64,000 bases of DNA, from assembly GCF_004796535.1 (NCBI RefSeq), contig NZ_SPHY01000008.1:62001-126000 (forward strand). Reading direction: 5' to 3'. The DNA comes from Sphingomonas flavalba. Its GTDB lineage: Bacteria; Pseudomonadota; Alphaproteobacteria; Sphingomonadales; Sphingomonadaceae. The translations under genes and the position numbers were made by a program. Shown in pieces: positions 1 through 64,000 of the stretch; positions within the stretch are counted from its first letter, which is position 1, and every line of letters starts with the position of its first letter. The notes under the pieces were generated by a model. It ran no database searches. It saw only the letters and a list, made by a program, of their open reading frames with translations, and was not told the DNA's origin.

Positions 1-1
1 C

Positions 2-109
2 GCGCTGTTCGCCGCCGCGCTGCTCGCCAATGCCGACCCGGCGCTCGCCGGCCGGCTGGACGCATGGCGCGCGCGCCAGACGGCTGATGTCGCGGAGTCG
101 CCCGAATGA
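2..109 (+). CDS. purE: PurE C-terminus, N5-carboxyaminoimidazole ribonucleotide mutase (partial)
   Basis: Only the last 35 codons are in the window; the gene is cut by the left edge. The visible tail (ALFAAALLANADPALAGRL, then DAWRARQTADV) is the C-terminal helix typical of class I PurE. PurE moves the carboxyl group of N5-CAIR to give CAIR in purine synthesis. Its TGA overlaps the ATG of purK (ATGA at 106-109), the usual purEK coupling, so both are likely translated from one message. The identification rests on the tail plus this context. Confidence 0.85.
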   Translation, partial: ALFAAALLANADPALAGRLDAWRARQTADVAESPE

Positions 110-1176
110 GCCCGATCCCACCGGGTGCGACGATCGGCATATTGGGGGGCGGGCAACTGGGGCGGATGCTGGCGATGGCGGCGGCCGACCTCGGCTATCG
201 CAGCCACATCTACGCACCGGAGGCCAGCGGCCCGGCCGGCGACGTGTCGGCGCGCTGGACCCAGGGTGCCTGGGACGACGAAGACGCGCTCGTCGCCTTC
301 GCCCGCACGGTCGATGTCGTCACCTACGAATTCGAGAACGTGCCGGTCGGCGCGGTGACCGCGATTGCGCCGCACTGCCCGGTCAGGCCCGGCGCGCAGG
401 CGCTGGAGGTGGCGCAGGACCGGCTGGCGGAAAAGCGGTTCGCCCGCGACCATGACGCACTGACCGCGCCGTTCGCGCCGGTCGACAGCCGCGCCGCGCT
501 GGACGAGGCGCTCGTCGCGATCGGCGCACCGGCGATCCTCAAGACCCGCCGCTTCGGCTATGACGGCAAGGGGCAGGCGCGGCTCGCCAGCGCCGGCGAC
601 GCCGCGGCGGCGTGGCAGGCGATCGGCAACCGCCCGGCGATCCTCGAAGGCTTCGTCCGCTTCGACCAGGAATTCTCGGTGCTGGTCGCGCGCGGCACCG
701 ACGGCGCAACTTGCTCGTGGGACGTACCGCAGAACCGGCACGAAGCCGGGATACTGGCGCAGTCGACGGTGCCGGCCGACGGCCACATAGCCGAACAGGC
801 GGAGGCGGCGATCGCCATCGCCACCCGCCTTGCCGCGGCGCTCGACTATGTTGGGGTGCTGGCGGTCGAGTTCTTCGCCGGGCCGGACGGGCCGGTGTTC
901 AACGAAATGGCGCCGCGCGTCCACAACAGCGGCCACTGGACGATCGAGGGCGCGATCACCTCGCAGTTCGAGAACCACATCCGCGCGGTCTGCGGCCTGC
1001 CGCTCGGCAGCACCGCCCTCGCCGCCCGCCGGGTGGAGATGCGCAACCTGCTCGGCGACGAGGCGGCCGACTGGCCAGCGCTGCTCGCCGATCCGGCGCT
1101 CCACCTCCACCTCTACGGCAAGGGCGCGGCCCGCCCCGGCCGCAAGATGGGCCACACCACCCGGCTGTTCTTCTGA
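106..1176 (+). CDS. purK: 5-(carboxyamino)imidazole ribonucleotide synthase PurK
   Basis: This 356-residue ATP-grasp enzyme makes N5-CAIR from AIR, bicarbonate and ATP, the step before PurE in purine synthesis. The N-terminus has the glycine-rich loop IGILGGGQLGRMLAMAA (residues 10-26). The central ATP-grasp region follows (LKTRRFGYDGKGQ), and the acidic metal-binding stretch VEFFAGPDGPVFNEMAPR with the HNSGHWTIEGA signature lies near residues 255-290. The length matches the E. coli protein. The start overlaps the purE stop by ATGA. A GC-rich hairpin follows the stop. Confidence 0.97.
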   Translation: MSPIPPGATIGILGGGQLGRMLAMAAADLGYRSHIYAPEASGPAGDVSARWTQGAWDDEDALVAFARTVDVVTYEFENVPVGAVTAIAPHCPVRPGAQALEVAQDRLAEKRFARDHDALTAPFAPVDSRAALDEALVAIGAPAILKTRRFGYDGKGQARLASAGDAAAAWQAIGNRPAILEGFVRFDQEFSVLVARGTDGATCSWDVPQNRHEAGILAQSTVPADGHIAEQAEAAIAIATRLAAALDYVGVLAVEFFAGPDGPVFNEMAPRVHNSGHWTIEGAITSQFENHIRAVCGLPLGSTALAARRVEMRNLLGDEAADWPALLADPALHLHLYGKGAARPGRKMGHTTRLFF

Positions 1177-1197
1177 AAAGCTGAAGAAGCGTTCGGT

Positions 1198-1239
1198 CCG
1201 GGAGGCGGCGCCTGGCTTTGAAGGCGCCGCCGAACCCGG
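1198..1239. terminator. GC-rich hairpin between convergent genes
   Basis: An inverted repeat CCGGG-A-GGCGGCGCC pairs with GGCGCCGCC-GAA-CCCGG around a 10-nt loop. It lies exactly between purK (+) and the small gene on the minus strand, so it could end transcription from both sides. No T-run follows, so intrinsic termination strength is uncertain. Confidence 0.5.
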
Positions 1240-1240
1240 C

Positions 1241-1546
1241 CTACGCCTTGCGGGTTCCGCTCATCGGCGACGTGCCGAACGCGCCGGCGGTGACGCCGCC
1301 GGTCAGCGTATCGCCGTCGATCGTCGCCGTGCATTCCAGCGTCATCGGCAGCGGCACCTTCATGTCCATCTTCCAGGTCAGGGTGTTGCCCTCATATGTG
1401 CCGTCGAGCACCGCCAGCGCACCGAGCGCGCCGGCATTGTCGCCGGTCCAGGTGCCGTCCGGCGCAGTCTTGACCGTCAGCACCGACTTCTGGTCGCCAA
1501 GCGGCGATTTCGTAACGCAATCCCATTCGCCATCCAGTCCGGCCAT
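1241..1546 (-). CDS. small beta-rich protein of unknown function
   Basis: I do not recognise this 101-residue protein. It starts MAGLDGEWDCVTKSPLGDQK and has no signal peptide or membrane segment. Its alternating short hydrophobic and glycine/threonine-rich stretches (TWTGDNAG, LDGTYEGNTLTW, IDGDTLTGGV) suggest a small antiparallel beta barrel or sandwich, possibly lipocalin-like (inference). It lies 23 bp upstream of the M16 peptidase stop and on the same strand, but is transcribed after it, so it could be the distal gene of a two-gene unit. Codon use and length favour a real gene. Confidence 0.75.
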   Translation of the reverse strand: MAGLDGEWDCVTKSPLGDQKSVLTVKTAPDGTWTGDNAGALGALAVLDGTYEGNTLTWKMDMKVPLPMTLECTATIDGDTLTGGVTAGAFGTSPMSGTRKA

Positions 1547-1569
1547 GCCTGTAACTCCCTTGGTGCTTG

Positions 1570-4389
1570 CTACTTTGCCGCCAACACCTCGACGGGCAGG
1601 CCGAGGCTGTCAAGCTGCGGCCTGACCGTCTTGGCGTCACCGACGACCAGCCAGACGAAATGCCGCGGATCGATCGCCGCCCGGATCGCCTTGTCCATCG
1701 CCGCCGCGTCGAGCGCGCGGTAGCGCCCGGCCAGCGTCGAATAATAATCGTCCGGGCGCTTGAACAACGCATTATACTGCATGCCCGCCAGCACCGCCGC
1801 GCCGGTTTCGAAGCTGCTCGGCAACTGGCGGACCAGCCCTTCGATGGTGCGGTCGCGCTCGGTCGTGGTCACCCCCTTGTCGGTCAGGAAGGCGGCGATG
1901 TTCTGGCGCAGCGCGGCGATCGCCGGCCCGGTCTTGTCCGCCTGCACCGGCGCCGACACCCGGTAGGGCACCGGCCCGGCCAGCCGGTCGAACCGGCCGG
2001 ACACGCCGTAGGACCAGCCCTTCGTCTCGCGCAGGTCCATGTTGAGCCGCGACAGAAAATTGTCGCCCAGCACCGCGCTCGCCGCCTGCACAGCGACGAT
2101 GTCGTCGCTGCCGGTCAGCGCGGTTACCTCACCGCCGACGATATAGGATTGCGGCGAATCAGGCCGATCGATCAGCACGATGCGCTCGCGTGGCGCCGGC
2201 ACCGGCACCGCGAAATTCTTGGTGCCGGGCGCCCCTTCGCCGTGCCAGTCGGCGAATTGCGCGTCGAGCGCCGCGCGCACCTCGTCGAGCGGCCGGTCGC
2301 TGACCACGAACAGCGTCGCCTTGTCCGGGCGGATCCAGGCGCGGTGGAACCCGACCAACTCGGCGCGGGTCAGCGTTTTGACCGCCGCCGGGTCGCCGCT
2401 GCCGCCCGGCTTGCCATAGGGATGGTCGGCGCCGAACAGCAACGGCGGCAGCGCGCGCGCCGCCAGCCCGGCCGGGCTGGTCATCTCAGCCGCGATCGCA
2501 GCCAGTTGCTGGTCGCGCAGCCGGTCCACCTCGGCCGGGCGGAAGGCGGGGTTGCGGACGACGTCGGCGAACAGCGCGACCGCCGGCGCCAGGTTGGCCG
2601 ACAGCGTGCTGAGGGTGACGGCGGTGTTGTCCAGCGACGCGCCGGTGTCGATGCTGGCGCCCAGCCGCTCCTGCGCCTCGGCGATCGCGATCGAATCACG
2701 GCTGGTCGTGCCTTCCTCCATCAGCGCCAGCGCCAGCGTCTGGGTCCCGCGCCGGCCGGCCGGGTCGGCGGCGGCGCCGGCGTCGAAGCTCAGCACCATG
2801 CGGGTCACCGGCACCGCGTCGCGCTGGGCATAGACGATCGGGATGCCGTTGGAGAGTCGGGCGCGGCTGACCGTCGGAAAGGTGAAGTCGGTCACCGGCG
2901 CCACCGGCGGCAAGGTCGATCGGTCGACGGCGGTGGCGGCGGTGGCGGGGCCGCCGACACCGTCCGGCCCGCGATAGAAGCGCGGCCCCGGCCCGGTGGC
3001 CGCGCCCGCCTCCTGATAGGCGTCGCGCGGGCCGGGGACGACGCTCAGCGCATAGACCGGCCGGTTCAGCCAGCGGCCGAGCGCGGCGCGCACCTGTTCG
3101 GGTGTCGCTGCGGCATAGGCGGCCAGATCGCGCTGATACTGGTCGGCCGTGCCGGAATAGAGCAGCCCCTCGGCCAGCGTCGCGCCCTTGCCGGAAAAGC
3201 CGCCGACATTTTCCAGCCCGGCGACGCTGCCGGCGACCGCGCGCATCGCGGTGCGCTGCACCTCGTCGGCGCTCGGCCCGTTGGCGACCAGATCGGCGAT
3301 CAGCGCGTCGAGCCGCCGGCCGACCAGCGCCGGGTCGACCCCGGGCTTGACGTCGGCCTGGACGGTAAACCAGCCCATCTGCGCGAATTGCTCAACATAA
3401 GCGCTGACCGCGACCGCCAGCTTCTCCTCGCGGACCAGCGCGTTGTCGAGCCGCGAGCTGGCCAGCCCGCCCAGCACCGTCGCGCCGATACCAAGCGGCA
3501 CCGCGTCGGGGTCGTTCAGCCCCGGCACCGTCCATACCCGGTACAGCCGGGTGTTGGCGACGCGGTCCTTCATCGTCTCGGCGACCGGCTTCGGCAGGGT
3601 CGGCACCGTCACCGCGATCGGCCCCTGCTGCGGCCCACGTGGGATGTCGCCGAAATATTTCTCGACCAGCGGCCGCGCCGTCGCGGCGTCGATATCGCCG
3701 GCGAGCACCAGTATCGCGTTGTTCGGCCCGTAATGCTGACGGAACCAGCCCTTCACATCGTCGAGGCTGGCGGCGTCCAGGTCCGCCATCGATCCGATCG
3801 TCGAATGGCCATAGGGGTGGCCGGCCGGCACGGTGCCGGCGATCTTGGCATATTCGACCAGCCCGAACGGCTGGTTGTCGCCCTGCCGCTTCTCGTTCTG
3901 GACGACGCCGCGCTGGGCGTCGAGCTTCTCCTGGCTGACCGCGCCGAGCAGGTGGCCCATTCGGTCGGATTCCATGAACAGCGCCAGATCGAGCGCGCCG
4001 GTCGGCACCGTCTCGACGTAATTGGTGCGATCGAACCAGGTCGATCCGTTGGTCGGGGTCGATCCGGCTGCGACCAACGGCTCGTCGAAATTCGGCACAT
4101 TCTCCGACCCGCCGAACATCAGATGCTCGAACAGATGGGCGAAGCCGGTGCGCCCGCTCGGCTCGTGCTTCGACCCGACGTCGTAATAGACGGTGACGCC
4201 GACGATCGGCGCCTTGCGATCGGTATGGACCAGCACCCGCAACCCGTTGGCCAGGGTGAACTGCTCGTGCGGAATGGCGACATCGCCGATCAGCGCGGCC
4301 AGCGGCGCCGGCCTGTCGGCCTGGGTAAAGGCCGGGGTTGCGGCGGTGCCGAGCGTCAGCGCGGCCAGCAGCAGGGTGAAACGGCGCAT
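1570..4389 (-). CDS. M16 family zinc metallopeptidase (insulinase/pitrilysin type), exported
   Basis: A 939-residue two-domain M16 peptidase. I start at MRRFTLLLAALTLGTAATPA rather than 14 codons upstream, because this gives a clean signal peptide cut after TQA and a GAGG ribosome site 8 nt before the ATG. The inverted zinc motif HxxEH is present as HLFEH (about residues 85-89), with a downstream glutamate in VVQNEKRQ. The second half (from about residue 480) repeats the fold without the HxxEH, as usual for PqqL/YmxG-like proteins. It probably degrades peptides in the periplasm. Substrate unknown. Confidence 0.93.
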   Translation of the reverse strand: MRRFTLLLAALTLGTAATPAFTQADRPAPLAALIGDVAIPHEQFTLANGLRVLVHTDRKAPIVGVTVYYDVGSKHEPSGRTGFAHLFEHLMFGGSENVPNFDEPLVAAGSTPTNGSTWFDRTNYVETVPTGALDLALFMESDRMGHLLGAVSQEKLDAQRGVVQNEKRQGDNQPFGLVEYAKIAGTVPAGHPYGHSTIGSMADLDAASLDDVKGWFRQHYGPNNAILVLAGDIDAATARPLVEKYFGDIPRGPQQGPIAVTVPTLPKPVAETMKDRVANTRLYRVWTVPGLNDPDAVPLGIGATVLGGLASSRLDNALVREEKLAVAVSAYVEQFAQMGWFTVQADVKPGVDPALVGRRLDALIADLVANGPSADEVQRTAMRAVAGSVAGLENVGGFSGKGATLAEGLLYSGTADQYQRDLAAYAAATPEQVRAALGRWLNRPVYALSVVPGPRDAYQEAGAATGPGPRFYRGPDGVGGPATAATAVDRSTLPPVAPVTDFTFPTVSRARLSNGIPIVYAQRDAVPVTRMVLSFDAGAAADPAGRRGTQTLALALMEEGTTSRDSIAIAEAQERLGASIDTGASLDNTAVTLSTLSANLAPAVALFADVVRNPAFRPAEVDRLRDQQLAAIAAEMTSPAGLAARALPPLLFGADHPYGKPGGSGDPAAVKTLTRAELVGFHRAWIRPDKATLFVVSDRPLDEVRAALDAQFADWHGEGAPGTKNFAVPVPAPRERIVLIDRPDSPQSYIVGGEVTALTGSDDIVAVQAASAVLGDNFLSRLNMDLRETKGWSYGVSGRFDRLAGPVPYRVSAPVQADKTGPAIAALRQNIAAFLTDKGVTTTERDRTIEGLVRQLPSSFETGAAVLAGMQYNALFKRPDDYYSTLAGRYRALDAAAMDKAIRAAIDPRHFVWLVVGDAKTVRPQLDSLGLPVEVLAAK

Positions 4390-4579
4390 TCGGACAACCT
4401 CTCGAACGATCAAGCCGCTACTCTTAGCCAAGGCACCGGGCGGCGCAATCGAGTGGCGGTAGCCGGCCCGCTTTTACCCCGCGCCGGCGATGGATCGACG
4501 AACCCGCTTGCCGCGCGCTATCGTCGTCGCCAATGTCGAGGCTTCCCGCCCGACGGGCGGAAAAAGAGGATATATATTC

Positions 4580-6244
4580 ATGGGATACAGCCGTTCGCTG
4601 GCCGCCGGCCTGCTGGCCTGCGCTGCCGTCGCTGCTACCGCGCAGACCCCGCCGCCAGCCGCGGCGCCGTTCTCCGCGGAAGGGGTGCGCGCCCATGTCG
4701 CCTTCCTGTCCGACGACCTGCTGGAGGGGCGCGACCTCGGCAGCGCCGGGCACGAGATCGCCGCGCGCTACGTCGCCACCCGGTTCGAGGCGATGGGCCT
4801 GAAGCCGGCGGGCGACAACGGCGACTGGTATCAGCGCATCACCTTTCAGCGCAGCGTCCCCGGCGCCACCCCCGGCACGGTCACGATCACCGGGCCGGCC
4901 GGCGAAAGGCAGTGGACGCACGCGACCGACGTGCTGGTCAGCGTCGACGTGCCCGACCCCAACTACGCCATTTCGGCGCCGCTGGTGTTCGTCGGCTACG
5001 GCATCGAGGACAAGGTCGCCGGGATCGACGATTATCGCGGCCTCGACGTGAAGGGGAAGATCGTCGTCACCCTGTCCGGCTACCCCAAGGGCATGCCGAG
5101 CGAGATCGGCGCCCATCTGTCCGCCAGCAAGACCGAAGCCGCCGCCCGCCATGGCGCGATCGGCTGGCTCAGCATCGCGACCCTGCAGGCGGCGAAGACC
5201 CGGCCCTGGGCGCAGCGCGTCCGCTTCGCCAGCAACCCGAGCGTCACCTGGGTCGGCCCGGACGGCAAGCCGTTCGACAGCAGCTACGGCATGAAGGGCG
5301 GCGCCCTGCTCAACGCGCCGGTGGCCGAAGCGGTGTTCGCCGGCGCCCCGAAAAGCCTGAAGGCCGTATTGGCCGAGGCCGACAAGGCCGGCGGCCGGCC
5401 GAAAGGTTTCGCACTGAAAACCAGCGCGCGGGTCACCCAGAGCGCGACGGTGACACGGGTCACCAGTCCCAATGTCGCGGCAGTCCTGCCGGGGTCCGAT
5501 CCGGCACTCGCCGGGCAGTATGTCGTGCTGTCGGCGCATCTCGATCATATCGGCGTCTCCCCGGCCAAACCGGGCGACACGGCGGAAACCGACAGGATCA
5601 ACAACGGCGCGCTCGACAACGCCGCCGGCATCGCGACGATGCTGGAAGTCGCCCGCGCCGCCGCCGAAGCGCAGGACGAGCCCCGCCGCTCGATCCTGTT
5701 CCTCGCCTCGACCGGCGAGGAGAAGGGGCTGCTCGGCGCCGACTATTTCGCCCGCCACCCGACGGTGCCGGCGGCGAGCATCGTCGGCAATGTCGACCTC
5801 GACATGCCGCTGCTGCTCTATCCGTTCACCGACGTCGTCGCCTTCGGTGCCGATCATTCGACGCTGGGGCCGCTCGTCGCCGGGGCGGTCGCGCCGATGG
5901 GCCTCGCCCTCGCCCCCGATCCGATGCCGGAGGAGAGCATCTTCGTGCGCTCCGACCACTATATGTTCGTCAAGCAGGGGGTGCCGGCGGTGTTCCTCGC
6001 CACCGGCTTCGCCAATGGCGGCGGCGAGCAATGGCGCAAGTTCCTGTCCGGCAACTACCACAATCGCGGCGACGACATGCAGCAGCCGATCGACTGGGAA
6101 GCCGGCGCCCGCTTCGCCGAGGCCAATTACCGAATCACCCGCGCGATGGCCGATGCCGACACGGTGCCGCTCTGGTACCAGGGCGATTATTTCGGCGCGG
6201 TGTTCGCGCCGGGCCAGCCCAAGGCGCCGCCGGCGGCCAAGTAG
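4580..6244 (+). CDS. M28 family zinc aminopeptidase, exported
   Basis: 554 residues. The start MGYSRSLAAGLLACAAVAAT gives a signal peptide and has AGAGGA 9 nt upstream, so I prefer it to the ATG 30 codons earlier. The co-catalytic two-zinc set is complete: H320 and D322 (SAHLDHIG), D346 (GALDNAAG), catalytic E380 and ligand E381 (STGEEKG), D406 (NVDLDM) and H460 (SDHYMF). A PA-like insert precedes the catalytic part (about residues 120-260). It should act as a periplasmic or surface aminopeptidase. It is divergent from the M16 peptidase, so two exported peptidases share this region. Confidence 0.95.
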   Translation: MGYSRSLAAGLLACAAVAATAQTPPPAAAPFSAEGVRAHVAFLSDDLLEGRDLGSAGHEIAARYVATRFEAMGLKPAGDNGDWYQRITFQRSVPGATPGTVTITGPAGERQWTHATDVLVSVDVPDPNYAISAPLVFVGYGIEDKVAGIDDYRGLDVKGKIVVTLSGYPKGMPSEIGAHLSASKTEAAARHGAIGWLSIATLQAAKTRPWAQRVRFASNPSVTWVGPDGKPFDSSYGMKGGALLNAPVAEAVFAGAPKSLKAVLAEADKAGGRPKGFALKTSARVTQSATVTRVTSPNVAAVLPGSDPALAGQYVVLSAHLDHIGVSPAKPGDTAETDRINNGALDNAAGIATMLEVARAAAEAQDEPRRSILFLASTGEEKGLLGADYFARHPTVPAASIVGNVDLDMPLLLYPFTDVVAFGADHSTLGPLVAGAVAPMGLALAPDPMPEESIFVRSDHYMFVKQGVPAVFLATGFANGGGEQWRKFLSGNYHNRGDDMQQPIDWEAGARFAEANYRITRAMADADTVPLWYQGDYFGAVFAPGQPKAPPAAK

Positions 6245-6255
6245 GCGGGCGGTCC

Positions 6256-6284
6256 TTGCCGGTGTAGTCTGAACAATGTATAGA
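6256..6284 (+). promoter_or_regulatory. sigma70-type promoter of the TetR gene
   Basis: TTGCCG (6256-6261) and TATAGA (6279-6284) are separated by exactly 17 bp. A transcript would be expected to start about 6-7 nt after the -10 box, near 6290-6291, that is at the ATG at 6292. This suggests a leaderless or almost leaderless mRNA; no good Shine-Dalgarno sequence is present. Confidence 0.55.
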
Positions 6285-6291
6285 TGAAGCG

Positions 6292-6900
6292 ATGGACGGA
6301 GAGGACAAAGCCGTTGGGGATCGGGATGCCGATGCGCTGGCGCGGGACCGCTACCACCATGGTGACCTGCACGCGGCGCTGATCCGCGCGACCGAGGAGA
6401 TCATCGCCGAGCGCGGGGTCGAGGGTTTTTCCCTGCGCGAGGCAGCGCGCCGCGCCGGCGTGTCGGCGGCGGCGCCGGCCCATCACTTCGGCGACGCGCG
6501 CGGCCTGCTTACCGCGGTCGCCGTCCATGCCTTCAACGCCCTTGCCGATGTCACGCGGGCGGCGACGGCCGGAATCGCCGACCCGGTCGAGAAGCGGTTG
6601 GCGATGGGCCAGGCCTATATCCGCTACGCCCTGACCCAGCGCGCCCGCTTCGACCTGATGTTCCGCAAGAATCTGCTCGACCGCGACGACCCGGCGCTGA
6701 AGGAGGCGGGCGAACGCTGCTTCGCCGTCGTCGTCGAGGCGATCGGCGGCGACCCCGAGACCGATCCGCGGACGGAAGCGCGGGTCATAGCCTGCTGGGC
6801 GCTGGCGCATGGCCTCGCCCGGCTGAAGCTCGACGGCGCACTGATCGAGAATGGCGACCCGGATTTCGTGCCGATGGTCCTTAAAACCCTTTCAGTCTAA
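6292..6900 (+). CDS. TetR/AcrR family transcriptional regulator
   Basis: 202 residues with an N-terminal TetR helix-turn-helix (RYHHGDLHAALIRA, then GFSLREAARRAGVSAAAPAHHF near residues 44-66) and a WHG-like helical C-terminal domain that would bind an unknown ligand. The HHGDL start is typical of this TetR branch. It ends 54 bp before clpB on the same strand, but clpB has its own promoter-like sequence, so a shared role is not implied. The target cannot be inferred. Confidence 0.93.
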   Translation: MDGEDKAVGDRDADALARDRYHHGDLHAALIRATEEIIAERGVEGFSLREAARRAGVSAAAPAHHFGDARGLLTAVAVHAFNALADVTRAATAGIADPVEKRLAMGQAYIRYALTQRARFDLMFRKNLLDRDDPALKEAGERCFAVVVEAIGGDPETDPRTEARVIACWALAHGLARLKLDGALIENGDPDFVPMVLKTLSV

Positions 6901-6901
6901 T

Positions 6902-6931
6902 CTTGTGTTGCGTTTAGGCAACACCATATCG
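6902..6931 (+). promoter_or_regulatory. candidate heat-shock (sigma32/RpoH) promoter of clpB with inverted repeat
   Basis: CTTG (6902-6905) and CCATATCG (6924-6931) are 18 bp apart, close to the alphaproteobacterial RpoH pattern CTTG-N17/18-CYTATNT. A perfect 7-bp inverted repeat GTGTTGC-N6-GCAACAC (6905-6924) fills the spacer and could be an extra operator. A GGGGAG ribosome site precedes the clpB ATG. The sequence match is direct; sigma32 control is inferred from family knowledge. Confidence 0.55.
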
Positions 6932-6954
6932 CTGGCCTGTCGAAGGGGAGTTGC

Positions 6955-9520
<2,566 letters not shown>

Positions 9521-9534
<14 letters not shown>

Positions 9535-10078
9535 CGCCCGCGGCATCCGCCGCCGCCCAGGCGTCGATCGCCGCCCAGCCATGGATGCCGAGCGGCGCTA
9601 GCGCCCGCGCGCGGCGGGCGTCCATGCCGCCCAGCGCGACGACCGGCACCGGCAGGTCGCGGATCATCAGGCCCAGCCGCGCCGGGCCGAGCGCTCGCGC
9701 ACCGGGATGCGACCGGGTCGGGTGGACCGGTGAGGCGAACAGCAGCACCGCGCCGGCGCGGATCGCGGCGATCGCCTCGCGCCGGCTGTGGGCGGGGGCG
9801 GTGTGCGGCCGCCCGGCCTTGCCGCCGCCATGGACCAGCCCGCGCCAGCCCGGCGGCACCGCCCCGCCGGCGACCAGCACCAGGCCCCGGCGCCGGGCAA
9901 TTGCCGCCAGCCGGGCGAACAACGCCCGCCGTTCCGCCGCCGGCGTACGGTAATGGCGGAACACGATGCCGGCGCCGCGCGGCAGCCGGGCGATCGCCGT
10001 CCACAGCCGGTCGCCCAGCCGTTCGTCGGTCATCAGCCACAGGCGGGGCAGGGCGGCGGCGGGCTGGCGGGGACGCAT
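9521..10078 (-). CDS. thiamine phosphate synthase-like protein (ThiE/TenI fold)
   Basis: 185 residues from [20 protein letters not shown]. The opening [13 protein letters not shown], the central [20 protein letters not shown] and the final [21 protein letters not shown] with GWAAID follow the TIM-barrel order of ThiE/TenI, which joins the thiamine pyrimidine and thiazole phosphates. It is shorter than classical ThiE (about 210) and the usual substrate-binding ASCH.. motif is replaced by HTAPAHS, so it may be the diverged ThiE-like paralogue seen in sphingomonads rather than the main enzyme. It is divergent from the yggS-type gene by 21 bp. Confidence 0.8.
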
Positions 10079-10099
10079 CCGCCTTCCTATAGCACCGCC

Positions 10100-10765
10100 A
10101 TGACCGCAGACGACCCCGCCGCCAGGCTTGCCGAAACCCACGCGCGCATCGCCCGCGCCGCCGCCACCGCCAACCGCCCCACCGACACGGTGACGCTGGT
10201 CGCCGTGTCGAAAACCCATGCCGCCGCCGCGATCCGCCCGCTGATCGCCGCCGGCCAGCGCGTATTCGGCGAGAACCGGGTGCAGGAAGCGCGGGCGAAA
10301 TGGCCGGAACTGCGCGAAGAGACGCCGGACATCGCTCTCCATCTCGTCGGCCAGTTGCAATCTAACAAGGCGGAGGACGCGGTCGCGCTGTTCGACGCGA
10401 TCCATTCGCTCGACCGCCCGTCGCTGGTGACCGCGCTGGCGAAGGCGATGGACCGCGCCGGCCGCCGGCCGCCCCTGTTCGTCCAGGTCAATATAGGCGC
10501 TGAGGATCAGAAGGGCGGCTGCGCTATAGCCGAGCTGCCCGCCTTGCTCGCCAGCGCGAAAGCGGCGGCGCTGCCGGTCGTCGGGCTGATGTGCGTGCCG
10601 CCGCTGAAGCTTGAGCCGGCCCCGTATTTCGCGCTGCTCGCCAAGCTGGCGCGCGACAATGGCCTGGCCGGGCTCAGCATGGGCATGTCCAGCGACTATG
10701 AGACGGCGGTGACGCTGGGTGCCACCCACGTCCGCGTCGGCACCGCCCTGTTCGGCGCGCGCTGA
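10100..10765 (+). CDS. YggS/PROSC family pyridoxal 5'-phosphate homeostasis protein
   Basis: A 221-residue PLP-binding TIM barrel without known catalytic activity, thought to buffer PLP and affect amino-acid and keto-acid balance. The PLP lysine is in VTLVAVSKTHAA near residue 37. FGENRVQEA, HLVGQLQSNK, LFVQVNIGAEDQKGG and LSMGMSSDYETAV follow in family order. Start chosen at MTADDPAARLAETHARIARA, as for homologues. The stop overlaps the next ATG (ATGA-type, 10763-10767), so the HAD gene is probably co-translated. Confidence 0.95.
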   Translation: MTADDPAARLAETHARIARAAATANRPTDTVTLVAVSKTHAAAAIRPLIAAGQRVFGENRVQEARAKWPELREETPDIALHLVGQLQSNKAEDAVALFDAIHSLDRPSLVTALAKAMDRAGRRPPLFVQVNIGAEDQKGGCAIAELPALLASAKAAALPVVGLMCVPPLKLEPAPYFALLAKLARDNGLAGLSMGMSSDYETAVTLGATHVRVGTALFGAR

Positions 10766-11436
10766 TGGCCGCTGCCGGACTGATCCTCGATTTCGACGGG
10801 GTGCTGGTCGAAAGCGAATATGAGGGCAACCGCCATCTCGCCGAACTGCTGACGGCGCTCGGCCATCCGACCGGCGTCGATCAGGCGATGACCCGCTTCA
10901 TGGGGCTGAGCGGCACCGCCTTCCATGCCGCGATCGAGACATGGATCGGCGGGCCGATCCCGCCGCGCTTCCACGCGCTGCGCGATGCGGAGGATGCGCG
11001 GGTGCTGGCACGAGGCGTGCCGCCGGTCGCTGGCGCCGCTGCGTTCGTGCGCGGCCTGCCGCCCGGTCTGCCGCGCGCGATCGCGTCGTCGAGCTCCACG
11101 GCATGGATTACCGCCCATCTCGCTCATGTCGGGCTGGCCGACGCGTTCGACCCGGCGCTGATCTTCAGCGGGCGCGAACATGTCGCGCGCGGCAAGCCGG
11201 CCCCCGACATCTACCTGCTGGCGGCGCGGGCACTGGGCGTGCCAATCGCGCGGACGGTGATCGTCGAGGATTCGCCGGTCGGCGTCACCGGCGCCGCCGC
11301 TTCCGGGGGGATCGTCGTCGGTCTCACCGCCGGCCGGCATTGCGGGCCGGGGCATGCCGATCTGCTGCGCGGACTCGGCGCCCGGCATGTCGCGGCCGAT
11401 TTCGCCGCCGTCGCGCGGATCGTCGCGGATGCCTAG
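10765..11436 (+). CDS. HAD superfamily hydrolase (beta-phosphoglucomutase/phosphatase type)
   Basis: 223 residues. Motif I is DFDGVLVESE (nucleophile D9 and acid D11), motif II the serine cluster IASSSSTAW, motif III the lysine of RGKPAPDIYLLAARALG and motif IV VIVEDSPVGVTGA. The cap is the small helical subfamily-I type. This set predicts a Mg-dependent phosphatase or phosphomutase of small sugar phosphates; the substrate cannot be read from sequence. It overlaps the preceding PLP-protein gene by 1 bp. Confidence 0.93.
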   Translation: MAAAGLILDFDGVLVESEYEGNRHLAELLTALGHPTGVDQAMTRFMGLSGTAFHAAIETWIGGPIPPRFHALRDAEDARVLARGVPPVAGAAAFVRGLPPGLPRAIASSSSTAWITAHLAHVGLADAFDPALIFSGREHVARGKPAPDIYLLAARALGVPIARTVIVEDSPVGVTGAAASGGIVVGLTAGRHCGPGHADLLRGLGARHVAADFAAVARIVADA

Positions 11437-11627
11437 CCTCGCGCAGCCCCGTCCCGCTCCCGCGCGAGCAGCAGCCCGAAACGCAGGCGCTCCAGTCCCA
11501 GCTCACCGGGAATGGCTCGGCGAGCGTGTAGAATTGCCGCACCTTGCGACAAAGATGTCGCGCCGCCTTCCCATTCGGCGCCGGAGGCATTAGATTGCGC
11601 GCCGCTCACCACTAGGGAGATCAGGTT
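11437..11627 (+). promoter_or_regulatory. infC upstream region with TTGCGACAA palindrome and Shine-Dalgarno
   Basis: No convincing gene is seen here. TTGCGACAA (11544-11552) lies in an inverted repeat GCGACA-AAGA-TGTCGC (11546-11561), a possible operator. GGGAG (11615-11619) is a good ribosome site, but it lies 8 nt from an ATA codon (11628) and 20 nt from the first in-frame ATG (11640). It therefore supports the ATA start. Confidence 0.5.
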
Positions 11628-12173
11628 ATACGTCCTCCAATGACGCGGCGCCCCCTGGCGCCGATGCCGGCCAACGGGCCGCGCTTCAACGAATTCATCA
11701 CCGTGCCCAAGGTACGCGTGATCGACGAGAATGGCGAAAATCTGGGCGTGATGTTCACGCGCGAGGCGATCGAGCAGGCAGCCGAAGTCGGGCTTGACCT
11801 GGTGGAAGTGTCGCCCAACGCCGACCCGCCCGTCGCCAAGTTCCTCGATGTCGGCAAATTCAAGTACGAGGCGCAGAAAAAGGCGAACCTCGCCCGCAAG
11901 TCGCAGAAGACGCAGGAGATCAAGGAGATCAAGATGCGTCCGAACATCGACGATCACGATTACGACACCAAGATGAAGAAGATCATCGAGTTCATCACCG
12001 ACGGCGACAAGGTGAAGGTGACGCTGCGCTTTCGCGGCCGCGAACTGAGCCACGGCCAGCTCGGCATGCAACTGCTCCAGCGCGTTCAGGGCGACACCGA
12101 CGAAATCGCCAAGGTCGAGGCCCACCCGCGCATGGAAGGGCGCCAGATGCTGATGGTGCTGGCACCGCGATAG
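11628..12173 (+). CDS. infC: translation initiation factor IF-3, probable ATA start
   Basis: IF-3 binds the 30S subunit, prevents early 50S joining and checks the start codon. The body ([20 protein letters not shown], then KIKM-type linker [12 protein letters not shown] and [13 protein letters not shown] end) is unmistakable. From ATG 11640 it has 177 residues. I extend it four codons to ATA at 11628, because the only Shine-Dalgarno (GGGAG) is spaced 8 nt from ATA and the result MRPPMTRRP resembles the MRRP start of other alphaproteobacterial IF-3 proteins. Rare start codons are how infC represses itself in E. coli (AUU). The usual rpmI-rplT partners are not downstream. Confidence 0.9.
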
Positions 12174-12504
12174 GGCGGGCCGCCAGCCGTCCAATTCCGG
12201 GTTGACAGCGGCGACGCACACCGGCCCTTTTCATATCCTGCCGCCGTGGTGCGTTGAAATGCGTAGGGAAAACCGGTTCCCGCTGGCCGCGCCGACAGTC
12301 ACGGATGAAACTGCGCAAGCATAGGTTGTTGATCGTGTCGAAACCGCGATCCGTGGATGCCGTAGCGTCAATCCGCTTTACTGTGGCAATAACAGCGCAC
12401 TTTCGCGCAAACCCCGGATTCCCGCCGTTTGGCGGATGTTTCTTTGGCAACAGCGCGCTATTCTGAAGGCACAGACACGAATGTGCGGTTGGATGGAGAG
12501 TGCT
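12174..12504. other. 331-bp intergenic region before the TonB receptor
   Basis: No gene is supported. A 70-codon plus-strand ORF at 12254-12466 has mixed codon use and no homologue I recognise, so I leave it out. TTGACA occurs at 12203-12208, but no -10 box lies at proper distance. A segment near 12260-12310 (AGGGAAAACCGGTTCCCG and later CAGTCACGG) faintly recalls a cobalamin riboswitch core but lacks the conserved B12 box. GGAGAG just before 12505 is the receptor ribosome site. Confidence 0.4.
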
Positions 12505-15261
12505 ATGCCCAAATCTGGTTGGATGCTCACGGTCGCCTGCGCAGCACTCGCCGCGCCGGCCCTCGCGCAACAGCCCGCGCCGGAGCCGGATAGCGGTGCC
12601 GACATCATCGTCACCGCTCAGGGCCGCGCCCAGCAGCTTCAGGACGTGCCCGTAGCGATCTCCGCGGTCTCCGCCGAAACGCTGCAGAACAGCGGCGCCA
12701 ACGATATCCGCCAGTTGAACCAGGTGGCGCCGTCGCTGCTGGTGTCGTCGACGGGCAGCGAGGCCAACGGCTCCGCCCGCATCCGCGGCATCGGCACGGT
12801 CGGCGACAATCCCGGCCTTGAAAGCTCGGTCGCGGTGTTCATCGACGGCGTCTACCGCTCCCGCTCCGGCATCGGCCTGAATGAGTTGGGTGAGATCGAG
12901 CGGGTCGAGGTGCTGCGCGGGCCGCAGGGCACGCTCGGCGGCCGCAACGCATCGGCGGGCATGCTCAGCATCGTCAGCAAGAAGCCCAGCTTCTCGTTCG
13001 GCGCCACCGCCGAGGCGACCTACGGCAATTACGACTATTACCGCCTGGGCGGCAGCGTTACCGGCCCGCTCGGCGAAACGATCGCCGCGCGGCTGGACGG
13101 CGTCTACGTGAAGCGCGACGGTTTCTACAAGGATGTCGTCAACGACACCCGGGTCAACAACCGCGACCGCTACTTCCTGCGCGGCCAGTTGCTGTTCGAA
13201 CCGTCCAGCGACATCAGCTTCCGGCTGATCGGCGACTATTCGAAGCGCGACGAGGCCTGTTGCGCCGCCGCCTTCGTCCGTTCGGCGGAACAGCCGTCGG
13301 TCGGCGGGCTGCTTGACCCGGCGCAGAACAACATCATTCGCGTGATGCATGATCTCGGCCAGAACATGGCCGCCTTCACCGCCAATCCCTACGACCGCAA
13401 CATCTACGTGTCGCAGGGTCGCAGCTACGCCGGCAAGACGCAGGACTGGGGCGTGTCGGGCGAGTTGAACTGGGATTTCGGCGGCGCCCGGCTGGTGTCG
13501 ATCACCGGCTATCGCAACTACGCGTCCGACCAGGGGTCCGATACCGACTACAGCCAGGTCGACATTCTGTACCGCGATCCGGGCAAGGACGCGTATAATC
13601 GCGAGTTCAAGACATTCAGCCAGGAATTGCGACTGCAGGGTTCGGCGTTCAACGACCGGCTCGACTGGCTGGTCGGCGGCTATTATGCCAACGAGACGCT
13701 CGACCTGACCGAAAATATGAAGTTTGGCCGCGACTATGGGCGCTTCGCCACCTGCCGCGTCGTTACCGGCAGCCCGCTCGCCGCCTTCTACGATCCGACG
13801 GCGACCGGCTGCATCAGCGCCACCGGCCGCGGCTTCCTGGTCTCGGCCCTGCCCGGCGCGCTCGGCCCGGTGGCCGGGCCAGCGGTGCTGGCCGGCTTCG
13901 ACCGGCTCGACGCGGTGCGCGAAGTCGGCGGGAACAACGACCTTTATCGGCAGAAGAGCAACAACTTCGCCATCTTCACCCACAACATCATCCACCTGTC
14001 CGACCGCATCGATCTGACCCTCGGCGCGCGCTGGACGACGGAAAAGAAGCGGTTCAACGCCACCTTCAACAACAACAACACCTTTTGCCCGGCGCAGCAG
14101 GCGGCGATGGGGCCGTTCCTCGCCAACGCCGCGCTGGCGCCGATCGCCGGCGCGCTGATCGCGCTGACCTGCCAGGGCAATTCGAGCAGCGAGATCAACG
14201 GCGTTACCGTCAACGACAAGCGCAGCGAGGACCAGTTGACCGGCACCGCGATCCTGTCGTGGAAGGTAACCGACAACGCCCTCGTCTACGCAAGCTATGC
14301 GCGCGGCTACAAGGCGGGCGGTTTCAACCTCGATCGCTCGGCGATGAAGGATCCGCTGCTGCCGTTCGGCGGCGCCGCCGGGGCCCAGGCGCTGGTCGGC
14401 AACCTCCAGTTCGATGCGGAAAAGGTCAACGCCTACGAAATCGGCGGAAAATTCTCGTTCGGCCGGTTCACCTTCAACCTCGCCGCCTTCCGCCAGCAAT
14501 TCTCGAACTTCCAGCTGAACACGTTCAACGGCTCGGTGTTCATCGTCCAGAACGTCAACGGCTGCGGTGCCGACCTGGCCGGCGGCGACCGCGACCAGAA
14601 CAAATTCAGTAATGCACCCAATTATATCGCGCCGACGGCGACCGACCGCAGCCCTGCCAATACCACCGGCGCCTGCGCGGCCGGCGATGTCGGCTACGGC
14701 GTCGTCTCGCAGGGCGTCGAGCTGGAAGCGGTGATGAGCCCGTCGCCCTATCTGCAGGTCGCGGCCGGCCTGACCTATGCCGACACCCACTACCGCAACA
14801 ACCTGGTCGGCAACGGCAGCGGTGCGCCGCTGGATCAGGCGCTGCGAATGCTGCCGGGCGAGCGGCTGTCGAACGCGCCGGCGGTGGTCGCCACCGGCTC
14901 CTTCACCTGGACCCCGCCGATCGGCAATTCCGGCCTGTCGGGCCTGGTCTATTTCGACACCCGCATGACCAGCGACTACAATACCGGGTCGGACCTGTTC
15001 CCGCAAAAGGGGCAGGACGGCTACGCGCTGGTCAACGGCCGCATCGGCATCCGCGGCCCGAACGAGGGCTGGGCGATCGAGGTCTGGGGCCAGAACCTGT
15101 TCAACAAGAACTATGCCCAGGTGGCGTTCAACGCGCCGTTCCAGGAAGGCGCGACAGGCGCGCCTTATACCGATCCGGGCTATCCGGGCGGGCGGCAGAT
15201 ATTCTCTGCCTTCCTGGCGGAACCGCGCACCTATGGCGTTACCGTCCGCGGCAAATTCTGA
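12505..15261 (+). CDS. TonB-dependent outer membrane receptor
   Basis: 918 residues. Start MPKSGWMLTVACAALAAPAL gives a signal peptide cut after ALAQ and has GGAGAG 4 nt upstream. ADIIVTAQGRAQQLQDVPVA near residues 31-52 holds the TonB-box-like region and start of the plug. The plug continues to about residue 160 (IRGIGTVGDNPG, VEVLRGPQGTLGGRNASAG), and the rest is the 22-strand barrel ending in the aromatic-terminal VRGKF. It belongs to the large sphingomonad family often linked to plant or aromatic compounds, but the ligand cannot be told. No neighbour is an obvious partner. Confidence 0.95.
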   Translation: MPKSGWMLTVACAALAAPALAQQPAPEPDSGADIIVTAQGRAQQLQDVPVAISAVSAETLQNSGANDIRQLNQVAPSLLVSSTGSEANGSARIRGIGTVGDNPGLESSVAVFIDGVYRSRSGIGLNELGEIERVEVLRGPQGTLGGRNASAGMLSIVSKKPSFSFGATAEATYGNYDYYRLGGSVTGPLGETIAARLDGVYVKRDGFYKDVVNDTRVNNRDRYFLRGQLLFEPSSDISFRLIGDYSKRDEACCAAAFVRSAEQPSVGGLLDPAQNNIIRVMHDLGQNMAAFTANPYDRNIYVSQGRSYAGKTQDWGVSGELNWDFGGARLVSITGYRNYASDQGSDTDYSQVDILYRDPGKDAYNREFKTFSQELRLQGSAFNDRLDWLVGGYYANETLDLTENMKFGRDYGRFATCRVVTGSPLAAFYDPTATGCISATGRGFLVSALPGALGPVAGPAVLAGFDRLDAVREVGGNNDLYRQKSNNFAIFTHNIIHLSDRIDLTLGARWTTEKKRFNATFNNNNTFCPAQQAAMGPFLANAALAPIAGALIALTCQGNSSSEINGVTVNDKRSEDQLTGTAILSWKVTDNALVYASYARGYKAGGFNLDRSAMKDPLLPFGGAAGAQALVGNLQFDAEKVNAYEIGGKFSFGRFTFNLAAFRQQFSNFQLNTFNGSVFIVQNVNGCGADLAGGDRDQNKFSNAPNYIAPTATDRSPANTTGACAAGDVGYGVVSQGVELEAVMSPSPYLQVAAGLTYADTHYRNNLVGNGSGAPLDQALRMLPGERLSNAPAVVATGSFTWTPPIGNSGLSGLVYFDTRMTSDYNTGSDLFPQKGQDGYALVNGRIGIRGPNEGWAIEVWGQNLFNKNYAQVAFNAPFQEGATGAPYTDPGYPGGRQIFSAFLAEPRTYGVTVRGKF

Positions 15262-15277
15262 CCGGATGCACACAGCG

Positions 15278-15317
15278 CCGGCCCGCTTCGTGATCGCGAA
15301 GTGGGCCGGTTTCGTTT
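15278..15317 (+). terminator. rho-independent terminator after the TonB receptor
   Basis: CCGGCCCGCTTCG (15278-15290) pairs with CGAAGTGGGCCGG (15297-15309), 13 bp with one G-U, around a 6-nt loop, and is followed by TTTCGTTTG. It lies 16 bp after the receptor stop. Confidence 0.8.
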
Positions 15318-15352
15318 GTGCCCGGCCGCCTGCCTTGCCATAGCGCCGGGCC

Positions 15353-17155
15353 ATGCTGTTCGAGTCCCTGATCGTGAAGATCGCGCTGATCGGCGTGCTC
15401 GGCATCGGCGCGCAATGGCTGGCGTGGCGGATCGGCAAGCCGGCGATCGGGCTGATGCTGATCGCCGGCTTCCTGGCCGGGCCGGTCAGCGCGCTCGTCG
15501 TGCCGGGCGGTATCATCAACCCCAACCGCGATTTCGGCCTCCTGATGGGGCCGATCATCAAGCTGGCGGTCGCCGTGATTCTGTTCGAAGGCGGGCTGAG
15601 CCTCAATTTCCGCGATTTGCGGCTGGCCGGCGGCCCGGTGCTGCGCCTGACCATCCTCGGCGTGCCGATCGGCTGGGCGCTGGGCACGGCGGCGGCCTAT
15701 TACGGCGCCGGGCTGTCGCTGCCGGTCTCGGCGCTGTTCGGCGGGATCATGGTGGTCACCGGGCCGACGGTGATCGGGCCGCTGCTCCGCACGCTGCGGG
15801 TGCCGGCGCGGGTCCGCAACACGCTGAAATGGGAAGGGATCGTCAACGACCCGATCGGCGCGCTGCTCGCCGTCGCGATCTACGCCTATGTTACCTATCA
15901 GGGGCCGGACGTTGGCATCCTGCCGATCACCGCGGACGTCGCGGCGGCCAGCCTCGTCGCCGGCTTCACCGGCGCGGGGCTTGGCTTCGGGCTGACCTGG
16001 CTGTTCCGCCACGGGCTGATCCCGGAATATCTGAAGGTGCCGGTGGTGCTGGTCACCGTCATCGCCGGCTTCGTCGCGATGGACGTGATGAAGCACGAGA
16101 CCGGGCTGATCACCGTCACCATCATGGGCGTCGTCATCGCCAACCAGCCGCTGCTCTCCGGCCACGCCCTGCGCCGGTTCAAGGAGGATCTGGCGGTCCT
16201 GCTCGTCTCCGGCGTGTTCATCCTGATGCCGGCGACGCTGGACTGGGGCGTGGTCAGCGCGTTCAAGGCGCGCTTCCTGGTGTTCCTCATCCTGCTGCTG
16301 TTCGTCGTCCGGCCGCTGACCGTGCTGATCAGCCTGCTCGGTTCGTCGATGCCGTGGCGAGAGCGGCTGTTCATCGCCTGGATCGCGCCGCGCGGCGTCG
16401 TCGCGGTGGCGATCACCGGCCTGTTCGCGATCCGGATGACCGAATTCGGCGTGCCGGATGCCAACGCGCTGATACCGCTCAGCTTCGGCGTCGTTGTCGC
16501 GACGATCATCGCCCACGGCTTTTCCGCCAAATGGGTGGCGCAGCGGCTGGGCATCTGGTCGTCGGAGCGCGACGGGGTGATGATCGTCGGCGCCAATGAC
16601 TGGACGATAGAACTCGGCGCGACGCTGCAGGCCGCCGGCATCCCGGTGACCATCGCCGATCCCAGCAAATTCGCGCTGCGCGCCGCCCGCAAGCGCGACC
16701 TCGCCGTCTATCGCGGCGACATTCTGGACGAGGTGACGCAGGATCATCTCGACCTCGGCCAGTATCAGCTATTGATCGCCGCAACCGACAACGACGCCTA
16801 CAATGCACTGATCTCGGCCGATCTCGGCCCGGAACTGGGGCCGGACAAGATCGTCCGCGTCGCCCCCAACCCGGACGCGGCGATCAAGGGCCGGGGCCGG
16901 GCGCTGCTCGAAAGCGGCGCGCCGATCGACGAACTGCTCAACCGCCAGGCCGCCGGCTGGGGCTTCACCCGCACCAAGCTGACCGAGAAATTCGGCTACG
17001 CCGCCTATCGCAAGAATCTGGCTGGCGGCGGCGAGCCGGTGCTGCTGCTGAAGGACGAGCAGCGCCTGCTGCCCTTCGCCTCGAACACCGGGGTAACGGC
17101 GGAGGCCGGTGACACCGTCATTGCCTATCTCGCCCCGGCATCTGCATCGACATAG
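15353..17155 (+). CDS. CPA1-type cation:proton antiporter with C-terminal TrkA-N-like domain
   Basis: 600 residues. About twelve membrane segments fill residues 1-400; the transport core carries the paired Asn-Asp of CPA1 exchangers in LKWEGIVNDPIGALLAV (about residues 155-172) and VVTGPTVIGPLLRTLR before it. A cytosolic nucleotide-binding-like region follows from about residue 400 (GVMIVGANDWTIELGA, then VYRGDILDEVTQDHLDLG), so ion exchange may respond to a nucleotide or redox cofactor. Likely Na+ or K+/H+ exchange in the inner membrane. The usual GxGxxG is altered to GANDW, so cofactor binding is uncertain. Confidence 0.93.
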   Translation: MLFESLIVKIALIGVLGIGAQWLAWRIGKPAIGLMLIAGFLAGPVSALVVPGGIINPNRDFGLLMGPIIKLAVAVILFEGGLSLNFRDLRLAGGPVLRLTILGVPIGWALGTAAAYYGAGLSLPVSALFGGIMVVTGPTVIGPLLRTLRVPARVRNTLKWEGIVNDPIGALLAVAIYAYVTYQGPDVGILPITADVAAASLVAGFTGAGLGFGLTWLFRHGLIPEYLKVPVVLVTVIAGFVAMDVMKHETGLITVTIMGVVIANQPLLSGHALRRFKEDLAVLLVSGVFILMPATLDWGVVSAFKARFLVFLILLLFVVRPLTVLISLLGSSMPWRERLFIAWIAPRGVVAVAITGLFAIRMTEFGVPDANALIPLSFGVVVATIIAHGFSAKWVAQRLGIWSSERDGVMIVGANDWTIELGATLQAAGIPVTIADPSKFALRAARKRDLAVYRGDILDEVTQDHLDLGQYQLLIAATDNDAYNALISADLGPELGPDKIVRVAPNPDAAIKGRGRALLESGAPIDELLNRQAAGWGFTRTKLTEKFGYAAYRKNLAGGGEPVLLLKDEQRLLPFASNTGVTAEAGDTVIAYLAPASAST

Positions 17156-17164
17156 CCCCCCGGG

Positions 17165-19924
17165 TCAGGCGGCCGCCTCGCGCGGCTGCGGCGCGGCGCC
17201 GGCCGCCGCCTCGACCAGCCGCTTCTCCAGCGCCTTCAGCCGCGCCGGCGCGGTGATCTTGTCGCCGATCAGGTCGGTCAGGTAGAATGTATCGACCGCG
17301 CGCTCGCCATAGGTGGCGACATGGGCGGAATGGATCGTCGCCTTCGACTGGAACAGCGCGTGGGCGAGGCCGTTGAGCAGCGCCGGCCGGTCGGCGGCGT
17401 TGACCTCGACCACGGTGTAGCGGTTCGACGCCTTGTTATCGATGAACACACTCGGCTCGATGCGGAACGCCTCGGCGCGGGTGCGGGCAAGCGGCTTGGC
17501 CGCCAGCCGGTCGGCCAGCCGGTGGCGGTTGGCCAGCGCGTCCTCGATGCCGGCGCGCAGCCGCTCCAGCCGGTCGGTATCGTCGAACGGCCGGCCAAGC
17601 GGATCCTGGACCAGGAAATTGTCGAGCGCCATGCCGTCGCGGGTGGTGTGGATGCGCGCATCGATGACGCTGCCGCCGGCCAGATGGATCGCCCCGGCGA
17701 TCCGGTAGAACAGCCCGGGATGGTCGCTGGCGTATACGGTGACCAGCGTCGCCCCGCGCTCCGGGTAGACCTGGGCCGAAATCGACAGTGGCCGCTCGCC
17801 CGCCTCGGCGATGTGGTGGGCGTTGCGGGCGAGCACGTCGATCGGTTCGGCGATCCAGTAGCTTTCGGGCAGCCGCTCGACCAGTTCGGCGAAGGCCGCC
17901 GCGTCCCAGCCGAGCAGCGCCTGCAGGTCGGCCTGTTTGGCGGCCACCCGTTCCTTGCGCCCGGTCTGCTTGTGGCCGAGGCGCAGCACCTCCTCCGCCG
18001 CTTCGTACAGGTCGGTCAGCAACTGGCGCTTCCAGCCGTTCCACACGCCGGGGCCGACGGCACGGATGTCAACGACGGTCAGCACCAGCAGCAGGCGAAG
18101 CCGTTCCGGGCTCTTCACCACCTCGGCGAAGTCGAGGATCGTCTTGAAATCGGCGAGGTCGCGCTTGAACGCCGTCGCCGACATCAGCAGGTGGTGGCGG
18201 ACCAGCCAGGCGACCATCTCGGTTTCCGCCGCGGTCAGGCCGAAGCGCGGGCACAGCCGCATCGCCACCTCGGCACCCAGCACGCTGTGGTCGCCGCCCC
18301 GGCCCTTGGCGATGTCGTGGAGCAGCACCGCGACATACAGCGCGCGGCGCGACACCAACTGGCGCATGATCGCCTGCGAATGCGGGTGGTCGGCGCTCAA
18401 CCGGCCATGCTCGATCTGCGACAGCAGGCCGATCGCCCGGATCGAATGCTCGTCGACGGTGTAGTGGTGATACATGTCGAACTGCATCTGCGCGATGACG
18501 CGGCCGAAATCGGGCACGAAGCGGCCGAACACCCCGGCCTCGTTCATCCAGCGCAATACCGTTTCAGGGTCGCGCGGAGAGGTCAGCACGTCGAGGAACA
18601 GCACGTTGGCACGCGGGTCGCGACGGACGGCGCCGTCGATCAGCCCGGCATCGCGGCCGGCGGCGCGCATCGCCAGCGGGTGGATTTCCAGCCCGTGCTT
18701 GTCGGCCAGCGCGAACATCTCGATCAGGCGGACCGGGTCGGCGGCGAAGAAATCGTCGGCCGGCAGCGCCAGCCGGCCGCGGTCGAGCTTGAAGCCTTTC
18801 AACCGGCTCGGCCGCCGGCTGATCGACGGCAAGCCGAACCGCCGGCCCCGCGCCGCGAAACTGTCGTCGAGATGGGCGAGGAACAGCCCGGTCAGGTCAC
18901 CGACCTTCTTCGCCTCCAGGAAATAATGGCGCATGAAGCGCTCGACCGGGGTCGCGCCAGGGCGGTTGGCATAGCGCATCCGCTCGGCGATCTCGCGCTG
19001 AACGTCGAAGGTCAGACGCTCCTCGGCCCGTCCGGTGATCAGGTGCAGGTGGCAGCGCACCGCCCACAGGAAATTCTCGGCGGTCTGGAACTGGCGCAGT
19101 TCGGTTTGGGTCAGCAGCCCCTTGTCGACCAGCTCGGCGACAGTGCGGACGCGGTAGACATATTTGCCGATCCAGAACAGCGTATGCAGGTCGCGCAGCC
19201 CGCCCTTGCCCTCCTTGATGTTCGGCTCGACGACATAGCGGCTGTCGCCCAGCCGCTTGTGGCGCGCGTTGCGCTCGGCCAGCTTCTCGGTGATGAAGGC
19301 GCGGGCGGTGCCCGCCGTCACCTCCTGGTCGAAACGGGCGGACGCCTCGTCGTACAGCGCCTCGTCGCCCCACACATACCGCCCTTCGAGCAGGGCGGTG
19401 CGGATCGTCAGGTCACTATTGGCCATCCGCACCATCTCATCCAGCGAACGGCTGGAATGGCCGACCTTCAGTCCCAGGTCCCACAGCGTGTAGAGCATCG
19501 CCTCGATGACCTGCTCGGTCCATCCGGTCTGCTTCCACGGCGTCAGGAAGGCGATGTCGACGTCGGAAAACGGCGCCATCTCGCCCCGGCCATAGCCGCC
19601 GACCGCGACCAGCGTCAGCCGCTCGGCAGCGGTCGGGTTGTTGATCGGATAAAGCCGGCCGGTGGTGAAATCATAGATCAGGCGCAGCAACTGGTCGATC
19701 AGGAAGGCCTGGCCCGCCGCCGCCTCGCTGCCGCGCGACGGGTGCTCGGCCAGCCGGCCGGCGATTTCGGCCCGTCCGGCGTCGAGCGCACCGCGCAGGA
19801 CCGCCACCGCCTGCGCGCGCAGCCGCGCCGTGTTGTCGCCGTCGAGCGCGGCCAGCGCATCGGCTACCGCCCGACGGTCGACGATCGCGCGGCGATTGGG
19901 CAGGGTGTCGATGCGGGCGGCCAT
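17165..19924 (-). CDS. glnD: [protein-PII] uridylyltransferase/uridylyl-removing enzyme GlnD
   Basis: 919 residues. GlnD senses glutamine and adds UMP to PII proteins or removes it, setting nitrogen metabolism. The nucleotidyltransferase motif is VGGYGRGEMAPFSDVDIAFL, the HD hydrolase motif VLLHDIAKGRGGDHSVLGAE, and two ACT domains lie at the C-terminus (ATLVTVYASDHPGLFYRIAG and YTVVEVNAADRPALLNGLAH). I start at MAARIDTLPNRRAIVDRRAV, 32 codons inside the longest frame. It is divergent from cutA with only 38 bp between start codons, so their promoters must overlap. Confidence 0.97.
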   Translation of the reverse strand: MAARIDTLPNRRAIVDRRAVADALAALDGDNTARLRAQAVAVLRGALDAGRAEIAGRLAEHPSRGSEAAAGQAFLIDQLLRLIYDFTTGRLYPINNPTAAERLTLVAVGGYGRGEMAPFSDVDIAFLTPWKQTGWTEQVIEAMLYTLWDLGLKVGHSSRSLDEMVRMANSDLTIRTALLEGRYVWGDEALYDEASARFDQEVTAGTARAFITEKLAERNARHKRLGDSRYVVEPNIKEGKGGLRDLHTLFWIGKYVYRVRTVAELVDKGLLTQTELRQFQTAENFLWAVRCHLHLITGRAEERLTFDVQREIAERMRYANRPGATPVERFMRHYFLEAKKVGDLTGLFLAHLDDSFAARGRRFGLPSISRRPSRLKGFKLDRGRLALPADDFFAADPVRLIEMFALADKHGLEIHPLAMRAAGRDAGLIDGAVRRDPRANVLFLDVLTSPRDPETVLRWMNEAGVFGRFVPDFGRVIAQMQFDMYHHYTVDEHSIRAIGLLSQIEHGRLSADHPHSQAIMRQLVSRRALYVAVLLHDIAKGRGGDHSVLGAEVAMRLCPRFGLTAAETEMVAWLVRHHLLMSATAFKRDLADFKTILDFAEVVKSPERLRLLLVLTVVDIRAVGPGVWNGWKRQLLTDLYEAAEEVLRLGHKQTGRKERVAAKQADLQALLGWDAAAFAELVERLPESYWIAEPIDVLARNAHHIAEAGERPLSISAQVYPERGATLVTVYASDHPGLFYRIAGAIHLAGGSVIDARIHTTRDGMALDNFLVQDPLGRPFDDTDRLERLRAGIEDALANRHRLADRLAAKPLARTRAEAFRIEPSVFIDNKASNRYTVVEVNAADRPALLNGLAHALFQSKATIHSAHVATYGERAVDTFYLTDLIGDKITAPARLKALEKRLVEAAAGAAPQPREAAA

Positions 19925-19962
19925 GCCGCCGATGTAAGCGGCCGGGCGGGAGATAGGAAGCA

Positions 19963-20292
19963 ATGGATGCACAGGTGATGATCTGGTCGACTGCGGCCAA
20001 CCCGGCGGAAGCGGACGCAATCGCGCGGGCGCTGGTCGCGGAACGGCTCGCCGCCTGCGTCCACACCCACCCGGTCGCCAGCACCTATCGCTGGCAGGGC
20101 GCGGTCGAAACCGCGGCGGAGGTTGCGTTGGTCGCCAAGACCACGGCGGCGCTGGCGGACGCAGTGGCCGCCCGCATCGCCGCGCTGCACAGCTATGCCG
20201 TCCCGGAAATCCTCGTCACGCCTATCACCGGCGGTTCGCCCGCCTATCGCGCCTGGCTGGCCGAATCGGTCGCCGATCCCGCTCAGGGCTGA
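19963..20292 (+). CDS. cutA: divalent-cation tolerance protein CutA
   Basis: A 109-residue CutA1-type trimer subunit with a PII-like ferredoxin fold. Family marks are the opening IWSTAANPAEADAIARALVA, the AACVHTHPVASTYRWQG strand pair and the closing YAVPEILVTPITGGSPAYRAWL. A GGAAG site precedes the ATG. Its role in metal tolerance is known mainly from E. coli and remains poorly defined. The end overlaps the mutS stop region by 10 bp (convergent). Confidence 0.95.
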   Translation: MDAQVMIWSTAANPAEADAIARALVAERLAACVHTHPVASTYRWQGAVETAAEVALVAKTTAALADAVAARIAALHSYAVPEILVTPITGGSPAYRAWLAESVADPAQG

Positions 20293-22898
20293 TCGGCGGC
20301 CAGCGCCTTCAGCCGATAGAGCGCGTCCAGCGCCTCGCGCGGGGTCAGCGCGTCCGGGTCGATCGCCGCCAGCGCCTCGGCCAGCGGGTCGGCCGCCGGC
20401 TCCGGCGGCGGCGCGGCGGCGAACAGCGGCAGGTCGTCCAGCCCGGCGGCGATCCCGCCGGTCGCCTCGCGCCCCGCCTCCAGCTTCTTCAGCACCGCGC
20501 CGGCGCGGGCCAGCACCGCCGGGGGCAGGCCGGCCAGCCGGGCAACGGCCAGGCCATAGCTGCGGTCGGCCGGCCCCTCGCCCAGCTCGTGCAGCAGCAC
20601 CAGCTCGCCCTTCCACTCGCGCGCGCGAACATGGTGCAGCGACAGCGCGTCGAGCCGGTCGGCCAGCCGGGTCAGCTCGTGATAATGGGTGGCGAACAGG
20701 CAGCGGCAGCAGTTGTCCTCATGCACCGCCTCCACCACCGCCCAGGCGATCGCCAGCCCGTCATAGGTGCTGGTCCCGCGCCCGACCTCGTCGAGGATGA
20801 CAAAGCTGCGCGGCGTCGCCTGCGCCAGAATCGCTGCGGTCTCGACCATCTCGACCATGAAGGTCGACCGCCCGCGCGCCAGGTTGTCCGACGCGCCGAC
20901 CCGGCTGAACAGCCGGTCGATCAGCCCCAGCCGCGCGCGCGTCGCCGGGACGAAGCTGCCCGCCTGCGCCAGCACCGCGATCAGCGCGTTCTGGCGCAGG
21001 AAGGTCGATTTGCCGCCCATGTTCGGCCCGGTCACCAGCCATAGCCGGGCCTGTTCGGTCAGCGTGCAGTCATTGGCGACGAAGCGTTCGCCGGCCCTGC
21101 TTACCGCCGCCTCGACCACCGGGTGGCGGCCGCCGGCGATGTCCAGGCAAGGCGCGTCGACGAGCAGCGGCCGGCACCAGTTTTGGGTCACCGCCAGCTC
21201 GGCCAGCGCGCTTGCCACGTCGAGCCGGGCGAGCGCATCGGCAGTGGCGGCGATCGCGTCGCGCCGGACAACCGCCAGCGCGATCAACTCCTCCAGATGC
21301 GCCGCCTCGGCCGCCAGCGCATGCGCCCCGGCCTGGCCGACGCGCAGCGCCTGTTCGTGCAGGTCGGGCGCGTTGAAACGGACGACACCGGCCAGGGTCT
21401 GGCGGTGGGTGAAGCCCGAATCCGCCCGCATCAGCGGCTCGGCATGGCGGGCCGGCACCTCGACATGGTAGCCGAGCACCGCATTATGGCGGATCTTCAG
21501 CGCGGCAATGCCGGTCTCGCCGCGGTAGCGCGCCTCCAGCTCGGCGATCGCGCGCCGCCCCTCGCCGCCCTGCCCGCGCAGCGCGTCGAGCGCGGCATCA
21601 TACCCCTCGGCGATATACCCGCCCTGCGCCGCGTCGAGCGGCGGGCTGGGCACCAGCGCCCGCGCCAGCCGGTCGACCAGCGCGCCATGCCCGTCAAAGG
21701 CGGGGAGCAGCGCCTTCAACAGCGGCGGCATGGCGTCATCATGCGCCAGCCGCTCGCGCATCAGCCGCGCCTCGCCCAGCCCGTCGCGCAACTGCGCCAG
21801 GTCGCGCGGTCCGCCCCGCCCGGCGACCAGCCGGCCGAGCGCCCGGCCGATGTCGGGCAGCGCCCGCAGCGCGGCGCGCATGCCGTCGCGGGCGCCGCCG
21901 TCGCGCACATAATGGTCGACCAGGTCGAGCCGCTCGTCGATCGCCTGCCGGTCCATCAGCGGCGCGCCGATATCGGCGGCGAGCAGCCGCGCCCCCGCCC
22001 CGGTTACCGTGCGGTCGATGCAGTCGAGCAGGCTGCCCGCCCGCCCGCCGCCGCTCGCCCGCGTCAGCTCCAGGCTCTCGCGGGTCGCGGCGTCGATCGT
22101 CATATGCGCCGCCATGCCGCGCGAAACCGGGCGCTGGAGGAAGGGCAGCGCGCCCTTGCCGGCATGGTCGAGATAGGCGACCAGCCCGCCCGCCGCCGCC
22201 AGTTCGGCCCGACCGAACTGGCCCAGCCCGTCCAGCGTCGCCACGCCGAACAGCGCCTTCAGCCGCGCGGCGCCGCCGGCGCTGTCGAAATCGGGCTTCG
22301 GCCGCGCGACCGCGCCGGGCAGCGCGAAGCCCTCCGGCACGATGACTTCCGCCGCGCCGTAGCGGGCCAGCTCCGCGTCCAGCGCTGCCCGGTCGATCGC
22401 GGCGATCTCGAACCGGCCGGTGGAGATGTCGGCGGCGGCCAGCCCCAGCATGCCGCCCGCTTCGCCCAGCGCGACCAGCCAGTTGGCGGCGCGCGCGTCG
22501 AGCAACGCCTCCTCGGTCAGCGTGCCGGCGGTGACGAAGCGGACGATCGCCCGCGCCACCAGCGCCTTGCCGCCGCGCGCCTTGGCGGCGGCCGGGCTTT
22601 CCGTCTGCTCGGCAATGGCGACGCGGTGGCCGGCGCGGATCAGCCGGGCAAGATAGGCTTCGGCGGCGTGGACCGGCACGCCGCACATCGGCACCGGCCG
22701 CCCGTCATGCTCGCCGCGCGCGGTCAGCGCGATGTCGAGCGTTGCCGCCGCCGCCTTCGCGTCGTCGAAGAACAGCTCGAAGAAATCGCCCATCCGGTAG
22801 AACAGCAGGCAGTCGCCGGCCTCGGCCTTCAGCGCCAGATACTGCGCCATCATCGGAGTCGGGGCGGTCGGCTTGGCGGCGGGCATTGCCGGGGGCAT
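20283..22898 (-). CDS. mutS: DNA mismatch repair protein MutS
   Basis: MutS finds mismatches and small loops and recruits MutL. Counted from MPPAMPAAK the protein has 871 residues. The mismatch-binding Phe-X-Glu wedge is near the start (CLLFYRMGDFFELFFDDAK is its usual N-terminal context), the lever and clamp follow, and the C-terminal ATPase has Walker A GPNMGGKST and ILDEVGRGTSTYDG. Starts at 22886 (MPAAKPTAPTP) and further upstream are possible; no strong ribosome site decides. It is divergent from maeB, and a 128-bp palindromic element lies between the two promoters. Confidence 0.96.
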   Translation of the reverse strand: MPPAMPAAKPTAPTPMMAQYLALKAEAGDCLLFYRMGDFFELFFDDAKAAAATLDIALTARGEHDGRPVPMCGVPVHAAEAYLARLIRAGHRVAIAEQTESPAAAKARGGKALVARAIVRFVTAGTLTEEALLDARAANWLVALGEAGGMLGLAAADISTGRFEIAAIDRAALDAELARYGAAEVIVPEGFALPGAVARPKPDFDSAGGAARLKALFGVATLDGLGQFGRAELAAAGGLVAYLDHAGKGALPFLQRPVSRGMAAHMTIDAATRESLELTRASGGGRAGSLLDCIDRTVTGAGARLLAADIGAPLMDRQAIDERLDLVDHYVRDGGARDGMRAALRALPDIGRALGRLVAGRGGPRDLAQLRDGLGEARLMRERLAHDDAMPPLLKALLPAFDGHGALVDRLARALVPSPPLDAAQGGYIAEGYDAALDALRGQGGEGRRAIAELEARYRGETGIAALKIRHNAVLGYHVEVPARHAEPLMRADSGFTHRQTLAGVVRFNAPDLHEQALRVGQAGAHALAAEAAHLEELIALAVVRRDAIAATADALARLDVASALAELAVTQNWCRPLLVDAPCLDIAGGRHPVVEAAVSRAGERFVANDCTLTEQARLWLVTGPNMGGKSTFLRQNALIAVLAQAGSFVPATRARLGLIDRLFSRVGASDNLARGRSTFMVEMVETAAILAQATPRSFVILDEVGRGTSTYDGLAIAWAVVEAVHEDNCCRCLFATHYHELTRLADRLDALSLHHVRAREWKGELVLLHELGEGPADRSYGLAVARLAGLPPAVLARAGAVLKKLEAGREATGGIAAGLDDLPLFAAAPPPEPAADPLAEALAAIDPDALTPREALDALYRLKALAADQP

Positions 22899-22976
22899 AG
22901 CCCCCCGCCGCCCGCCCGTCATCCCTCGGCCGCATGTTTTCCGTATCATCCGCTTGCGGCGACACCCGCCCGCCGC

Positions 22977-23104
22977 CTAGAGTTTGCCCGCCTTAGGCGG
23001 CACCAGCCCGCTCCCCCACCCGGCCTCCCAACGGCAGTATCATGTGGGAGGCCGGGTGGGGGAGCGGGCTGGTGCCGATTCCGCTTGAAGCGGACAAACT
23101 CTAG
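22977..23104. repeat. palindromic element copy 1 (128 bp, REPIN-like)
   Basis: The ends are perfect 10-bp inverted repeats CTAGAGTTTG/CAAACTCTAG. Inside, a perfect 32-bp stem (22999-23030 with 23045-23076) encloses a 14-nt loop ACGGCAGTATCATG. Each outer arm has its own small hairpin (CCGCC-TTA-GGCGG on the left, CCGCT-TGA-AGCGG on the right), so the whole could fold as a four-way junction. The right arm has an extra GATTCC-type segment that the left lacks. It separates the divergent mutS and maeB genes. Confidence 0.9.
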
Positions 23105-23137
23105 ACCGATGGCATAGACAGCAGGAGAGGGGAGCGC

Positions 23138-25399
23138 ATGACCGAAGGGGCCAATGTCGAGTTTTCGGAACGCGAAGCGCTGCTGTTCCATTCGGAGGGG
23201 CGGCCGGGCAAGATCAAGATCGTCGCGACCAAGCCGATGGCGACCCAGCGCGACCTGAGCCTTGCCTATTCGCCCGGCGTCGCGGTGCCGGTGCGCGCGA
23301 TCGCCGCGGACCCGGCAACCGCCTATGACTATACCGCCAAAGGCAATCTGGTCGCGGTGGTCAGCAACGGCACCGCCATCCTCGGCCTCGGCAATCTCGG
23401 CGCGCTCGCCTCCAAGCCGGTGATGGAAGGCAAGGCGGTGCTGTTCAAGCGCTTCGCCGACGTCGACGCGATCGACATCGAGCTGGCGACCGAGGATGTC
23501 GGCCGGCTGATCGACGCGATCGAGCTGATGGAGCCAAGCTTCGGCGGCATCAACCTCGAGGACATCAAGGCGCCCGAATGCTTCATCATCGAGCAGACCC
23601 TGCGCGAGCGGATGAACATCCCGGTGTTCCACGACGATCAGCACGGCACCGCGATCATCGCCGCCGCCGGCATGATCAACGCGCTGCGCATCACCGGCCG
23701 GGCGATGAAGGACGTGCGGGTCGTCGTCAACGGCGCCGGCGCCGCCGCCGTCGCCTGCACCGAGCTGGTCAAGGCGATGGGCGTGCCGTCCGGCAACGTC
23801 ACGATGTGCGATTCGAAGGGGGTGATCTGGCAAGGCCGGACCGACGGCATGAACCAGTGGAAATCCGCCCATGCCGTCGAAACCGATGCGCGCAGCCTCG
23901 CCGACGCGATGCAGGGCGCCGACGTGTTCCTCGGCCTGTCCGTCGCCGGCGCGGTGACGGCGGACATGGTGCGCGCGATGGCGGACAAGCCGATCATCTT
24001 CGCGATGGCCAATCCGGACCCGGAGATCAGCCCCGACGAGGTCCACCGCATCCGCCAGGACGCGATCGTCGCGACCGGCCGGTCGGACTATCCGAACCAG
24101 GTCAACAATGTCCTCGGCTTCCCGTTCATCTTCCGCGGCGCGCTCGACGTGCGGGCGACGACGATCAACGACGAGATGAAGATCGCCGCCGCCCACGCCC
24201 TTGCCGACCTCGCCCGTCAGCAGGTGCCGGAGGAAGTGGCGCTCGCCTATGGCCGCGCCCACAGTTTCGGCCCGGACTATATCATCCCGGCGCCGTTCGA
24301 CCCGCGGCTAATGGAGGTGGTGCCCGCCGCCGTCGCCCGCGCGGCGATGGATTCCGGCGTCGCCACCCGGCCGATTCTCGACATGCCGGCCTATCGCCAG
24401 GCACTGAAGGCGCGGCTGTCGCCGACCACCTCGGTGCTGTCGCTCGCCTATGAAGGCGCCCGCGCCCGGCCGAAGCGTGTGCTGTTCGCGGAAGGCGAGG
24501 AGGAAGTGGTGCTGCGCGCCGCGATCCAGTTCGCCGACGGCGGCTACGGCGTGCCGGTCCTCGTCGGCCGCGACGACGTCCACGACCGGCTTCGCGCCCT
24601 CGGCATCGACGATCCGGGCCGGTTCGAGGTCCATAACAGCGTCAACTCGCCGCTGGTCCCGGCGATGGTCGACCGGCTGTACGAGCGGCTCCAGCGGCGC
24701 GGCTATCTGCGTCGCGAATGCCAGCGCATGGTCAACCGCGATCGCGACATCTTCGGCGCGCTGATGCTGCAGATGGGCGAAGCGGACGCGATGGTGACCG
24801 GCGTCACCCGCACCTACGCCCAGTCGATGCGAGAGGTGAAGCGGGTGCTCGACCCGGCCGAGGGCAAGGTGCCGTTCGGCCTGCACATCATGGTCGGCCG
24901 CGCCCATACCGTGTTCATCGCCGACACCACGGTCAACGAGCGGCCGACCGCCGAACAGCTCGCGGACATCGCCGAGCGCACCGCCGCCGTCGCCCGCCGT
25001 CTCGGGCAGGAGCCGCGCGTCGCCTTCCTCAGCTATTCCAGCTTCGGCAATCCGCCGGGCAAGTGGCTGGACAACATGCGCGACGCCGTCGCCCTGCTCG
25101 ACCAGCGCCGGGTCAGCTTCGAATATGAAGGCGAAATGGCGCCCGACGTCGCGCTCAATCCGGAGGTGATGAAAAGCTACCCGTTCAGCCGCTTGTCCGG
25201 CCCGGCCAACGTGCTGGTCATGCCCGGCCTGCAATCGGCCAACCTGTCGGCGAAGCTGCTGCGCGAGCTGGGCGGCGATTCGGTGATCGGACCGATGCTG
25301 ATCGGCATGGAACGCCCGGTGCAGATCGCGCCGATGGGCGCCAGCGCGTCGGACCTGATCACCCTGGGCGTCCTCGCCGCCGCCGGCATCGCGCGGTAG
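23138..25399 (+). CDS. maeB: NADP-dependent malic enzyme with phosphotransacetylase-like C-terminus
   Basis: 753 residues. It decarboxylates malate to pyruvate, making NADPH. Malic N-terminal domain ([33 protein letters not shown]), NAD(P)-binding domain ([19 protein letters not shown], about 190-420) and a C-terminal phosphate acetyl/butyryl transferase-like domain (from about 430), which regulates but usually does not catalyse. This three-part layout is typical MaeB of alphaproteobacteria. GGAGAGGGGAG precedes the ATG. Its TAG stop is supplied by the first bases of a half copy of the palindromic element. Confidence 0.97.
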
Positions 25400-25447
25400 A
25401 GTTTGTCCGCTTCAGGCGGAATCGGCACCTACCCGCTCCCCACCCGG
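25396..25447. repeat. half copy of the palindromic element (copy 2)
   Basis: GTAGAGTTTGTCCGC, TTCAGGCGGAATCGG and CACCTACCCGCTCCC run like the reverse complement of the right arm of copy 1, including the AATCGG segment that marks that arm. The loop and the other arm are missing. The half copy lies between convergent genes: it provides the TAG of maeB and, read the other way, the last nine codons and TGA of the membrane methyltransferase gene. Confidence 0.85.
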
Positions 25448-26701
25448 TCGCCCGCCGATCCACCGGATCAGGCGCGGCACCGGCGCATTGCGCTCCATCC
25501 ACGCCGAATAGGCGCGATAGGCCGGGTCGGCGCCCAGATGCGCCTCCTCGGTCCTGGCCCGCCACCAGTAGACCCCGGCGACGACGGCGAGCAGCGCGGT
25601 GTTGCGGGCCGCGTCGACCAGGCTGCCGGTCGTCGCCAGGAACGGCAGGGTCGACAGCCACCAGAAGAGATTCTTCGACAGATAGGCCGGGTGGCGGCTC
25701 CAGCGGTACGGCCCATGGGTCAATATGCCGCGATGGGTCAGGTTGGAGAAACGCAGCCCGAACGCCACCGTCGCCCAGGCGTAGACGGCGGTCAGCAGCA
25801 CCAGCACCGCGCCCAGGACGGCTGCTGGCAGCGGGTGGCCGGCCAGCCAGTCGGCCCAGTCGCCGGTGCCGCTGTGGTAGTCGAGCGGCCCGCCATTCGC
25901 CATCAGCACGAACGGCGGATAGCAGATCAGCGCCGCCACCCAGCCGGCCATCGTCGGCTCGGCCGAGCGGATATGCGCGTCGAGCGGCCGCAGCGTCAGC
26001 ACATAGCCGACGGTCGCGACCTGCACGTCGATGACGAACATCGCGGTGATCAGGTAGCGCGCCAGCGCCACCGGGTCGGCGAACGCGTCGCGCCACGGCG
26101 TCCGCACCACCTCGCCGAACCCGCCCGGCACGATCGACAGCATGAACGCCAGGAAAAAGCCCTTGACCGCCCATTGGCGCAGATGCGCCCGGATCGCCGG
26201 CCCGTCGCGCCCCGCGCCGATCAGCCAGGCGCCGAACGCATAGGTGCCGTCGCGCGGCTCGACCAGACGCCGGTCGAGCCATAGCAGGTAGGGGACGGAG
26301 AACAGGACAAGGAACGGCACCGCCGCGCCCAGTACCCGCATCGCAAAGGCATAGTTGCCGTCCCAGTACCAGCGCGCGACCATGTAGACGACGGCAATGC
26401 CGCCCCATGTCGCCCACAGCCCGGCCAGCTTGACCAGGCTGATGTCGATCGCCTCCCGCCACGGCCGGGGCGGCGCGTCCCAGGCGATGCCGGTCGACGC
26501 GCGGCGGTGGACCTTGTCGACAGCCAGCGACCAGACGACCATCGGCGCGCCGCAGCACAGCAGCGCGACCAGCGCCGAATAGGGTCCGTCCATGCCGAAC
26601 AGGCGCGCGACCGCGATCCAGGCGGCGAGGCCCGCCAGCCCGGCGATGCCGACCGCGCCGCTGACGGCGGACGGCGGACAGGGATCGCCCGCGCGGCTCA
26701 T
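25412..26701 (-). CDS. multi-pass membrane protein with isoprenylcysteine/PEMT-type methyltransferase C-terminus
   Basis: 429 residues with about ten hydrophobic segments. The C-terminal part has the ICMT/PEMT-like signature: LTHGPYRWSRHPAYLSKNLF near residues 320-340, then RARTEEAHLGADPAYRAYSA. Such domains use S-adenosylmethionine at the membrane. The N-terminal 250 residues look like an extra membrane region, so this is longer than simple ICMT proteins (about 200). The substrate is unknown. The last residues GGERVGADSA are encoded by the half palindromic element and so are probably not ancestral. Confidence 0.85.
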   Translation of the reverse strand: MSRAGDPCPPSAVSGAVGIAGLAGLAAWIAVARLFGMDGPYSALVALLCCGAPMVVWSLAVDKVHRRASTGIAWDAPPRPWREAIDISLVKLAGLWATWGGIAVVYMVARWYWDGNYAFAMRVLGAAVPFLVLFSVPYLLWLDRRLVEPRDGTYAFGAWLIGAGRDGPAIRAHLRQWAVKGFFLAFMLSIVPGGFGEVVRTPWRDAFADPVALARYLITAMFVIDVQVATVGYVLTLRPLDAHIRSAEPTMAGWVAALICYPPFVLMANGGPLDYHSGTGDWADWLAGHPLPAAVLGAVLVLLTAVYAWATVAFGLRFSNLTHRGILTHGPYRWSRHPAYLSKNLFWWLSTLPFLATTGSLVDAARNTALLAVVAGVYWWRARTEEAHLGADPAYRAYSAWMERNAPVPRLIRWIGGRPGGERVGADSA

Positions 26702-26743
26702 CGCTCCGCCGATAGAGCGGATAGGTAAGCAAGCGGTGAAGGG

Positions 26744-28141
26744 TCAGCCGGCGGCCGGCAGCCACAATGTCGCGCGCAGCCCGCCTTCCGGCCGGTTGGC
26801 CAGACTCAGCCGACCGCCATGGCCGGTGGCGATCGCCCGCGCCAGCGCCAGGCCCAGCCCGGCACCGCCGGTGTCGCGGCTGCGCGATCCTTCCGCGCGG
26901 GTGAACGGCTCGAACATCCGCTCGATGTCGTCCGGCGGGATGCCGGGGCCGTCGTCGTCAATCTCGACGATCGCGCCGCCGCTTTCGGCCCGCACCCGCA
27001 CCCGCACCCCGCCGCCATATTTGATTCCGTTCTCGATCAGGTTGCGCACCGCGCGGCGGATCAGTGTCGGCCGCATCGGCACGGTCAGCCGGTCGCTGTC
27101 CTCCGCCGTCACCGGCGCGCCCAGGTCGAGGAAATCGTCGACGACACTGTCGACCAGCGCCGGCAGGTCGACCAGCGCCGGCGGCTCGCTCGGCCGACCG
27201 AGCCGCGCCAGCGACAATATGTCGTCCAGCGTCCGGTTCATCTCGTCGATCGTCGCCGCCATCCGGTCGCGCTCGGCCTCGTCGTCGACCAACTCGGTGC
27301 GGACGCGCAGCGAGGCGAGCGGAGTGCGCAGGTCATGGCCGATCGCACCGAGCATCCGGTCCTTCTCGTCCAGCATCGCCGCCAGCCGCTCGCGCATCAG
27401 GTTGAACGCATGGACAAGCTGGCGGATGTCGGCGGGCCCGCGCTCCCTCACCGGCGGCGCGGGCGCGGCGCTGGTGAAACTGTCGGCGGCAATACGCAGG
27501 TCGCGCAGCGGCCGCGACAGTCGCCAGACGAACCACAGGACCGGGAGCAGGATGAAGCCGTAAAGCAGGATGGTCTGGAACAGCAGCCACAGCACCACGC
27601 GATAATCGTGCGGCGGGAATTGCGAGACGGCGGTAACCCAGCGCCCTTCGGCCAGTTCGGCCGACAGGATCAGCGCGTTGCGGCGCGGCCCCTCCACCCG
27701 GCGCAGCGTCGCCGTCGCGGGATCGCGGATATAGCGATATTCGCGGCCCATCGCCTCGGCCGCCTGCATCCGCTCGACGCCAAGGCCAAGCTCGGTCAGC
27801 GTCTGGCCGGCGCGGGCGACGACGTCGGGGCGCTTGGGCATCGCCGGCAGGATCGGGCTTCGCGCGGTCACCACGACCATCGGTTCGAACCCCGGCGGCC
27901 GCGGCGCCTCGGCGCGGGCGACCAGCTCGGCCAGCCGGGCGATGGCGACGGCGGTGGTCTGCTGGGTGCGCTGGCGCTCGCTGGCGCGCAGTTGCAATCC
28001 GAAATTGACCGCCTGGGCGACGAGCAGCGCCGCCGCCAGCAGCAGCGCCATCTGCCGGGCCAGGCTGCGCGGCCACAGCCGCTGAGCCAGCCGCCTCAAA
28101 GCCGGGTCACGTCGGCGGCCAGCGTATAGCCGCCGCCCCAT
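26744..28141 (-). CDS. EnvZ-type sensor histidine kinase
   Basis: 465 residues from the ATG at 28141. Transmembrane segment 1 (ARQMALLLAAALLVAQAV, about 29-46), a periplasmic sensor of about 130 residues, segment 2 (LLYGFILLPVLWFVWRL), HAMP, the phosphorylated histidine H269 in AIGHDLRTPLASLRV, and the ATPase boxes RNLIENGIKYGG, DDGPGIPPDDIERMF and GGAGLGLALARAI. A TTG at 28099 that overlaps the regulator stop (TTGA) would give a 451-residue protein and is a plausible alternative start, as the ATG version overlaps the regulator by 46 bp. Partner is the preceding response regulator. The signal is unknown. Confidence 0.94.
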   Translation of the reverse strand: MGRRLYAGRRRDPALRRLAQRLWPRSLARQMALLLAAALLVAQAVNFGLQLRASERQRTQQTTAVAIARLAELVARAEAPRPPGFEPMVVVTARSPILPAMPKRPDVVARAGQTLTELGLGVERMQAAEAMGREYRYIRDPATATLRRVEGPRRNALILSAELAEGRWVTAVSQFPPHDYRVVLWLLFQTILLYGFILLPVLWFVWRLSRPLRDLRIAADSFTSAAPAPPVRERGPADIRQLVHAFNLMRERLAAMLDEKDRMLGAIGHDLRTPLASLRVRTELVDDEAERDRMAATIDEMNRTLDDILSLARLGRPSEPPALVDLPALVDSVVDDFLDLGAPVTAEDSDRLTVPMRPTLIRRAVRNLIENGIKYGGGVRVRVRAESGGAIVEIDDDGPGIPPDDIERMFEPFTRAEGSRSRDTGGAGLGLALARAIATGHGGRLSLANRPEGGLRATLWLPAAG

Positions 28142-28815
28142 ACGGTCTTGATCAGCGCCGGGGCCTTCGGGTCCTCCTCGATCTTGCGGCGCAGCCGGCT
28201 GATATGGTTGTCGATCGCCCGGTCGAACGCATTGGCCTCGCGCCCCTGCGCCAGGTCGAGAAGCTGGTCGCGGCTCAGCACCTGGCGCGGGTGGGTGGCA
28301 AAGGCGAGCATCAGGTTGAACTCGCCGGTCGACAGCGGCACCGTCACCCCGTCGCGGTCGACCAGCGCGCGCTCACCGGCCTTCAGCACCCAGCCGGCAA
28401 AGACATAGCTCTGGGTCTCCGGCGCCTGCTGGCGCACGCCGCCGCGCGCCGCCCGGCGCAGGATCACCTTGATCCGCGCGACCAGCTCGCGCGGGGAAAA
28501 CGGCTTCACGACATAATCGTCGGCGCCCATCTCCAGCCCGACGATACGGTCGGTCTCCTCCGCCATCGCGGTCAGCAGCACCACCGGCAGGTCGCTGGTC
28601 TCGCGGATATGGCGGCACAGGCTGAGGCCGTCCTCGCCGGGCATCATGATGTCGAGGATGACGAGGTCGATCGCATAACCGGCCAGCCGGTCGCGCGCCG
28701 CCGCCGCATCGGCCGCCTGGGTCACACGAAAGCCGTTGCGCGCCAGATAGGCGGCGAGCGGCTCGCGGATCGAGCGCTCGTCGTCGACCAGCAGCAGGTG
28801 GGGCCTTTCGTCCAT
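28096..28815 (-). CDS. OmpR-family response regulator
   Basis: 239 residues. Receiver domain with acidic pocket VDDE (D11-D12), phosphoacceptor D55 in LVILDIMMPGEDG, T83-region LLTAMAEE and lysine in YVVKPFSPREL. A winged-helix DNA-binding domain follows from about residue 135 (LSTGEFNLMLAFATHPRQVL, ISRLRRKIEEDPKAP, TVWGGGYTL). AAGGAAAGG precedes the ATG. It leads the two-gene operon with the sensor kinase. A hairpin and a pair of 9-bp direct repeats lie in the 406-bp region upstream. Confidence 0.95.
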   Translation of the reverse strand: MDERPHLLLVDDERSIREPLAAYLARNGFRVTQAADAAAARDRLAGYAIDLVILDIMMPGEDGLSLCRHIRETSDLPVVLLTAMAEETDRIVGLEMGADDYVVKPFSPRELVARIKVILRRAARGGVRQQAPETQSYVFAGWVLKAGERALVDRDGVTVPLSTGEFNLMLAFATHPRQVLSRDQLLDLAQGREANAFDRAIDNHISRLRRKIEEDPKAPALIKTVWGGGYTLAADVTRL

Positions 28816-28868
28816 CGCCTTTCCTTACCCGCCCCGAAGCGAAAACGCGACGGCGGCCGAATACGACG

Positions 28869-28903
28869 AGGGCTCCGCCCCCGGGGTGGAGGGGCGAAGC
28901 CCT
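28869..28903 (-). promoter_or_regulatory. hairpin in the leader of the response regulator gene
   Basis: A 13-bp stem with one mismatch around a 9-nt loop. On the minus strand it is followed after 54 nt by the regulator start. It could be the tRNA-Gly terminator or a leader structure; there is no T-run after it. Confidence 0.4.
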
Positions 28904-29187
28904 GATCGGGTCCATGTCGTGTCCGCTGCCGGGGCGGGGTGGATCCCGGCGGCGGGGCGCCGGCGGCCGCGACACAGGGGGAAGTCGCGAACCGCCGGCT
29001 GTGGAAGGCTCGGCAGGGGTCAACCACCGGGCTTCCGACACCGCGACCCGAGCCTGCTCACGCTCTGCCGCGGTGAAACGCTACGTCCGGGTCGGGGCGG
29101 AGAGGGGAGGCTCCGTCGAGACCCGCTGTCTCGATGGCACCGTTATCGCCCTGCCCTGTCGCGCGAGTATGTCGGCACGGCAGAAAA

Positions 29188-29206
29188 TTGTCGCAATTTG
29201 TCGCAA
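29188..29206 (-). promoter_or_regulatory. tandem 9-bp direct repeats, possible OmpR-family operator
   Basis: On the minus strand TTGCGACAA occurs twice, separated by one A, so the copies are 10 bp apart, one helical turn. OmpR-type regulators bind such head-to-tail repeats. The site lies about 370 bp upstream of the response regulator gene and 16 bp past the end of tRNA-Gly. Autoregulation is only an inference. Confidence 0.4.
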
Positions 29207-29221
29207 AGCGGACGGCGGGGC

Positions 29222-29295
29222 TGGAGCGGGTAGCGGGGATCGAACCCGCATCACAAGCTTGGAAGGCTAGTGCTCTACCATTGAGCTATACCCGC
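29222..29295 (-). tRNA. tRNA-Gly (TCC anticodon)
   Basis: A 74-nt cloverleaf on the minus strand: acceptor GCGGGTA/TACCCGC, D arm GCTC-AATGGTA-GAGC, anticodon loop CTTCCAA with anticodon TCC, T arm with GTTCGATCC and an encoded CCA end. The anticodon stem CTAGC/GCTTG has one T-T mismatch at the second pair. No integrase or duplicated 3' end is nearby. Confidence 0.95.
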
Positions 29296-29386
29296 ATGCC
29301 CGCGCCCGCGCGAAGGCGCACGCCCCATGCCATCCCGGCGGCGGTCGCGTCAACGCCGCGCGAACGCCGACGGCAGCGGCCCCGCT

Positions 29387-29884
29387 TCAGCGCACGCGCG
29401 CGGCGGTCGCCTCGATTTCGACCAGATACTCCGGCCCGGCGAGGGCGGCGACCTGCACGGTCGACCGGGCAACGCTGTTCGGATTGTCGGCGGAGCCGAA
29501 GAACTGGCGGAAACCCTCGTTCATCCCGTCGAAGTCCATCCGCCCGCCCAGCTTCGGATCGCCGACCAGATAGACGGTCAGCCGAACGATGTCGGCCATC
29601 TCATACCCGCGCGCGGCAAGCACCGCCTTGATCCGGTTCAGCACGCTGATCGTCTGGGTCCTGGTGTCGCCGAAACGGGCCGCGCCGCTGGCGGCCGGGT
29701 CGGCCGGCGTCGCCACCTGGCCGCTCAGGTAGAGCATCTCCGCCTGCGCCGGCACGGTGACCGCGTCGAGGATCAGGCTGGGCGCCGGCTTGGCATGGCG
29801 TTCGATCGCCTGAGCCTGGGCGCCGCCGGCTGCTAGGCTTGCCGTGGTCGCCGCGAGCAGGGCGGTAAGCAGATATCGGGGCAT
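29387..29884 (-). CDS. exported RidA-family protein
   Basis: 165 residues with a signal peptide (MPRYLLTALLAATTASLAAG, cut after AQA) followed by a RidA/YjgF domain. Cytosolic RidA deaminates reactive imines. The active-site arginine is kept in NPNSVARSTVQV, and the C-terminal VEIEATA holds the conserved glutamate. MLYLSGQVATPAD and GDTRTQTISVLNRIKAVLAA match the family. The unusual feature is export: it must act in the periplasm, so its substrate may differ from that of RidA itself. Confidence 0.92.
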   Translation of the reverse strand: MPRYLLTALLAATTASLAAGGAQAQAIERHAKPAPSLILDAVTVPAQAEMLYLSGQVATPADPAASGAARFGDTRTQTISVLNRIKAVLAARGYEMADIVRLTVYLVGDPKLGGRMDFDGMNEGFRQFFGSADNPNSVARSTVQVAALAGPEYLVEIEATAARVR

Positions 29885-30222
29885 GGCCTTCTCCTCCGGG
29901 TGGGCGGGGCGCCTGTTTGCGCCGGCGCCCGTTGCGATGCTGTCGGTCGGATCGATAACGGAACGAAACGGTGTGGAACGACCTGGCGCGCCCCGGCGGA
30001 CCGGGACCCTCGCGATCGGCCACCACGCTACCGGGCCGCCCGGCCGTCGTCAACGCGACGACGGTTGCCCCGCCGCGGCGCGGTGGCTAGAGTCCGTTCG
30101 CTTTAGGCGGCACCAGCCCGCTCCCTCGCCCGGCCTCCCACAAGATACTGCCGTTGGGAGGCCGGGCGAGGGAGCGGGCTGGTGCCGATTCCACTTGAAG
30201 CAGACAGACTCTAGGCAACCGC
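29885..30222. other. 338-bp intergenic region, divergent ridA-like/glk
   Basis: The left 200 bp hold the promoter region of the RidA-like gene and no gene I can support. The right 128 bp are copy 3 of the palindromic element, which reaches to within 8 bp of the glk start codon. Confidence 0.6.
30087..30214. repeat. palindromic element copy 3 (128 bp, REPIN-like)
   Basis: Same length and plan as copy 1: ends CTAGAGTC/GACTCTAG, a perfect 32-bp stem (30109-30140 with 30155-30186) and a 14-nt loop CAAGATACTGCCGT. Outer arms match copy 1 in the same orientation, with the extra GATTCC-type segment in the right arm, but the loop is nearly the reverse complement of the loop in copy 1 (13 of 14 bases). 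The stem differs from copy 1 at paired positions, showing compensating change. Confidence 0.9.
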
Positions 30223-31170
30223 ATGGATATCGTCGCCGTCGACATCGGGGGCACCAATGCCCGCTTCGCGCGCGCCGTGCTCATCGCCGGCGCAGCGCCG
30301 GTGCTCGACCCGCCGTTTCGCTACGACACCGCCGCCTATCCCGACCTTGCCGCCGCATGGTCCGCCTTCCTGCGCGATTCGGGGATGGCGCCGCCGCAGG
30401 GGGCGGCGCTCGCGCTCGCCGGGCCGGTCGGCGGCGACACCATCGCGCTGACCAACGGCAACTGGCGGATGCGGCGGGACGCGCTGGCCGGCGCACTCGG
30501 TGTCGACCGCCTCGTCCTGCTCAACGATTTCGGGGCGATGGCCCATGCCGTGCCGTGGATCGACGCCGCGCACAGCCGCCACCTTGCCGGGCCGAACGAT
30601 GCGGCCGTCGGGGTGACGACGGTCATCGGCCCCGGCACCGGTCTCGGCGTCGCGATCAGCCTGCGCCGGGGCGGCACCCACCAGGTGATCGAGACGGAGG
30701 GCGGCCACATCGCCTTCGCCCCGCTCGACGCGGTCGAACAGCGGATCGCCGACGCGCTCGCCGAGCGCCACGGCCGTGTCTCGGTCGAACGGCTGGTCTC
30801 CGGCCCCGGCCTGGTCGCGATCCACGAGGCGCTGGGCGGCGCCCCGGCCGAGGCGCCAGCGCTCTGGGCCGCGGCGATCGACGGCGGCGATCCGCTCGCC
30901 GCCACCGCGCTCGACCGGCTGGTGCTGGCGTTCGGCGCGGTCGCCGGCGACCTCGCGCTGGCGCAGGGCGCCGATGCGGTGCTGATCGTCGGCACCCTCG
31001 CCAACCGCATCGCCGATCGGCTGGCCAGCCCGGCCTTCCTCGACCGCTTCGCCGCCAAGGGCCGGCACGAGGGCCTGATGCGGCGCATCGCCATCCGGCT
31101 GTGCACCCACCCCGAACCCGGCCTGCTCGGCGCCGCCGCCGCGTGGCAGGCCGCCCACCCGCTGCCTTGA
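30223..31170 (+). CDS. glk: glucokinase
   Basis: A 315-residue bacterial Glk of the ROK-related family; it phosphorylates glucose with ATP. MDIVAVDIGGTNARFARAVL is the phosphate-binding opening, LTNGNWRMRRDAL the sugar contact, and VTTVIGPGTGLGVAISLRRG with ETEGGHIAFAPLDAVEQRI complete the active site. The start is fixed by DIGGTN at residues 7-12. Only 8 bp separate it from palindromic copy 3, and there is no normal ribosome site, so the element forms its leader. The TGA overlaps the likely TTG start of the next gene. Confidence 0.96.
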   Translation: MDIVAVDIGGTNARFARAVLIAGAAPVLDPPFRYDTAAYPDLAAAWSAFLRDSGMAPPQGAALALAGPVGGDTIALTNGNWRMRRDALAGALGVDRLVLLNDFGAMAHAVPWIDAAHSRHLAGPNDAAVGVTTVIGPGTGLGVAISLRRGGTHQVIETEGGHIAFAPLDAVEQRIADALAERHGRVSVERLVSGPGLVAIHEALGGAPAEAPALWAAAIDGGDPLAATALDRLVLAFGAVAGDLALAQGADAVLIVGTLANRIADRLASPAFLDRFAAKGRHEGLMRRIAIRLCTHPEPGLLGAAAAWQAAHPLP

Positions 31171-32222
31171 CCCGCCCGCCGCGCCCTCTGCCCGCCGCCG
31201 CCGACCTTTACGGCGACCTGCTCGATGTCGAGCCGCCGAGCCGGCCACAACGCCTCTCCGCCTATCTGCCGGGGCTGGCGATCACCGGCGTCGCGGCGCT
31301 GGCGGCGGCCTGGCTGTCGGAACATTACCACGCGCCGCTGATGCTGATGGGCCTGCTGATCGGCCTCGCGTTCAACTTCGTCAACGGCGACAGCCGGCTG
31401 CACCCCGGCCTCGGCTTCGCCTCGCGCACCCTGCTGCGCTGGGGGATCGTGCTGGTCGGCGCGCAGGTGACGCTGTGGCAGATCGGCGCGCTCGGCTGGG
31501 CCGGATTCGCGGCGATCGCGGCGATGGTCGCGCTGGTCACCGCCGCCGGCGCGCTCGCCGCCCGGCTGCTCGGCCTAGGCGCCGCCTTCGGCACGCTCGC
31601 CGGCGGCGCGGTCGGCATCTGCGGCGCATCGGCGGCGCTGGCGCTGGCGACGGTGCTCGGCGAAAAACGGATCAACCAGGCACAGCTGACGCTGGTGCTG
31701 GTCGCTGTCTCGGCGGCAAGCGCGCTCGCCATGTCGCTCTATCCGGCGCTGGCCGGGCTGGTCGGCCTCGACAACCATGCCGCCGGCTTCCTGATCGGCG
31801 CCTCGATCCACGATGTCGCCCAGGCGCTCGGCGCCGGCTATTCGATCTCCGACAGCGCCGGCCAGACCGCCGCGATCGTCAAGCTGACCCGCGTCGCCAT
31901 GCTCGCCCCGGTACTGGTCGTGGTGGCGATGCTGTTCCGGGGGGAAGGCGGGCGGGTGTCGGCGGGCATCGCCATGCCGTGGTTCGTCGTCGGCTTCCTG
32001 CTGCTCGCCGTCATCAACTCGTTCGTCGCGCTGCCCGCCGCCACCGCCGGCCTGGCGCGGAAGGGCACGGCGGCGCTGTTGCTGATGGCGGTCGTCGCCA
32101 CCGGCATCCGCTCGCCGATGCAACTGCTTCTCGCCCAGGGCTGGCGCGGTTCCGCCCCGGTCATCGCCGCGACGCTGGTGTCGCTGGCACTGGCGATGAC
32201 GGTGGCGCTGACTTTGTTGTAA
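31167..32222 (+). CDS. YeiH-family putative sulfate exporter, TTG start
   Basis: 351 residues counted from a TTG that overlaps the glk stop (TTGA). No ATG or GTG lies in frame before the first membrane segment, so TTG is the best start. About ten membrane segments follow (LSAYLPGLAITGVAALAAAW, LLRWGIVLVGAQVTL, GAVGICGASAALALATVL). GICGASA, FLIGASIHDVAQALGAGYSI and VKLTRVAMLAPVL are marks of UPF0324/YeiH. Transport of sulfate or sulfonate-derived sulfite is proposed for the family, not shown here. Confidence 0.92.
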   Translation: MTRPPRPLPAAADLYGDLLDVEPPSRPQRLSAYLPGLAITGVAALAAAWLSEHYHAPLMLMGLLIGLAFNFVNGDSRLHPGLGFASRTLLRWGIVLVGAQVTLWQIGALGWAGFAAIAAMVALVTAAGALAARLLGLGAAFGTLAGGAVGICGASAALALATVLGEKRINQAQLTLVLVAVSAASALAMSLYPALAGLVGLDNHAAGFLIGASIHDVAQALGAGYSISDSAGQTAAIVKLTRVAMLAPVLVVVAMLFRGEGGRVSAGIAMPWFVVGFLLLAVINSFVALPAATAGLARKGTAALLLMAVVATGIRSPMQLLLAQGWRGSAPVIAATLVSLALAMTVALTLL

Positions 32223-32223
32223 A

Positions 32224-32367
32224 GAGGCGGCGCCAGCCCGCGCTCCCACCCGGCCTCCCATCGACGATACACTGAGTGGGAGGCCAGGTGGGAGCGCGGG
32301 CGGAAGCGCTCAAGGTTCCGGCGATGCGCAGCATCGTTGGAATGGCGCTGGAGGGTGGCGCCGCCTC
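32224..32367. repeat. palindromic element copy 4 (diverged) between convergent genes
   Basis: The core is a 24-bp stem with one mismatch (32237-32260 with 32277-32300) and a 16-nt loop TCGACGATACACTGAG, with the same CCCGGCCTCCCA foot as copies 1 and 3. An outer pair GAGGCGGCGCC (32224-32234) and GGCGCCGCCTC (32357-32367) is a perfect 11-bp inverted repeat. The CTAG ends are lost. It fills the space between the YeiH and ABC permease stops and could act as a two-way terminator. Confidence 0.75.
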
Positions 32368-32369
32368 AC

Positions 32370-33581
32370 CTATTCGTGCCGCAGCGCCTCGATCGGGTTC
32401 AGCGCCGCCGCCCGCCGCGCCGGGAAATAGCCGAACACCACGCCGATCAGCGCCGAAAAGACGAAGGCGACGATATTGATCGCCGGGTCGAAGACGAACG
32501 GCACGCCCAGCACTGGCGCCAGCGATATCGTCGCGACGAAGGCGATGATGATGCCGATCACCCCGCCCAGGCAGGCCAGCGCCACCGCCTCGACCAGGAA
32601 CTGCAACAGCACTTCGTGGCCCAGCGCGCCGATCGCCAGGCGGATGCCGATCTCGCGGGTCCGCTCGGTCACCGACACCAGCATGATGTTCATGATGCCG
32701 ATGCCGCCGACGATCAGGCTGACCGCCGCCACCGCGCCGAGCAGCCCGGTCAGCACCTTGGTCGATCCGGACACCGCGTCGGAAATCTGCTTGGTGTCGA
32801 GCACGTTGAAATTGGCGGGGGTGCCCGGCGTCAGGTGCCGCCGCTCGCGCAGCAGCGATTCGAGCGATGCCTGCACGCTGGCGGTGTCGTAGCCGTCGTC
32901 GACCGCGACCATGATCGCGCGGATGTCGCGGTTGCCGGTGAAGCGGCGCTGCACCGTCTTGATCGGCATCACCACGACATCGTCCTGGTCGTTGCCGAAG
33001 CCGCCCTGTCCCCGCGTCGCCAGCACGCCGATCACCTCGCAGCTGATGTCCTTGACGCGGAAACGCTGGCCGATCGGGTCGACGCCCTGGAATAGGTTGG
33101 CGACGATGGTGTTGCCGATGACGCACACCGCCTTGCCGGCGCTTTCCTCCGCCGCGCTGAACAGCCGGCCGGAGGCCAGCGTCCAGTTCTGGGCGACGAA
33201 ATAGTCGTTGGTCGTGCCGTTGATGCTGGTCGACCAGTTCTGGGCGTTGCGAACGGCGACGGCCGTGGCCTGCGCCTGCCCGGCAACCGCCTTCACCCCG
33301 CCGATCTGGTCGCGGATCGCGTCGAGGTCGGCCATCACGAACGGCGGCGGCGCCTCGCCGGAGCCGCCGCCCCGGCCGAAGCCCTGGCCCGGCCGCACCA
33401 TCAGGATGTTGGAGCCGAGCGAGGATATCTGCTCCTTCACCGCCGCGGTCGCGCCGTTGCCCAGCGTCACCATCGTCACCACCGCCGCCACGCCGATGAC
33501 GATGCCGAGGATGGTCAGGAACGACCGCAGCAGGTGGCGGCGGATCTCACGCAGCGCCAGGATCAGCGTGGTGCCCAGCAT
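32370..33581 (-). CDS. MacB-type ABC transporter permease
   Basis: 403 residues with the MacB_PCD/FtsX layout: one membrane helix near the start (LTILGIVIGVAAVVTMVTLG), a large periplasmic domain (about 50-270) and three helices at the end (GAVAAVSLIVGGIGIMNIML, VALACLGGVIGIIIAFVATI, VFGYFPARRAAALNPIEALR). MacB normally joins ATPase and permease in one chain; here the ATPase is a separate upstream gene. It likely uses ATP to push substrate through the MacA-like adaptor. Overlaps the ATPase stop by 1 bp. Confidence 0.95.
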   Translation of the reverse strand: MLGTTLILALREIRRHLLRSFLTILGIVIGVAAVVTMVTLGNGATAAVKEQISSLGSNILMVRPGQGFGRGGGSGEAPPPFVMADLDAIRDQIGGVKAVAGQAQATAVAVRNAQNWSTSINGTTNDYFVAQNWTLASGRLFSAAEESAGKAVCVIGNTIVANLFQGVDPIGQRFRVKDISCEVIGVLATRGQGGFGNDQDDVVVMPIKTVQRRFTGNRDIRAIMVAVDDGYDTASVQASLESLLRERRHLTPGTPANFNVLDTKQISDAVSGSTKVLTGLLGAVAAVSLIVGGIGIMNIMLVSVTERTREIGIRLAIGALGHEVLLQFLVEAVALACLGGVIGIIIAFVATISLAPVLGVPFVFDPAINIVAFVFSALIGVVFGYFPARRAAALNPIEALRHE

Positions 33582-34297
33582 CAGGCGGGCACCCCGCTGC
33601 CGGCGACATGGCGCTGATCGATCCGCTCGACCAGCCCGTCCTTGAAATGGACGATGGTGTGGGCGAAATCGGCCATCTCCGGCTCATGGGTGACCATGAT
33701 GACGGTGATCCCGCGCTTGACGTTCAGTTCGGTCAGCAATTCCATGATCTCGATCGATCTTTCGCTGTCCAGGTTGCCGGTCGGTTCGTCCGCCAGCAGC
33801 ACGTCGGGGCTGGTGACGATCGCGCGGGCGATCGCGACGCGCTGCTGCTGCCCGCCGGACAGCTCCGCCGGGCTGTGCCCGGCCCACGGTGCCAGCCCGA
33901 CCTGGTCGAGCGCGGCCATCGCGATCGCGTGGCGCGCCTGCTTGTCCTCGCCGCGGTAGAGCAGCGGCAGCTCGACATTCTCCAGAGCCGAGGTCCGCGC
34001 CAGCAGGTTGAACCCCTGGAACACGAAGCCGAGATAGCGGCGGCGCAGCAGCGCGCGCTGGTCGCGATCGAGGCTTTCGACGCGGACGTCGCGAAACCAG
34101 AACCGCCCGCTGGTCGGCACGTCGAGGCAGCCGAGGATGTTCATCGTCGTCGACTTGCCGGAACCGGACGCGCCCATCACCGCGACGAAATCGCCGCGCT
34201 CGACGGTCAGGTCGACGCCCTTCAGCGCCTGGAACGCGGTCGGCCCGCTGCCGAAAGTCTTGGTGATCCGGTCCAGGCGGATGATCGGCTCAGCCAT
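33581..34297 (-). CDS. MacB/LolD-type ABC transporter ATP-binding protein
   Basis: 238 residues. Walker A GASGSGKST (about 41-49), signature LSGGQQQRVAIARAI, Walker B DVLLADEPTGNLDSE and H-loop VTHEP are all intact, so it should hydrolyse ATP. It is the MacB N-terminal module as a free subunit. It overlaps the adaptor stop by 8 bp and the permease start by 1 bp, strong coupling within the four-gene operon. Confidence 0.96.
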   Translation of the reverse strand: MAEPIIRLDRITKTFGSGPTAFQALKGVDLTVERGDFVAVMGASGSGKSTTMNILGCLDVPTSGRFWFRDVRVESLDRDQRALLRRRYLGFVFQGFNLLARTSALENVELPLLYRGEDKQARHAIAMAALDQVGLAPWAGHSPAELSGGQQQRVAIARAIVTSPDVLLADEPTGNLDSERSIEIMELLTELNVKRGITVIMVTHEPEMADFAHTIVHFKDGLVERIDQRHVAGSGVPA

Positions 34298-35636
34298 CCG
34301 CGCGCGCCCGCTGGCCGACGATCACCTTGCTGCCCGGCTTCAGCCCACCGCCGGTCACTTCGGTGCGGCTGCCGTCGGTCGCGCCGACCACCACCTCCAC
34401 CGCCTGCGGCTTGCCGTCGGCGCCGACGACATAGAGCGCCCGGCGGCTGCCGGCGCCGATCGTCACCTCGCGGCTGTTGCCGCCGCCGCGCCGCATCCGC
34501 GGGCCGGGGGTGATCGACTTGACCAGGCTGCTCTGCCCGCCCTGCTGCCCGCGCCCCGCCTGCTCGGGCGAGAAGCGCAGCGCCGCGTTCGGCACCAGCA
34601 GCACATTCTCGCGCTTCTGCACCGCGATGTCGGCGGTCGCGGTCATCCCCGGGCGCAGCGCCTCGTCCGGGTTGGCGACACTCAATATCGCGTTGTAGGC
34701 GACGACGGAGGACGCCGACGCGGCGGTGCTGCTCGCGCTGGAGGAGGACGACACCGTCGCCGAATTATTGGCGCCGACGTCGACGCGGGTGATCCGCGCC
34801 GGGAAGCTGCGGCCCGGATAGGCGTCGACGGTGAAGCTCGCCTCCTGCCCGGCCTTCACCTGGCCGACATCGGCCTCGTCGATCGCCACCTGCAGCTTCA
34901 TCGACGTCAGGTCCTGCGCGATGACGAACAGCGTCGGGGTGTTGAACGACGACGCGACCGTCTGCCCCGGCTCGATCTGGCGGGCGAGCACGACGCCCGA
35001 CACCGGCGAGACGATCGTCGCGCGGCGCCGCTGGGTGGTGTCGGAACTGACCTGGGCGCGCGCCGACACGACATTGGCCTCGGCGGCGCGCAGATTGGCC
35101 AACGCGCGCTGCACCGTCGCCTGCTGGGTCGCCATCTCGGTCTTGGCCGGCACCCGCCCGCCCGACAGGCGGGACACTTCCTCAAGCCGGGCAAGCTGCG
35201 CCTTCGCCTCGGCCACGCTCGCCTGGTTCTGGGCGACGGTCGCCTGCGCGGCGCTGAGCGCCGCCTGCGACCGGACGATCGCGTCGTTGAACGTCGCCGG
35301 GTCGATCTCGGCCAGCCGCTGGCCGGCGGTCACGCGGGCGTTGACGTCGACATAGACCTTGATGACCTGGCCGGAAAGCTGGGCGCCGACGTCGACCTGG
35401 TTCTGCGGCTGCAGCTTGCCGGTCGCCGATACGGTCACCGCCAGCGTGCCCTTGCGCGCCTCCTGCGTCGCATATTCCGTCTTGGTCTCGCCGCCGAACC
35501 GCCAGACGAGCAGCAGCACCAGCAGCAGGATGCCGCCGCCGGCGATCCATTTCAGCCAGCGTTTCCAAGGTGCCGGCTCCGGCGTGCCGAGAAACTCGTC
35601 GAGGTTGGTCTGGGGTTCGGCTGCGGATGCCATCAT
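34290..35636 (-). CDS. MacA-like periplasmic adaptor (HlyD/RND-MFP family)
   Basis: 448 residues. One membrane anchor near residues 30-48 (GGGILLLVLLLVWRFG), then half-lipoyl segment VSATGKLQPQNQVDVGAQLS, a long alpha hairpin (NDAIVRSQAALSAAQATVAQ, about 125-200), second lipoyl half and beta barrel. A serine/alanine-rich insert (SSSSASSTAASASS) interrupts the barrel. It should join the ABC permease to the NodT-like outer membrane channel. ATGA overlap with the channel gene stop. Two ATGs in a row begin it. Confidence 0.94.
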   Translation of the reverse strand: MMASAAEPQTNLDEFLGTPEPAPWKRWLKWIAGGGILLLVLLLVWRFGGETKTEYATQEARKGTLAVTVSATGKLQPQNQVDVGAQLSGQVIKVYVDVNARVTAGQRLAEIDPATFNDAIVRSQAALSAAQATVAQNQASVAEAKAQLARLEEVSRLSGGRVPAKTEMATQQATVQRALANLRAAEANVVSARAQVSSDTTQRRRATIVSPVSGVVLARQIEPGQTVASSFNTPTLFVIAQDLTSMKLQVAIDEADVGQVKAGQEASFTVDAYPGRSFPARITRVDVGANNSATVSSSSSASSTAASASSVVAYNAILSVANPDEALRPGMTATADIAVQKRENVLLVPNAALRFSPEQAGRGQQGGQSSLVKSITPGPRMRRGGGNSREVTIGAGSRRALYVVGADGKPQAVEVVVGATDGSRTEVTGGGLKPGSKVIVGQRARADG

Positions 35637-37045
35637 GATCCCTCATTGGACAGGTCGGTCGGCTGCCATCCGCCGCCGAGCGCCAGGTAAAGCTGAACCA
35701 GCGCGTTCGCCGCGTCGGCCTTCGCCTGATTGTAACCGTCACGGGCGCCGAGCAGCGAACGCTCGGCATCGAGCAGCGTCTGGAAATCGGTCAGCCCGGC
35801 CCGGTACTGGCTACGCGCCAGCAGCGCGGCGTTGGTCGACGCGTCGAGCGAGATCGCGATCTGCGCCGCCCGCTCGCGCGCCGCCCGCAACGCGACCAGC
35901 CCGTTCTCGACATCCTCCAGCGCGGTCAGCACCGTCGCCTTGTAGGCGGCGAAGGCGCCGTCGGCCGCCTCCTCCTGCGCCCGCGCCGCCGCCTGCCGGC
36001 GGCCGCCGTCGAACAGGATCTGCGACAGGCTGGTGAACAGCCCGCCGGTGACCACGTCACCCAGCCCGCCGAAGCGCAGCGCCGACGTGCCGACATTGCC
36101 GCTGATGCCGAGGCCGGGGAGCAGCGCCGCCCGCGCCACGCCGATCCGCGCGGTCGCGGCGGCCAGGGCGCGTTCGGCGCCGCGCACGTCCGGGCGCTGG
36201 CGCAGCGTATCGGCGGGGATGCCGGCGGCAACCGCCTCCGGCCCCTCGGGTATCGCGCCGGGCGGCGTCAGCCGGTCGGTCACCGCGCCGGGCGCCTGCC
36301 CGGTCAGCACCGCCAGCCGGTTGGCGGCGGCGGCAAGGCTCTGCTCCAGCCCGGGGATCGACGCGGCGGTCGACGCCCGCTGCTGACGCGCCTGCTCCTG
36401 GTCGAGCGAGGAGACCAGCCCCGCCTGCACCCGGAAGCCGGCGATCTCCAGATTGTCGTCCTGGGTGACCAGCGTGTCGCGGGCGATGGCGAGGCTCGCC
36501 TGCGCCTGCCGCGCCAGCACATAATTGCGCGCCACCTCGCCGGCGATCGCGGTCCGCACCGCCGCAAGGTCGTAGGCGCTGGCTTCGCTGTCCGCCCGCG
36601 CCGCCTCGACCGATCGCCGCACGCCGCCGAACAGGTCGACCTGCCACGCCGCATCGGCGCCCAGCGACAGGCGGTTGCTGTTCGGCCCGCTATTGTCGAA
36701 ATTGCGCCCCGCCCCGGCCGAGGCGTCGAGCGACGGCAGCAGGCCGGCGCGGGTCTGGACCAGCGCCTCGCGCGCCTGCCGCAGCCGCGCCTCGCCCTGC
36801 GCGATGTCCAGGTTGCCGGCCAGCGCCTGGTCGACCAGCCCGGTCAGGACGGGGTCGCCGAACACCGCCCACCATTGCGTCAGGTCGGCGGGCGCGCCGG
36901 CCGGTGCCGGTGCCTGATAGGCATCGGGCACGCCCAGCGCCGCCGGCTGTGGTCGCGCATAATCCGGCCCGGCCGCGCAACCGGCCAGCAGCACCGGAAG
37001 CAGCAGCCAGCACGGTTTCGGCATCGATCGTTTTGGCAAGGGCAT
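35633..37045 (-). CDS. NodT-family outer membrane efflux lipoprotein (TolC-like)
   Basis: 470 residues from MPLPKRSMPKP, chosen because GAGG lies 5 nt upstream; MPKPCWLL at 37024 is a close alternative. The lipobox LLAGC (LLLPVLLAGCAAGPDYARP) makes it a lipoprotein. Two OEP repeats (about 60-260 and 270-460) form the TolC-type barrel and tunnel helices. It heads the leftward operon channel-adaptor-ATPase-permease, a complete tripartite exporter. The cargo is unknown; macrolides, peptides and lipids are family substrates. Confidence 0.94.
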   Translation of the reverse strand: MPLPKRSMPKPCWLLLPVLLAGCAAGPDYARPQPAALGVPDAYQAPAPAGAPADLTQWWAVFGDPVLTGLVDQALAGNLDIAQGEARLRQAREALVQTRAGLLPSLDASAGAGRNFDNSGPNSNRLSLGADAAWQVDLFGGVRRSVEAARADSEASAYDLAAVRTAIAGEVARNYVLARQAQASLAIARDTLVTQDDNLEIAGFRVQAGLVSSLDQEQARQQRASTAASIPGLEQSLAAAANRLAVLTGQAPGAVTDRLTPPGAIPEGPEAVAAGIPADTLRQRPDVRGAERALAAATARIGVARAALLPGLGISGNVGTSALRFGGLGDVVTGGLFTSLSQILFDGGRRQAAARAQEEAADGAFAAYKATVLTALEDVENGLVALRAARERAAQIAISLDASTNAALLARSQYRAGLTDFQTLLDAERSLLGARDGYNQAKADAANALVQLYLALGGGWQPTDLSNEGS

Positions 37046-37251
37046 CGGGCCTCGTGACGTGAAAGCGGCTTCTGCCGGGCGGCGGCTGCACGCAGCATGA
37101 ACGCCTGCGTTATGATCCGGTTGCGCGGCGCGGCGCGGTGCATGCCGAGATTGCAACCGCCCGCCACTGGAGTCCGCCGCCCGATCGGCCTATGAAGACG
37201 GGCCAAGTCGATCGCCCTCGAACCACCCGGCCGTGCCGGAGGAGCGCAGGA

Positions 37252-38652
37252 ATGACAGACGCGGACATGGCCCTGCTGCTGGCGCGCGCGCAATTCGCGT
37301 TCACCGTCAGCTTTCACTTCATCTTCCCCAGCTTCACCATCGGCCTGGCGAGCTATCTCGCGGTGCTGGAGGGGCTGTGGCTGAAAACCGGCAAGGGCGT
37401 CTACGCCAACCTCTACCGCTACTGGGTGAAGATCTTCTCGATCGTCTTCGCGATGGGCGTCGTCTCCGGCATCGTCATGTCCTACCAGTTCGGCACCAAC
37501 TGGTCGGTGTTCTCGGACAAGGCGGGGGCGGTGATCGGCCCGCTAATGGCCTATGAGGTGCTGACCGCCTTCTTCCTGGAGGCGGGGTTTCTCGGCGTCA
37601 TGCTGTTCGGCATCAACAAGGTCGGCAAGGGCCTGCACTTCACCGCCACCTGCATGGTGGCGATCGGCACCTTCTTCTCCGCCTTCTGGATCCTGTCGGC
37701 GAATAGCTGGATGCAGACGCCGACCGGCTACGCGGTCAATGCCGCCGGCCAGTTCGTGCCCGGCGGAAGCTGGGCGGCGATCGTCTTCAACCCCAGCTTC
37801 CCCTACCGCCTCGCCCACACCGTCATCGCATCCTACCTGACGACGGCGCTGGCGGTCGGCGCGGTCGGCGCCTGGCACCTGCTCAAGGATCGCACCAACC
37901 CCGGCGCCCGCAAAATGTTCTCGATGGCGATGTGGATGGCGGCGCTGGTCACCCCGGTGCAGATCTTCGCCGGCGACCTGCACGGCCTCAACACGCTGGA
38001 GCATCAGCCGCAGAAGGTGATGGCGATGGAGGGCCATTACCAAAGCCACCCGCATGGCGCGCCGCTGATCCTGTTCGGCATTCCCGACAGCGCCGAACAG
38101 CGCGTCGATTACGCCGTCTCGGTGCCGAAACTGTCGTCGCTGATCCTGAAGCACGATCCCGATGCGCCGCTCGCCGGGCTGGATACGGTGCCGCCGGACG
38201 AGCAGCCGCCGGTCGGCATCGTGTTCTGGTCATTCCGGATCATGGTCGGCCTCGGCATGCTGATGCTGGCGCTCGGGCTGTTCAGCCTCGTCGCCCGCGC
38301 CCGGCGCGGCCTCTACGACTGGCCGCTGCTCCACCGCTTCGCGCTGCTGATGGGTCCCAGCGGCTTCGTCGCGGTCATCGCCGGCTGGGTGACGACGGAG
38401 GTCGGGCGCCAGCCCTACACCGTCTATGGCCTGCTGCGTACCGCCGACTCGGTGGCGCCGCTCGGCGCCCCGGCGGTCGCCGCCTCGCTCGCCGCCTTCG
38501 TCGTCGTCTATTTCGCGGTGTTCGGCTTCGGCATCTGGTACATATTGAAGCTGATGGCCAGGCCGCCGCATCCGGGCGAGCCAGTGCCCGGCCACGCGCC
38601 GATCCGTTCCGCCGGCATCACCCCGGCGCAGGCGCTGGAAGGAGGCCGCTGA
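37252..38652 (+). CDS. cydA: cytochrome bd ubiquinol oxidase subunit I (CioA type)
   Basis: 466 residues. It oxidises quinol and reduces oxygen to water in the inner membrane. Haem ligands are visible: H22 (SFHFIFPSF), H189 (RLAHTVIAS) and M331 (SFRIMVGLG, with R329). The GRQPY motif (385-389) and short Q-loop mark the cyanide-insensitive CioA class, shorter than E. coli CydA. GGAGGAGCGCAGGA precedes the chosen ATG; the longer frame start is not supported. The stop overlaps cydB by 1 bp. Confidence 0.96.
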   Translation: MTDADMALLLARAQFAFTVSFHFIFPSFTIGLASYLAVLEGLWLKTGKGVYANLYRYWVKIFSIVFAMGVVSGIVMSYQFGTNWSVFSDKAGAVIGPLMAYEVLTAFFLEAGFLGVMLFGINKVGKGLHFTATCMVAIGTFFSAFWILSANSWMQTPTGYAVNAAGQFVPGGSWAAIVFNPSFPYRLAHTVIASYLTTALAVGAVGAWHLLKDRTNPGARKMFSMAMWMAALVTPVQIFAGDLHGLNTLEHQPQKVMAMEGHYQSHPHGAPLILFGIPDSAEQRVDYAVSVPKLSSLILKHDPDAPLAGLDTVPPDEQPPVGIVFWSFRIMVGLGMLMLALGLFSLVARARRGLYDWPLLHRFALLMGPSGFVAVIAGWVTTEVGRQPYTVYGLLRTADSVAPLGAPAVAASLAAFVVVYFAVFGFGIWYILKLMARPPHPGEPVPGHAPIRSAGITPAQALEGGR

Positions 38653-39647
38653 TGGACCTGACCGTCATCTGGGCGTTCGTCATCGCCTTTGCCGTCGGCT
38701 TCTACGTCATCGCCGACGGCTTCGACCTCGGCATCGGCCTGCTGTTCCCGCGCTTCCCGGTCGGGCCGGAACGCGACGCGGCGATGAACGCGATCGCGCC
38801 GGTGTGGGACGGCAACGAAACCTGGCTGGTGCTCGGCGGCGGCGGCCTGATGGCGGCGTTCCCGCTCGCCTACGCCATCGTCCTGCCCGCGCTCTACGCG
38901 CCGATCGTCGCGATGCTGCTCGGTCTGATCTTCCGGGGCGTCGCCTTCGAATTCCGCTGGCGCGACCCGGCTCACCGCCGGGCGTGGGATTTCGGCTTCA
39001 CCGCCGGCTCATTCGTCGCCGCCTTCGCGCAAGGGGTGACGCTCGGCGCGCTGCTCCAGGGCATCGCCGTCGCCGACCGCGCCTATGCCGGCGGCTGGTG
39101 GGACTGGCTGACCCCGTTCAGCCTGCTGACCGGCGCCAGCCTGTGCGTCGGCTACGCGCTGCTCGGCGCCGGCTGGCTGATCGCCAAGACCGAAGGGGAA
39201 ACGCGCGCCATCGCCCGCCGTGCCGGCCGGCCGCTGCTCGCCCTGTTCCTCCTCGCCCTCGCCACGGTCAGCCTGGCGACGCCGTTCCTGGAGGGGCAAT
39301 ACTGGCAGCGCTGGTTCGTCTCGCCGGGCCTGTTCGTCACTGTCCCGATGCCGCTTCTCGTCGCCGCCCTCGCCGCGCTGCTCTGGCGCAGCCTCGGCCA
39401 CGATAATGATGCCCACCCGTTCTTCTACGCGCTCGGCCTGTTCGGGCTGACCCTTGTCGGCCTCGGCATCTCGATCTGGCCGGACGTCATCCCCGGCCGG
39501 GTGACAATCTGGGAAGCGGCGGCGCCGCACAGCAGCCAGAGCTTCATGTTGATAGGCGCGATCATCACCGTGCCGCTGATCCTCGCCTACACCGGCTGGT
39601 CCTACTGGGTGTTTCGCGGCAAGGTCGGCGGCGAGGGCTATCATTGA
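38652..39647 (+). CDS. cydB: cytochrome bd ubiquinol oxidase subunit II
   Basis: 331 residues with eight or nine membrane segments. IADGFDLGIGLLFP near residues 20-34, APVWDGNETWLVLGGGGLMAA and PDVIPGRVTIWEAAAP-type end motif are those of CydB. It pairs with CydA and stabilises the haem subunit. TGATG overlap with cydA and ATGA-type overlap with the small DUF2474 gene show one translation unit. Confidence 0.96.
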   Translation: MDLTVIWAFVIAFAVGFYVIADGFDLGIGLLFPRFPVGPERDAAMNAIAPVWDGNETWLVLGGGGLMAAFPLAYAIVLPALYAPIVAMLLGLIFRGVAFEFRWRDPAHRRAWDFGFTAGSFVAAFAQGVTLGALLQGIAVADRAYAGGWWDWLTPFSLLTGASLCVGYALLGAGWLIAKTEGETRAIARRAGRPLLALFLLALATVSLATPFLEGQYWQRWFVSPGLFVTVPMPLLVAALAALLWRSLGHDNDAHPFFYALGLFGLTLVGLGISIWPDVIPGRVTIWEAAAPHSSQSFMLIGAIITVPLILAYTGWSYWVFRGKVGGEGYH

Positions 39648-39772
39648 TGCTGGAGCAGACCGGCAACCCCGGCCCGTGGTGGAAACGCCTGCTGTGGCTG
39701 GCGGCACTGTGGTTGGCCGGCGTCGCCGCGGTCGGCGCGCTCGCCTGGCTGCTGCGCCTGTGGATTACGTGA
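39647..39772 (+). CDS. DUF2474 small membrane protein, cytochrome bd accessory
   Basis: Only 41 residues and easily missed. It starts MLEQTGNPGPWWKRLLWLAA and has one membrane helix (LLWLAALWLAGVAAVGALAW) and ends LLRLWIT. The ATG overlaps the cydB TGA. DUF2474 genes often end cioAB operons, and by analogy with CydX the peptide may stabilise the oxidase (inference). A strong hairpin follows 7 bp after the stop. Confidence 0.9.
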   Translation: MLEQTGNPGPWWKRLLWLAALWLAGVAAVGALAWLLRLWIT

Positions 39773-39779
39773 AACAAAG

Positions 39780-39819
39780 CCGCGCCGGTCCGCTTCCACC
39801 CCGAAGCGGACCGGCGCGG
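39780..39819. terminator. bidirectional terminator, perfect 17-bp hairpin
   Basis: CCGCGCCGGTCCGCTTC pairs perfectly with GAAGCGGACCGGCGCGG around a 6-nt loop. On the minus strand it is followed by CTTTGTTTC, so it should end the small minus-strand gene; on the plus strand it follows the cydAB operon. Confidence 0.8.
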
Positions 39820-39836
39820 TACCGTCGGCGCGCCCG

Positions 39837-40100
39837 TCAGTAGCAGACGCGCACCCGATGGCGGTGGCGCCATTCCCAGCGGCAATGCGGCCGGTAATAG
39901 GCGCCGCGATGGCGATAGTATTTCCGCTTCTTGTGCCATTTGCGCGGGCGGTCGTAACGCGGCCGGTATCGGTCGCGATAGCCGTCGTAATACCCGTTGT
40001 AATGGTTGCTGTAATAGCCACGGGGGCGGGCCTCGGCGGGTGCCGAAATGGCAAGCGACGCGACGACACCGGCCGCGGCCAGCGCGGCGAGCAGTTTCAT
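39837..40100 (-). CDS. small exported arginine/tyrosine-rich protein of unknown function
   Basis: 87 residues. A clear signal peptide (MKLLAALAAAGVVASLAISA, cut near AEA) is followed by a mature part built almost wholly of Arg, Tyr, His, Trp and Gly (YYSNHYNGYYDGYRDRYRPR, later HCRWEWRHRHRVRVCY), with two cysteines. Similar short RY-rich exported proteins are common in sphingomonads and rhizobia without known role. High charge suggests binding to the envelope or nucleic acid, but this is a guess. AGGAGG lies upstream of the ATG. Confidence 0.85.
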   Translation of the reverse strand: MKLLAALAAAGVVASLAISAPAEARPRGYYSNHYNGYYDGYRDRYRPRYDRPRKWHKKRKYYRHRGAYYRPHCRWEWRHRHRVRVCY

Positions 40101-40202
40101 GACATCCTCCTGTCGACTCTGACTGCGAGGATGATGCTAACCCGCCGAAGCTGAACCGCCTCTGTGCCCGCCGTTCATCTGTGGTCAGGCAAAAACCGCC
40201 CC

Positions 40203-40215
40203 CGTCATTGCGAGC
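40203..40215. repeat. single half of the GTCATTGCGAG repeat
   Basis: CGTCATTGCGAGC matches the first half of the repeat seen four times around 46.9-47.4 kb; the second half (GAAGCAATCC) is missing. It lies 30 bp from palindromic copy 5. Confidence 0.7.
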
Positions 40216-40244
40216 CGCGCGGCGGCGCGGCGTTCCTCGTAGGC

Positions 40245-40326
40245 GGCGCCCGCCCACGTCCCCAACCCGGCCTCCCATTTCAGGATACGATCGTTGGGTG
40301 GCCGGGTGCGGGCGTGGCCAGGCGCC
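40245..40326. repeat. palindromic element copy 5 (decayed)
   Basis: GGCGCC ends enclose an imperfect stem: left arm CCCAACCCGGCCTCCCA and right arm TGGGTGGCCGGGTGCGGGC around a loop of about 17 nt. The CCCGGCCTCCCA foot ties it to the other copies. It has lost the CTAG ends and many pairs. It sits between the RY-rich protein gene start (40100) and the pccA stop (40357). Confidence 0.65.
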
Positions 40327-40356
40327 GGACCTGATCCAGCAAAGCTGGATCCGACC

Positions 40357-42414
40357 CTACGCCATCTCCAGGATCACCGCGTCCACCGCCAGGCTGTCGC
40401 CGGGGGCGGCGTTGACCGCCTTCACCACCCCGGCCTTCCCGGCGCGCAGGATGTTCTCCATCTTCATCGCCTCGACCACCGCCAGCGGCTGCCCGGCCTC
40501 GACCGAATCGCCGGCCTCGACGTGCAGCGCGATCAGCAGGCCCGGCATCGGGCACAGCAGGAACTTCGACAGGTCGGGCGGGATCTTCTCGATCATGTGG
40601 CGGGCGAGCGGCGCGACATGGCCGGGCAGCACCCGCGCGCCGTGGCTGGCGCCGCGCGTCGTCAGCCGCCAGCCGCCACGCGTCGGGGCGATCCGCACCG
40701 CCAGCGGCACACCGTCGATCTCCGCCTCGACGATGCGGTCGCCCGGCGTATATTCCATCGCCAGCGCCAGCGGGGCGCCGTCAACGGTGATCGCGTCGCC
40801 GGCGATTTCAACCGTCCGGGTCACGCCGCCGATCGTCACCGCCCAGCTGCCCGGCGGCGGCAGGCGGCGGCCGAGCTGGCCGTCGATCCGCCGCGCCCGG
40901 TCGGCCTCGGCGGTGGCGACGAAGGCGGCGATCGCGGACAGCCGGCCCAGCAACGCGGCGTCGGCCGGCGCCCCGGCGAAGCCGTCGGGATATTCCTCGG
41001 CGATGAAACCGGTGGTCAGTTGCCCGGCGCGGAAGCGCGGATGCTGCATCAGCGCCGACAGGAAATCGATATTATGCCCCGGCCCGTCGATCTCGAAGCG
41101 GTCGAGCGCGGCGACCTGAAGGTCGGCCGCCTCATCGCGGGTCGCGCCGTGGGTAATCAGCTTGGCGATCATCGGGTCGTACCAGATCGACACTTCGCCG
41201 CCCTCGGCGACGCCGTCGTCGACCCGCACATACCCCCCGCTGCCGCCGTCGTCGTTTCCGGTCTCACCCCCATCCCCGTCCGTGTCGAGCGAAGGCGAGA
41301 CACCCGCCTGCGACACCACCGGCGGCACATAGCGCACCAGCCGGCCGGTTGACGGCAGGAAACCACGATACGGGTCCTCGGCATAGACCCGGCTTTCGAT
41401 CGCCCAGCCGTCGATGCCGACATCGTCCTGGGTGAAGCCCAGCTTTTCGCCCGCCGCGACCCGGATCATCTGCTCGACCAGGTCGAGGCCGGTGATCGCC
41501 TCGGTCACCGGGTGCTCGACCTGCAGCCGGGTGTTCATCTCCAGGAAGTAGAAGCTCTCGCCGGTCGGGTCGGCGCCGGACACGATCAGCTCGACGGTGC
41601 CGGCGCTGTAATAGCCGACCGCCCTGGCCAGCGCGACGCACTGCTCGCCCATCGCCTGGCGCATCTTCGGGGTGACGAACGGCGACGGCGCTTCCTCGAC
41701 CACTTTCTGGTGCCGGCGCTGGATCGAACATTCGCGCTCGTTCAGATAGACGATATTGCCGTGCTGGTCGCCGAGGATCTGGATCTCGATATGGCGCGGG
41801 CTCTCGATGAATTTCTCGATGAACACCCGGTCGTCGCCAAAGCTGGCCAGCCCCTCGCGCTTGGTCGCCTCGAAGCCCTCGCGCACGTCCTGCTCGGACC
41901 AGGCGAGCCGCATGCCCTTGCCGCCGCCGCCGGCCGACGCTTTCATCATCACCGGATAGCCGATCTCGCCGGCGATGCGGACCGCCGCCTCGGTATCGGC
42001 GATATCGCCCAGATAGCCGGGGACGACGTTGACCCCCGCCGCCTTGGCCAGTTTCTTCGACTCGATCTTGTCGCCCATCGCCGCGATCGCGTTCGGCGGC
42101 GGCCCGATGAAGGCGATGCCTGCCGCGGCGAGCGCCTCGGCAAAGCTGGTCCGTTCCGACAGGAAGCCGTAGCCGGGGTGGACGGCATCCGCGCCCGTCG
42201 CCTTGCACGCGGCGATGATCGCATCGGCGAGCAGATAACTCTCCGCTGCCGCCGGCGGGCCCAGCCGGACGCTCTCGTCGGCCAGCAACACGTGCGGGCT
42301 GCGCGCATCGGCATCGGAATAGACCGCGACGGTCGCGATCCCCATCCGCTTCGCGGTGCGGATCACCCGGCAGGCGATCTCACCCCGGTTTGCAATCAGG
42401 ACTTTCTTGAACAT
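40357..42414 (-). CDS. pccA: propionyl-CoA carboxylase alpha subunit (biotin carboxylase/carrier)
   Basis: 685 residues. It charges biotin with bicarbonate and ATP and carries the carboxyl group to PccB. ATP-grasp biotin carboxylase at 1-445 (MFKKVLIANRGEIACRV, KASAGGGGKGMRLAW, EMNTRLQVEHPVTE), BT linker domain, then the biotin carrier with K651 in VVEAMKMEN. The start 2 nt after the bioB TGA is preferred to an upstream frame opening. Residues about 371-392 (GVSPSLDTDGDGGETGNDDG) are an extra segment encoded by a palindromic repeat-like sequence. Confidence 0.96.
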   Translation of the reverse strand: MFKKVLIANRGEIACRVIRTAKRMGIATVAVYSDADARSPHVLLADESVRLGPPAAAESYLLADAIIAACKATGADAVHPGYGFLSERTSFAEALAAAGIAFIGPPPNAIAAMGDKIESKKLAKAAGVNVVPGYLGDIADTEAAVRIAGEIGYPVMMKASAGGGGKGMRLAWSEQDVREGFEATKREGLASFGDDRVFIEKFIESPRHIEIQILGDQHGNIVYLNERECSIQRRHQKVVEEAPSPFVTPKMRQAMGEQCVALARAVGYYSAGTVELIVSGADPTGESFYFLEMNTRLQVEHPVTEAITGLDLVEQMIRVAAGEKLGFTQDDVGIDGWAIESRVYAEDPYRGFLPSTGRLVRYVPPVVSQAGVSPSLDTDGDGGETGNDDGGSGGYVRVDDGVAEGGEVSIWYDPMIAKLITHGATRDEAADLQVAALDRFEIDGPGHNIDFLSALMQHPRFRAGQLTTGFIAEEYPDGFAGAPADAALLGRLSAIAAFVATAEADRARRIDGQLGRRLPPPGSWAVTIGGVTRTVEIAGDAITVDGAPLALAMEYTPGDRIVEAEIDGVPLAVRIAPTRGGWRLTTRGASHGARVLPGHVAPLARHMIEKIPPDLSKFLLCPMPGLLIALHVEAGDSVEAGQPLAVVEAMKMENILRAGKAGVVKAVNAAPGDSLAVDAVILEMA
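41255..41305 (-). repeat. palindromic repeat-like sequence inserted in frame in pccA
   Basis: Read on the coding strand it contains GTGTCTCGCCTTCGCTCGA and CACGGACGGGGATGGGGG. This resembles the dispersed GTGTCTCGACTTCGCTCGAC sequence that I know from intergenic regions of sphingomonads. GTGTC (41282-41286) and GACAC (41299-41303) form the hairpin base. It keeps the reading frame and adds about 22-30 residues in a surface loop of the biotin carboxylase domain. Confidence 0.65.
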
Positions 42415-42416
42415 TC

Positions 42417-43415
42417 TCACTCCGCCGCCTCGCACACTCGCGCCGGCTCCTCGCCGGCCAGCGGCGCCAGCCCCAGCTTCTCGAACAGCGCGGCGTCGGC
42501 GCTGTCGCCGCGGTTGCCGGTGGTCAGCAGCTTGTCGCCGGTGAAGATGCTGTTCGCCCCCGCCATGAAGCACAAAGCCTGCACCGCCTCGGACATGCTC
42601 TCGCGCCCGGCGGACAGCCGCACCATGCTTTTCGGCATGGTGATCCGCGCCGCCGCCACGGTGCGGACGAACTCGATGTCATCGATCCGGGCGAGCGGTG
42701 TGTCGGCCAGCATGTCGCCCAGCACCGTGCCCTTGACCGGCACCAGCGCGTTCACCGGCACACTTTCCGGATGGCGCGGCAGCGTCGCCAGCGCGTGGAC
42801 GAAGCCGACCCGGTCGGCCCGCGTCTCGCCCATGCCGACGATGCCGCCGCAGCACACGTTGATCCCCGCCGCGCGCACCTGCTCCAGCGTGTCGAGCCGG
42901 TCCTGAAAGGTCCGCGTGGTGATGACGTTGCCGTAATTCTCCGGCGAGGTGTCGATATTGTGGTTGTAATAATCCAGCCCGGCGTCAGCCAGCCGCCGCG
43001 CCTGATCGCCGCTCAGCATGCCCAGCGTCATGCAGGTTTCCATGCCCATGCCCCGCACGCCCTCGACCATCCGGACGATCGCATCCATGTCGCGGTCCTT
43101 GGGGTTGCGCCACGCCGCGCCCATGCAGAAGCGCTGCGATCCTGCCGCCTTGGCCTCGGCGGCGCTGGCCAGCACCGCGTCGACGTCCATCAGCTTTTCC
43201 GCCTTCAGCCCGGTTTCGGCATGCGCGGATTGCGAGCAATAGCCGCAATCCTCCGGGCAGCCACCAGTCTTGATCGACAGCAAGGTGCACAGCTGCACCT
43301 CCCCCGGCGCATGCCATTCGCGGTGCACCGCCTGCGCCCGCCACATCAGCTCGCCGAACGGCAAAACGAACAGCGCGGCGACCTCGTCGCGGCTCCAGTC
43401 GGTACGAACGGTCAT
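42417..43415 (-). CDS. bioB: biotin synthase
   Basis: A 332-residue radical SAM enzyme that adds sulfur to dethiobiotin. The SAM cluster cysteines C53, C57 and C60 lie in [55 protein letters not shown] and the arginine in [11 protein letters not shown] of the second cluster are present. It overlaps scpA by ATGA and precedes pccA by 2 nt, so it is embedded in the propionyl-CoA operon. This placement makes sense because PccA needs covalently bound biotin. Confidence 0.97.
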
Positions 43416-45559
43416 TCGGTGGATTCTCCCTGCCCTTCCGGCGGCATGTTGTGGCCGAGCAGGCGCAGCACATCCTCCGCGCTCTCGATCACATTCGTGC
43501 CTGGCCCATATATACCCGCGACGCCGGCGTTGCGCAGGAATTCATAGTCCTGCGGGGGGATGACGCCGCCCGCCACCACGCGGATGTCCGGACGCCCGGC
43601 CTCGCGCAGCAGGCGGATCAGTTCGGGGATCAGCGTCTTGTGCCCGGCGGCCAGGCTGGACGCGCCGACGACGTCGACATCGCGCTCCAGCGCCAGCACC
43701 AGCGTCTCCTTCGGCGTCTGGAACAGCGGCCCGCTGACAATGTCGAACCCCATGTCGGCATAGGCGGATGCAATGACGTTGGCGCCGCGGTCGTGCCCGT
43801 CCTGGCCCATCTTGGCGATCAGCATCCTGGGCTTGCGCCCGTGCCGCCGTTCGAACGCGTCGATCGCGTCGACAATGCGCGCCCAGCGCCCGTCGCCCTG
43901 ATAGGCGCCGCCATAGACGCCCTTGACCGGGGTCGGCACGGTCGCGTGGCGGCCGAATACATCTTCCATCGCCTGCGAAATCTCGCCCAGCGTCGCCCGC
44001 ACCCGCGCCGCCGCCACCGCCAGCGCCAGCAGGTTGCCGTCGCCCGCCGCCCCGGCGCGCAGCGCGTCGAGCGCCGCCGCGCACGCCGCCGCGTCGCGCA
44101 TCGCCCGCACCTGTTCGATCCGGGCGATCTGGCCGGCGCGCACCGCGACATTGTCGACGTCGAGGATGTCGATGGTATCCTCGTCGGCCAGCCGGTACTT
44201 GTTGACGCCGACGATCACCGCCTCGCCCCGGTCGACGCGGGCCTGGCTGGCGGCGGCGGCCTCCTCGATCATCGCCTTGGGCCAGCCGGCGGCGACCGCC
44301 CTGGCCATGCCGCCTTCCGCCTCGACCCGTTCGATGATCGCCCAAGCCTCGTCATACAGGGCCTGGGTCAGCGCCTCGACGTAATAGGAGCCGCCGAGCG
44401 GATCGACGACCCTGGTGATGCCGGTTTCCTCCTGCAGCACGATCTGGGTGTTGCGGGCGATGCGGGCGGAAAAATCGGTCGGCAGCGCGATCGCCTCGTC
44501 GAGCGCGTTGGTGTGGAGCGACTGGGTGCCGCCCAGCGCCGCCGCCATCGCCTCCACCGTGGTGCGGATGACGTTGTTGTACGGGTCCTGCTCGGTCAGC
44601 GACACGCCCGATGTCTGGCAATGGGTGCGCAGCATCTTCGATCGCTCGCTCTGCGCGCCTAGGTCGGTCATCACCCGGTGCCACAGCTTGCGCGCGGCGC
44701 GCAGCTTGGCCACCTCCATGAAGAAATTCATGCCGATCGCGAAGAAGAAGGACAGCCGGCCGGCAAACGCGTCGATGTCCAGCCCGGACGTCATCGCCGC
44801 CTGCGCATATTCGCGCCCGTCGGCAATGGTGAAGGCCAGCTCCTGCACCTGCGTCGCCCCGGCTTCCTGCATATGGTAGCCGGAAATCGATATGCTGTTG
44901 AATTTCGGCATGTTCGCGGACGTGTAGGCAATGATGTCGGATATGATCCGCATCGACGGCCCCGGCGGGTAGATATAGGTGTTGCGGACCATGAACTCCT
45001 TCAGGATGTCGTTCTGGATGGTCCCGTCCAGCCGGTCCTGCGCAACCCCCTGCTCCTCGCCGGCGACAATGAAGAAGGCGAGGATCGGGATCACCGCGCC
45101 GTTCATCGTCATCGATACCGACATCTCGCCAAGCGGAATGCCGTCGAACAGGATCTTCATGTCCTCGACGCTGTCGATGGCGACGCCGGCCTTGCCGACA
45201 TCGCCGACAACGCGGGGATGGTCGCTGTCGTAGCCGCGGTGGGTCGCCAGGTCGAAGGCGACGGACAGCCCCTTCTGCCCGGCCGCCAGGTTGCGGCGGT
45301 AGAAGGCGTTGGATTCCTCGGCGGTCGAGAAACCGGCGTATTGGCGGATCGTCCACGGCCGCCCGGCGTACATCGACGCGCGCACCCCGCGGGTGAACGG
45401 CGCGAAGCCGGGCAGGCCGGGGTCGATACCGGCGATGTCCTCGGCGGTGTAGAGCGGCTTGACCGCAATCCCCTCCGGCGTCTGCCAGGTCAGGGCGCGG
45501 CCCTTGACCTCCTTGTCGGCCAGCGCGCGCCAGTCGGCCACCGTCGGCTTGCCGCTCAT
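43412..45559 (-). CDS. scpA: methylmalonyl-CoA mutase (B12-dependent)
   Basis: 715 residues. It turns (R)-methylmalonyl-CoA into succinyl-CoA. The TIM-barrel substrate domain ([40 protein letters not shown]) fills about 1-560 and the cobalamin domain the rest; the lower-ligand histidine is H589 in [12 protein letters not shown] (DxHxxG). Single-chain alpha-type length shows it works without a separate beta subunit. Start [10 protein letters not shown] is chosen over an upstream extension. Overlaps bioB by 4 bp and starts 1 bp after the hydratase stop. Confidence 0.97.
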
Positions 45560-45560
45560 C

Positions 45561-46349
45561 TCACTGCCCCTTGAACGCCGCCGGACGCCGGCCGAGGAAG
45601 GCGGTGATCCCCTCGACCGCGTCGGCGCTCGTCCCGGCGATGCGCTGGCTGTCGGCCTCGCCGGCCAGCGCGCTCGCATAATCGCCCTCCAGCGCCGCCG
45701 CCAGCCCGCGCCGCATCAGCCCCAGCGCCAGCGTCGGCCCCGCCGCCAGCCGCGCCGCCAGCGTCAGCGCCTCCTGCGCCAGCGCCGCGTCGTCGACCGC
45801 CTTGTAGATCAGGCCCCAGCTTTCCGCCTGCTCCGCGCCGATCCGCTCGCCGAGCAGCATCATCTGCGCCGCCCGCGCCTTGCCGACCAGCCGGGCGAGC
45901 ATCCACGACGCGCCGCCGTCCGGCACCAGCCCGACGTTGACGAAGGCCTGCAGGAAATAGGCGGAACGCGCGGCGATCGCGAAATCGGCGGCCAGCGCCA
46001 GGCTGCAGCCGATGCCGGCGGCCGGGCCGTTGACCGCCGTCACCACCGGCACCCCCAGCCGCGCGATCTTCAGCAGCGCGGGGTTATAGCTGCGGGTCAG
46101 CGCGCGATAGGCGCCCTCGCCGCCGCTGATCGACTGGCTGCCCTCGCGCCCGGTCAGGTCGGCGCCGGAGCAAAAGGCCCGCCCTTCGCCGGTGATCAGC
46201 ACTGCCCGCGCCCCGTCCAGCCGGTCGAGCGCGTCGCCGATCTCGTCGAACATCGCCGGCGGCGCCGCGTTCAGCCGGTCGGGCCGGTTCAGGGTGATGA
46301 CCAGCGTGTCGCCCTCGCGGCGGGTCACGATCGTTTCGAAACTCGACAT
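45561..46349 (-). CDS. enoyl-CoA hydratase/isomerase (crotonase family)
   Basis: 262 residues from [20 protein letters not shown], with AGGAAAG upstream; the longer frame opening comes from a repeat sequence. Oxyanion-hole segments are AFCSGADL and [20 protein letters not shown]. The usual second catalytic glutamate region is [19 protein letters not shown], the PaaG type where aspartate replaces glutamate, so it may be an isomerase or a PaaG-like enzyme rather than a classic hydratase. In this operon it may help bring odd-chain or branched acyl-CoA to propionyl-CoA. Confidence 0.93.
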
Positions 46350-46376
46350 TCGCTTTCCTGCCTTTTCCCGTTCGTC

Positions 46377-46397
46377 ATGCCGGGCCTGACCCGGCAT
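46377..46397. repeat. short palindrome ATGCCGGG/CCCGGCAT
   Basis: A perfect 8-bp hairpin with a 5-nt loop. CGTCATGCCGGGCCTGACC with CCGGCATC resembles a sequence commonly dispersed between genes in alphaproteobacteria. It lies between mce and the hydratase gene within the operon. Confidence 0.6.
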
Positions 46398-46422
46398 CGC
46401 GCGCACTCGCGTGCCTGTCGGC

Positions 46423-46839
46423 TCAATGCGCCGGCGTCTCCATGATCTCGGTCAGCACCCCGCCCATGTCCTTCGGGTGGACGAAGAACACCGGCGTGCC
46501 GTGCGCGCCGATCCGCGGCGCCCCCAGCACCCGCGCGCCCTTGTCCTCGAACCACGCTTTCGCCGCCTGAATGTCGGGCACCTCGAAGCAGACATGATGC
46601 TGCCCGCCGAGCGGGTTCTTCTCCAGGAATTTCGCGATCGGCGAATCGGCGCCCAGCGGCTCGATCAGCTCGATCTGGCTGTTCGGCGTGTCGATGAAAC
46701 ACACCTTCACCCCCTGCGCCGGCAGGTCGAACGCCTCGCGCACCACCTCCGCCCCCATCACGGCGCGATAGCGCGCGACACTCTCCACGATCGACGGCGT
46801 CGCCACTCCGACATGGTTCAGACGGCCCAGTTTCACCAC
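46423..46839 (-). CDS. mce: methylmalonyl-CoA epimerase
   Basis: 138 residues, glyoxalase/VOC fold. It interconverts (S)- and (R)-methylmalonyl-CoA between the carboxylase and the mutase. MVKLGRLNHVGVATPSIVES holds the first metal histidine, QIELIEPLG the glutamate, GGQHHVCFEVPDI the second histidine and FVHPKDMGGVLTEIME the last glutamate. The ring of genes pccB-mce-scpA-pccA completes the pathway. Confidence 0.97.
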   Translation of the reverse strand: MVKLGRLNHVGVATPSIVESVARYRAVMGAEVVREAFDLPAQGVKVCFIDTPNSQIELIEPLGADSPIAKFLEKNPLGGQHHVCFEVPDIQAAKAWFEDKGARVLGAPRIGAHGTPVFFVHPKDMGGVLTEIMETPAH

Positions 46840-46873
46840 AATCCTCCCGTCACCGCCACGACCCCGCCTTTCC

Positions 46874-46910
46874 CGTCATTGCGAGACGCCGCAGGCGACG
46901 AAGCAATCCA
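46874..46910. repeat. GTCATTGCGAG...GAAGCAATCC repeat, copy R1
   Basis: CCGTCATTGCGAG then a variable 14-nt centre and GAAGCAATCC. The two halves are common to all copies in this cluster; the centre differs (ACGCCGCAGGCGAC here). Confidence 0.85.
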
Positions 46911-46938
46911 TCCTCAAGCATCCGACACCTCACCAGCC

Positions 46939-47244
46939 TTAACCGTGGACGATATCCTCATACAAATCTTTCCACCCCGGATTGAGCGCCGCGATCAACG
47001 CCAGCTTGCGCGCTCGCGACCCGCCCTTGATCTGCTTCTCGCGCCGGATCGCCGATTCCATGTCCGGCGCCATGTCGTACCAGACCAGCATCTTGCATCC
47101 GTACCGCCGGGTGAACCCGCCAGTCACGCCTTCCCGGTGCTGCCAGGCACGCTGCGGCAGGTTCGACGTCACGCCGGTATACAGCACTCCGCCCGGCCGG
47201 TTCGCCATGATATACACCGCCGGCCACCGCTCCCGCCCGCCCAT
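46939..47244 (-). CDS. GIY-YIG domain endonuclease-like protein (UPF0213 type)
   Basis: 101 residues from MGGRERWPAVYIMANRPGGV. GIY-YIG appears as VYI and YTG (VLYTGVTSNLPQRAWQHREG), followed by FTRRYGCKMLVWYD, the ExxxxREKQIKGGSRARKL helix with the metal glutamate and the final NPGWKDL asparagine. These single-domain proteins are likely nucleases of unknown target. It lies in the propionate operon between mce and pccB, unlike its neighbours in function, and is ringed by four copies of a dispersed repeat. Confidence 0.9.
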   Translation of the reverse strand: MGGRERWPAVYIMANRPGGVLYTGVTSNLPQRAWQHREGVTGGFTRRYGCKMLVWYDMAPDMESAIRREKQIKGGSRARKLALIAALNPGWKDLYEDIVHG

Positions 47245-47269
47245 CACGCCCCCTATTCCCCCGCGCCCC

Positions 47270-47303
47270 ATCCTTGCGAGGCGTCGCGGGCGACGGAGCA
47301 TCC
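47270..47303. repeat. GTCATTGCGAG-type repeat, copy R2 (diverged)
   Basis: ATCCTTGCGAGGCGTCGCGG then GCGACGGAGCATCC. It keeps the general pattern of R1 with changes in both halves. It lies upstream of the GIY-YIG start on the minus strand. Confidence 0.6.
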
Positions 47304-47323
47304 GTGCCGGTCGCCCCCCCGCC

Positions 47324-47432
47324 AGATTGCTTCGCTACGCTCGCAATGACGGAAAAGGGCTGCCGCGGACGCTCAACCGTCACGCGCCTCCATCCCTCAA
47401 CTCCCGTCATTGCGAGCGTAGCGAAGCAATCC
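47324..47432. repeat. inverted pair R3/R4 of the GTCATTGCGAG repeat
   Basis: R3 (47325-47352) and R4 (47404-47432) are copies of GCGAGCGTAGCGAAGCAATC in opposite orientation. Twenty-eight bases pair perfectly across a 51-nt spacer, so the mRNA between pccB and the GIY-YIG gene could form a long hairpin. Confidence 0.85.
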
Positions 47433-47510
47433 AGAGCGCCGGCGGACATGGGCCGCCCCGCTTGCCCTCGACTCCTCGCAACATCTGCCCGGCACCCGCC
47501 GCCCCACCCC

Positions 47511-49043
47511 TCACAGCGGAATATTGTCGTGCTTCTTCCACGGATTCTCCAGCGCCTTGTTGCGCAGTTTCCGCAGGCCGAGCGCGATGCGGCGGCGGGT
47601 CGAATGCGGCATGATCACCTCGTCGATGAAGCCTTTCGACGCGGCGACGAACGGGTTGGCGAAGCGCGCCTCATACTCGTGGGTCCGCTCGGCGATCTTG
47701 TCGGCATCGCCGATGTCCTGGCGAAAGATGATCTCGACCGCGCCCTTGGCGCCCATCACCGCGATCTCGGCGGTCGGCCAGGCATAGTTCAGGTCGCCGC
47801 GCAGGTGCTTCGACGCCATGACGTCGTAGGCGCCGCCATAGGCCTTGCGGGTGATGACGGTGATCTTCGGCACCGTCGCCTCGGCATAGGCGAACAGCAG
47901 CTTGGCGCCGTTCTTGATGATGCCGTTATGCTCCTGGGCGACGCCGGGCAGGAATCCGGGCACGTCGACGAAGGTGACGATCGGGATGTTGAACGCGTCG
48001 CAGAAGCGGACGAAGCGCCCCGCCTTCTTCGACGCGGCGATGTCGAGGCAGCCGGCGAGCACCATCGGCTGATTGGCGACGATGCCGACGCTGCGCCCCT
48101 CGATCCGGCCGAATCCGGTCAGGATATTGGCGGCGTGGGCGGGCTGGACCTCGAAGAAATCGCCTTCGTCGACGACCTTGCGGATCAGCTCGCCCATGTC
48201 ATAGGGCTGGTTGGCGCTGGCCGGGATCAGCGTGTCCAGGCTGTCTTCGATCCGGTCCCAGGCGTCCGCAGTCGGCCGCTCCGGCACCGCCTCGCGGTTG
48301 GACGCGGGCAGGAAGCCGACGAAGGCGCGGGTGGCGAGCAGCGCCTCGATGTCGTTCTCGAACGCGACGTCGGCGACCCCCGACCGGGTGGTGTGGGTGA
48401 CGGCGCCGCCTAGCTCCTCTTGCGTCACGACTTCGTTGGTAACCGTCTTGACCACGTCCGGCCCGGTGACGAACATGTAGGAACTGTCCTTCACCATGAA
48501 GATGAAGTCGGTCATCGCCGGCGAATAGACCGCGCCGCCGGCGCACGGCCCCATGATCACGCTGATCTGCGGCACCACGCCGGATGCCAGCACGTTCCTC
48601 TGGAACACCTCGGCATAGCCGCCGAGCGAGGCCACGCCTTCCTGGATGCGGGCACCGCCCGAATCGTTCAGGCCGATGACCGGGGCGCCGACCTTCATCG
48701 CCATGTCCATGATCTTGCAGATCTTCTGCGCGTGCCGCTCGCTCAGCGAGCCGCCGAACACGGTGAAATCCTGCGAGAACACATAGACCAGCCGGCCGTC
48801 GATCGTGCCCGATCCGGTGACGACGCCGTCGCCGGGGACGACCTGCGCCGGCATGCCGAAATCGACGCAGTTATGCTCGACATACATGTCGAGCTCCTCG
48901 AAGCTGCCTTCGTCGAGCAGCACCTGCACCCGTTCGCGCGCCGTCAGCTTGCCCTTGGCGTGCTGGGCGTCGATGCGTTTCTGCCCGCCGCCGAGCAGCG
49001 CCTGCGCACGGCGTTCGGCCAACTGGTCGATAATCGTCTGCAT
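47511..49043 (-). CDS. pccB: propionyl-CoA carboxylase beta subunit (carboxyltransferase)
   Basis: 510 residues. It moves the carboxyl group from biotin to propionyl-CoA to give (S)-methylmalonyl-CoA. Two crotonase-like halves: N-terminal [20 protein letters not shown] and [21 protein letters not shown]-terminal [20 protein letters not shown] and [19 protein letters not shown]. The aspartate that sets propionyl specificity lies in the [10 protein letters not shown] region typical of PccB. GGAGAAGCC precedes the chosen ATG. It heads the leftward cluster and faces the scfR-like gene. Confidence 0.96.
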
Positions 49044-49091
49044 GGCTTCTCCACCCTTCGCCAGCGTGCCTCTTTCCAGCGAAAGCACGGC

Positions 49092-49136
49092 GTTGCAAAT
49101 GTGAACTTGCAAAGTTGCGAAGGGTCGATTTGCAAA
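49092..49136. promoter_or_regulatory. cluster of four TTTGCAAA-like half-sites, operator of pccB/scfR
   Basis: GTTGCAAA (49092-49099), CTTGCAAA (49106-49113), GTTGCGAA (49114-49121) and TTTGCAAA (49129-49136) lie in the divergent promoter region. TTTGCAAA pairs are the known sites of the related PccR of Rhodobacter, and a TTTGCAAA core is bound by RamB of corynebacteria. Spacing here (14, 8 and 15 bp between starts) differs from the published PccR pair. Confidence 0.7.
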
Positions 49137-49142
49137 CTATCC

Positions 49143-50558
49143 TTGCCGGGTTTCGACAGTGAGTTCACCCTGATAACCAAGCAGAGACTCTTCGCCGGCG
49201 AACGCCTCCGCGCCATCCGCCGCCGCGCCGGCCTCGGCCAGGCTGCGATGGCCGCCCGCCTCGGCATCTCGGTCAGCTATCTGAGCCAGATCGAGAATGA
49301 CGATCGCCCGCTGACCTCCGCCGTCCTCGCCGCCCTCGCCCGCCATCATCCGTTCGACCTCGCCGCGATCGAGGCGGACCAGCCGACCCGCCGCTTCGCC
49401 GCCGCCCGCGCCGCGCTTGATGATCCGGTGTTCGCCGGCTCCGCCCTCGCTCCCGACGCGCTCGCCCGCATCGTCGAGCAGCAGCCCGCCTTCGCCGACC
49501 GCTTCATCGCCCTCCACGCCGCCTACCGCCGCGCCGAGGAACGGCTGCAGATGGTCGACGAGGGGCTGGAGAGCGGCGGCGGCCGCCTGCCGTGGGAAGA
49601 GGTGCGCGACTGGTTTCACGAAGCCGGCAACTATGTCGACCTGCTCGACCGGGGCGCCGAGGCACTGGCCGCCCGCCTCGGCGACGGCGACCACGCGCTG
49701 CGCGACGCGCTCGCCGAACGCGGCATCGCGGTCGCCGCGACCGACGATCCGGCAACGCTGCGCCGGCTCGACCGCGCCGGCGGCCGTCTCGCCGTCTCCG
49801 CCGCGCTGCCGGCGGAGAGCCGCCGCTTCATGCTCGCCCATCAACTGGCGGCGATCGCCTTTGCCGAGCCGATCGCGGCAATCGCCGAAAGCGCGGCGCT
49901 GCGCTCGGCAGAGGCCCGGCGGCTGCTCGCCGTCGGCCTCGCCAACTATGCCGCCGGCGCGCTGCTGATGCCCTATGAACGGTTCCGCGCCGCCGCCCGC
50001 GCCTTCCGCCACGACATCGACCGGCTGCGCCAGCGTTTCGCGGTCAGCTTCGAACAGGCATGCCACCGCCTGTCGACCCTCCAGCGCCCCGGCGCGCGCG
50101 GGGTGCCGATGTTCTTCTGCCGGGTCGACATGGCCGGCAACATCACCAAGCGGCACAGCGCCACCCGCCTGCAGTTCGCCCGTTTCGGCGGCGCCTGCCC
50201 GCTCTGGGCGGTGCACGAGGCGGTCGCCATCCCAGACCGGATCATGACCCAGCTTGTCGAAACGCCGGACGGGGTGCGCTACGTCTCAATGGCCAAAGGG
50301 CTGGTCAAGGCATCGGGCAGCTTCGCCCGCGCCCCGCGCCGCTACGCCGTCGCGCTGGGCTGCGAGGCGGCGCATGCCCGCGATTTCGTCTATGCCGACG
50401 CGATCGATGTCGACGGGCCGGGCGCCGCGACGCCGATCGGCATCTCCTGCCGCCTCTGCCCGCGCCCCGACTGCGACCAGCGCGCCTTCCCGCCCGCCGA
50501 CCGCGCGATCGCGGTCGATCCGGACATCCGGCGGATCGTGCCCTACCGGCTCGGCTGA
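49143..50558 (+). CDS. ScfR/PccR-type short-chain acyl-CoA regulator, non-ATG start
   Basis: 471 residues from a TTG at 49143. XRE helix-turn-helix ([20 protein letters not shown], about residues 25-45), then IrrE/DUF955-like middle and a DUF2083-type C-terminal domain with [18 protein letters not shown]. This is the family of PccR, MccR and RamB, which sense acyl-CoA and control propionyl-CoA and acetate genes. No ATG or GTG fits just before the conserved [15 protein letters not shown] at 49101 lies inside the operator, and CTG 49167 and ATA 49170 are closer still. Start is unsure. Confidence 0.88.
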
Positions 50559-50629
50559 AATCCCGGATCGGGCTTGCGTTTCCCTATCGCCGCCGCGCAA
50601 TATCCGCGGCGATCCGATCGGGGGAAGGC

Positions 50630-52570
<1,941 letters not shown>

Positions 52571-52572
52571 CG

Positions 52573-53664
52573 ATGGCGGGCGGCGCGGGCGAAGTCCGGC
52601 GCCAGCGCATCGCCCGGCTCGCCCTTGCCGGGGCCCTCCTCCTGCTCGGCCTGTGGGTCGCCCGCGCTTTCCTGCCGGCGCTGCTCTGGGCGCTGGTCAT
52701 CGCCATCGCGATCGACCCGCTCTATGCGCGAGCGGAGGCGCGCTGGCCGCGCTGGCGCCGCCATGCCCTGCCGGCGCTCGCCACCGTCGCGCTGGCGCTG
52801 GCCGTGCTGCTGCCGCTCGCCTTCGGCCTGCTCCGCGCCGCGCATGAGGCGCACGAGCTGGCGACATGGCTGGCCGCCGCCCGCGCCAATGGCATCGCGC
52901 CGCCCGACTGGCTGGCCCAGTTGCCGTTCGGCCGCCACGCCGCCGCCGACTGGTGGGCCGCGAACCTCGCCACGCCGGAGGCCGCGCAGCGCCAGTTCGG
53001 CCATCTGAGCGATAGCGTGATGATCGAGCGAAGCCGGCTGCTCGGCACCCGCATCCTCCACCACGCGACCATCTTCGCCTTCACGCTCGTCGCGCTATTC
53101 TTCATGCTGCGCGACAAGGCGGCGATCGCGGAACAGGCCAGGCTGGCCGGCGACCGCATCTTCGGCCCTTCGGGCGAGCGGGTCGGCCTGCAGATCATCC
53201 GCTCGGTCCGCGGCACGATCGACGGACTGGTGCTGGTCGGCATCGGCGAAGGCGTGGTGATGGCGGTCGGGTATGTCGTCGCCGGGGTGCCGCACCCGAT
53301 CCTGCTCGGCGCGCTGACCGCGGTCGCCGCGATGATCCCGTTCGGCGCCGCGCTGCTGATCGGGGCGGCGGCGGTGCTGCTGCTGATGCAGGGGGCGATG
53401 GGCGCAGCGATCGCGATCATGCTGCTCGGCCTGGTCGTCGTCGCCATCGCCGACCACGCCGTCCGCCCACTCCTGATCGGCGGCGCGACGCGGCTGCCCT
53501 TTCTCTGGGTGCTGATCGGCATATTGGGCGGGGTCGAGGCGTTCGGCCTGATCGGCCTGTTCATCGGCCCGGCGGTGATGGCGGCGCTGATCATGCTGTG
53601 GCGCGAACTGGTCGGCGCCGCCCAGCCGCAACCGTCCCCCGCCGGAACAGGCGATCAGCCGTAA
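52573..53664 (+). CDS. AI-2E family (PerM-type) transporter
   Basis: 363 residues with about eight membrane helices. Family marks are the N-terminal pair of helices (LALAGALLLLGLWVARAF, ALLWALVIAIAIDPLYARAE), a soluble middle region and GTIDGLVLVGIGEGVVMAVG with the C-terminal VVVAIADHAVRPLLIGGATR and LWVLIGILGGVEAFGLIGLF. Despite the name most members are not shown to carry autoinducer-2; some are Na+/H+ exchangers. It begins 2 bp after the acs stop. Confidence 0.92.
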   Translation: MAGGAGEVRRQRIARLALAGALLLLGLWVARAFLPALLWALVIAIAIDPLYARAEARWPRWRRHALPALATVALALAVLLPLAFGLLRAAHEAHELATWLAAARANGIAPPDWLAQLPFGRHAAADWWAANLATPEAAQRQFGHLSDSVMIERSRLLGTRILHHATIFAFTLVALFFMLRDKAAIAEQARLAGDRIFGPSGERVGLQIIRSVRGTIDGLVLVGIGEGVVMAVGYVVAGVPHPILLGALTAVAAMIPFGAALLIGAAAVLLLMQGAMGAAIAIMLLGLVVVAIADHAVRPLLIGGATRLPFLWVLIGILGGVEAFGLIGLFIGPAVMAALIMLWRELVGAAQPQPSPAGTGDQP

Positions 53665-53743
53665 CCGGGCTGTAACCGACGCGTCACGCCGCTTACTTTC
53701 GCGGCGGATAGCCGACCCTTCCAGTCAACGAGGGGTTAAGCAT

Positions 53744-54544
53744 ATGATGAAGCCACTGCTCGCCGCGGGCGCCGCCCTGCTGGCACTCGCGCCCGCCCAT
53801 GCCGGGACGCTGATCCTCGCCGGCGATGCGACGATCGCCTTCCGCATCAACACCGGTGTTACCACCGGTGCGGCCAGCCTGGCCGGCAACGTCACCTTCG
53901 CCAAGACCATCCTGGGCGCCGGCAAGACCGTAGCCGTGCTCGGCGACAGCGAGAACTACAATGGCCCGGGGCAGTTGACCGCCGCCTATAACAGCTTCGC
54001 CGGCGTCACCGCGACCAGCTTCTACGGTGCGGTCACCGACGCCCGGCTGGAGAATGTCGACCTGCTGTTCGCCTTCTTCCCATCCCGCGCGTTCAGCATG
54101 GCGGAGACCGAAGCGCTCACCGCCTTCCTCGATCGCGGCGGCACGCTGTTCCTTGCCGGCGAATCCGCGCACGATCCGTTCGGCAACCCGCTTGGCTTGG
54201 CCTCGAACACTCGCATCAACGATCTGCTCGCCGGGCTGGGATCGACGATGCGGCTCGACCAGGTCTCGCTTGACATCAGCGACCAGTTCGCCGTCGGCAA
54301 CGAGGTCGTCGCCCATCCGCTGACTGCCGGCGTCGCCAGCTTCGGCTACGGCCTGACCACCACCGTCAACGGCGGTGCCGCCTTGTTCCTGACCAACGAC
54401 CTCAAGCCGTTCGTCGCGGTCGAGACGATCGGCACCGCCGCAGTGCCCGAACCGGCAACCTGGGCGATGCTGATCGCTGGGTTCGGCCTGGTCGGCGGCG
54501 CCGTCCGCGCGCGGCGGCGACGCCTGGAGTCCTTTGCCGCCTGA
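53744..54544 (+). CDS. PEPxxWA-CTERM sorting domain protein
   Basis: 266 residues. Signal peptide (MMKPLLAAGAALLALAPAHA), a mature domain with a DUF4350/GATase-like look (VDLLFAFFPSRAFSMAE, LTAFLDRGGTLFLAGESAHD) and the sorting tag VPEPATWAMLIAGFGLVGGA followed by a basic VRARRRR end. The tag marks it for an exosortase-linked system that is not in this window. Function unknown; it may be an extracellular protein that works with exopolysaccharide. GAGGGG precedes the ATG. Confidence 0.92.
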   Translation: MMKPLLAAGAALLALAPAHAGTLILAGDATIAFRINTGVTTGAASLAGNVTFAKTILGAGKTVAVLGDSENYNGPGQLTAAYNSFAGVTATSFYGAVTDARLENVDLLFAFFPSRAFSMAETEALTAFLDRGGTLFLAGESAHDPFGNPLGLASNTRINDLLAGLGSTMRLDQVSLDISDQFAVGNEVVAHPLTAGVASFGYGLTTTVNGGAALFLTNDLKPFVAVETIGTAAVPEPATWAMLIAGFGLVGGAVRARRRRLESFAA

Positions 54545-54639
54545 TCGGGCAAGGCAAAGCTGTCGCGCCGACAACATCAGGTTAAGGCGTGGGAAACCGT
54601 TTGCGGCCCATCATCGTTGCACCAACATCGGGAGGCAGG

Positions 54640-55194
54640 ATGATGGGCAGGCAAACGCAGCACGCAACCGGGGCGATGGCTCTCGCGGAGATGCGCGAAT
54701 TCGCCGGGTTCAGCGCTGGCGCACAGCGCTATATCCGCCGCTCGCTCGACATCGGCCTGAAGCGGGCCGACGCGGCGAAGCTGTGGTCGCGCGACCCGAT
54801 CGAATCAGCCAGCATTGGCGCGCAGGCTCGGCTCTATGTCCGGCTCGACGAACTGCGCGGGCTGGTCCCCGACGACAGCGGCATCGCGGCGATCGAGCCG
54901 TTCATCGCGCCGCTGATCTCGCTGTCCGCTTTCGACCTGGGGCAGGGGCGGCTCGACAGCTTCGCCGCCTACCGCTTCCTCTACGAACGGCTGGTCGGCG
55001 CCGGTGCGCGGCCGTGGCTGCCCGGCGCCTTCTGCGCGGCGGCGGCGTTGCCCCACCTCCACCCGGACCGGCGGCGCGCGCTGCTCCAGTCGATCAGCGA
55101 GGCGGCGGCGACCGCCCCTGGCTGGTCCAGCCGCTCGCCCGGCTTCTTTCCCGCCTGGGTCGACAAGGTCGAGGCGGACGCGCTGCCCAACTGA
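54640..55194 (+). CDS. cytosolic helical protein of unknown function
   Basis: I do not recognise this 184-residue protein. The start MMGRQTQHATGAMALAEMRE has GGAGG 4-7 nt upstream, while the longer frame start at 54589 has none. It has no signal peptide, is mostly helical, and contains RYIRRSLDIGLKRADAAKLW and an aromatic end WSSRSPGFFPAWVDKVEADA. Codon use is normal for the region. It stands alone between the PEP-CTERM gene and the Nudix gene. Confidence 0.8.
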   Translation: MMGRQTQHATGAMALAEMREFAGFSAGAQRYIRRSLDIGLKRADAAKLWSRDPIESASIGAQARLYVRLDELRGLVPDDSGIAAIEPFIAPLISLSAFDLGQGRLDSFAAYRFLYERLVGAGARPWLPGAFCAAAALPHLHPDRRRALLQSISEAAATAPGWSSRSPGFFPAWVDKVEADALPN

Positions 55195-55202
55195 GCGCAC
55201 CG

Positions 55203-55264
55203 GGGCATTTTATTTTCCGCATTTTCCGAGCCGTCGGGTGATTCCGCCAGGCTTGAAAATGCCC
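55203..55264. terminator. possible bidirectional terminator with long loop
   Basis: GGGCATTTT (55203-55211) pairs with AAAATGCCC (55256-55264) across a 44-nt loop between convergent genes. The AT-rich stem and surrounding T-rich sequence may terminate, but the loop is long. Confidence 0.35.
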
Positions 55265-55271
55265 TGGCCGC

Positions 55272-56030
55272 CTACATCCGCATCGCCGTCGCCACCGGCT
55301 CGCGCGCGACCGGGTAGCCGCGTCCTTCGGGGATGCGCAGATAGCGTTCGCCGTCGACCTCCTCGATCCACGGCGTGATCGTGCTGATCGGGTGGCGGCC
55401 GGCATCGGCGACGGCGTCGGCGAAGCTGGCGAACTGGGCCAGCCGCTCCAGGTTGCGGCGGGTGGGGAAGATCACCTTGTCCTCGCCCCGGTCGCAGGCG
55501 GCGAGCACGGCGGTGGCGCTGCCCCAGAACAGCCGGACATTTTCCGTCGCGTCGACCCGCGCCGCCGGGCCGCCGGCCGGCGCCCGCGCCAGATAGAAGC
55601 GGGTGTCGAAGATCCGCGCATGCGGCAGCTTCGGGCACCAGCGCGCGAACGGCACCAGCGTGTCGGTCTTCAGCCGCAACCCGGCGGCGGCGAGCAATGG
55701 GCCGAACGGCTGCCCGGCATGCAGCCCGGCGCGCAACGCGGCGAGGGCGGCGGTGTCCGGCGCCGGGTCCAGCCCGATGGCGAGGCCGCTTTCCTCGATC
55801 GTCTCGCGGATTGCGGCGACGCGGGCGGCCGCGTCCTCCGCCGCCAGCCCCCCGCCGATGGCGGCGGCGAGCGCATGGTCGCCAGGATCGACCCGGCCGC
55901 CGGGAAAGACCAGCGCCCCGGCGGCGAACGCCATCTCGCCGGACCGCTGGACGACCAGCAGCTCCGGCGGCGCGGCGATGCGGTCGCGCAGCAGGATCAG
56001 GGTCGCGGCGGGAATGGGGGAACTATCCAT
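55272..56030 (-). CDS. Nudix hydrolase
   Basis: 252 residues. The Nudix box is spread as FPGGRVDPGDH and AARVAAIRETIEESGL (G-x-REx2EE, about residues 45-83), with an insert before the helix that lengthens the canonical 23-residue box. It should cleave a nucleoside diphosphate linked to another group with Mg2+. The length and C-terminal part (FFDTRFYL-type, PFARWCPKLPHARIFDTRFY) are close to the NUDT19/RP2p-like class that acts on CoA. It begins 45 bp after the stop of the PYROXD2-like gene. Confidence 0.9.
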   Translation of the reverse strand: MDSSPIPAATLILLRDRIAAPPELLVVQRSGEMAFAAGALVFPGGRVDPGDHALAAAIGGGLAAEDAAARVAAIRETIEESGLAIGLDPAPDTAALAALRAGLHAGQPFGPLLAAAGLRLKTDTLVPFARWCPKLPHARIFDTRFYLARAPAGGPAARVDATENVRLFWGSATAVLAACDRGEDKVIFPTRRNLERLAQFASFADAVADAGRHPISTITPWIEEVDGERYLRIPEGRGYPVAREPVATAMRM

Positions 56031-56074
56031 TGCGCCGATATGCGCCTTGCGCGGTGGCGATCCAAGGGCGGCGG

Positions 56075-57691
56075 CTATTCCCGCGGCCAGCGGCGGAACA
56101 GGCGGCCGGCGAGCCCCCGGTCGCCAAGGATGGCGTGGGCGGCGTTGTGGCCGGGGGCGCCGGTGACGCCGCCGCCGGGGTGGGTGCCGGCGCCGCACAT
56201 GTAGAGCCCGGCGATCGGTCCGCGATAGGCGCCATAGCCCAGGATCGGCCGCGCCGCCCACAACTGGTCCAGACTCATATGGCCGTGGAAGATATCGCCG
56301 CCGATCAGCCCGAACTTGCGCTCCAGGTCGAGCGGCGAATGGATCTGGCGGGCAATGACCGACACCTTGAAATTCGGCGCATGCTCGGTGACCGTCGCGA
56401 TGACATGGTCGGCCGCCGCCTCGCGCGCGTCGTCCCAACTCCGCCCGTCGGGCAGTTCCGGCGCGAATTGCTGGCAGAACAGGCTGGCGACATGGGCGCC
56501 GGGCGGCGCCAGGCTGTCGTCGACGGTCGACGGGATCGTCATCTCGACGATCGGCCGGCGCGACCAGCCGGCGCGCTTCGCATCGTCGAACGCCGCATCC
56601 ATATAGTCGAGGGTCGGGGCGATGATGATCCCGGCGCGGTGGTGTTCGGCGCATTCGCGGCCGGGCAGCACGGTGAAGTCGGGCAGTTCGGACAGCGCGA
56701 CGTTCATCCGGAAGGTGCCGGAGCCGGTACGGTAGCCGGCGATGCGGCGGCGGAATTCCGGCGTCAGATCCGCCGGGTCGACGAGTCGGCGGTAGAGCAA
56801 CGCCGGGCCAACATTGGCGGCGACGATCGGCGCGGCGACCTCGACACCGCCGGCCAGCGCGACGCCGGCGACCTTGCCGCCGTCGACCAGCAACCTTTCC
56901 ACCTGGGTTTCCAGGCTGATCTCAACCCCCTGGCCCCGGCAGGCTGCGGCCATCGCCTGGGTGATCGCGCCCATGCCGCCGATCGTGTGGCCCCAGGCGC
57001 CCTTGTGGCCGTTGACCTCTCCAAACACGTGATGGAGCAGGACATAGGCCGAGCCGGGGGTCGAGGCGCCGGCGAAATTGCCGACCACCGCGTCGAAGCC
57101 GAAGGCGGCCTTGACCGCGTCGCTTTCGAACCAGCCGTCGAGGAAATCGCGCGCGCTCTGCACGAACAGGGCGAGCAGGTCGCGCTGGGCGGCGAGCGGC
57201 AGGGTGGCGAGCCGCCTACCCTGCGCCGCGGCGGCGACCAGCGCTCGGAGCCCGCCGCCGGCGTTGGGCGGCACGGTCAGCGCCATCGCGCGCAGCAGTT
57301 CGGCGATCCGTTCCAGCGCGTCGGAATAGGCGGGGAAAGCGGCGGCGTCGCGGGCGGAGAAGCGAGTGAATTCCGCCTGGGTGCGGGCCATGCCGCCGCC
57401 CAGCTTCAGATAACCGTCGCCGCGCGGGAAGAAATTGGCGATCGGCCGCTCGACGACGCGAAAGCCGTGGTCGGCCAGCTTCATGTCGGCGATCACCTTC
57501 GGCCGCAGCAGGCTGACCGTGTAGCTGGCGGTCGAGTTGCGGAAGCCGGGGTGGAATTCCTCGGTCACCGCCGCGCCGCCGACTACCGCGCGCCTTTCCA
57601 GCACCCGGACCTTCAGGCCGGCGCGGGCGAGGTAGAAGGCGCAGACCAGCCCGTTATGGCCGCCGCCGACGATCAGCGCGTCATAGCGCAT
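56075..57691 (-). CDS. FAD-dependent oxidoreductase, PYROXD2/phytoene-desaturase-like
   Basis: 538 residues. The FAD-binding Rossmann loop is MRYDALIVGGGHNGLVCAFY. The mid-part has the CrtI-like HHVFGEVNGHKGAWGHTIGG and the end LYMCGAGTHPGGGVTGAPGH that closes over FAD. These match the PYROXD2 branch rather than carotenoid desaturases, and no carotenoid genes are nearby. The substrate is unknown. The start is the ATG before the GxGxxG, not the one 45 codons upstream, which would run into the tRNA. Confidence 0.92.
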   Translation of the reverse strand: MRYDALIVGGGHNGLVCAFYLARAGLKVRVLERRAVVGGAAVTEEFHPGFRNSTASYTVSLLRPKVIADMKLADHGFRVVERPIANFFPRGDGYLKLGGGMARTQAEFTRFSARDAAAFPAYSDALERIAELLRAMALTVPPNAGGGLRALVAAAAQGRRLATLPLAAQRDLLALFVQSARDFLDGWFESDAVKAAFGFDAVVGNFAGASTPGSAYVLLHHVFGEVNGHKGAWGHTIGGMGAITQAMAAACRGQGVEISLETQVERLLVDGGKVAGVALAGGVEVAAPIVAANVGPALLYRRLVDPADLTPEFRRRIAGYRTGSGTFRMNVALSELPDFTVLPGRECAEHHRAGIIIAPTLDYMDAAFDDAKRAGWSRRPIVEMTIPSTVDDSLAPPGAHVASLFCQQFAPELPDGRSWDDAREAAADHVIATVTEHAPNFKVSVIARQIHSPLDLERKFGLIGGDIFHGHMSLDQLWAARPILGYGAYRGPIAGLYMCGAGTHPGGGVTGAPGHNAAHAILGDRGLAGRLFRRWPRE

Positions 57692-57787
57692 GGGCAAGGC
57701 CCCCTTGCCGCCATTTCTACAGCAAAGCGGGCGGGCGGCAATCGGCCCCGGCGGAACGGATGGCGGTGGGGAGTGCTGTGCCTGGCT

Positions 57788-57863
<76 letters not shown>

Positions 57864-57942
57864 TCGCCAGTGCGCGGGGCGGCGCCCGCGAGGCGCCCCT
57901 GTAGCGGCAGGCCCGGCGCGATGCAACAACCTGTTTTGCCGG

Positions 57943-59049
57943 TCAGGCCGCTTCGCGCAACGCGGATTCGGTTTCGGCGATCCAGCCGCCGCCGAGCACC
58001 CGATCGCCGGCGTAGAGCACCGCCGCCTGCCCCGGCGCGACGCCATATTCCGGCGCGGCGAAACGCAGCCGGTCGCCGTCGAGCCGCGCCGCCACCGGCT
58101 TCGCCATCGACCGCACCTTGGCAAACAGCGGCCCGGCGTGGTCGCCGCCGATCCAGCTCAGGTCGGTCAGCCGCGCCGAGTCGACCGCCAACGCCCGGCG
58201 CGGGCCGACGACGACGCGGCGGGTCGCGGCGTCGAGGCGGATCACGTAGAGCGGTTCGGCCTGCCCGCCGATCTCGATGCCGCGCCGCTGGCCGACGGTG
58301 TAATGGATCAGCCCGCGATGGCGGCCGAGCACCCGGCCGGCGAGGTCGACGATCTCGCCCGCCGTCTCCGCCTCCGGCCGGACCTTGCGGACGACGCCGG
58401 CATAATCGCCGTCGGGGACGAAGCAGATGTCCTGGCTGTCCGGCTTGGCGGCGACGCCGAGGCCAAGCTCGGCGGCGAGCGCGCGCACCGCCGGCTTCGG
58501 CATGCCGCCGAGCGGGAAGCGCAGGAAATCGAGCTGCTCCGCCGTTGTCGCGAACAGGAAATAGCTCTGGTCGCGGGCCGGATCGGCGGCGCGGTGCAGT
58601 TCGGGCCCGGCCGGGCCGACGACGCGGCGGACATAATGGCCGGTCGCCAGGCAATCGGCGCCAAGCTCGCGCGCCAGGCCGAGCAGGTCGGTGAACTTCA
58701 CCCCCATGTTGCACTGGACGCAGGGAATGGGGGTGCGGCCGGCGAGATATTCGTCGGCGAACGCCTCGATCACCGATTCCCGGAACCGGCTTTCATGGTC
58801 GAACACGTAATGGGCGATGCCGAGCCGGTCGCAGACCTGGCGCGCGTCGCGGATGTCCTGCCCGGCGCAGCAGGCGCCCTTGCGCCCGGTCGCCGCGCCA
58901 TGGTCGTAAAGCTGCAGCGTCACGCCGATCGCCTCCGCCCCGGAACGCGCGGCGAGCGCCGCGACCACCGACGAATCGACGCCGCCGGACATCGCGACGA
59001 CGATGCGGCGGGCGGCAAGCGGCTGGGGTAGCTGGAAATCGGCGGACAT
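57943..59049 (-). CDS. mnmA: tRNA-specific 2-thiouridylase MnmA
   Basis: 368 residues. It adds sulfur at U34 of tRNAs for Glu, Gln and Lys. The ATP pyrophosphatase loop is [20 protein letters not shown] (about 18-37). The two catalytic cysteines are in [12 protein letters not shown] and [18 protein letters not shown] and [14 protein letters not shown] complete the family pattern. The gene is monocistronic in appearance, with tRNA-Ala following 80 bp downstream. Confidence 0.97.
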
Positions 59050-59294
59050 ACCAAACGGGCCTGACGTGTTTCTGGTGGCGTGGCAGCCTCATAGCGCCGT
59101 TCGGCGGCGCGCGGAACCGTGTTGCCGGACCGCGCTGGCCTTAATCCTTTCGCCACATTTTTGCGGCGAGCGGACGGAAGGCGGCGACGACCTGCCGCCG
59201 AGTCACCGAAAAGGCACAGCCGGCTTTACGCCCTCTTCAGCCTTCGTCCCTAGAACAAGGGGCCGGGGCGACGGTTGAAGGACAGCGACACGGC

Positions 59295-59558
59295 ATGGAT
59301 CTGGGTTTCGCACGACTGGATCGACAAGGCGCGGTGCCACGGCCCGCGCGCGATCTGCCGGTGCTGCTCGCCGGCCTCGCCAGCCGTCAGATGACCAGTC
59401 CGACCGCCCTGGCCCAGGCCGCGCTGGCCGCGCCGGTGCGCGTTTCGGATCCGACGCTGGACGGCATGGTCGCCCTGTTCGGGCGTGGTGTTCAACGGGT
59501 TTCAGGCAGCTTCAACCCCGCGGTCGCGACGCTGCTAACCCGAACTACACCAACATGA
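59295..59558 (+). CDS. possible small protein of unknown function
   Basis: 87 residues, MDLGFARLDRQGAVPRPARD to AVATLLTRTTPT. The middle (VLLAGLASRQMTSPTALAQA, ALAAPVRVSDPTLDGMVALF) has the GC-rich third positions of real genes here, the two ends less so. AAGGA lies 12 nt before the ATG, a bit far. I do not recognise a family. It precedes sciP by about 100 bp. Confidence 0.45.
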   Translation: MDLGFARLDRQGAVPRPARDLPVLLAGLASRQMTSPTALAQAALAAPVRVSDPTLDGMVALFGRGVQRVSGSFNPAVATLLTRTTPT

Positions 59559-59664
59559 CCGGGGTTTTTACCTTGCCGTTTCAGCGTTCCTAAAACGGCG
59601 GAGGCATATGAGCGTCGGCGCAGTGAAGATCGGGGTGCGTACTGCCCCGCGTACAGAGGTAAGA

Positions 59665-59964
59665 ATGATCGAGAACCAGAAAATCCGTCCCGCCCAGGTT
59701 ATCGGCCCGCTCGGCGAGCCGCTGACGTTGGAGACGCTGCCGCCGGCCGACACCACCCGCTGGGTGGTGCGACGCAAGGCGGAAGTCGTCGCGGCGGTGA
59801 ACGGCGGCCTGCTCTCGGTCGACGAGGTGTGCGACCGCTACAACCTGACGGTCGAGGAATTCGCCGGCTGGCAGCGCGCGGTCGACCGGTCCGGCATGCC
59901 GGGCCTGCGCGTCACCCGCATCCAGCACTACAAGTCGCTGTACGAGCGCCAGCAGAAATACTGA
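59665..59964 (+). CDS. sciP: SciP-like CtrA inhibitor (DUF1153)
   Basis: 99 residues from MIENQKIRPAQVIGPLGEPL, chosen as GAGG lies 6 nt upstream; the frame extends 19 codons further without support. The core VIGPLGEPLTLETLPPADTT, RWVVRRKAEVVAAVNGGLLS and DEVCDRYNLTVEEFAGWQRA is the helix-turn-helix-like DUF1153 of SciP. In Caulobacter SciP binds the response regulator CtrA and stops it from activating transcription, tying gene use to the cell cycle. The role here is inferred by family. Confidence 0.93.
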   Translation: MIENQKIRPAQVIGPLGEPLTLETLPPADTTRWVVRRKAEVVAAVNGGLLSVDEVCDRYNLTVEEFAGWQRAVDRSGMPGLRVTRIQHYKSLYERQQKY

Positions 59965-60010
59965 GCCGGCCCGGCAACCGGCGGCAGGAACCCGCGCCTG
60001 CCCCGGGCCC

Positions 60011-60036
60011 CGGCGGCGCCCCATGGGACGCCGCCG
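60011..60036 (+). terminator. possible terminator of sciP
   Basis: CGGCGGCG (60011-60018) pairs with CGCCGCCG (60029-60036) around a 10-nt loop, 46 bp after the stop. AAACAATC follows; no true T-run. Confidence 0.4.
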
Positions 60037-60130
60037 AAACAATCTGGCCTTTTAGCCGGAACAAGATCATCCTCTCACGCGTCTTTGCGGACACCATCCT
60101 GGCGGATGGGGCAAAAGCAGGAGGGATGCT

Positions 60131-60388
60131 ATGGGTATCATCATCTGGTTGGTTGTCGGTGGCGTCATCGGGTGGTTGGCCAGCCTGGTCATGCGGACCG
60201 ACGCCCAGCAGGGCGTTCTGCTCAACATCGTCGTCGGCATCATCGGCGCGTTCATCGGCGGGCTGATCTTTTCGGGGGGTTCGATCAACAACGCCCCGCT
60301 GACCGTCTATTCTTTCCTGGTATCCCTGGTCGGCGCGATCATCCTGCTGGCCATCGTCAACCTGATCCGGCGCGGCAGCGTCCGCTGA
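60131..60388 (+). CDS. GlsB/YeaQ/YmgE family membrane protein
   Basis: 85 residues with three membrane helices: MGIIIWLVVGGVIGWLASLV, NIVVGIIGAFIGGLIFSGG and FLVSLVGAIILLAIVNLIRR. GWLASLVMRTDAQQG and VVGIIGAFIGG match the transglycosylase-associated/GlsB family, often raised by stress. A hairpin terminator follows. A second family member lies on the other strand at 61233-61487. Confidence 0.93.
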   Translation: MGIIIWLVVGGVIGWLASLVMRTDAQQGVLLNIVVGIIGAFIGGLIFSGGSINNAPLTVYSFLVSLVGAIILLAIVNLIRRGSVR

Positions 60389-60398
60389 CGCTGACCGT

Positions 60399-60432
60399 TG
60401 CGGCCGGCGCCCTCGCCAGGGCGCCGGCCGCA
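60399..60432. terminator. strong hairpin between convergent genes
   Basis: TGCGGCCGGCGCCCT and AGGGCGCCGGCCGCA form a perfect 15-bp stem with a 4-nt loop, followed on the plus strand by GCCTTGTTC. It separates the GlsB and SIMPL genes. Confidence 0.7.
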
Positions 60433-60445
60433 GCCTTGTTCACCG

Positions 60446-61156
60446 TCATTGCAGCTCGAAGCGGACGCTGAGCGTGATGCCGACCTGCTGCTCGCCGGCG
60501 ACGAGCTTGCTCTGCGGCGCGGCGGCCATATCGAAGTTGCGCGCCATCATCACCGGCCGGGGCTGGGCGACACCGCCGCTTTCGCTGATCGAGACGATGC
60601 GCTTGACCTGCAGCCCCGCCGCCTTGGCATAAAGCTCGGCTCGGGCGCGGGCGATCTTCACCGCCGCCAGCCGCGCCTCGTCCAGCGCCTCTTCCGGCTT
60701 GTCCAGCGTCAGTTCCGGCCCCGAGATTTCGTTCGCGCCCTCCTTGACCAGCGCGTCGAGGATCGGGCCGGCCCGGTCGATTTCGCGAAAGCGGATCCTG
60801 ACCTGGTTCGACGCCTGGTAGCCGGTCAGCACCGGTGGCGTGTTCTGTTCGTAGCGATATTGCGGGCTGAGCGCGATCCGCGCCGTCTGCATGTCGCGGT
60901 CGGCGATGCCGGCGCGTTTCAGCGCCGCGACGACCCGGTCGACCCGCGCCGCATTGTCGCGCATCGCCGTCGCCGCATCGGCGGCGGTGGTGGTGACGCC
61001 GGCGGTGATCAACGCGACATCGGGCACCCGCGTCGTCTCCCCCGTCGCCTCGATGTCGAGCAGCGTGCCGGTGACGGGCGTGACCGGCACCGCCGTCTGC
61101 GCGGCCAGCGGGGCGGCAGCGGCGGCCAGCGCCAGCGGAACGAGAGCGGTCTTCAT
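60446..61156 (-). CDS. SIMPL-domain (DUF541) periplasmic protein
   Basis: 236 residues. The start MKTALVPLALAAAAAPLAAQ is a signal peptide and GGAGG lies upstream, so the frame opening 15 codons earlier is not used. The DUF541 pattern is VTGTLLDIEATGETTRVPDV, AALKRAGIADRDMQTARIAL and the C-terminal ALDEARLAAVKIARARAELYA. Related proteins (BP26/OMP28 of Brucella) form periplasmic channels or bind membrane. Role here unknown. Confidence 0.93.
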   Translation of the reverse strand: MKTALVPLALAAAAAPLAAQTAVPVTPVTGTLLDIEATGETTRVPDVALITAGVTTTAADAATAMRDNAARVDRVVAALKRAGIADRDMQTARIALSPQYRYEQNTPPVLTGYQASNQVRIRFREIDRAGPILDALVKEGANEISGPELTLDKPEEALDEARLAAVKIARARAELYAKAAGLQVKRIVSISESGGVAQPRPVMMARNFDMAAAPQSKLVAGEQQVGITLSVRFELQ

Positions 61157-61232
61157 GCGAATAATCCTCCACACGCAACGGGATGGCGATGCTTTCAGCA
61201 CGCCCGGCCTGCATCGCCGATGAACGGCCGGC

Positions 61233-61487
61233 TCAGCGGGTGCGCGACCACATGACCAGGCGGTAGAGGATCAGCAGCAGCGCCGCGCCGAGCGCCGCCG
61301 CCACGTGGATCGTCCCCCCGCCCGCACCGATCGCGGCGGCGCGGCAGACGAAACCGCCAAGCAGCGCGCCGGCGATGCCGAGCAGGATGGTGACGACGAA
61401 GCCGCCGGGGTCGCGCCCGGGCATGGCCAGCTTGCCGACGACCCCGATGACGAGGCCGATCGCGATCCAGACCGGCACATGTTCCAT
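61233..61487 (-). CDS. GlsB/YeaQ-like small membrane protein
   Basis: 84 residues from MEHVPVWIAIGLVIGVVGKL, with GGGAGG upstream; the longer frame lacks a site. Three hydrophobic stretches: IAIGLVIGVVGKLAMPG, VVTILLGIAGALLGGFVC and VAAALGAALLLILYRLVMWS. It is a diverged GlsB/YmgE-type protein, a paralogue of the one at 60131. It follows the same strand as the SIMPL gene and precedes it by 76 bp. Confidence 0.85.
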   Translation of the reverse strand: MEHVPVWIAIGLVIGVVGKLAMPGRDPGGFVVTILLGIAGALLGGFVCRAAAIGAGGGTIHVAAALGAALLLILYRLVMWSRTR

Positions 61488-61685
61488 GCCGCCTCCCTTG
61501 TCTGACTGTATCGCCGCTGCAACGACACGGGAAAAACGTCTGCCCATATGGCAAGGAAATCAAGCGTCATGCGGCGGATCGACACCATTCCCGCTTGGGT
61601 ACGGCGCCGGTTTCGGTTATAAACGCCGCCCGCGTCCGGCGGCGGCGCATCCCCGACCAGAAACAACAGCCTTTCAAAACGTGCC

Positions 61686-61712
61686 TTGAGCCGGGTGACT
61701 TATTGATATAAT
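61686..61712 (+). promoter_or_regulatory. promoter of the RND efflux operon
   Basis: TTGAGC (61686-61691) and a perfect TATAAT (61707-61712) are 15 bp apart; the TG of an extended -10 (TGATATAAT) makes up for the short spacing. It lies 40 bp before the adaptor ATG. Confidence 0.55.
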
Positions 61713-61752
61713 ACAGTCCCGCGCCAGTCGTTCAAGGCGGAAAGTGAGAGAC

Positions 61753-62928
61753 ATGAATTACGAGGGTGGCTTTTCCCACGACGCCGACGTGATCGCGCAG
61801 GATTCGCCGCCCCGGCGCTGGACCCGCAGGCGGATCGCCATCGTAGCGGCCATCGCCGTCGTGCTCATCGCCGCGCTGGCCTTCTACCTGCGCGGCAAGA
61901 GCGCGACGCCGGCGGCAAGCGGCGGCGCGCAGCAGCAGCAGCCGACGGTCACCGTGTTCGTCCCCGGCCGCCAGTCGGTCGACCATGAGATCAGCGCGAC
62001 CGGCTCGCTCGCCGCGCAGGTCGACATGCCGGTCGCCGTCGTCGGCGAAGGCGGCATGGTGACGCGGGTGCTGGTCCAGCCCGGCCAATGGGTCGGCGCC
62101 GGCGCGGTGCTGGCGACGATCGAACGTTCGGTGCAGACCCAGCAGATCGCCCAGCAGCAGGCGGCGCTGAACGTCGCGCGCGCCGACGCCCGCATCGCCC
62201 AGGCCAACCTCGATCGCGCGGTGCAGCTGGTCGATCGCGGCTTCATCTCCAAGGCGCAGGTCGAACAGTTGCAGGCGACCCGCGACGCCGCCAACGCCCG
62301 CGTCGGCCTGGCCCAGGCGCAGTTGGGCGAGATGCGGGCGCGCACCGGGCGGCTCGACATCCGCGCCCCCGCCGCCGGGCTGGTCCTGACCCGCACGGTC
62401 GAGCCGGGCCAGGTGGTCGGCGCCGGCACCGGCACGCTGTTCCGCATGGCCAGGGGCGGCGAGCTGGAACTGCGCGCGCAGTTGAGCGAGGACGACATGA
62501 CCCGGCTGAAGGTCGGCGCCTCCGCCACCGTCATCCCGGTCGGTTCCGACAAGAGCTTCGCCGGCCGCATCTGGCAGCTGTCGCCGGTGATCAACCCCGA
62601 TACGCGCCAGGGCATCGCCCGCATCGCCCTGCCCTACGACCCGGCACTGCGCCCCGGCGGCTTTGCCCAGGCGTCGATCCTCGCCGGCACCGATTCGGTG
62701 CCGCTGGTCCCCGATTCGGCGGTGCAGAGCGACGACAAGGGCAGCTTCGTCTACATCGTCGGCAAGGACAATGTCGCGACGCGCCGCGCGATCACCGTCG
62801 GCCAGGTGACCGACCGCGGCGTGTCGGTCACCAGCGGGCTGGACGGCAGCGAGCAAGTCGTCATGTCGGCCGGCGGCTTTCTCAGCCCGGGGCAGAAGGT
62901 GCGCCCGGTCCCCCGCAAGGCCGGCTGA
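61753..62928 (+). CDS. RND efflux periplasmic adaptor (MFP)
   Basis: 391 residues from the ATG of MNYEGGFSHDADVI; the frame opens three codons earlier with GTG, but GAGAG places the ribosome at this ATG. One anchor helix (IAIVAAIAVVLIAALAFYL), lipoyl halves (SATGSLAAQVDMPVAVVGEG, VLVQPGQWVGAGAVLATIER), an alpha hairpin (about 120-185, QQIAQQQAALNVARADARIA) and beta-barrel domain. It joins the RND pump to a TolC-like channel. It lies 12 bp before the pump gene. Confidence 0.95.
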   Translation: MNYEGGFSHDADVIAQDSPPRRWTRRRIAIVAAIAVVLIAALAFYLRGKSATPAASGGAQQQQPTVTVFVPGRQSVDHEISATGSLAAQVDMPVAVVGEGGMVTRVLVQPGQWVGAGAVLATIERSVQTQQIAQQQAALNVARADARIAQANLDRAVQLVDRGFISKAQVEQLQATRDAANARVGLAQAQLGEMRARTGRLDIRAPAAGLVLTRTVEPGQVVGAGTGTLFRMARGGELELRAQLSEDDMTRLKVGASATVIPVGSDKSFAGRIWQLSPVINPDTRQGIARIALPYDPALRPGGFAQASILAGTDSVPLVPDSAVQSDDKGSFVYIVGKDNVATRRAITVGQVTDRGVSVTSGLDGSEQVVMSAGGFLSPGQKVRPVPRKAG

Positions 62929-62940
62929 GGACGTCCCGGC

Positions 62941-64000
62941 ATGAACTTCCGCAACATCTCCGCCTGGTCGATCCGCAACCCGGTTCCGCCGCTGGTCATC
63001 TTCATCGCGCTGACCCTGGCGGGGATCGTCGCGTTCATGCGGATGGACGTGCAGAACGATCCGGACATCGACTTCCCCGGCGCGATGGTCATCATCACCC
63101 AGCCGGGCGCCGCGCCGACCGAGCTGGAAACCCAGGTCACCCAGCGGGTCGAGGCGGCGGTGCGGACGATCGAGGGGATCGACGAGATCAACTCGACCGT
63201 CACCGAAGGCCAGTCGCAGACCTTTATCCAGTTCGCGATCGGCACCCCGATCGACCGCGCCGTCACCGACGTGCGCGACAAGCTGTCGCAGATCCGCAGC
63301 AACCTGCCCGACGGCATCCTGGAACCGCAGGTCATCCGCCTGTCCACATCCGGCAACACGCTGGCCTATTACGCCGCCGAAGCCGACGACATGACGCTGG
63401 AGGAGCTGAGCTGGTACGTCGACAACACCGTCGCAAAGGCGCTGCTGGCGGTGCCGGGGATGGGCGACGTCTACCGCCGCGGCGGCGTCGACCGCGAAAT
63501 CCGCATCATCCTCGACCCCGCCCGGATGCAGTCCTACGGCCTGACCGCGACGGCGGTGAACAGCCAGCTGCGCCAGGTCAACCTGAACGCCGCCGGCGGC
63601 AGGGCCGAGATCGCCGGGTCCGAACAGTCGGTCCGCATCCTCGGCAACGCCCGCAACGCCTATACCCTCGGCCAGACCCAGATCGCGATCGGCAACGGCC
63701 GCACCGTCAAGCTGTCCGACATCGCCGACGTGCGCGACCTCTACGCCGAACAGCGCTCGATCTCGCGCACCGGCGGCAAGCAGGTGCTGAGCTTCGGCTT
63801 CGAACGCGCCAAGGGCACGTCCGACGTCACCGTCTACGACGGCGCGGTCGACGTGCTGAAAAAGCTGAACAAGCAGAACCCGAAGGTCACCTTCACCGAG
63901 CTGTTCACCAACGTCGACTACACCAAGGAACAATATCATTCGGCGATGAACGCCATGGTCGAAGGCGCCGTGCTCGCGGTCATCGTCGTCTTCCTGTTCC
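62941..64000 (+). CDS. RND efflux pump inner membrane subunit (partial)
   Basis: The first 353 codons of an RND transporter; the gene is cut by the right edge. It begins MNFRNISAWSIRNPVPPLVI with TM1, then the porter domain (VQNDPDIDFPGAMVIITQPG, ETQVTQRVEAAVRTIEGIDE, RGGVDREIRIILDPARMQSY) and reaches the start of TM2 (EGAVLAVIVVFLF). The family is HAE1/heavy-metal or multidrug efflux of the AcrB fold. The substrate is not clear from this part. Confidence 0.94.
   Translation, partial: MNFRNISAWSIRNPVPPLVIFIALTLAGIVAFMRMDVQNDPDIDFPGAMVIITQPGAAPTELETQVTQRVEAAVRTIEGIDEINSTVTEGQSQTFIQFAIGTPIDRAVTDVRDKLSQIRSNLPDGILEPQVIRLSTSGNTLAYYAAEADDMTLEELSWYVDNTVAKALLAVPGMGDVYRRGGVDREIRIILDPARMQSYGLTATAVNSQLRQVNLNAAGGRAEIAGSEQSVRILGNARNAYTLGQTQIAIGNGRTVKLSDIADVRDLYAEQRSISRTGGKQVLSFGFERAKGTSDVTVYDGAVDVLKKLNKQNPKVTFTELFTNVDYTKEQYHSAMNAMVEGAVLAVIVVFLF

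Follow-up and report, generated by a model that had tools for sequence, protein, structure and literature searches.

Between pccB and the divergently oriented gene for a regulator of the ScfR type (pccR) in Sphingomonas flavalba lies a composite element of 42 bp which we interpret, with a probability of about three in four, as the shared operator of a sphingomonad PccR together with two divergent promoters under its control. The element was found in a stretch of 64,000 nucleotides (contig NZ_SPHY01000008.1, positions 62,001 to 126,000), referred to here as the window. Judged by its sequence, it appears to be a real PccR operator, common within a single family, the Sphingomonadaceae, and with a geometry unlike that of the known pairs. 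The site and its partners are well supported by sequence comparison. PccR binding, its ligand, the polarity of the response, autorepression, the pccB promoter and pccB activation are what we infer from studies of RamB (accessible text of PMC10370305) and PrpR (accessible text of PMC6765138) and from what Carter and Alber (2015) reportedly found.

Table 1. Features of the pccB-pccR region and extra copies of the element. Positions are those of the window unless a locus is named. Row counts refer to 80 rows, the window and 79 relatives drawn from the top 80 among 564 confirmed relatives of the regulator.
Feature	Position	Strand	Basis or remark
pccA, biotin carboxylase subunit with PCC_BT domain	40357..42573	-	Pfam; true start probably within frame
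bioB-like biotin synthase	42417..43415	-	Pfam Radical_SAM + BATS
mut, methylmalonyl-CoA mutase	43412..45562	-	Pfam, NCBIfam; start not settled, ORF extends to 45679
ech, enoyl-CoA hydratase-like gene	45561..46406	-	Pfam ECH_1
mce, methylmalonyl-CoA epimerase	46423..46839	-	NCBIfam TIGR03081 above cut-off
GIY-YIG ORF between pccB and mce	46939-47301	-	domain match
pccB, carboxyltransferase subunit of propionyl-CoA carboxylase, predicted target	47511..49043	-	Pfam Carboxyl_trans
Moderately conserved block, possible pccB start-site region	49067..49077	-	identity 0.45; column counts, 79 rows
Predicted composite operator, 42 bp, GCAAATGYGAA-N-TTGCRAA-N-TTGCRAA-N7-TTTGCRAA	49095..49136	+	conserved; window copy has 0 mismatches
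Conserved 11-mer, GCAAATGTGAA	49095..49105	+	includes 3' part of the earlier box 1 (49092-49099)
Candidate pccB -35, TTCACA in 11-mer	49100..49105	-	TTCACA in 56, TTCGCA in 16 of 80 rows
Box 2, CTTGCAAA	49106..49113	+	<=2 mismatches to TTTGCRAA in 80/80 rows
Box 3, GTTGCGAA	49114..49121	+	<=2 mismatches to TTTGCRAA in 78/80 rows
Predicted pccR -35, TTGCGA within box 3	49115-49120	+	TTGCGA or TTGCAA in 70/80 rows
Box 4, TTTGCAAA	49129..49136	+	<=1 mismatch to TTTGCRAA in 79/80 rows
Predicted pccR -10, TATCCT	49138..49143	+	17 bp from box-3 -35
pccR, HTH + IrrE-like + ScfRs regulator	49143..50558	+	Pfam; PDB PrpR match; start uncertain
acs, acetate--CoA ligase, downstream of pccR	50630..52567	+	NCBIfam TIGR02188 above cut-off; no box ahead
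Extra element copy before etfB	L155 2890-2931		
Extra element copy between TonB receptor and ferredoxin-NADP reductase-like gene	L156 2976-3017		

The original prediction placed four half-sites here. The four octamers (GTTGCAAA at 49092, CTTGCAAA at 49106, GTTGCGAA at 49114 and TTTGCAAA at 49129) are indeed present, with one, one, two and no changes from TTTGCAAA and with starts 14, 8 and 15 bp apart, but the first is not conserved. A half-site is not the right term for TTTGCAAA, which is itself a complete palindrome, and the element is composed of three TTTGCRAA boxes and one different motif, an 11-mer, rather than of four equivalent copies. In the genome as a whole (3,071,096 bases in 35 contigs), direct TTGCRAA pairs no more than 20 bp apart occur here, as three overlapping matches, and once elsewhere, with X4 spacing, inside a frame of 941 aa that appears valS-like by eye. 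Exact copies of TTTGCAAA number six in all: four of the other five lie within long open frames, one of these the valS-like frame, and the fifth (L205) stands just ahead of a frame which on reading is predicted to be oxygenase-like, where further frames overlap. Considered as further targets, these sites were rejected. As had been stated earlier, no site precedes acs, with no octamer at up to two mismatches in 50520-50640. A search of Rfam with 48900-49300 gave no RNA element match up to E 1.

For the study of conservation, 564 confirmed relatives of the regulator were reduced to the 80 best. One (L064), which begins at the gene, was dropped, giving 79 relatives and, with the window, 80 rows; record titles are mostly Sphingomonadales, a few being just Proteobacteria or uncultured. 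For each row the best match was taken from up to 600 bases before the regulator match or from within its first 60. The element is found upstream of the regulator in 80/80 rows, with 25-37 of 37 consensus positions, where 400 shuffles reach no more than 21 and 80 decoy stretches taken from within pccR no more than 19, and pccB lies divergently upstream in 79/79 relatives. Because the consensus was built from the same 80 loci in which it was counted, these counts are not independent of it, and the family scan described below is the better test. Mean pairwise identity in the 80 rows is 0.86 for the element, 0.36 for its N7 spacer, 0.39 for the predicted -10, mostly 0.27-0.33 for the flanks and 0.45 for the block on the pccB side.

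Within the element, boxes 2, 3 and 4 match TTTGCRAA at up to two mismatches in 80, 78 and 79 of the 80 rows, A or G being accepted at the sixth base throughout, while the octamer previously taken as box 1 does so in 33/80 and at up to one mismatch in 10/80. The idea of four equal TTTGCAAA copies was therefore rejected for box 1, which is poorly kept. In its place, the 80 rows carry the 11-mer as GCAAATGTGAA (44), GCAAATGCGAA (14), TCCAATGTGAA (12) or TCCAATGCGAA (2), so that 58/80 read GCAAATGYGAA and 14/80 TCCAATGYGAA. Box 3 is absent in a few species (including L028, L164 and L167), where the distance from box 2 to box 4 stays at 23 bp. By eye, several Sphingopyxis-type loci (L046, L049, L059) also contain palindromic GC-rich repeats of the CTCCCCGNCACGGGGAG type between the element and the regulator.

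Of 149 genomes sampled from the family, 31 have the strict element. Each of them belongs to the 46 genomes that encode a regulator ortholog of at least 58% identity (one of these orthologs is a fragment), and it occurs in none of the 103 without such an ortholog. For 12 of the 15 orthologs without a strict match, a degenerate element is kept at 4-8 mismatches, where shuffle minima are 12-14; the other three (L158, L159 and L171, at 15, 14 and 11 mismatches) have no element that exceeds the shuffles. In 11 of these 15 loci pccB was detected next to the ortholog. One genome (G427, locus L169) has the regulator and a degenerate element, yet no pccB match at E 1e-150. In a broader sample, the element at up to three mismatches occurs in 2/385 Alphaproteobacteria, both from the family of the window, and hence in 0/380 outside it; the exact three-box pattern occurs in 5/118 genomes of the order, with 0/83 outside the family. 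pccB is adjacent in six of 28 non-family ortholog loci scanned, and one of these (L177) has a box pair at 12 bp (X4).

On sequence criteria, the regulator is an ScfR protein of the PccR type. Its domains, in the order HTH of the XRE type (PF13560/PF01381), IrrE-like (PF06114) and ScfRs (PF09856), all score above the Pfam cut-offs, and it matches PrpR in PDB at E 2e-78 (the solved structures aligned are 6cz6, 6cyy, 6cyj and 6d2s). Four Cys of the PrpR C-terminal domain are kept in the alignment, and LPWEEVR aligns with MPFEEVR of PrpR, with Trp at the ligand-selecting F155 of the M. tuberculosis protein, a number deduced from construct length. Of the features of PccR proteins, the three domains, this Trp, an adjacent pccB and upstream boxes of the TTTGCAAA type are all present; the X4-spaced pair, reportedly 12 bp start to start, is replaced by the 14/8/15 arrangement. 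The R. sphaeroides PccR also has Trp at PrpR position 155 (accessible text of PMC6765138). Against the RamB model NCBIfam NF038139 the regulator scores 399.4 bits, under the curated cut-off of 700 bits, and its gene adjoins pccB and acs, not glyoxylate-cycle genes. On the minus strand, divergent from pccR, the order is pccB, the GIY-YIG ORF, mce, ech, mut, the bioB-like gene and pccA, and the genes from pccB to pccA may form one operon. The best NCBIfam model for pccB is methylmalonyl-CoA decarboxylase alpha, below cut-off, so the name also rests on the pathway neighbours. The other frames around 46939-47301 look, from their peptide signature, like what we take to be a short interspersed repeat. 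The earlier suggestion that the regulator likely controls pccB and itself thus gains support from the conserved element and divergent pccB in the aligned rows, from the occurrence of the strict element only with the regulator in the family sample, and from these PccR hallmarks.

The element overlaps sequences resembling promoters. A TA exactly 17 bp past the TTGCRA of box 3 is present in 51 of the 80 rows, while other spacings from 9 to 36 bp give it in 0-7; it is missing in 29 rows, including four (L021, L066, L078 and L083) in which the sole start codon found is at or before the -10 position. Of the 51 rows with TA, 17 have the nearest start codon 5-8 nt past the hexamer (nine of them at exactly 6), the distance that a leaderless mRNA would show, and the pccR transcript would be of this kind in some relatives; most of the other rows have this codon 9 to 158 nt past the hexamer. 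Start codons were called by a simple motif rule; it failed in L060, and its calls for at least L043 and L074 are misplaced. The pair of the window itself, TTGCGA-17-TATCCT, has 8 of 12 consensus bases and falls under the threshold of a generic sigma-70 promoter scan, which found no promoter. Among in-frame starts, the TTG at 49143 overlaps the predicted -10, and the TTG at 49107 and GTG at 49101 precede it. From the predicted -10 up to the conserved part of pccR there is no in-frame ATG, GTG or TTG; four aligned relatives begin near 49170-49176, and where they have ATG the window reads CTG or ATA. In the window, therefore, either the pccR promoter or the start codon has been misread.

On the pccB side, TTCRCA of the 11-mer is a possible -35. 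No clear -10 was found at spacings of 10 to 33 bp: xAxxxT occurs in 13 and 18 of the 80 rows at 15 and 16 bp and also in 13 and 19 at 29 and 31 bp. Within the moderately conserved block, position 49074 is a conserved T (minus-strand A), kept in 91% of the 79 rows counted. In the accessible literature searched, no paper deals jointly with propionyl-CoA carboxylase, sphingomonads and transcription start sites.

These positions suggest how the element could work. Box 3 would supply the -35 hexamer of the pccR promoter, with box 4 within its -35/-10 spacer; PccR on boxes 3 and 4 would consequently block its own promoter and should shut off pccR. On the minus strand, the 11-mer and box 2 would stand at the likely -35 region of pccB, a place from which PccR carrying a propionyl-CoA-type ligand should activate the gene cluster pccB-mce-ech-mut-bioB-pccA.

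Three other explanations of the element were considered. That a short AT-rich word has clustered by chance in this GC-rich genome has next to no probability: single octamers are not rare, with 5 matches at up to one mismatch in the window against 5.09 expected, but the cluster is the sole 45-bp stretch of the 64 kb with four matches at up to two mismatches, and in 40 simulated sequences of the same length (first-order Markov) no 45-bp stretch reached four matches (39 peaked at two and one at three). Since the pattern is in addition kept in every one of the 80 rows, chance was rejected on both simulation and conservation. A reading in which the conservation reflects mainly two overlapping divergent RNA polymerase promoters, the repeats being a by-product and the regulator acting elsewhere, would account for the -35-like hexamers in box 3 (TTGCRA) and the 11-mer (TTCRCA) and for the TA at 17 bp from box 3. 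We consider it quite unlikely, given that the element is conserved far above its -10, that box 4 is kept despite its place in a promoter spacer, that the element tracks the regulator in the family sample, and that copies stand before unrelated genes.

The third explanation, hardly more probable than the promoter reading, is that the element is the site of another ScfR protein, RamB-like, or is common to both, in which case pccB would answer to acetate or glyoxylate status. The genome does carry one other ScfR match, with the same domains, 40% identical to pccR and beside isocitrate lyase, and crosstalk between PrpR and RamB at TTTGC(A/G)AA sites is described in M. tuberculosis (accessible text of PMC6765138). 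This paralog, at 322.4 bits also under the cut-off of the RamB model, is best read as RamB by its isocitrate lyase neighbour. Its own divergent region with isocitrate lyase has no TTGCRAA pair and, by eye, contains TGTAAAT-type repeats instead, and none of the 52 family genomes whose only ScfR is of lower identity (at most 45%, E at most 1e-60) has the strict element; both points argue against a RamB-like protein as the reader of the element. The repeats themselves (L090 1400-1500, contig C23, TGTAAATT-type) are a possible class 2 RamB site.

For Rhodobacter (Cereibacter) sphaeroides, Carter and Alber in 2015 reportedly described a PccR operator of the form TTTGCAAA-X4-TTTGCAAA upstream of pccB. 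The two systems share an ScfR regulator, pccB as target and TTTGCAAA boxes. They differ in that the R. sphaeroides pair is reportedly 12 bp start to start, whereas the present element joins three boxes, spaced 8 and 15 bp, to an 11-mer, and in that it is contained within 42 bp, between divergent genes, and overlaps the predicted promoter of the regulator. The earlier suggestion of additional sites and of a different spacing thus holds against the X4 pair as reported. The M. tuberculosis PrpR site, TTTGCAAA-N1-TTTGCgAA between prpR and prpD (accessible text of PMC6765138), has the same box, a reader of the same protein family and a similar place between regulator and pathway gene, but it consists of two boxes at 9 bp and serves the methylcitrate cycle, not the methylmalonyl-CoA pathway. 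In Paracoccus denitrificans, a class 2 RamB site with two boxes and an 18-bp spacer lies upstream of the glyoxylate-cycle operon and activates it (accessible text of PMC10370305). It too involves a family member acting from two long-spaced boxes, with another target and another spacing; the spacer between boxes 2 and 4 here is 15 bp. Rhizorhabdus wittichii MPO218 is also a sphingomonad, and its pcc region has a pccB operon with an adjacent, hypothetical pccR; the passages on it describe no operator, and "motif" has 0 matches in the main text (PMC9195938). We found no sphingomonad PccR operator in the accessible part of the literature searched.

ScfR regulators with the same box thus appear to read differing spacings, namely 9 bp for PrpR, a reported 12 bp, and 8, 15 and 23 bp here, which makes their assembly on DNA directly testable. 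For propionyl-CoA use in sphingomonads, the element also provides an operator map that is precise and lends itself to mutation. In one sphingomonad strain, a pccB mutant grows poorly on ibuprofen (accessible text of PMC9195938).

L158 and L159 represent two species of a single genus in which pccB has become separated from the regulator gene, the two being on different contigs, probably as the result of one evolutionary event. The separated pccB genes keep the 11-mer as GCAAATGTRA(A/T), unchanged in one species and altered at two positions in the other, together with box 2 (TTTGCAAA, 14 bp on); boxes 3 and 4 are not found there in standard form. Upstream of the separated regulator, one species has TTTGCAAA-N7-TTTGCAAG, the spacing of boxes 3 and 4, and the other has TTTGCAAA and a weak second copy 16 bp on. 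The separation would fit an element made of a pccB half (11-mer and box 2) and a pccR half. Extra copies also occur: in G411 and G493 elements in the pccB orientation stand between sucC and etfB, and a further one in G411 lies between the TonB receptor and the ferredoxin-NADP reductase-like gene. Among 30 etfB loci read, three from three genera (L208, L211 and L214) have an element at 0-5 mismatches; etfB of the genome of the window has none (best 17 mismatches). These copies raise the possibility of a wider regulon.

We tentatively propose, as a fuller account that has somewhat less than an even chance of being right, that in the Sphingomonadaceae a single 42-bp PccR operator serves as both control site and promoter lock, with a partly leaderless transcript and one complex setting pcc and pccR in opposite directions. 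As a module it would be portable, to etfB in three genera and to the TonB and ferredoxin-NADP reductase-like genes, and would be split where pccB and pccR are separated. A block like that at 49067..49077 is also present downstream of the element before etfB in L155.
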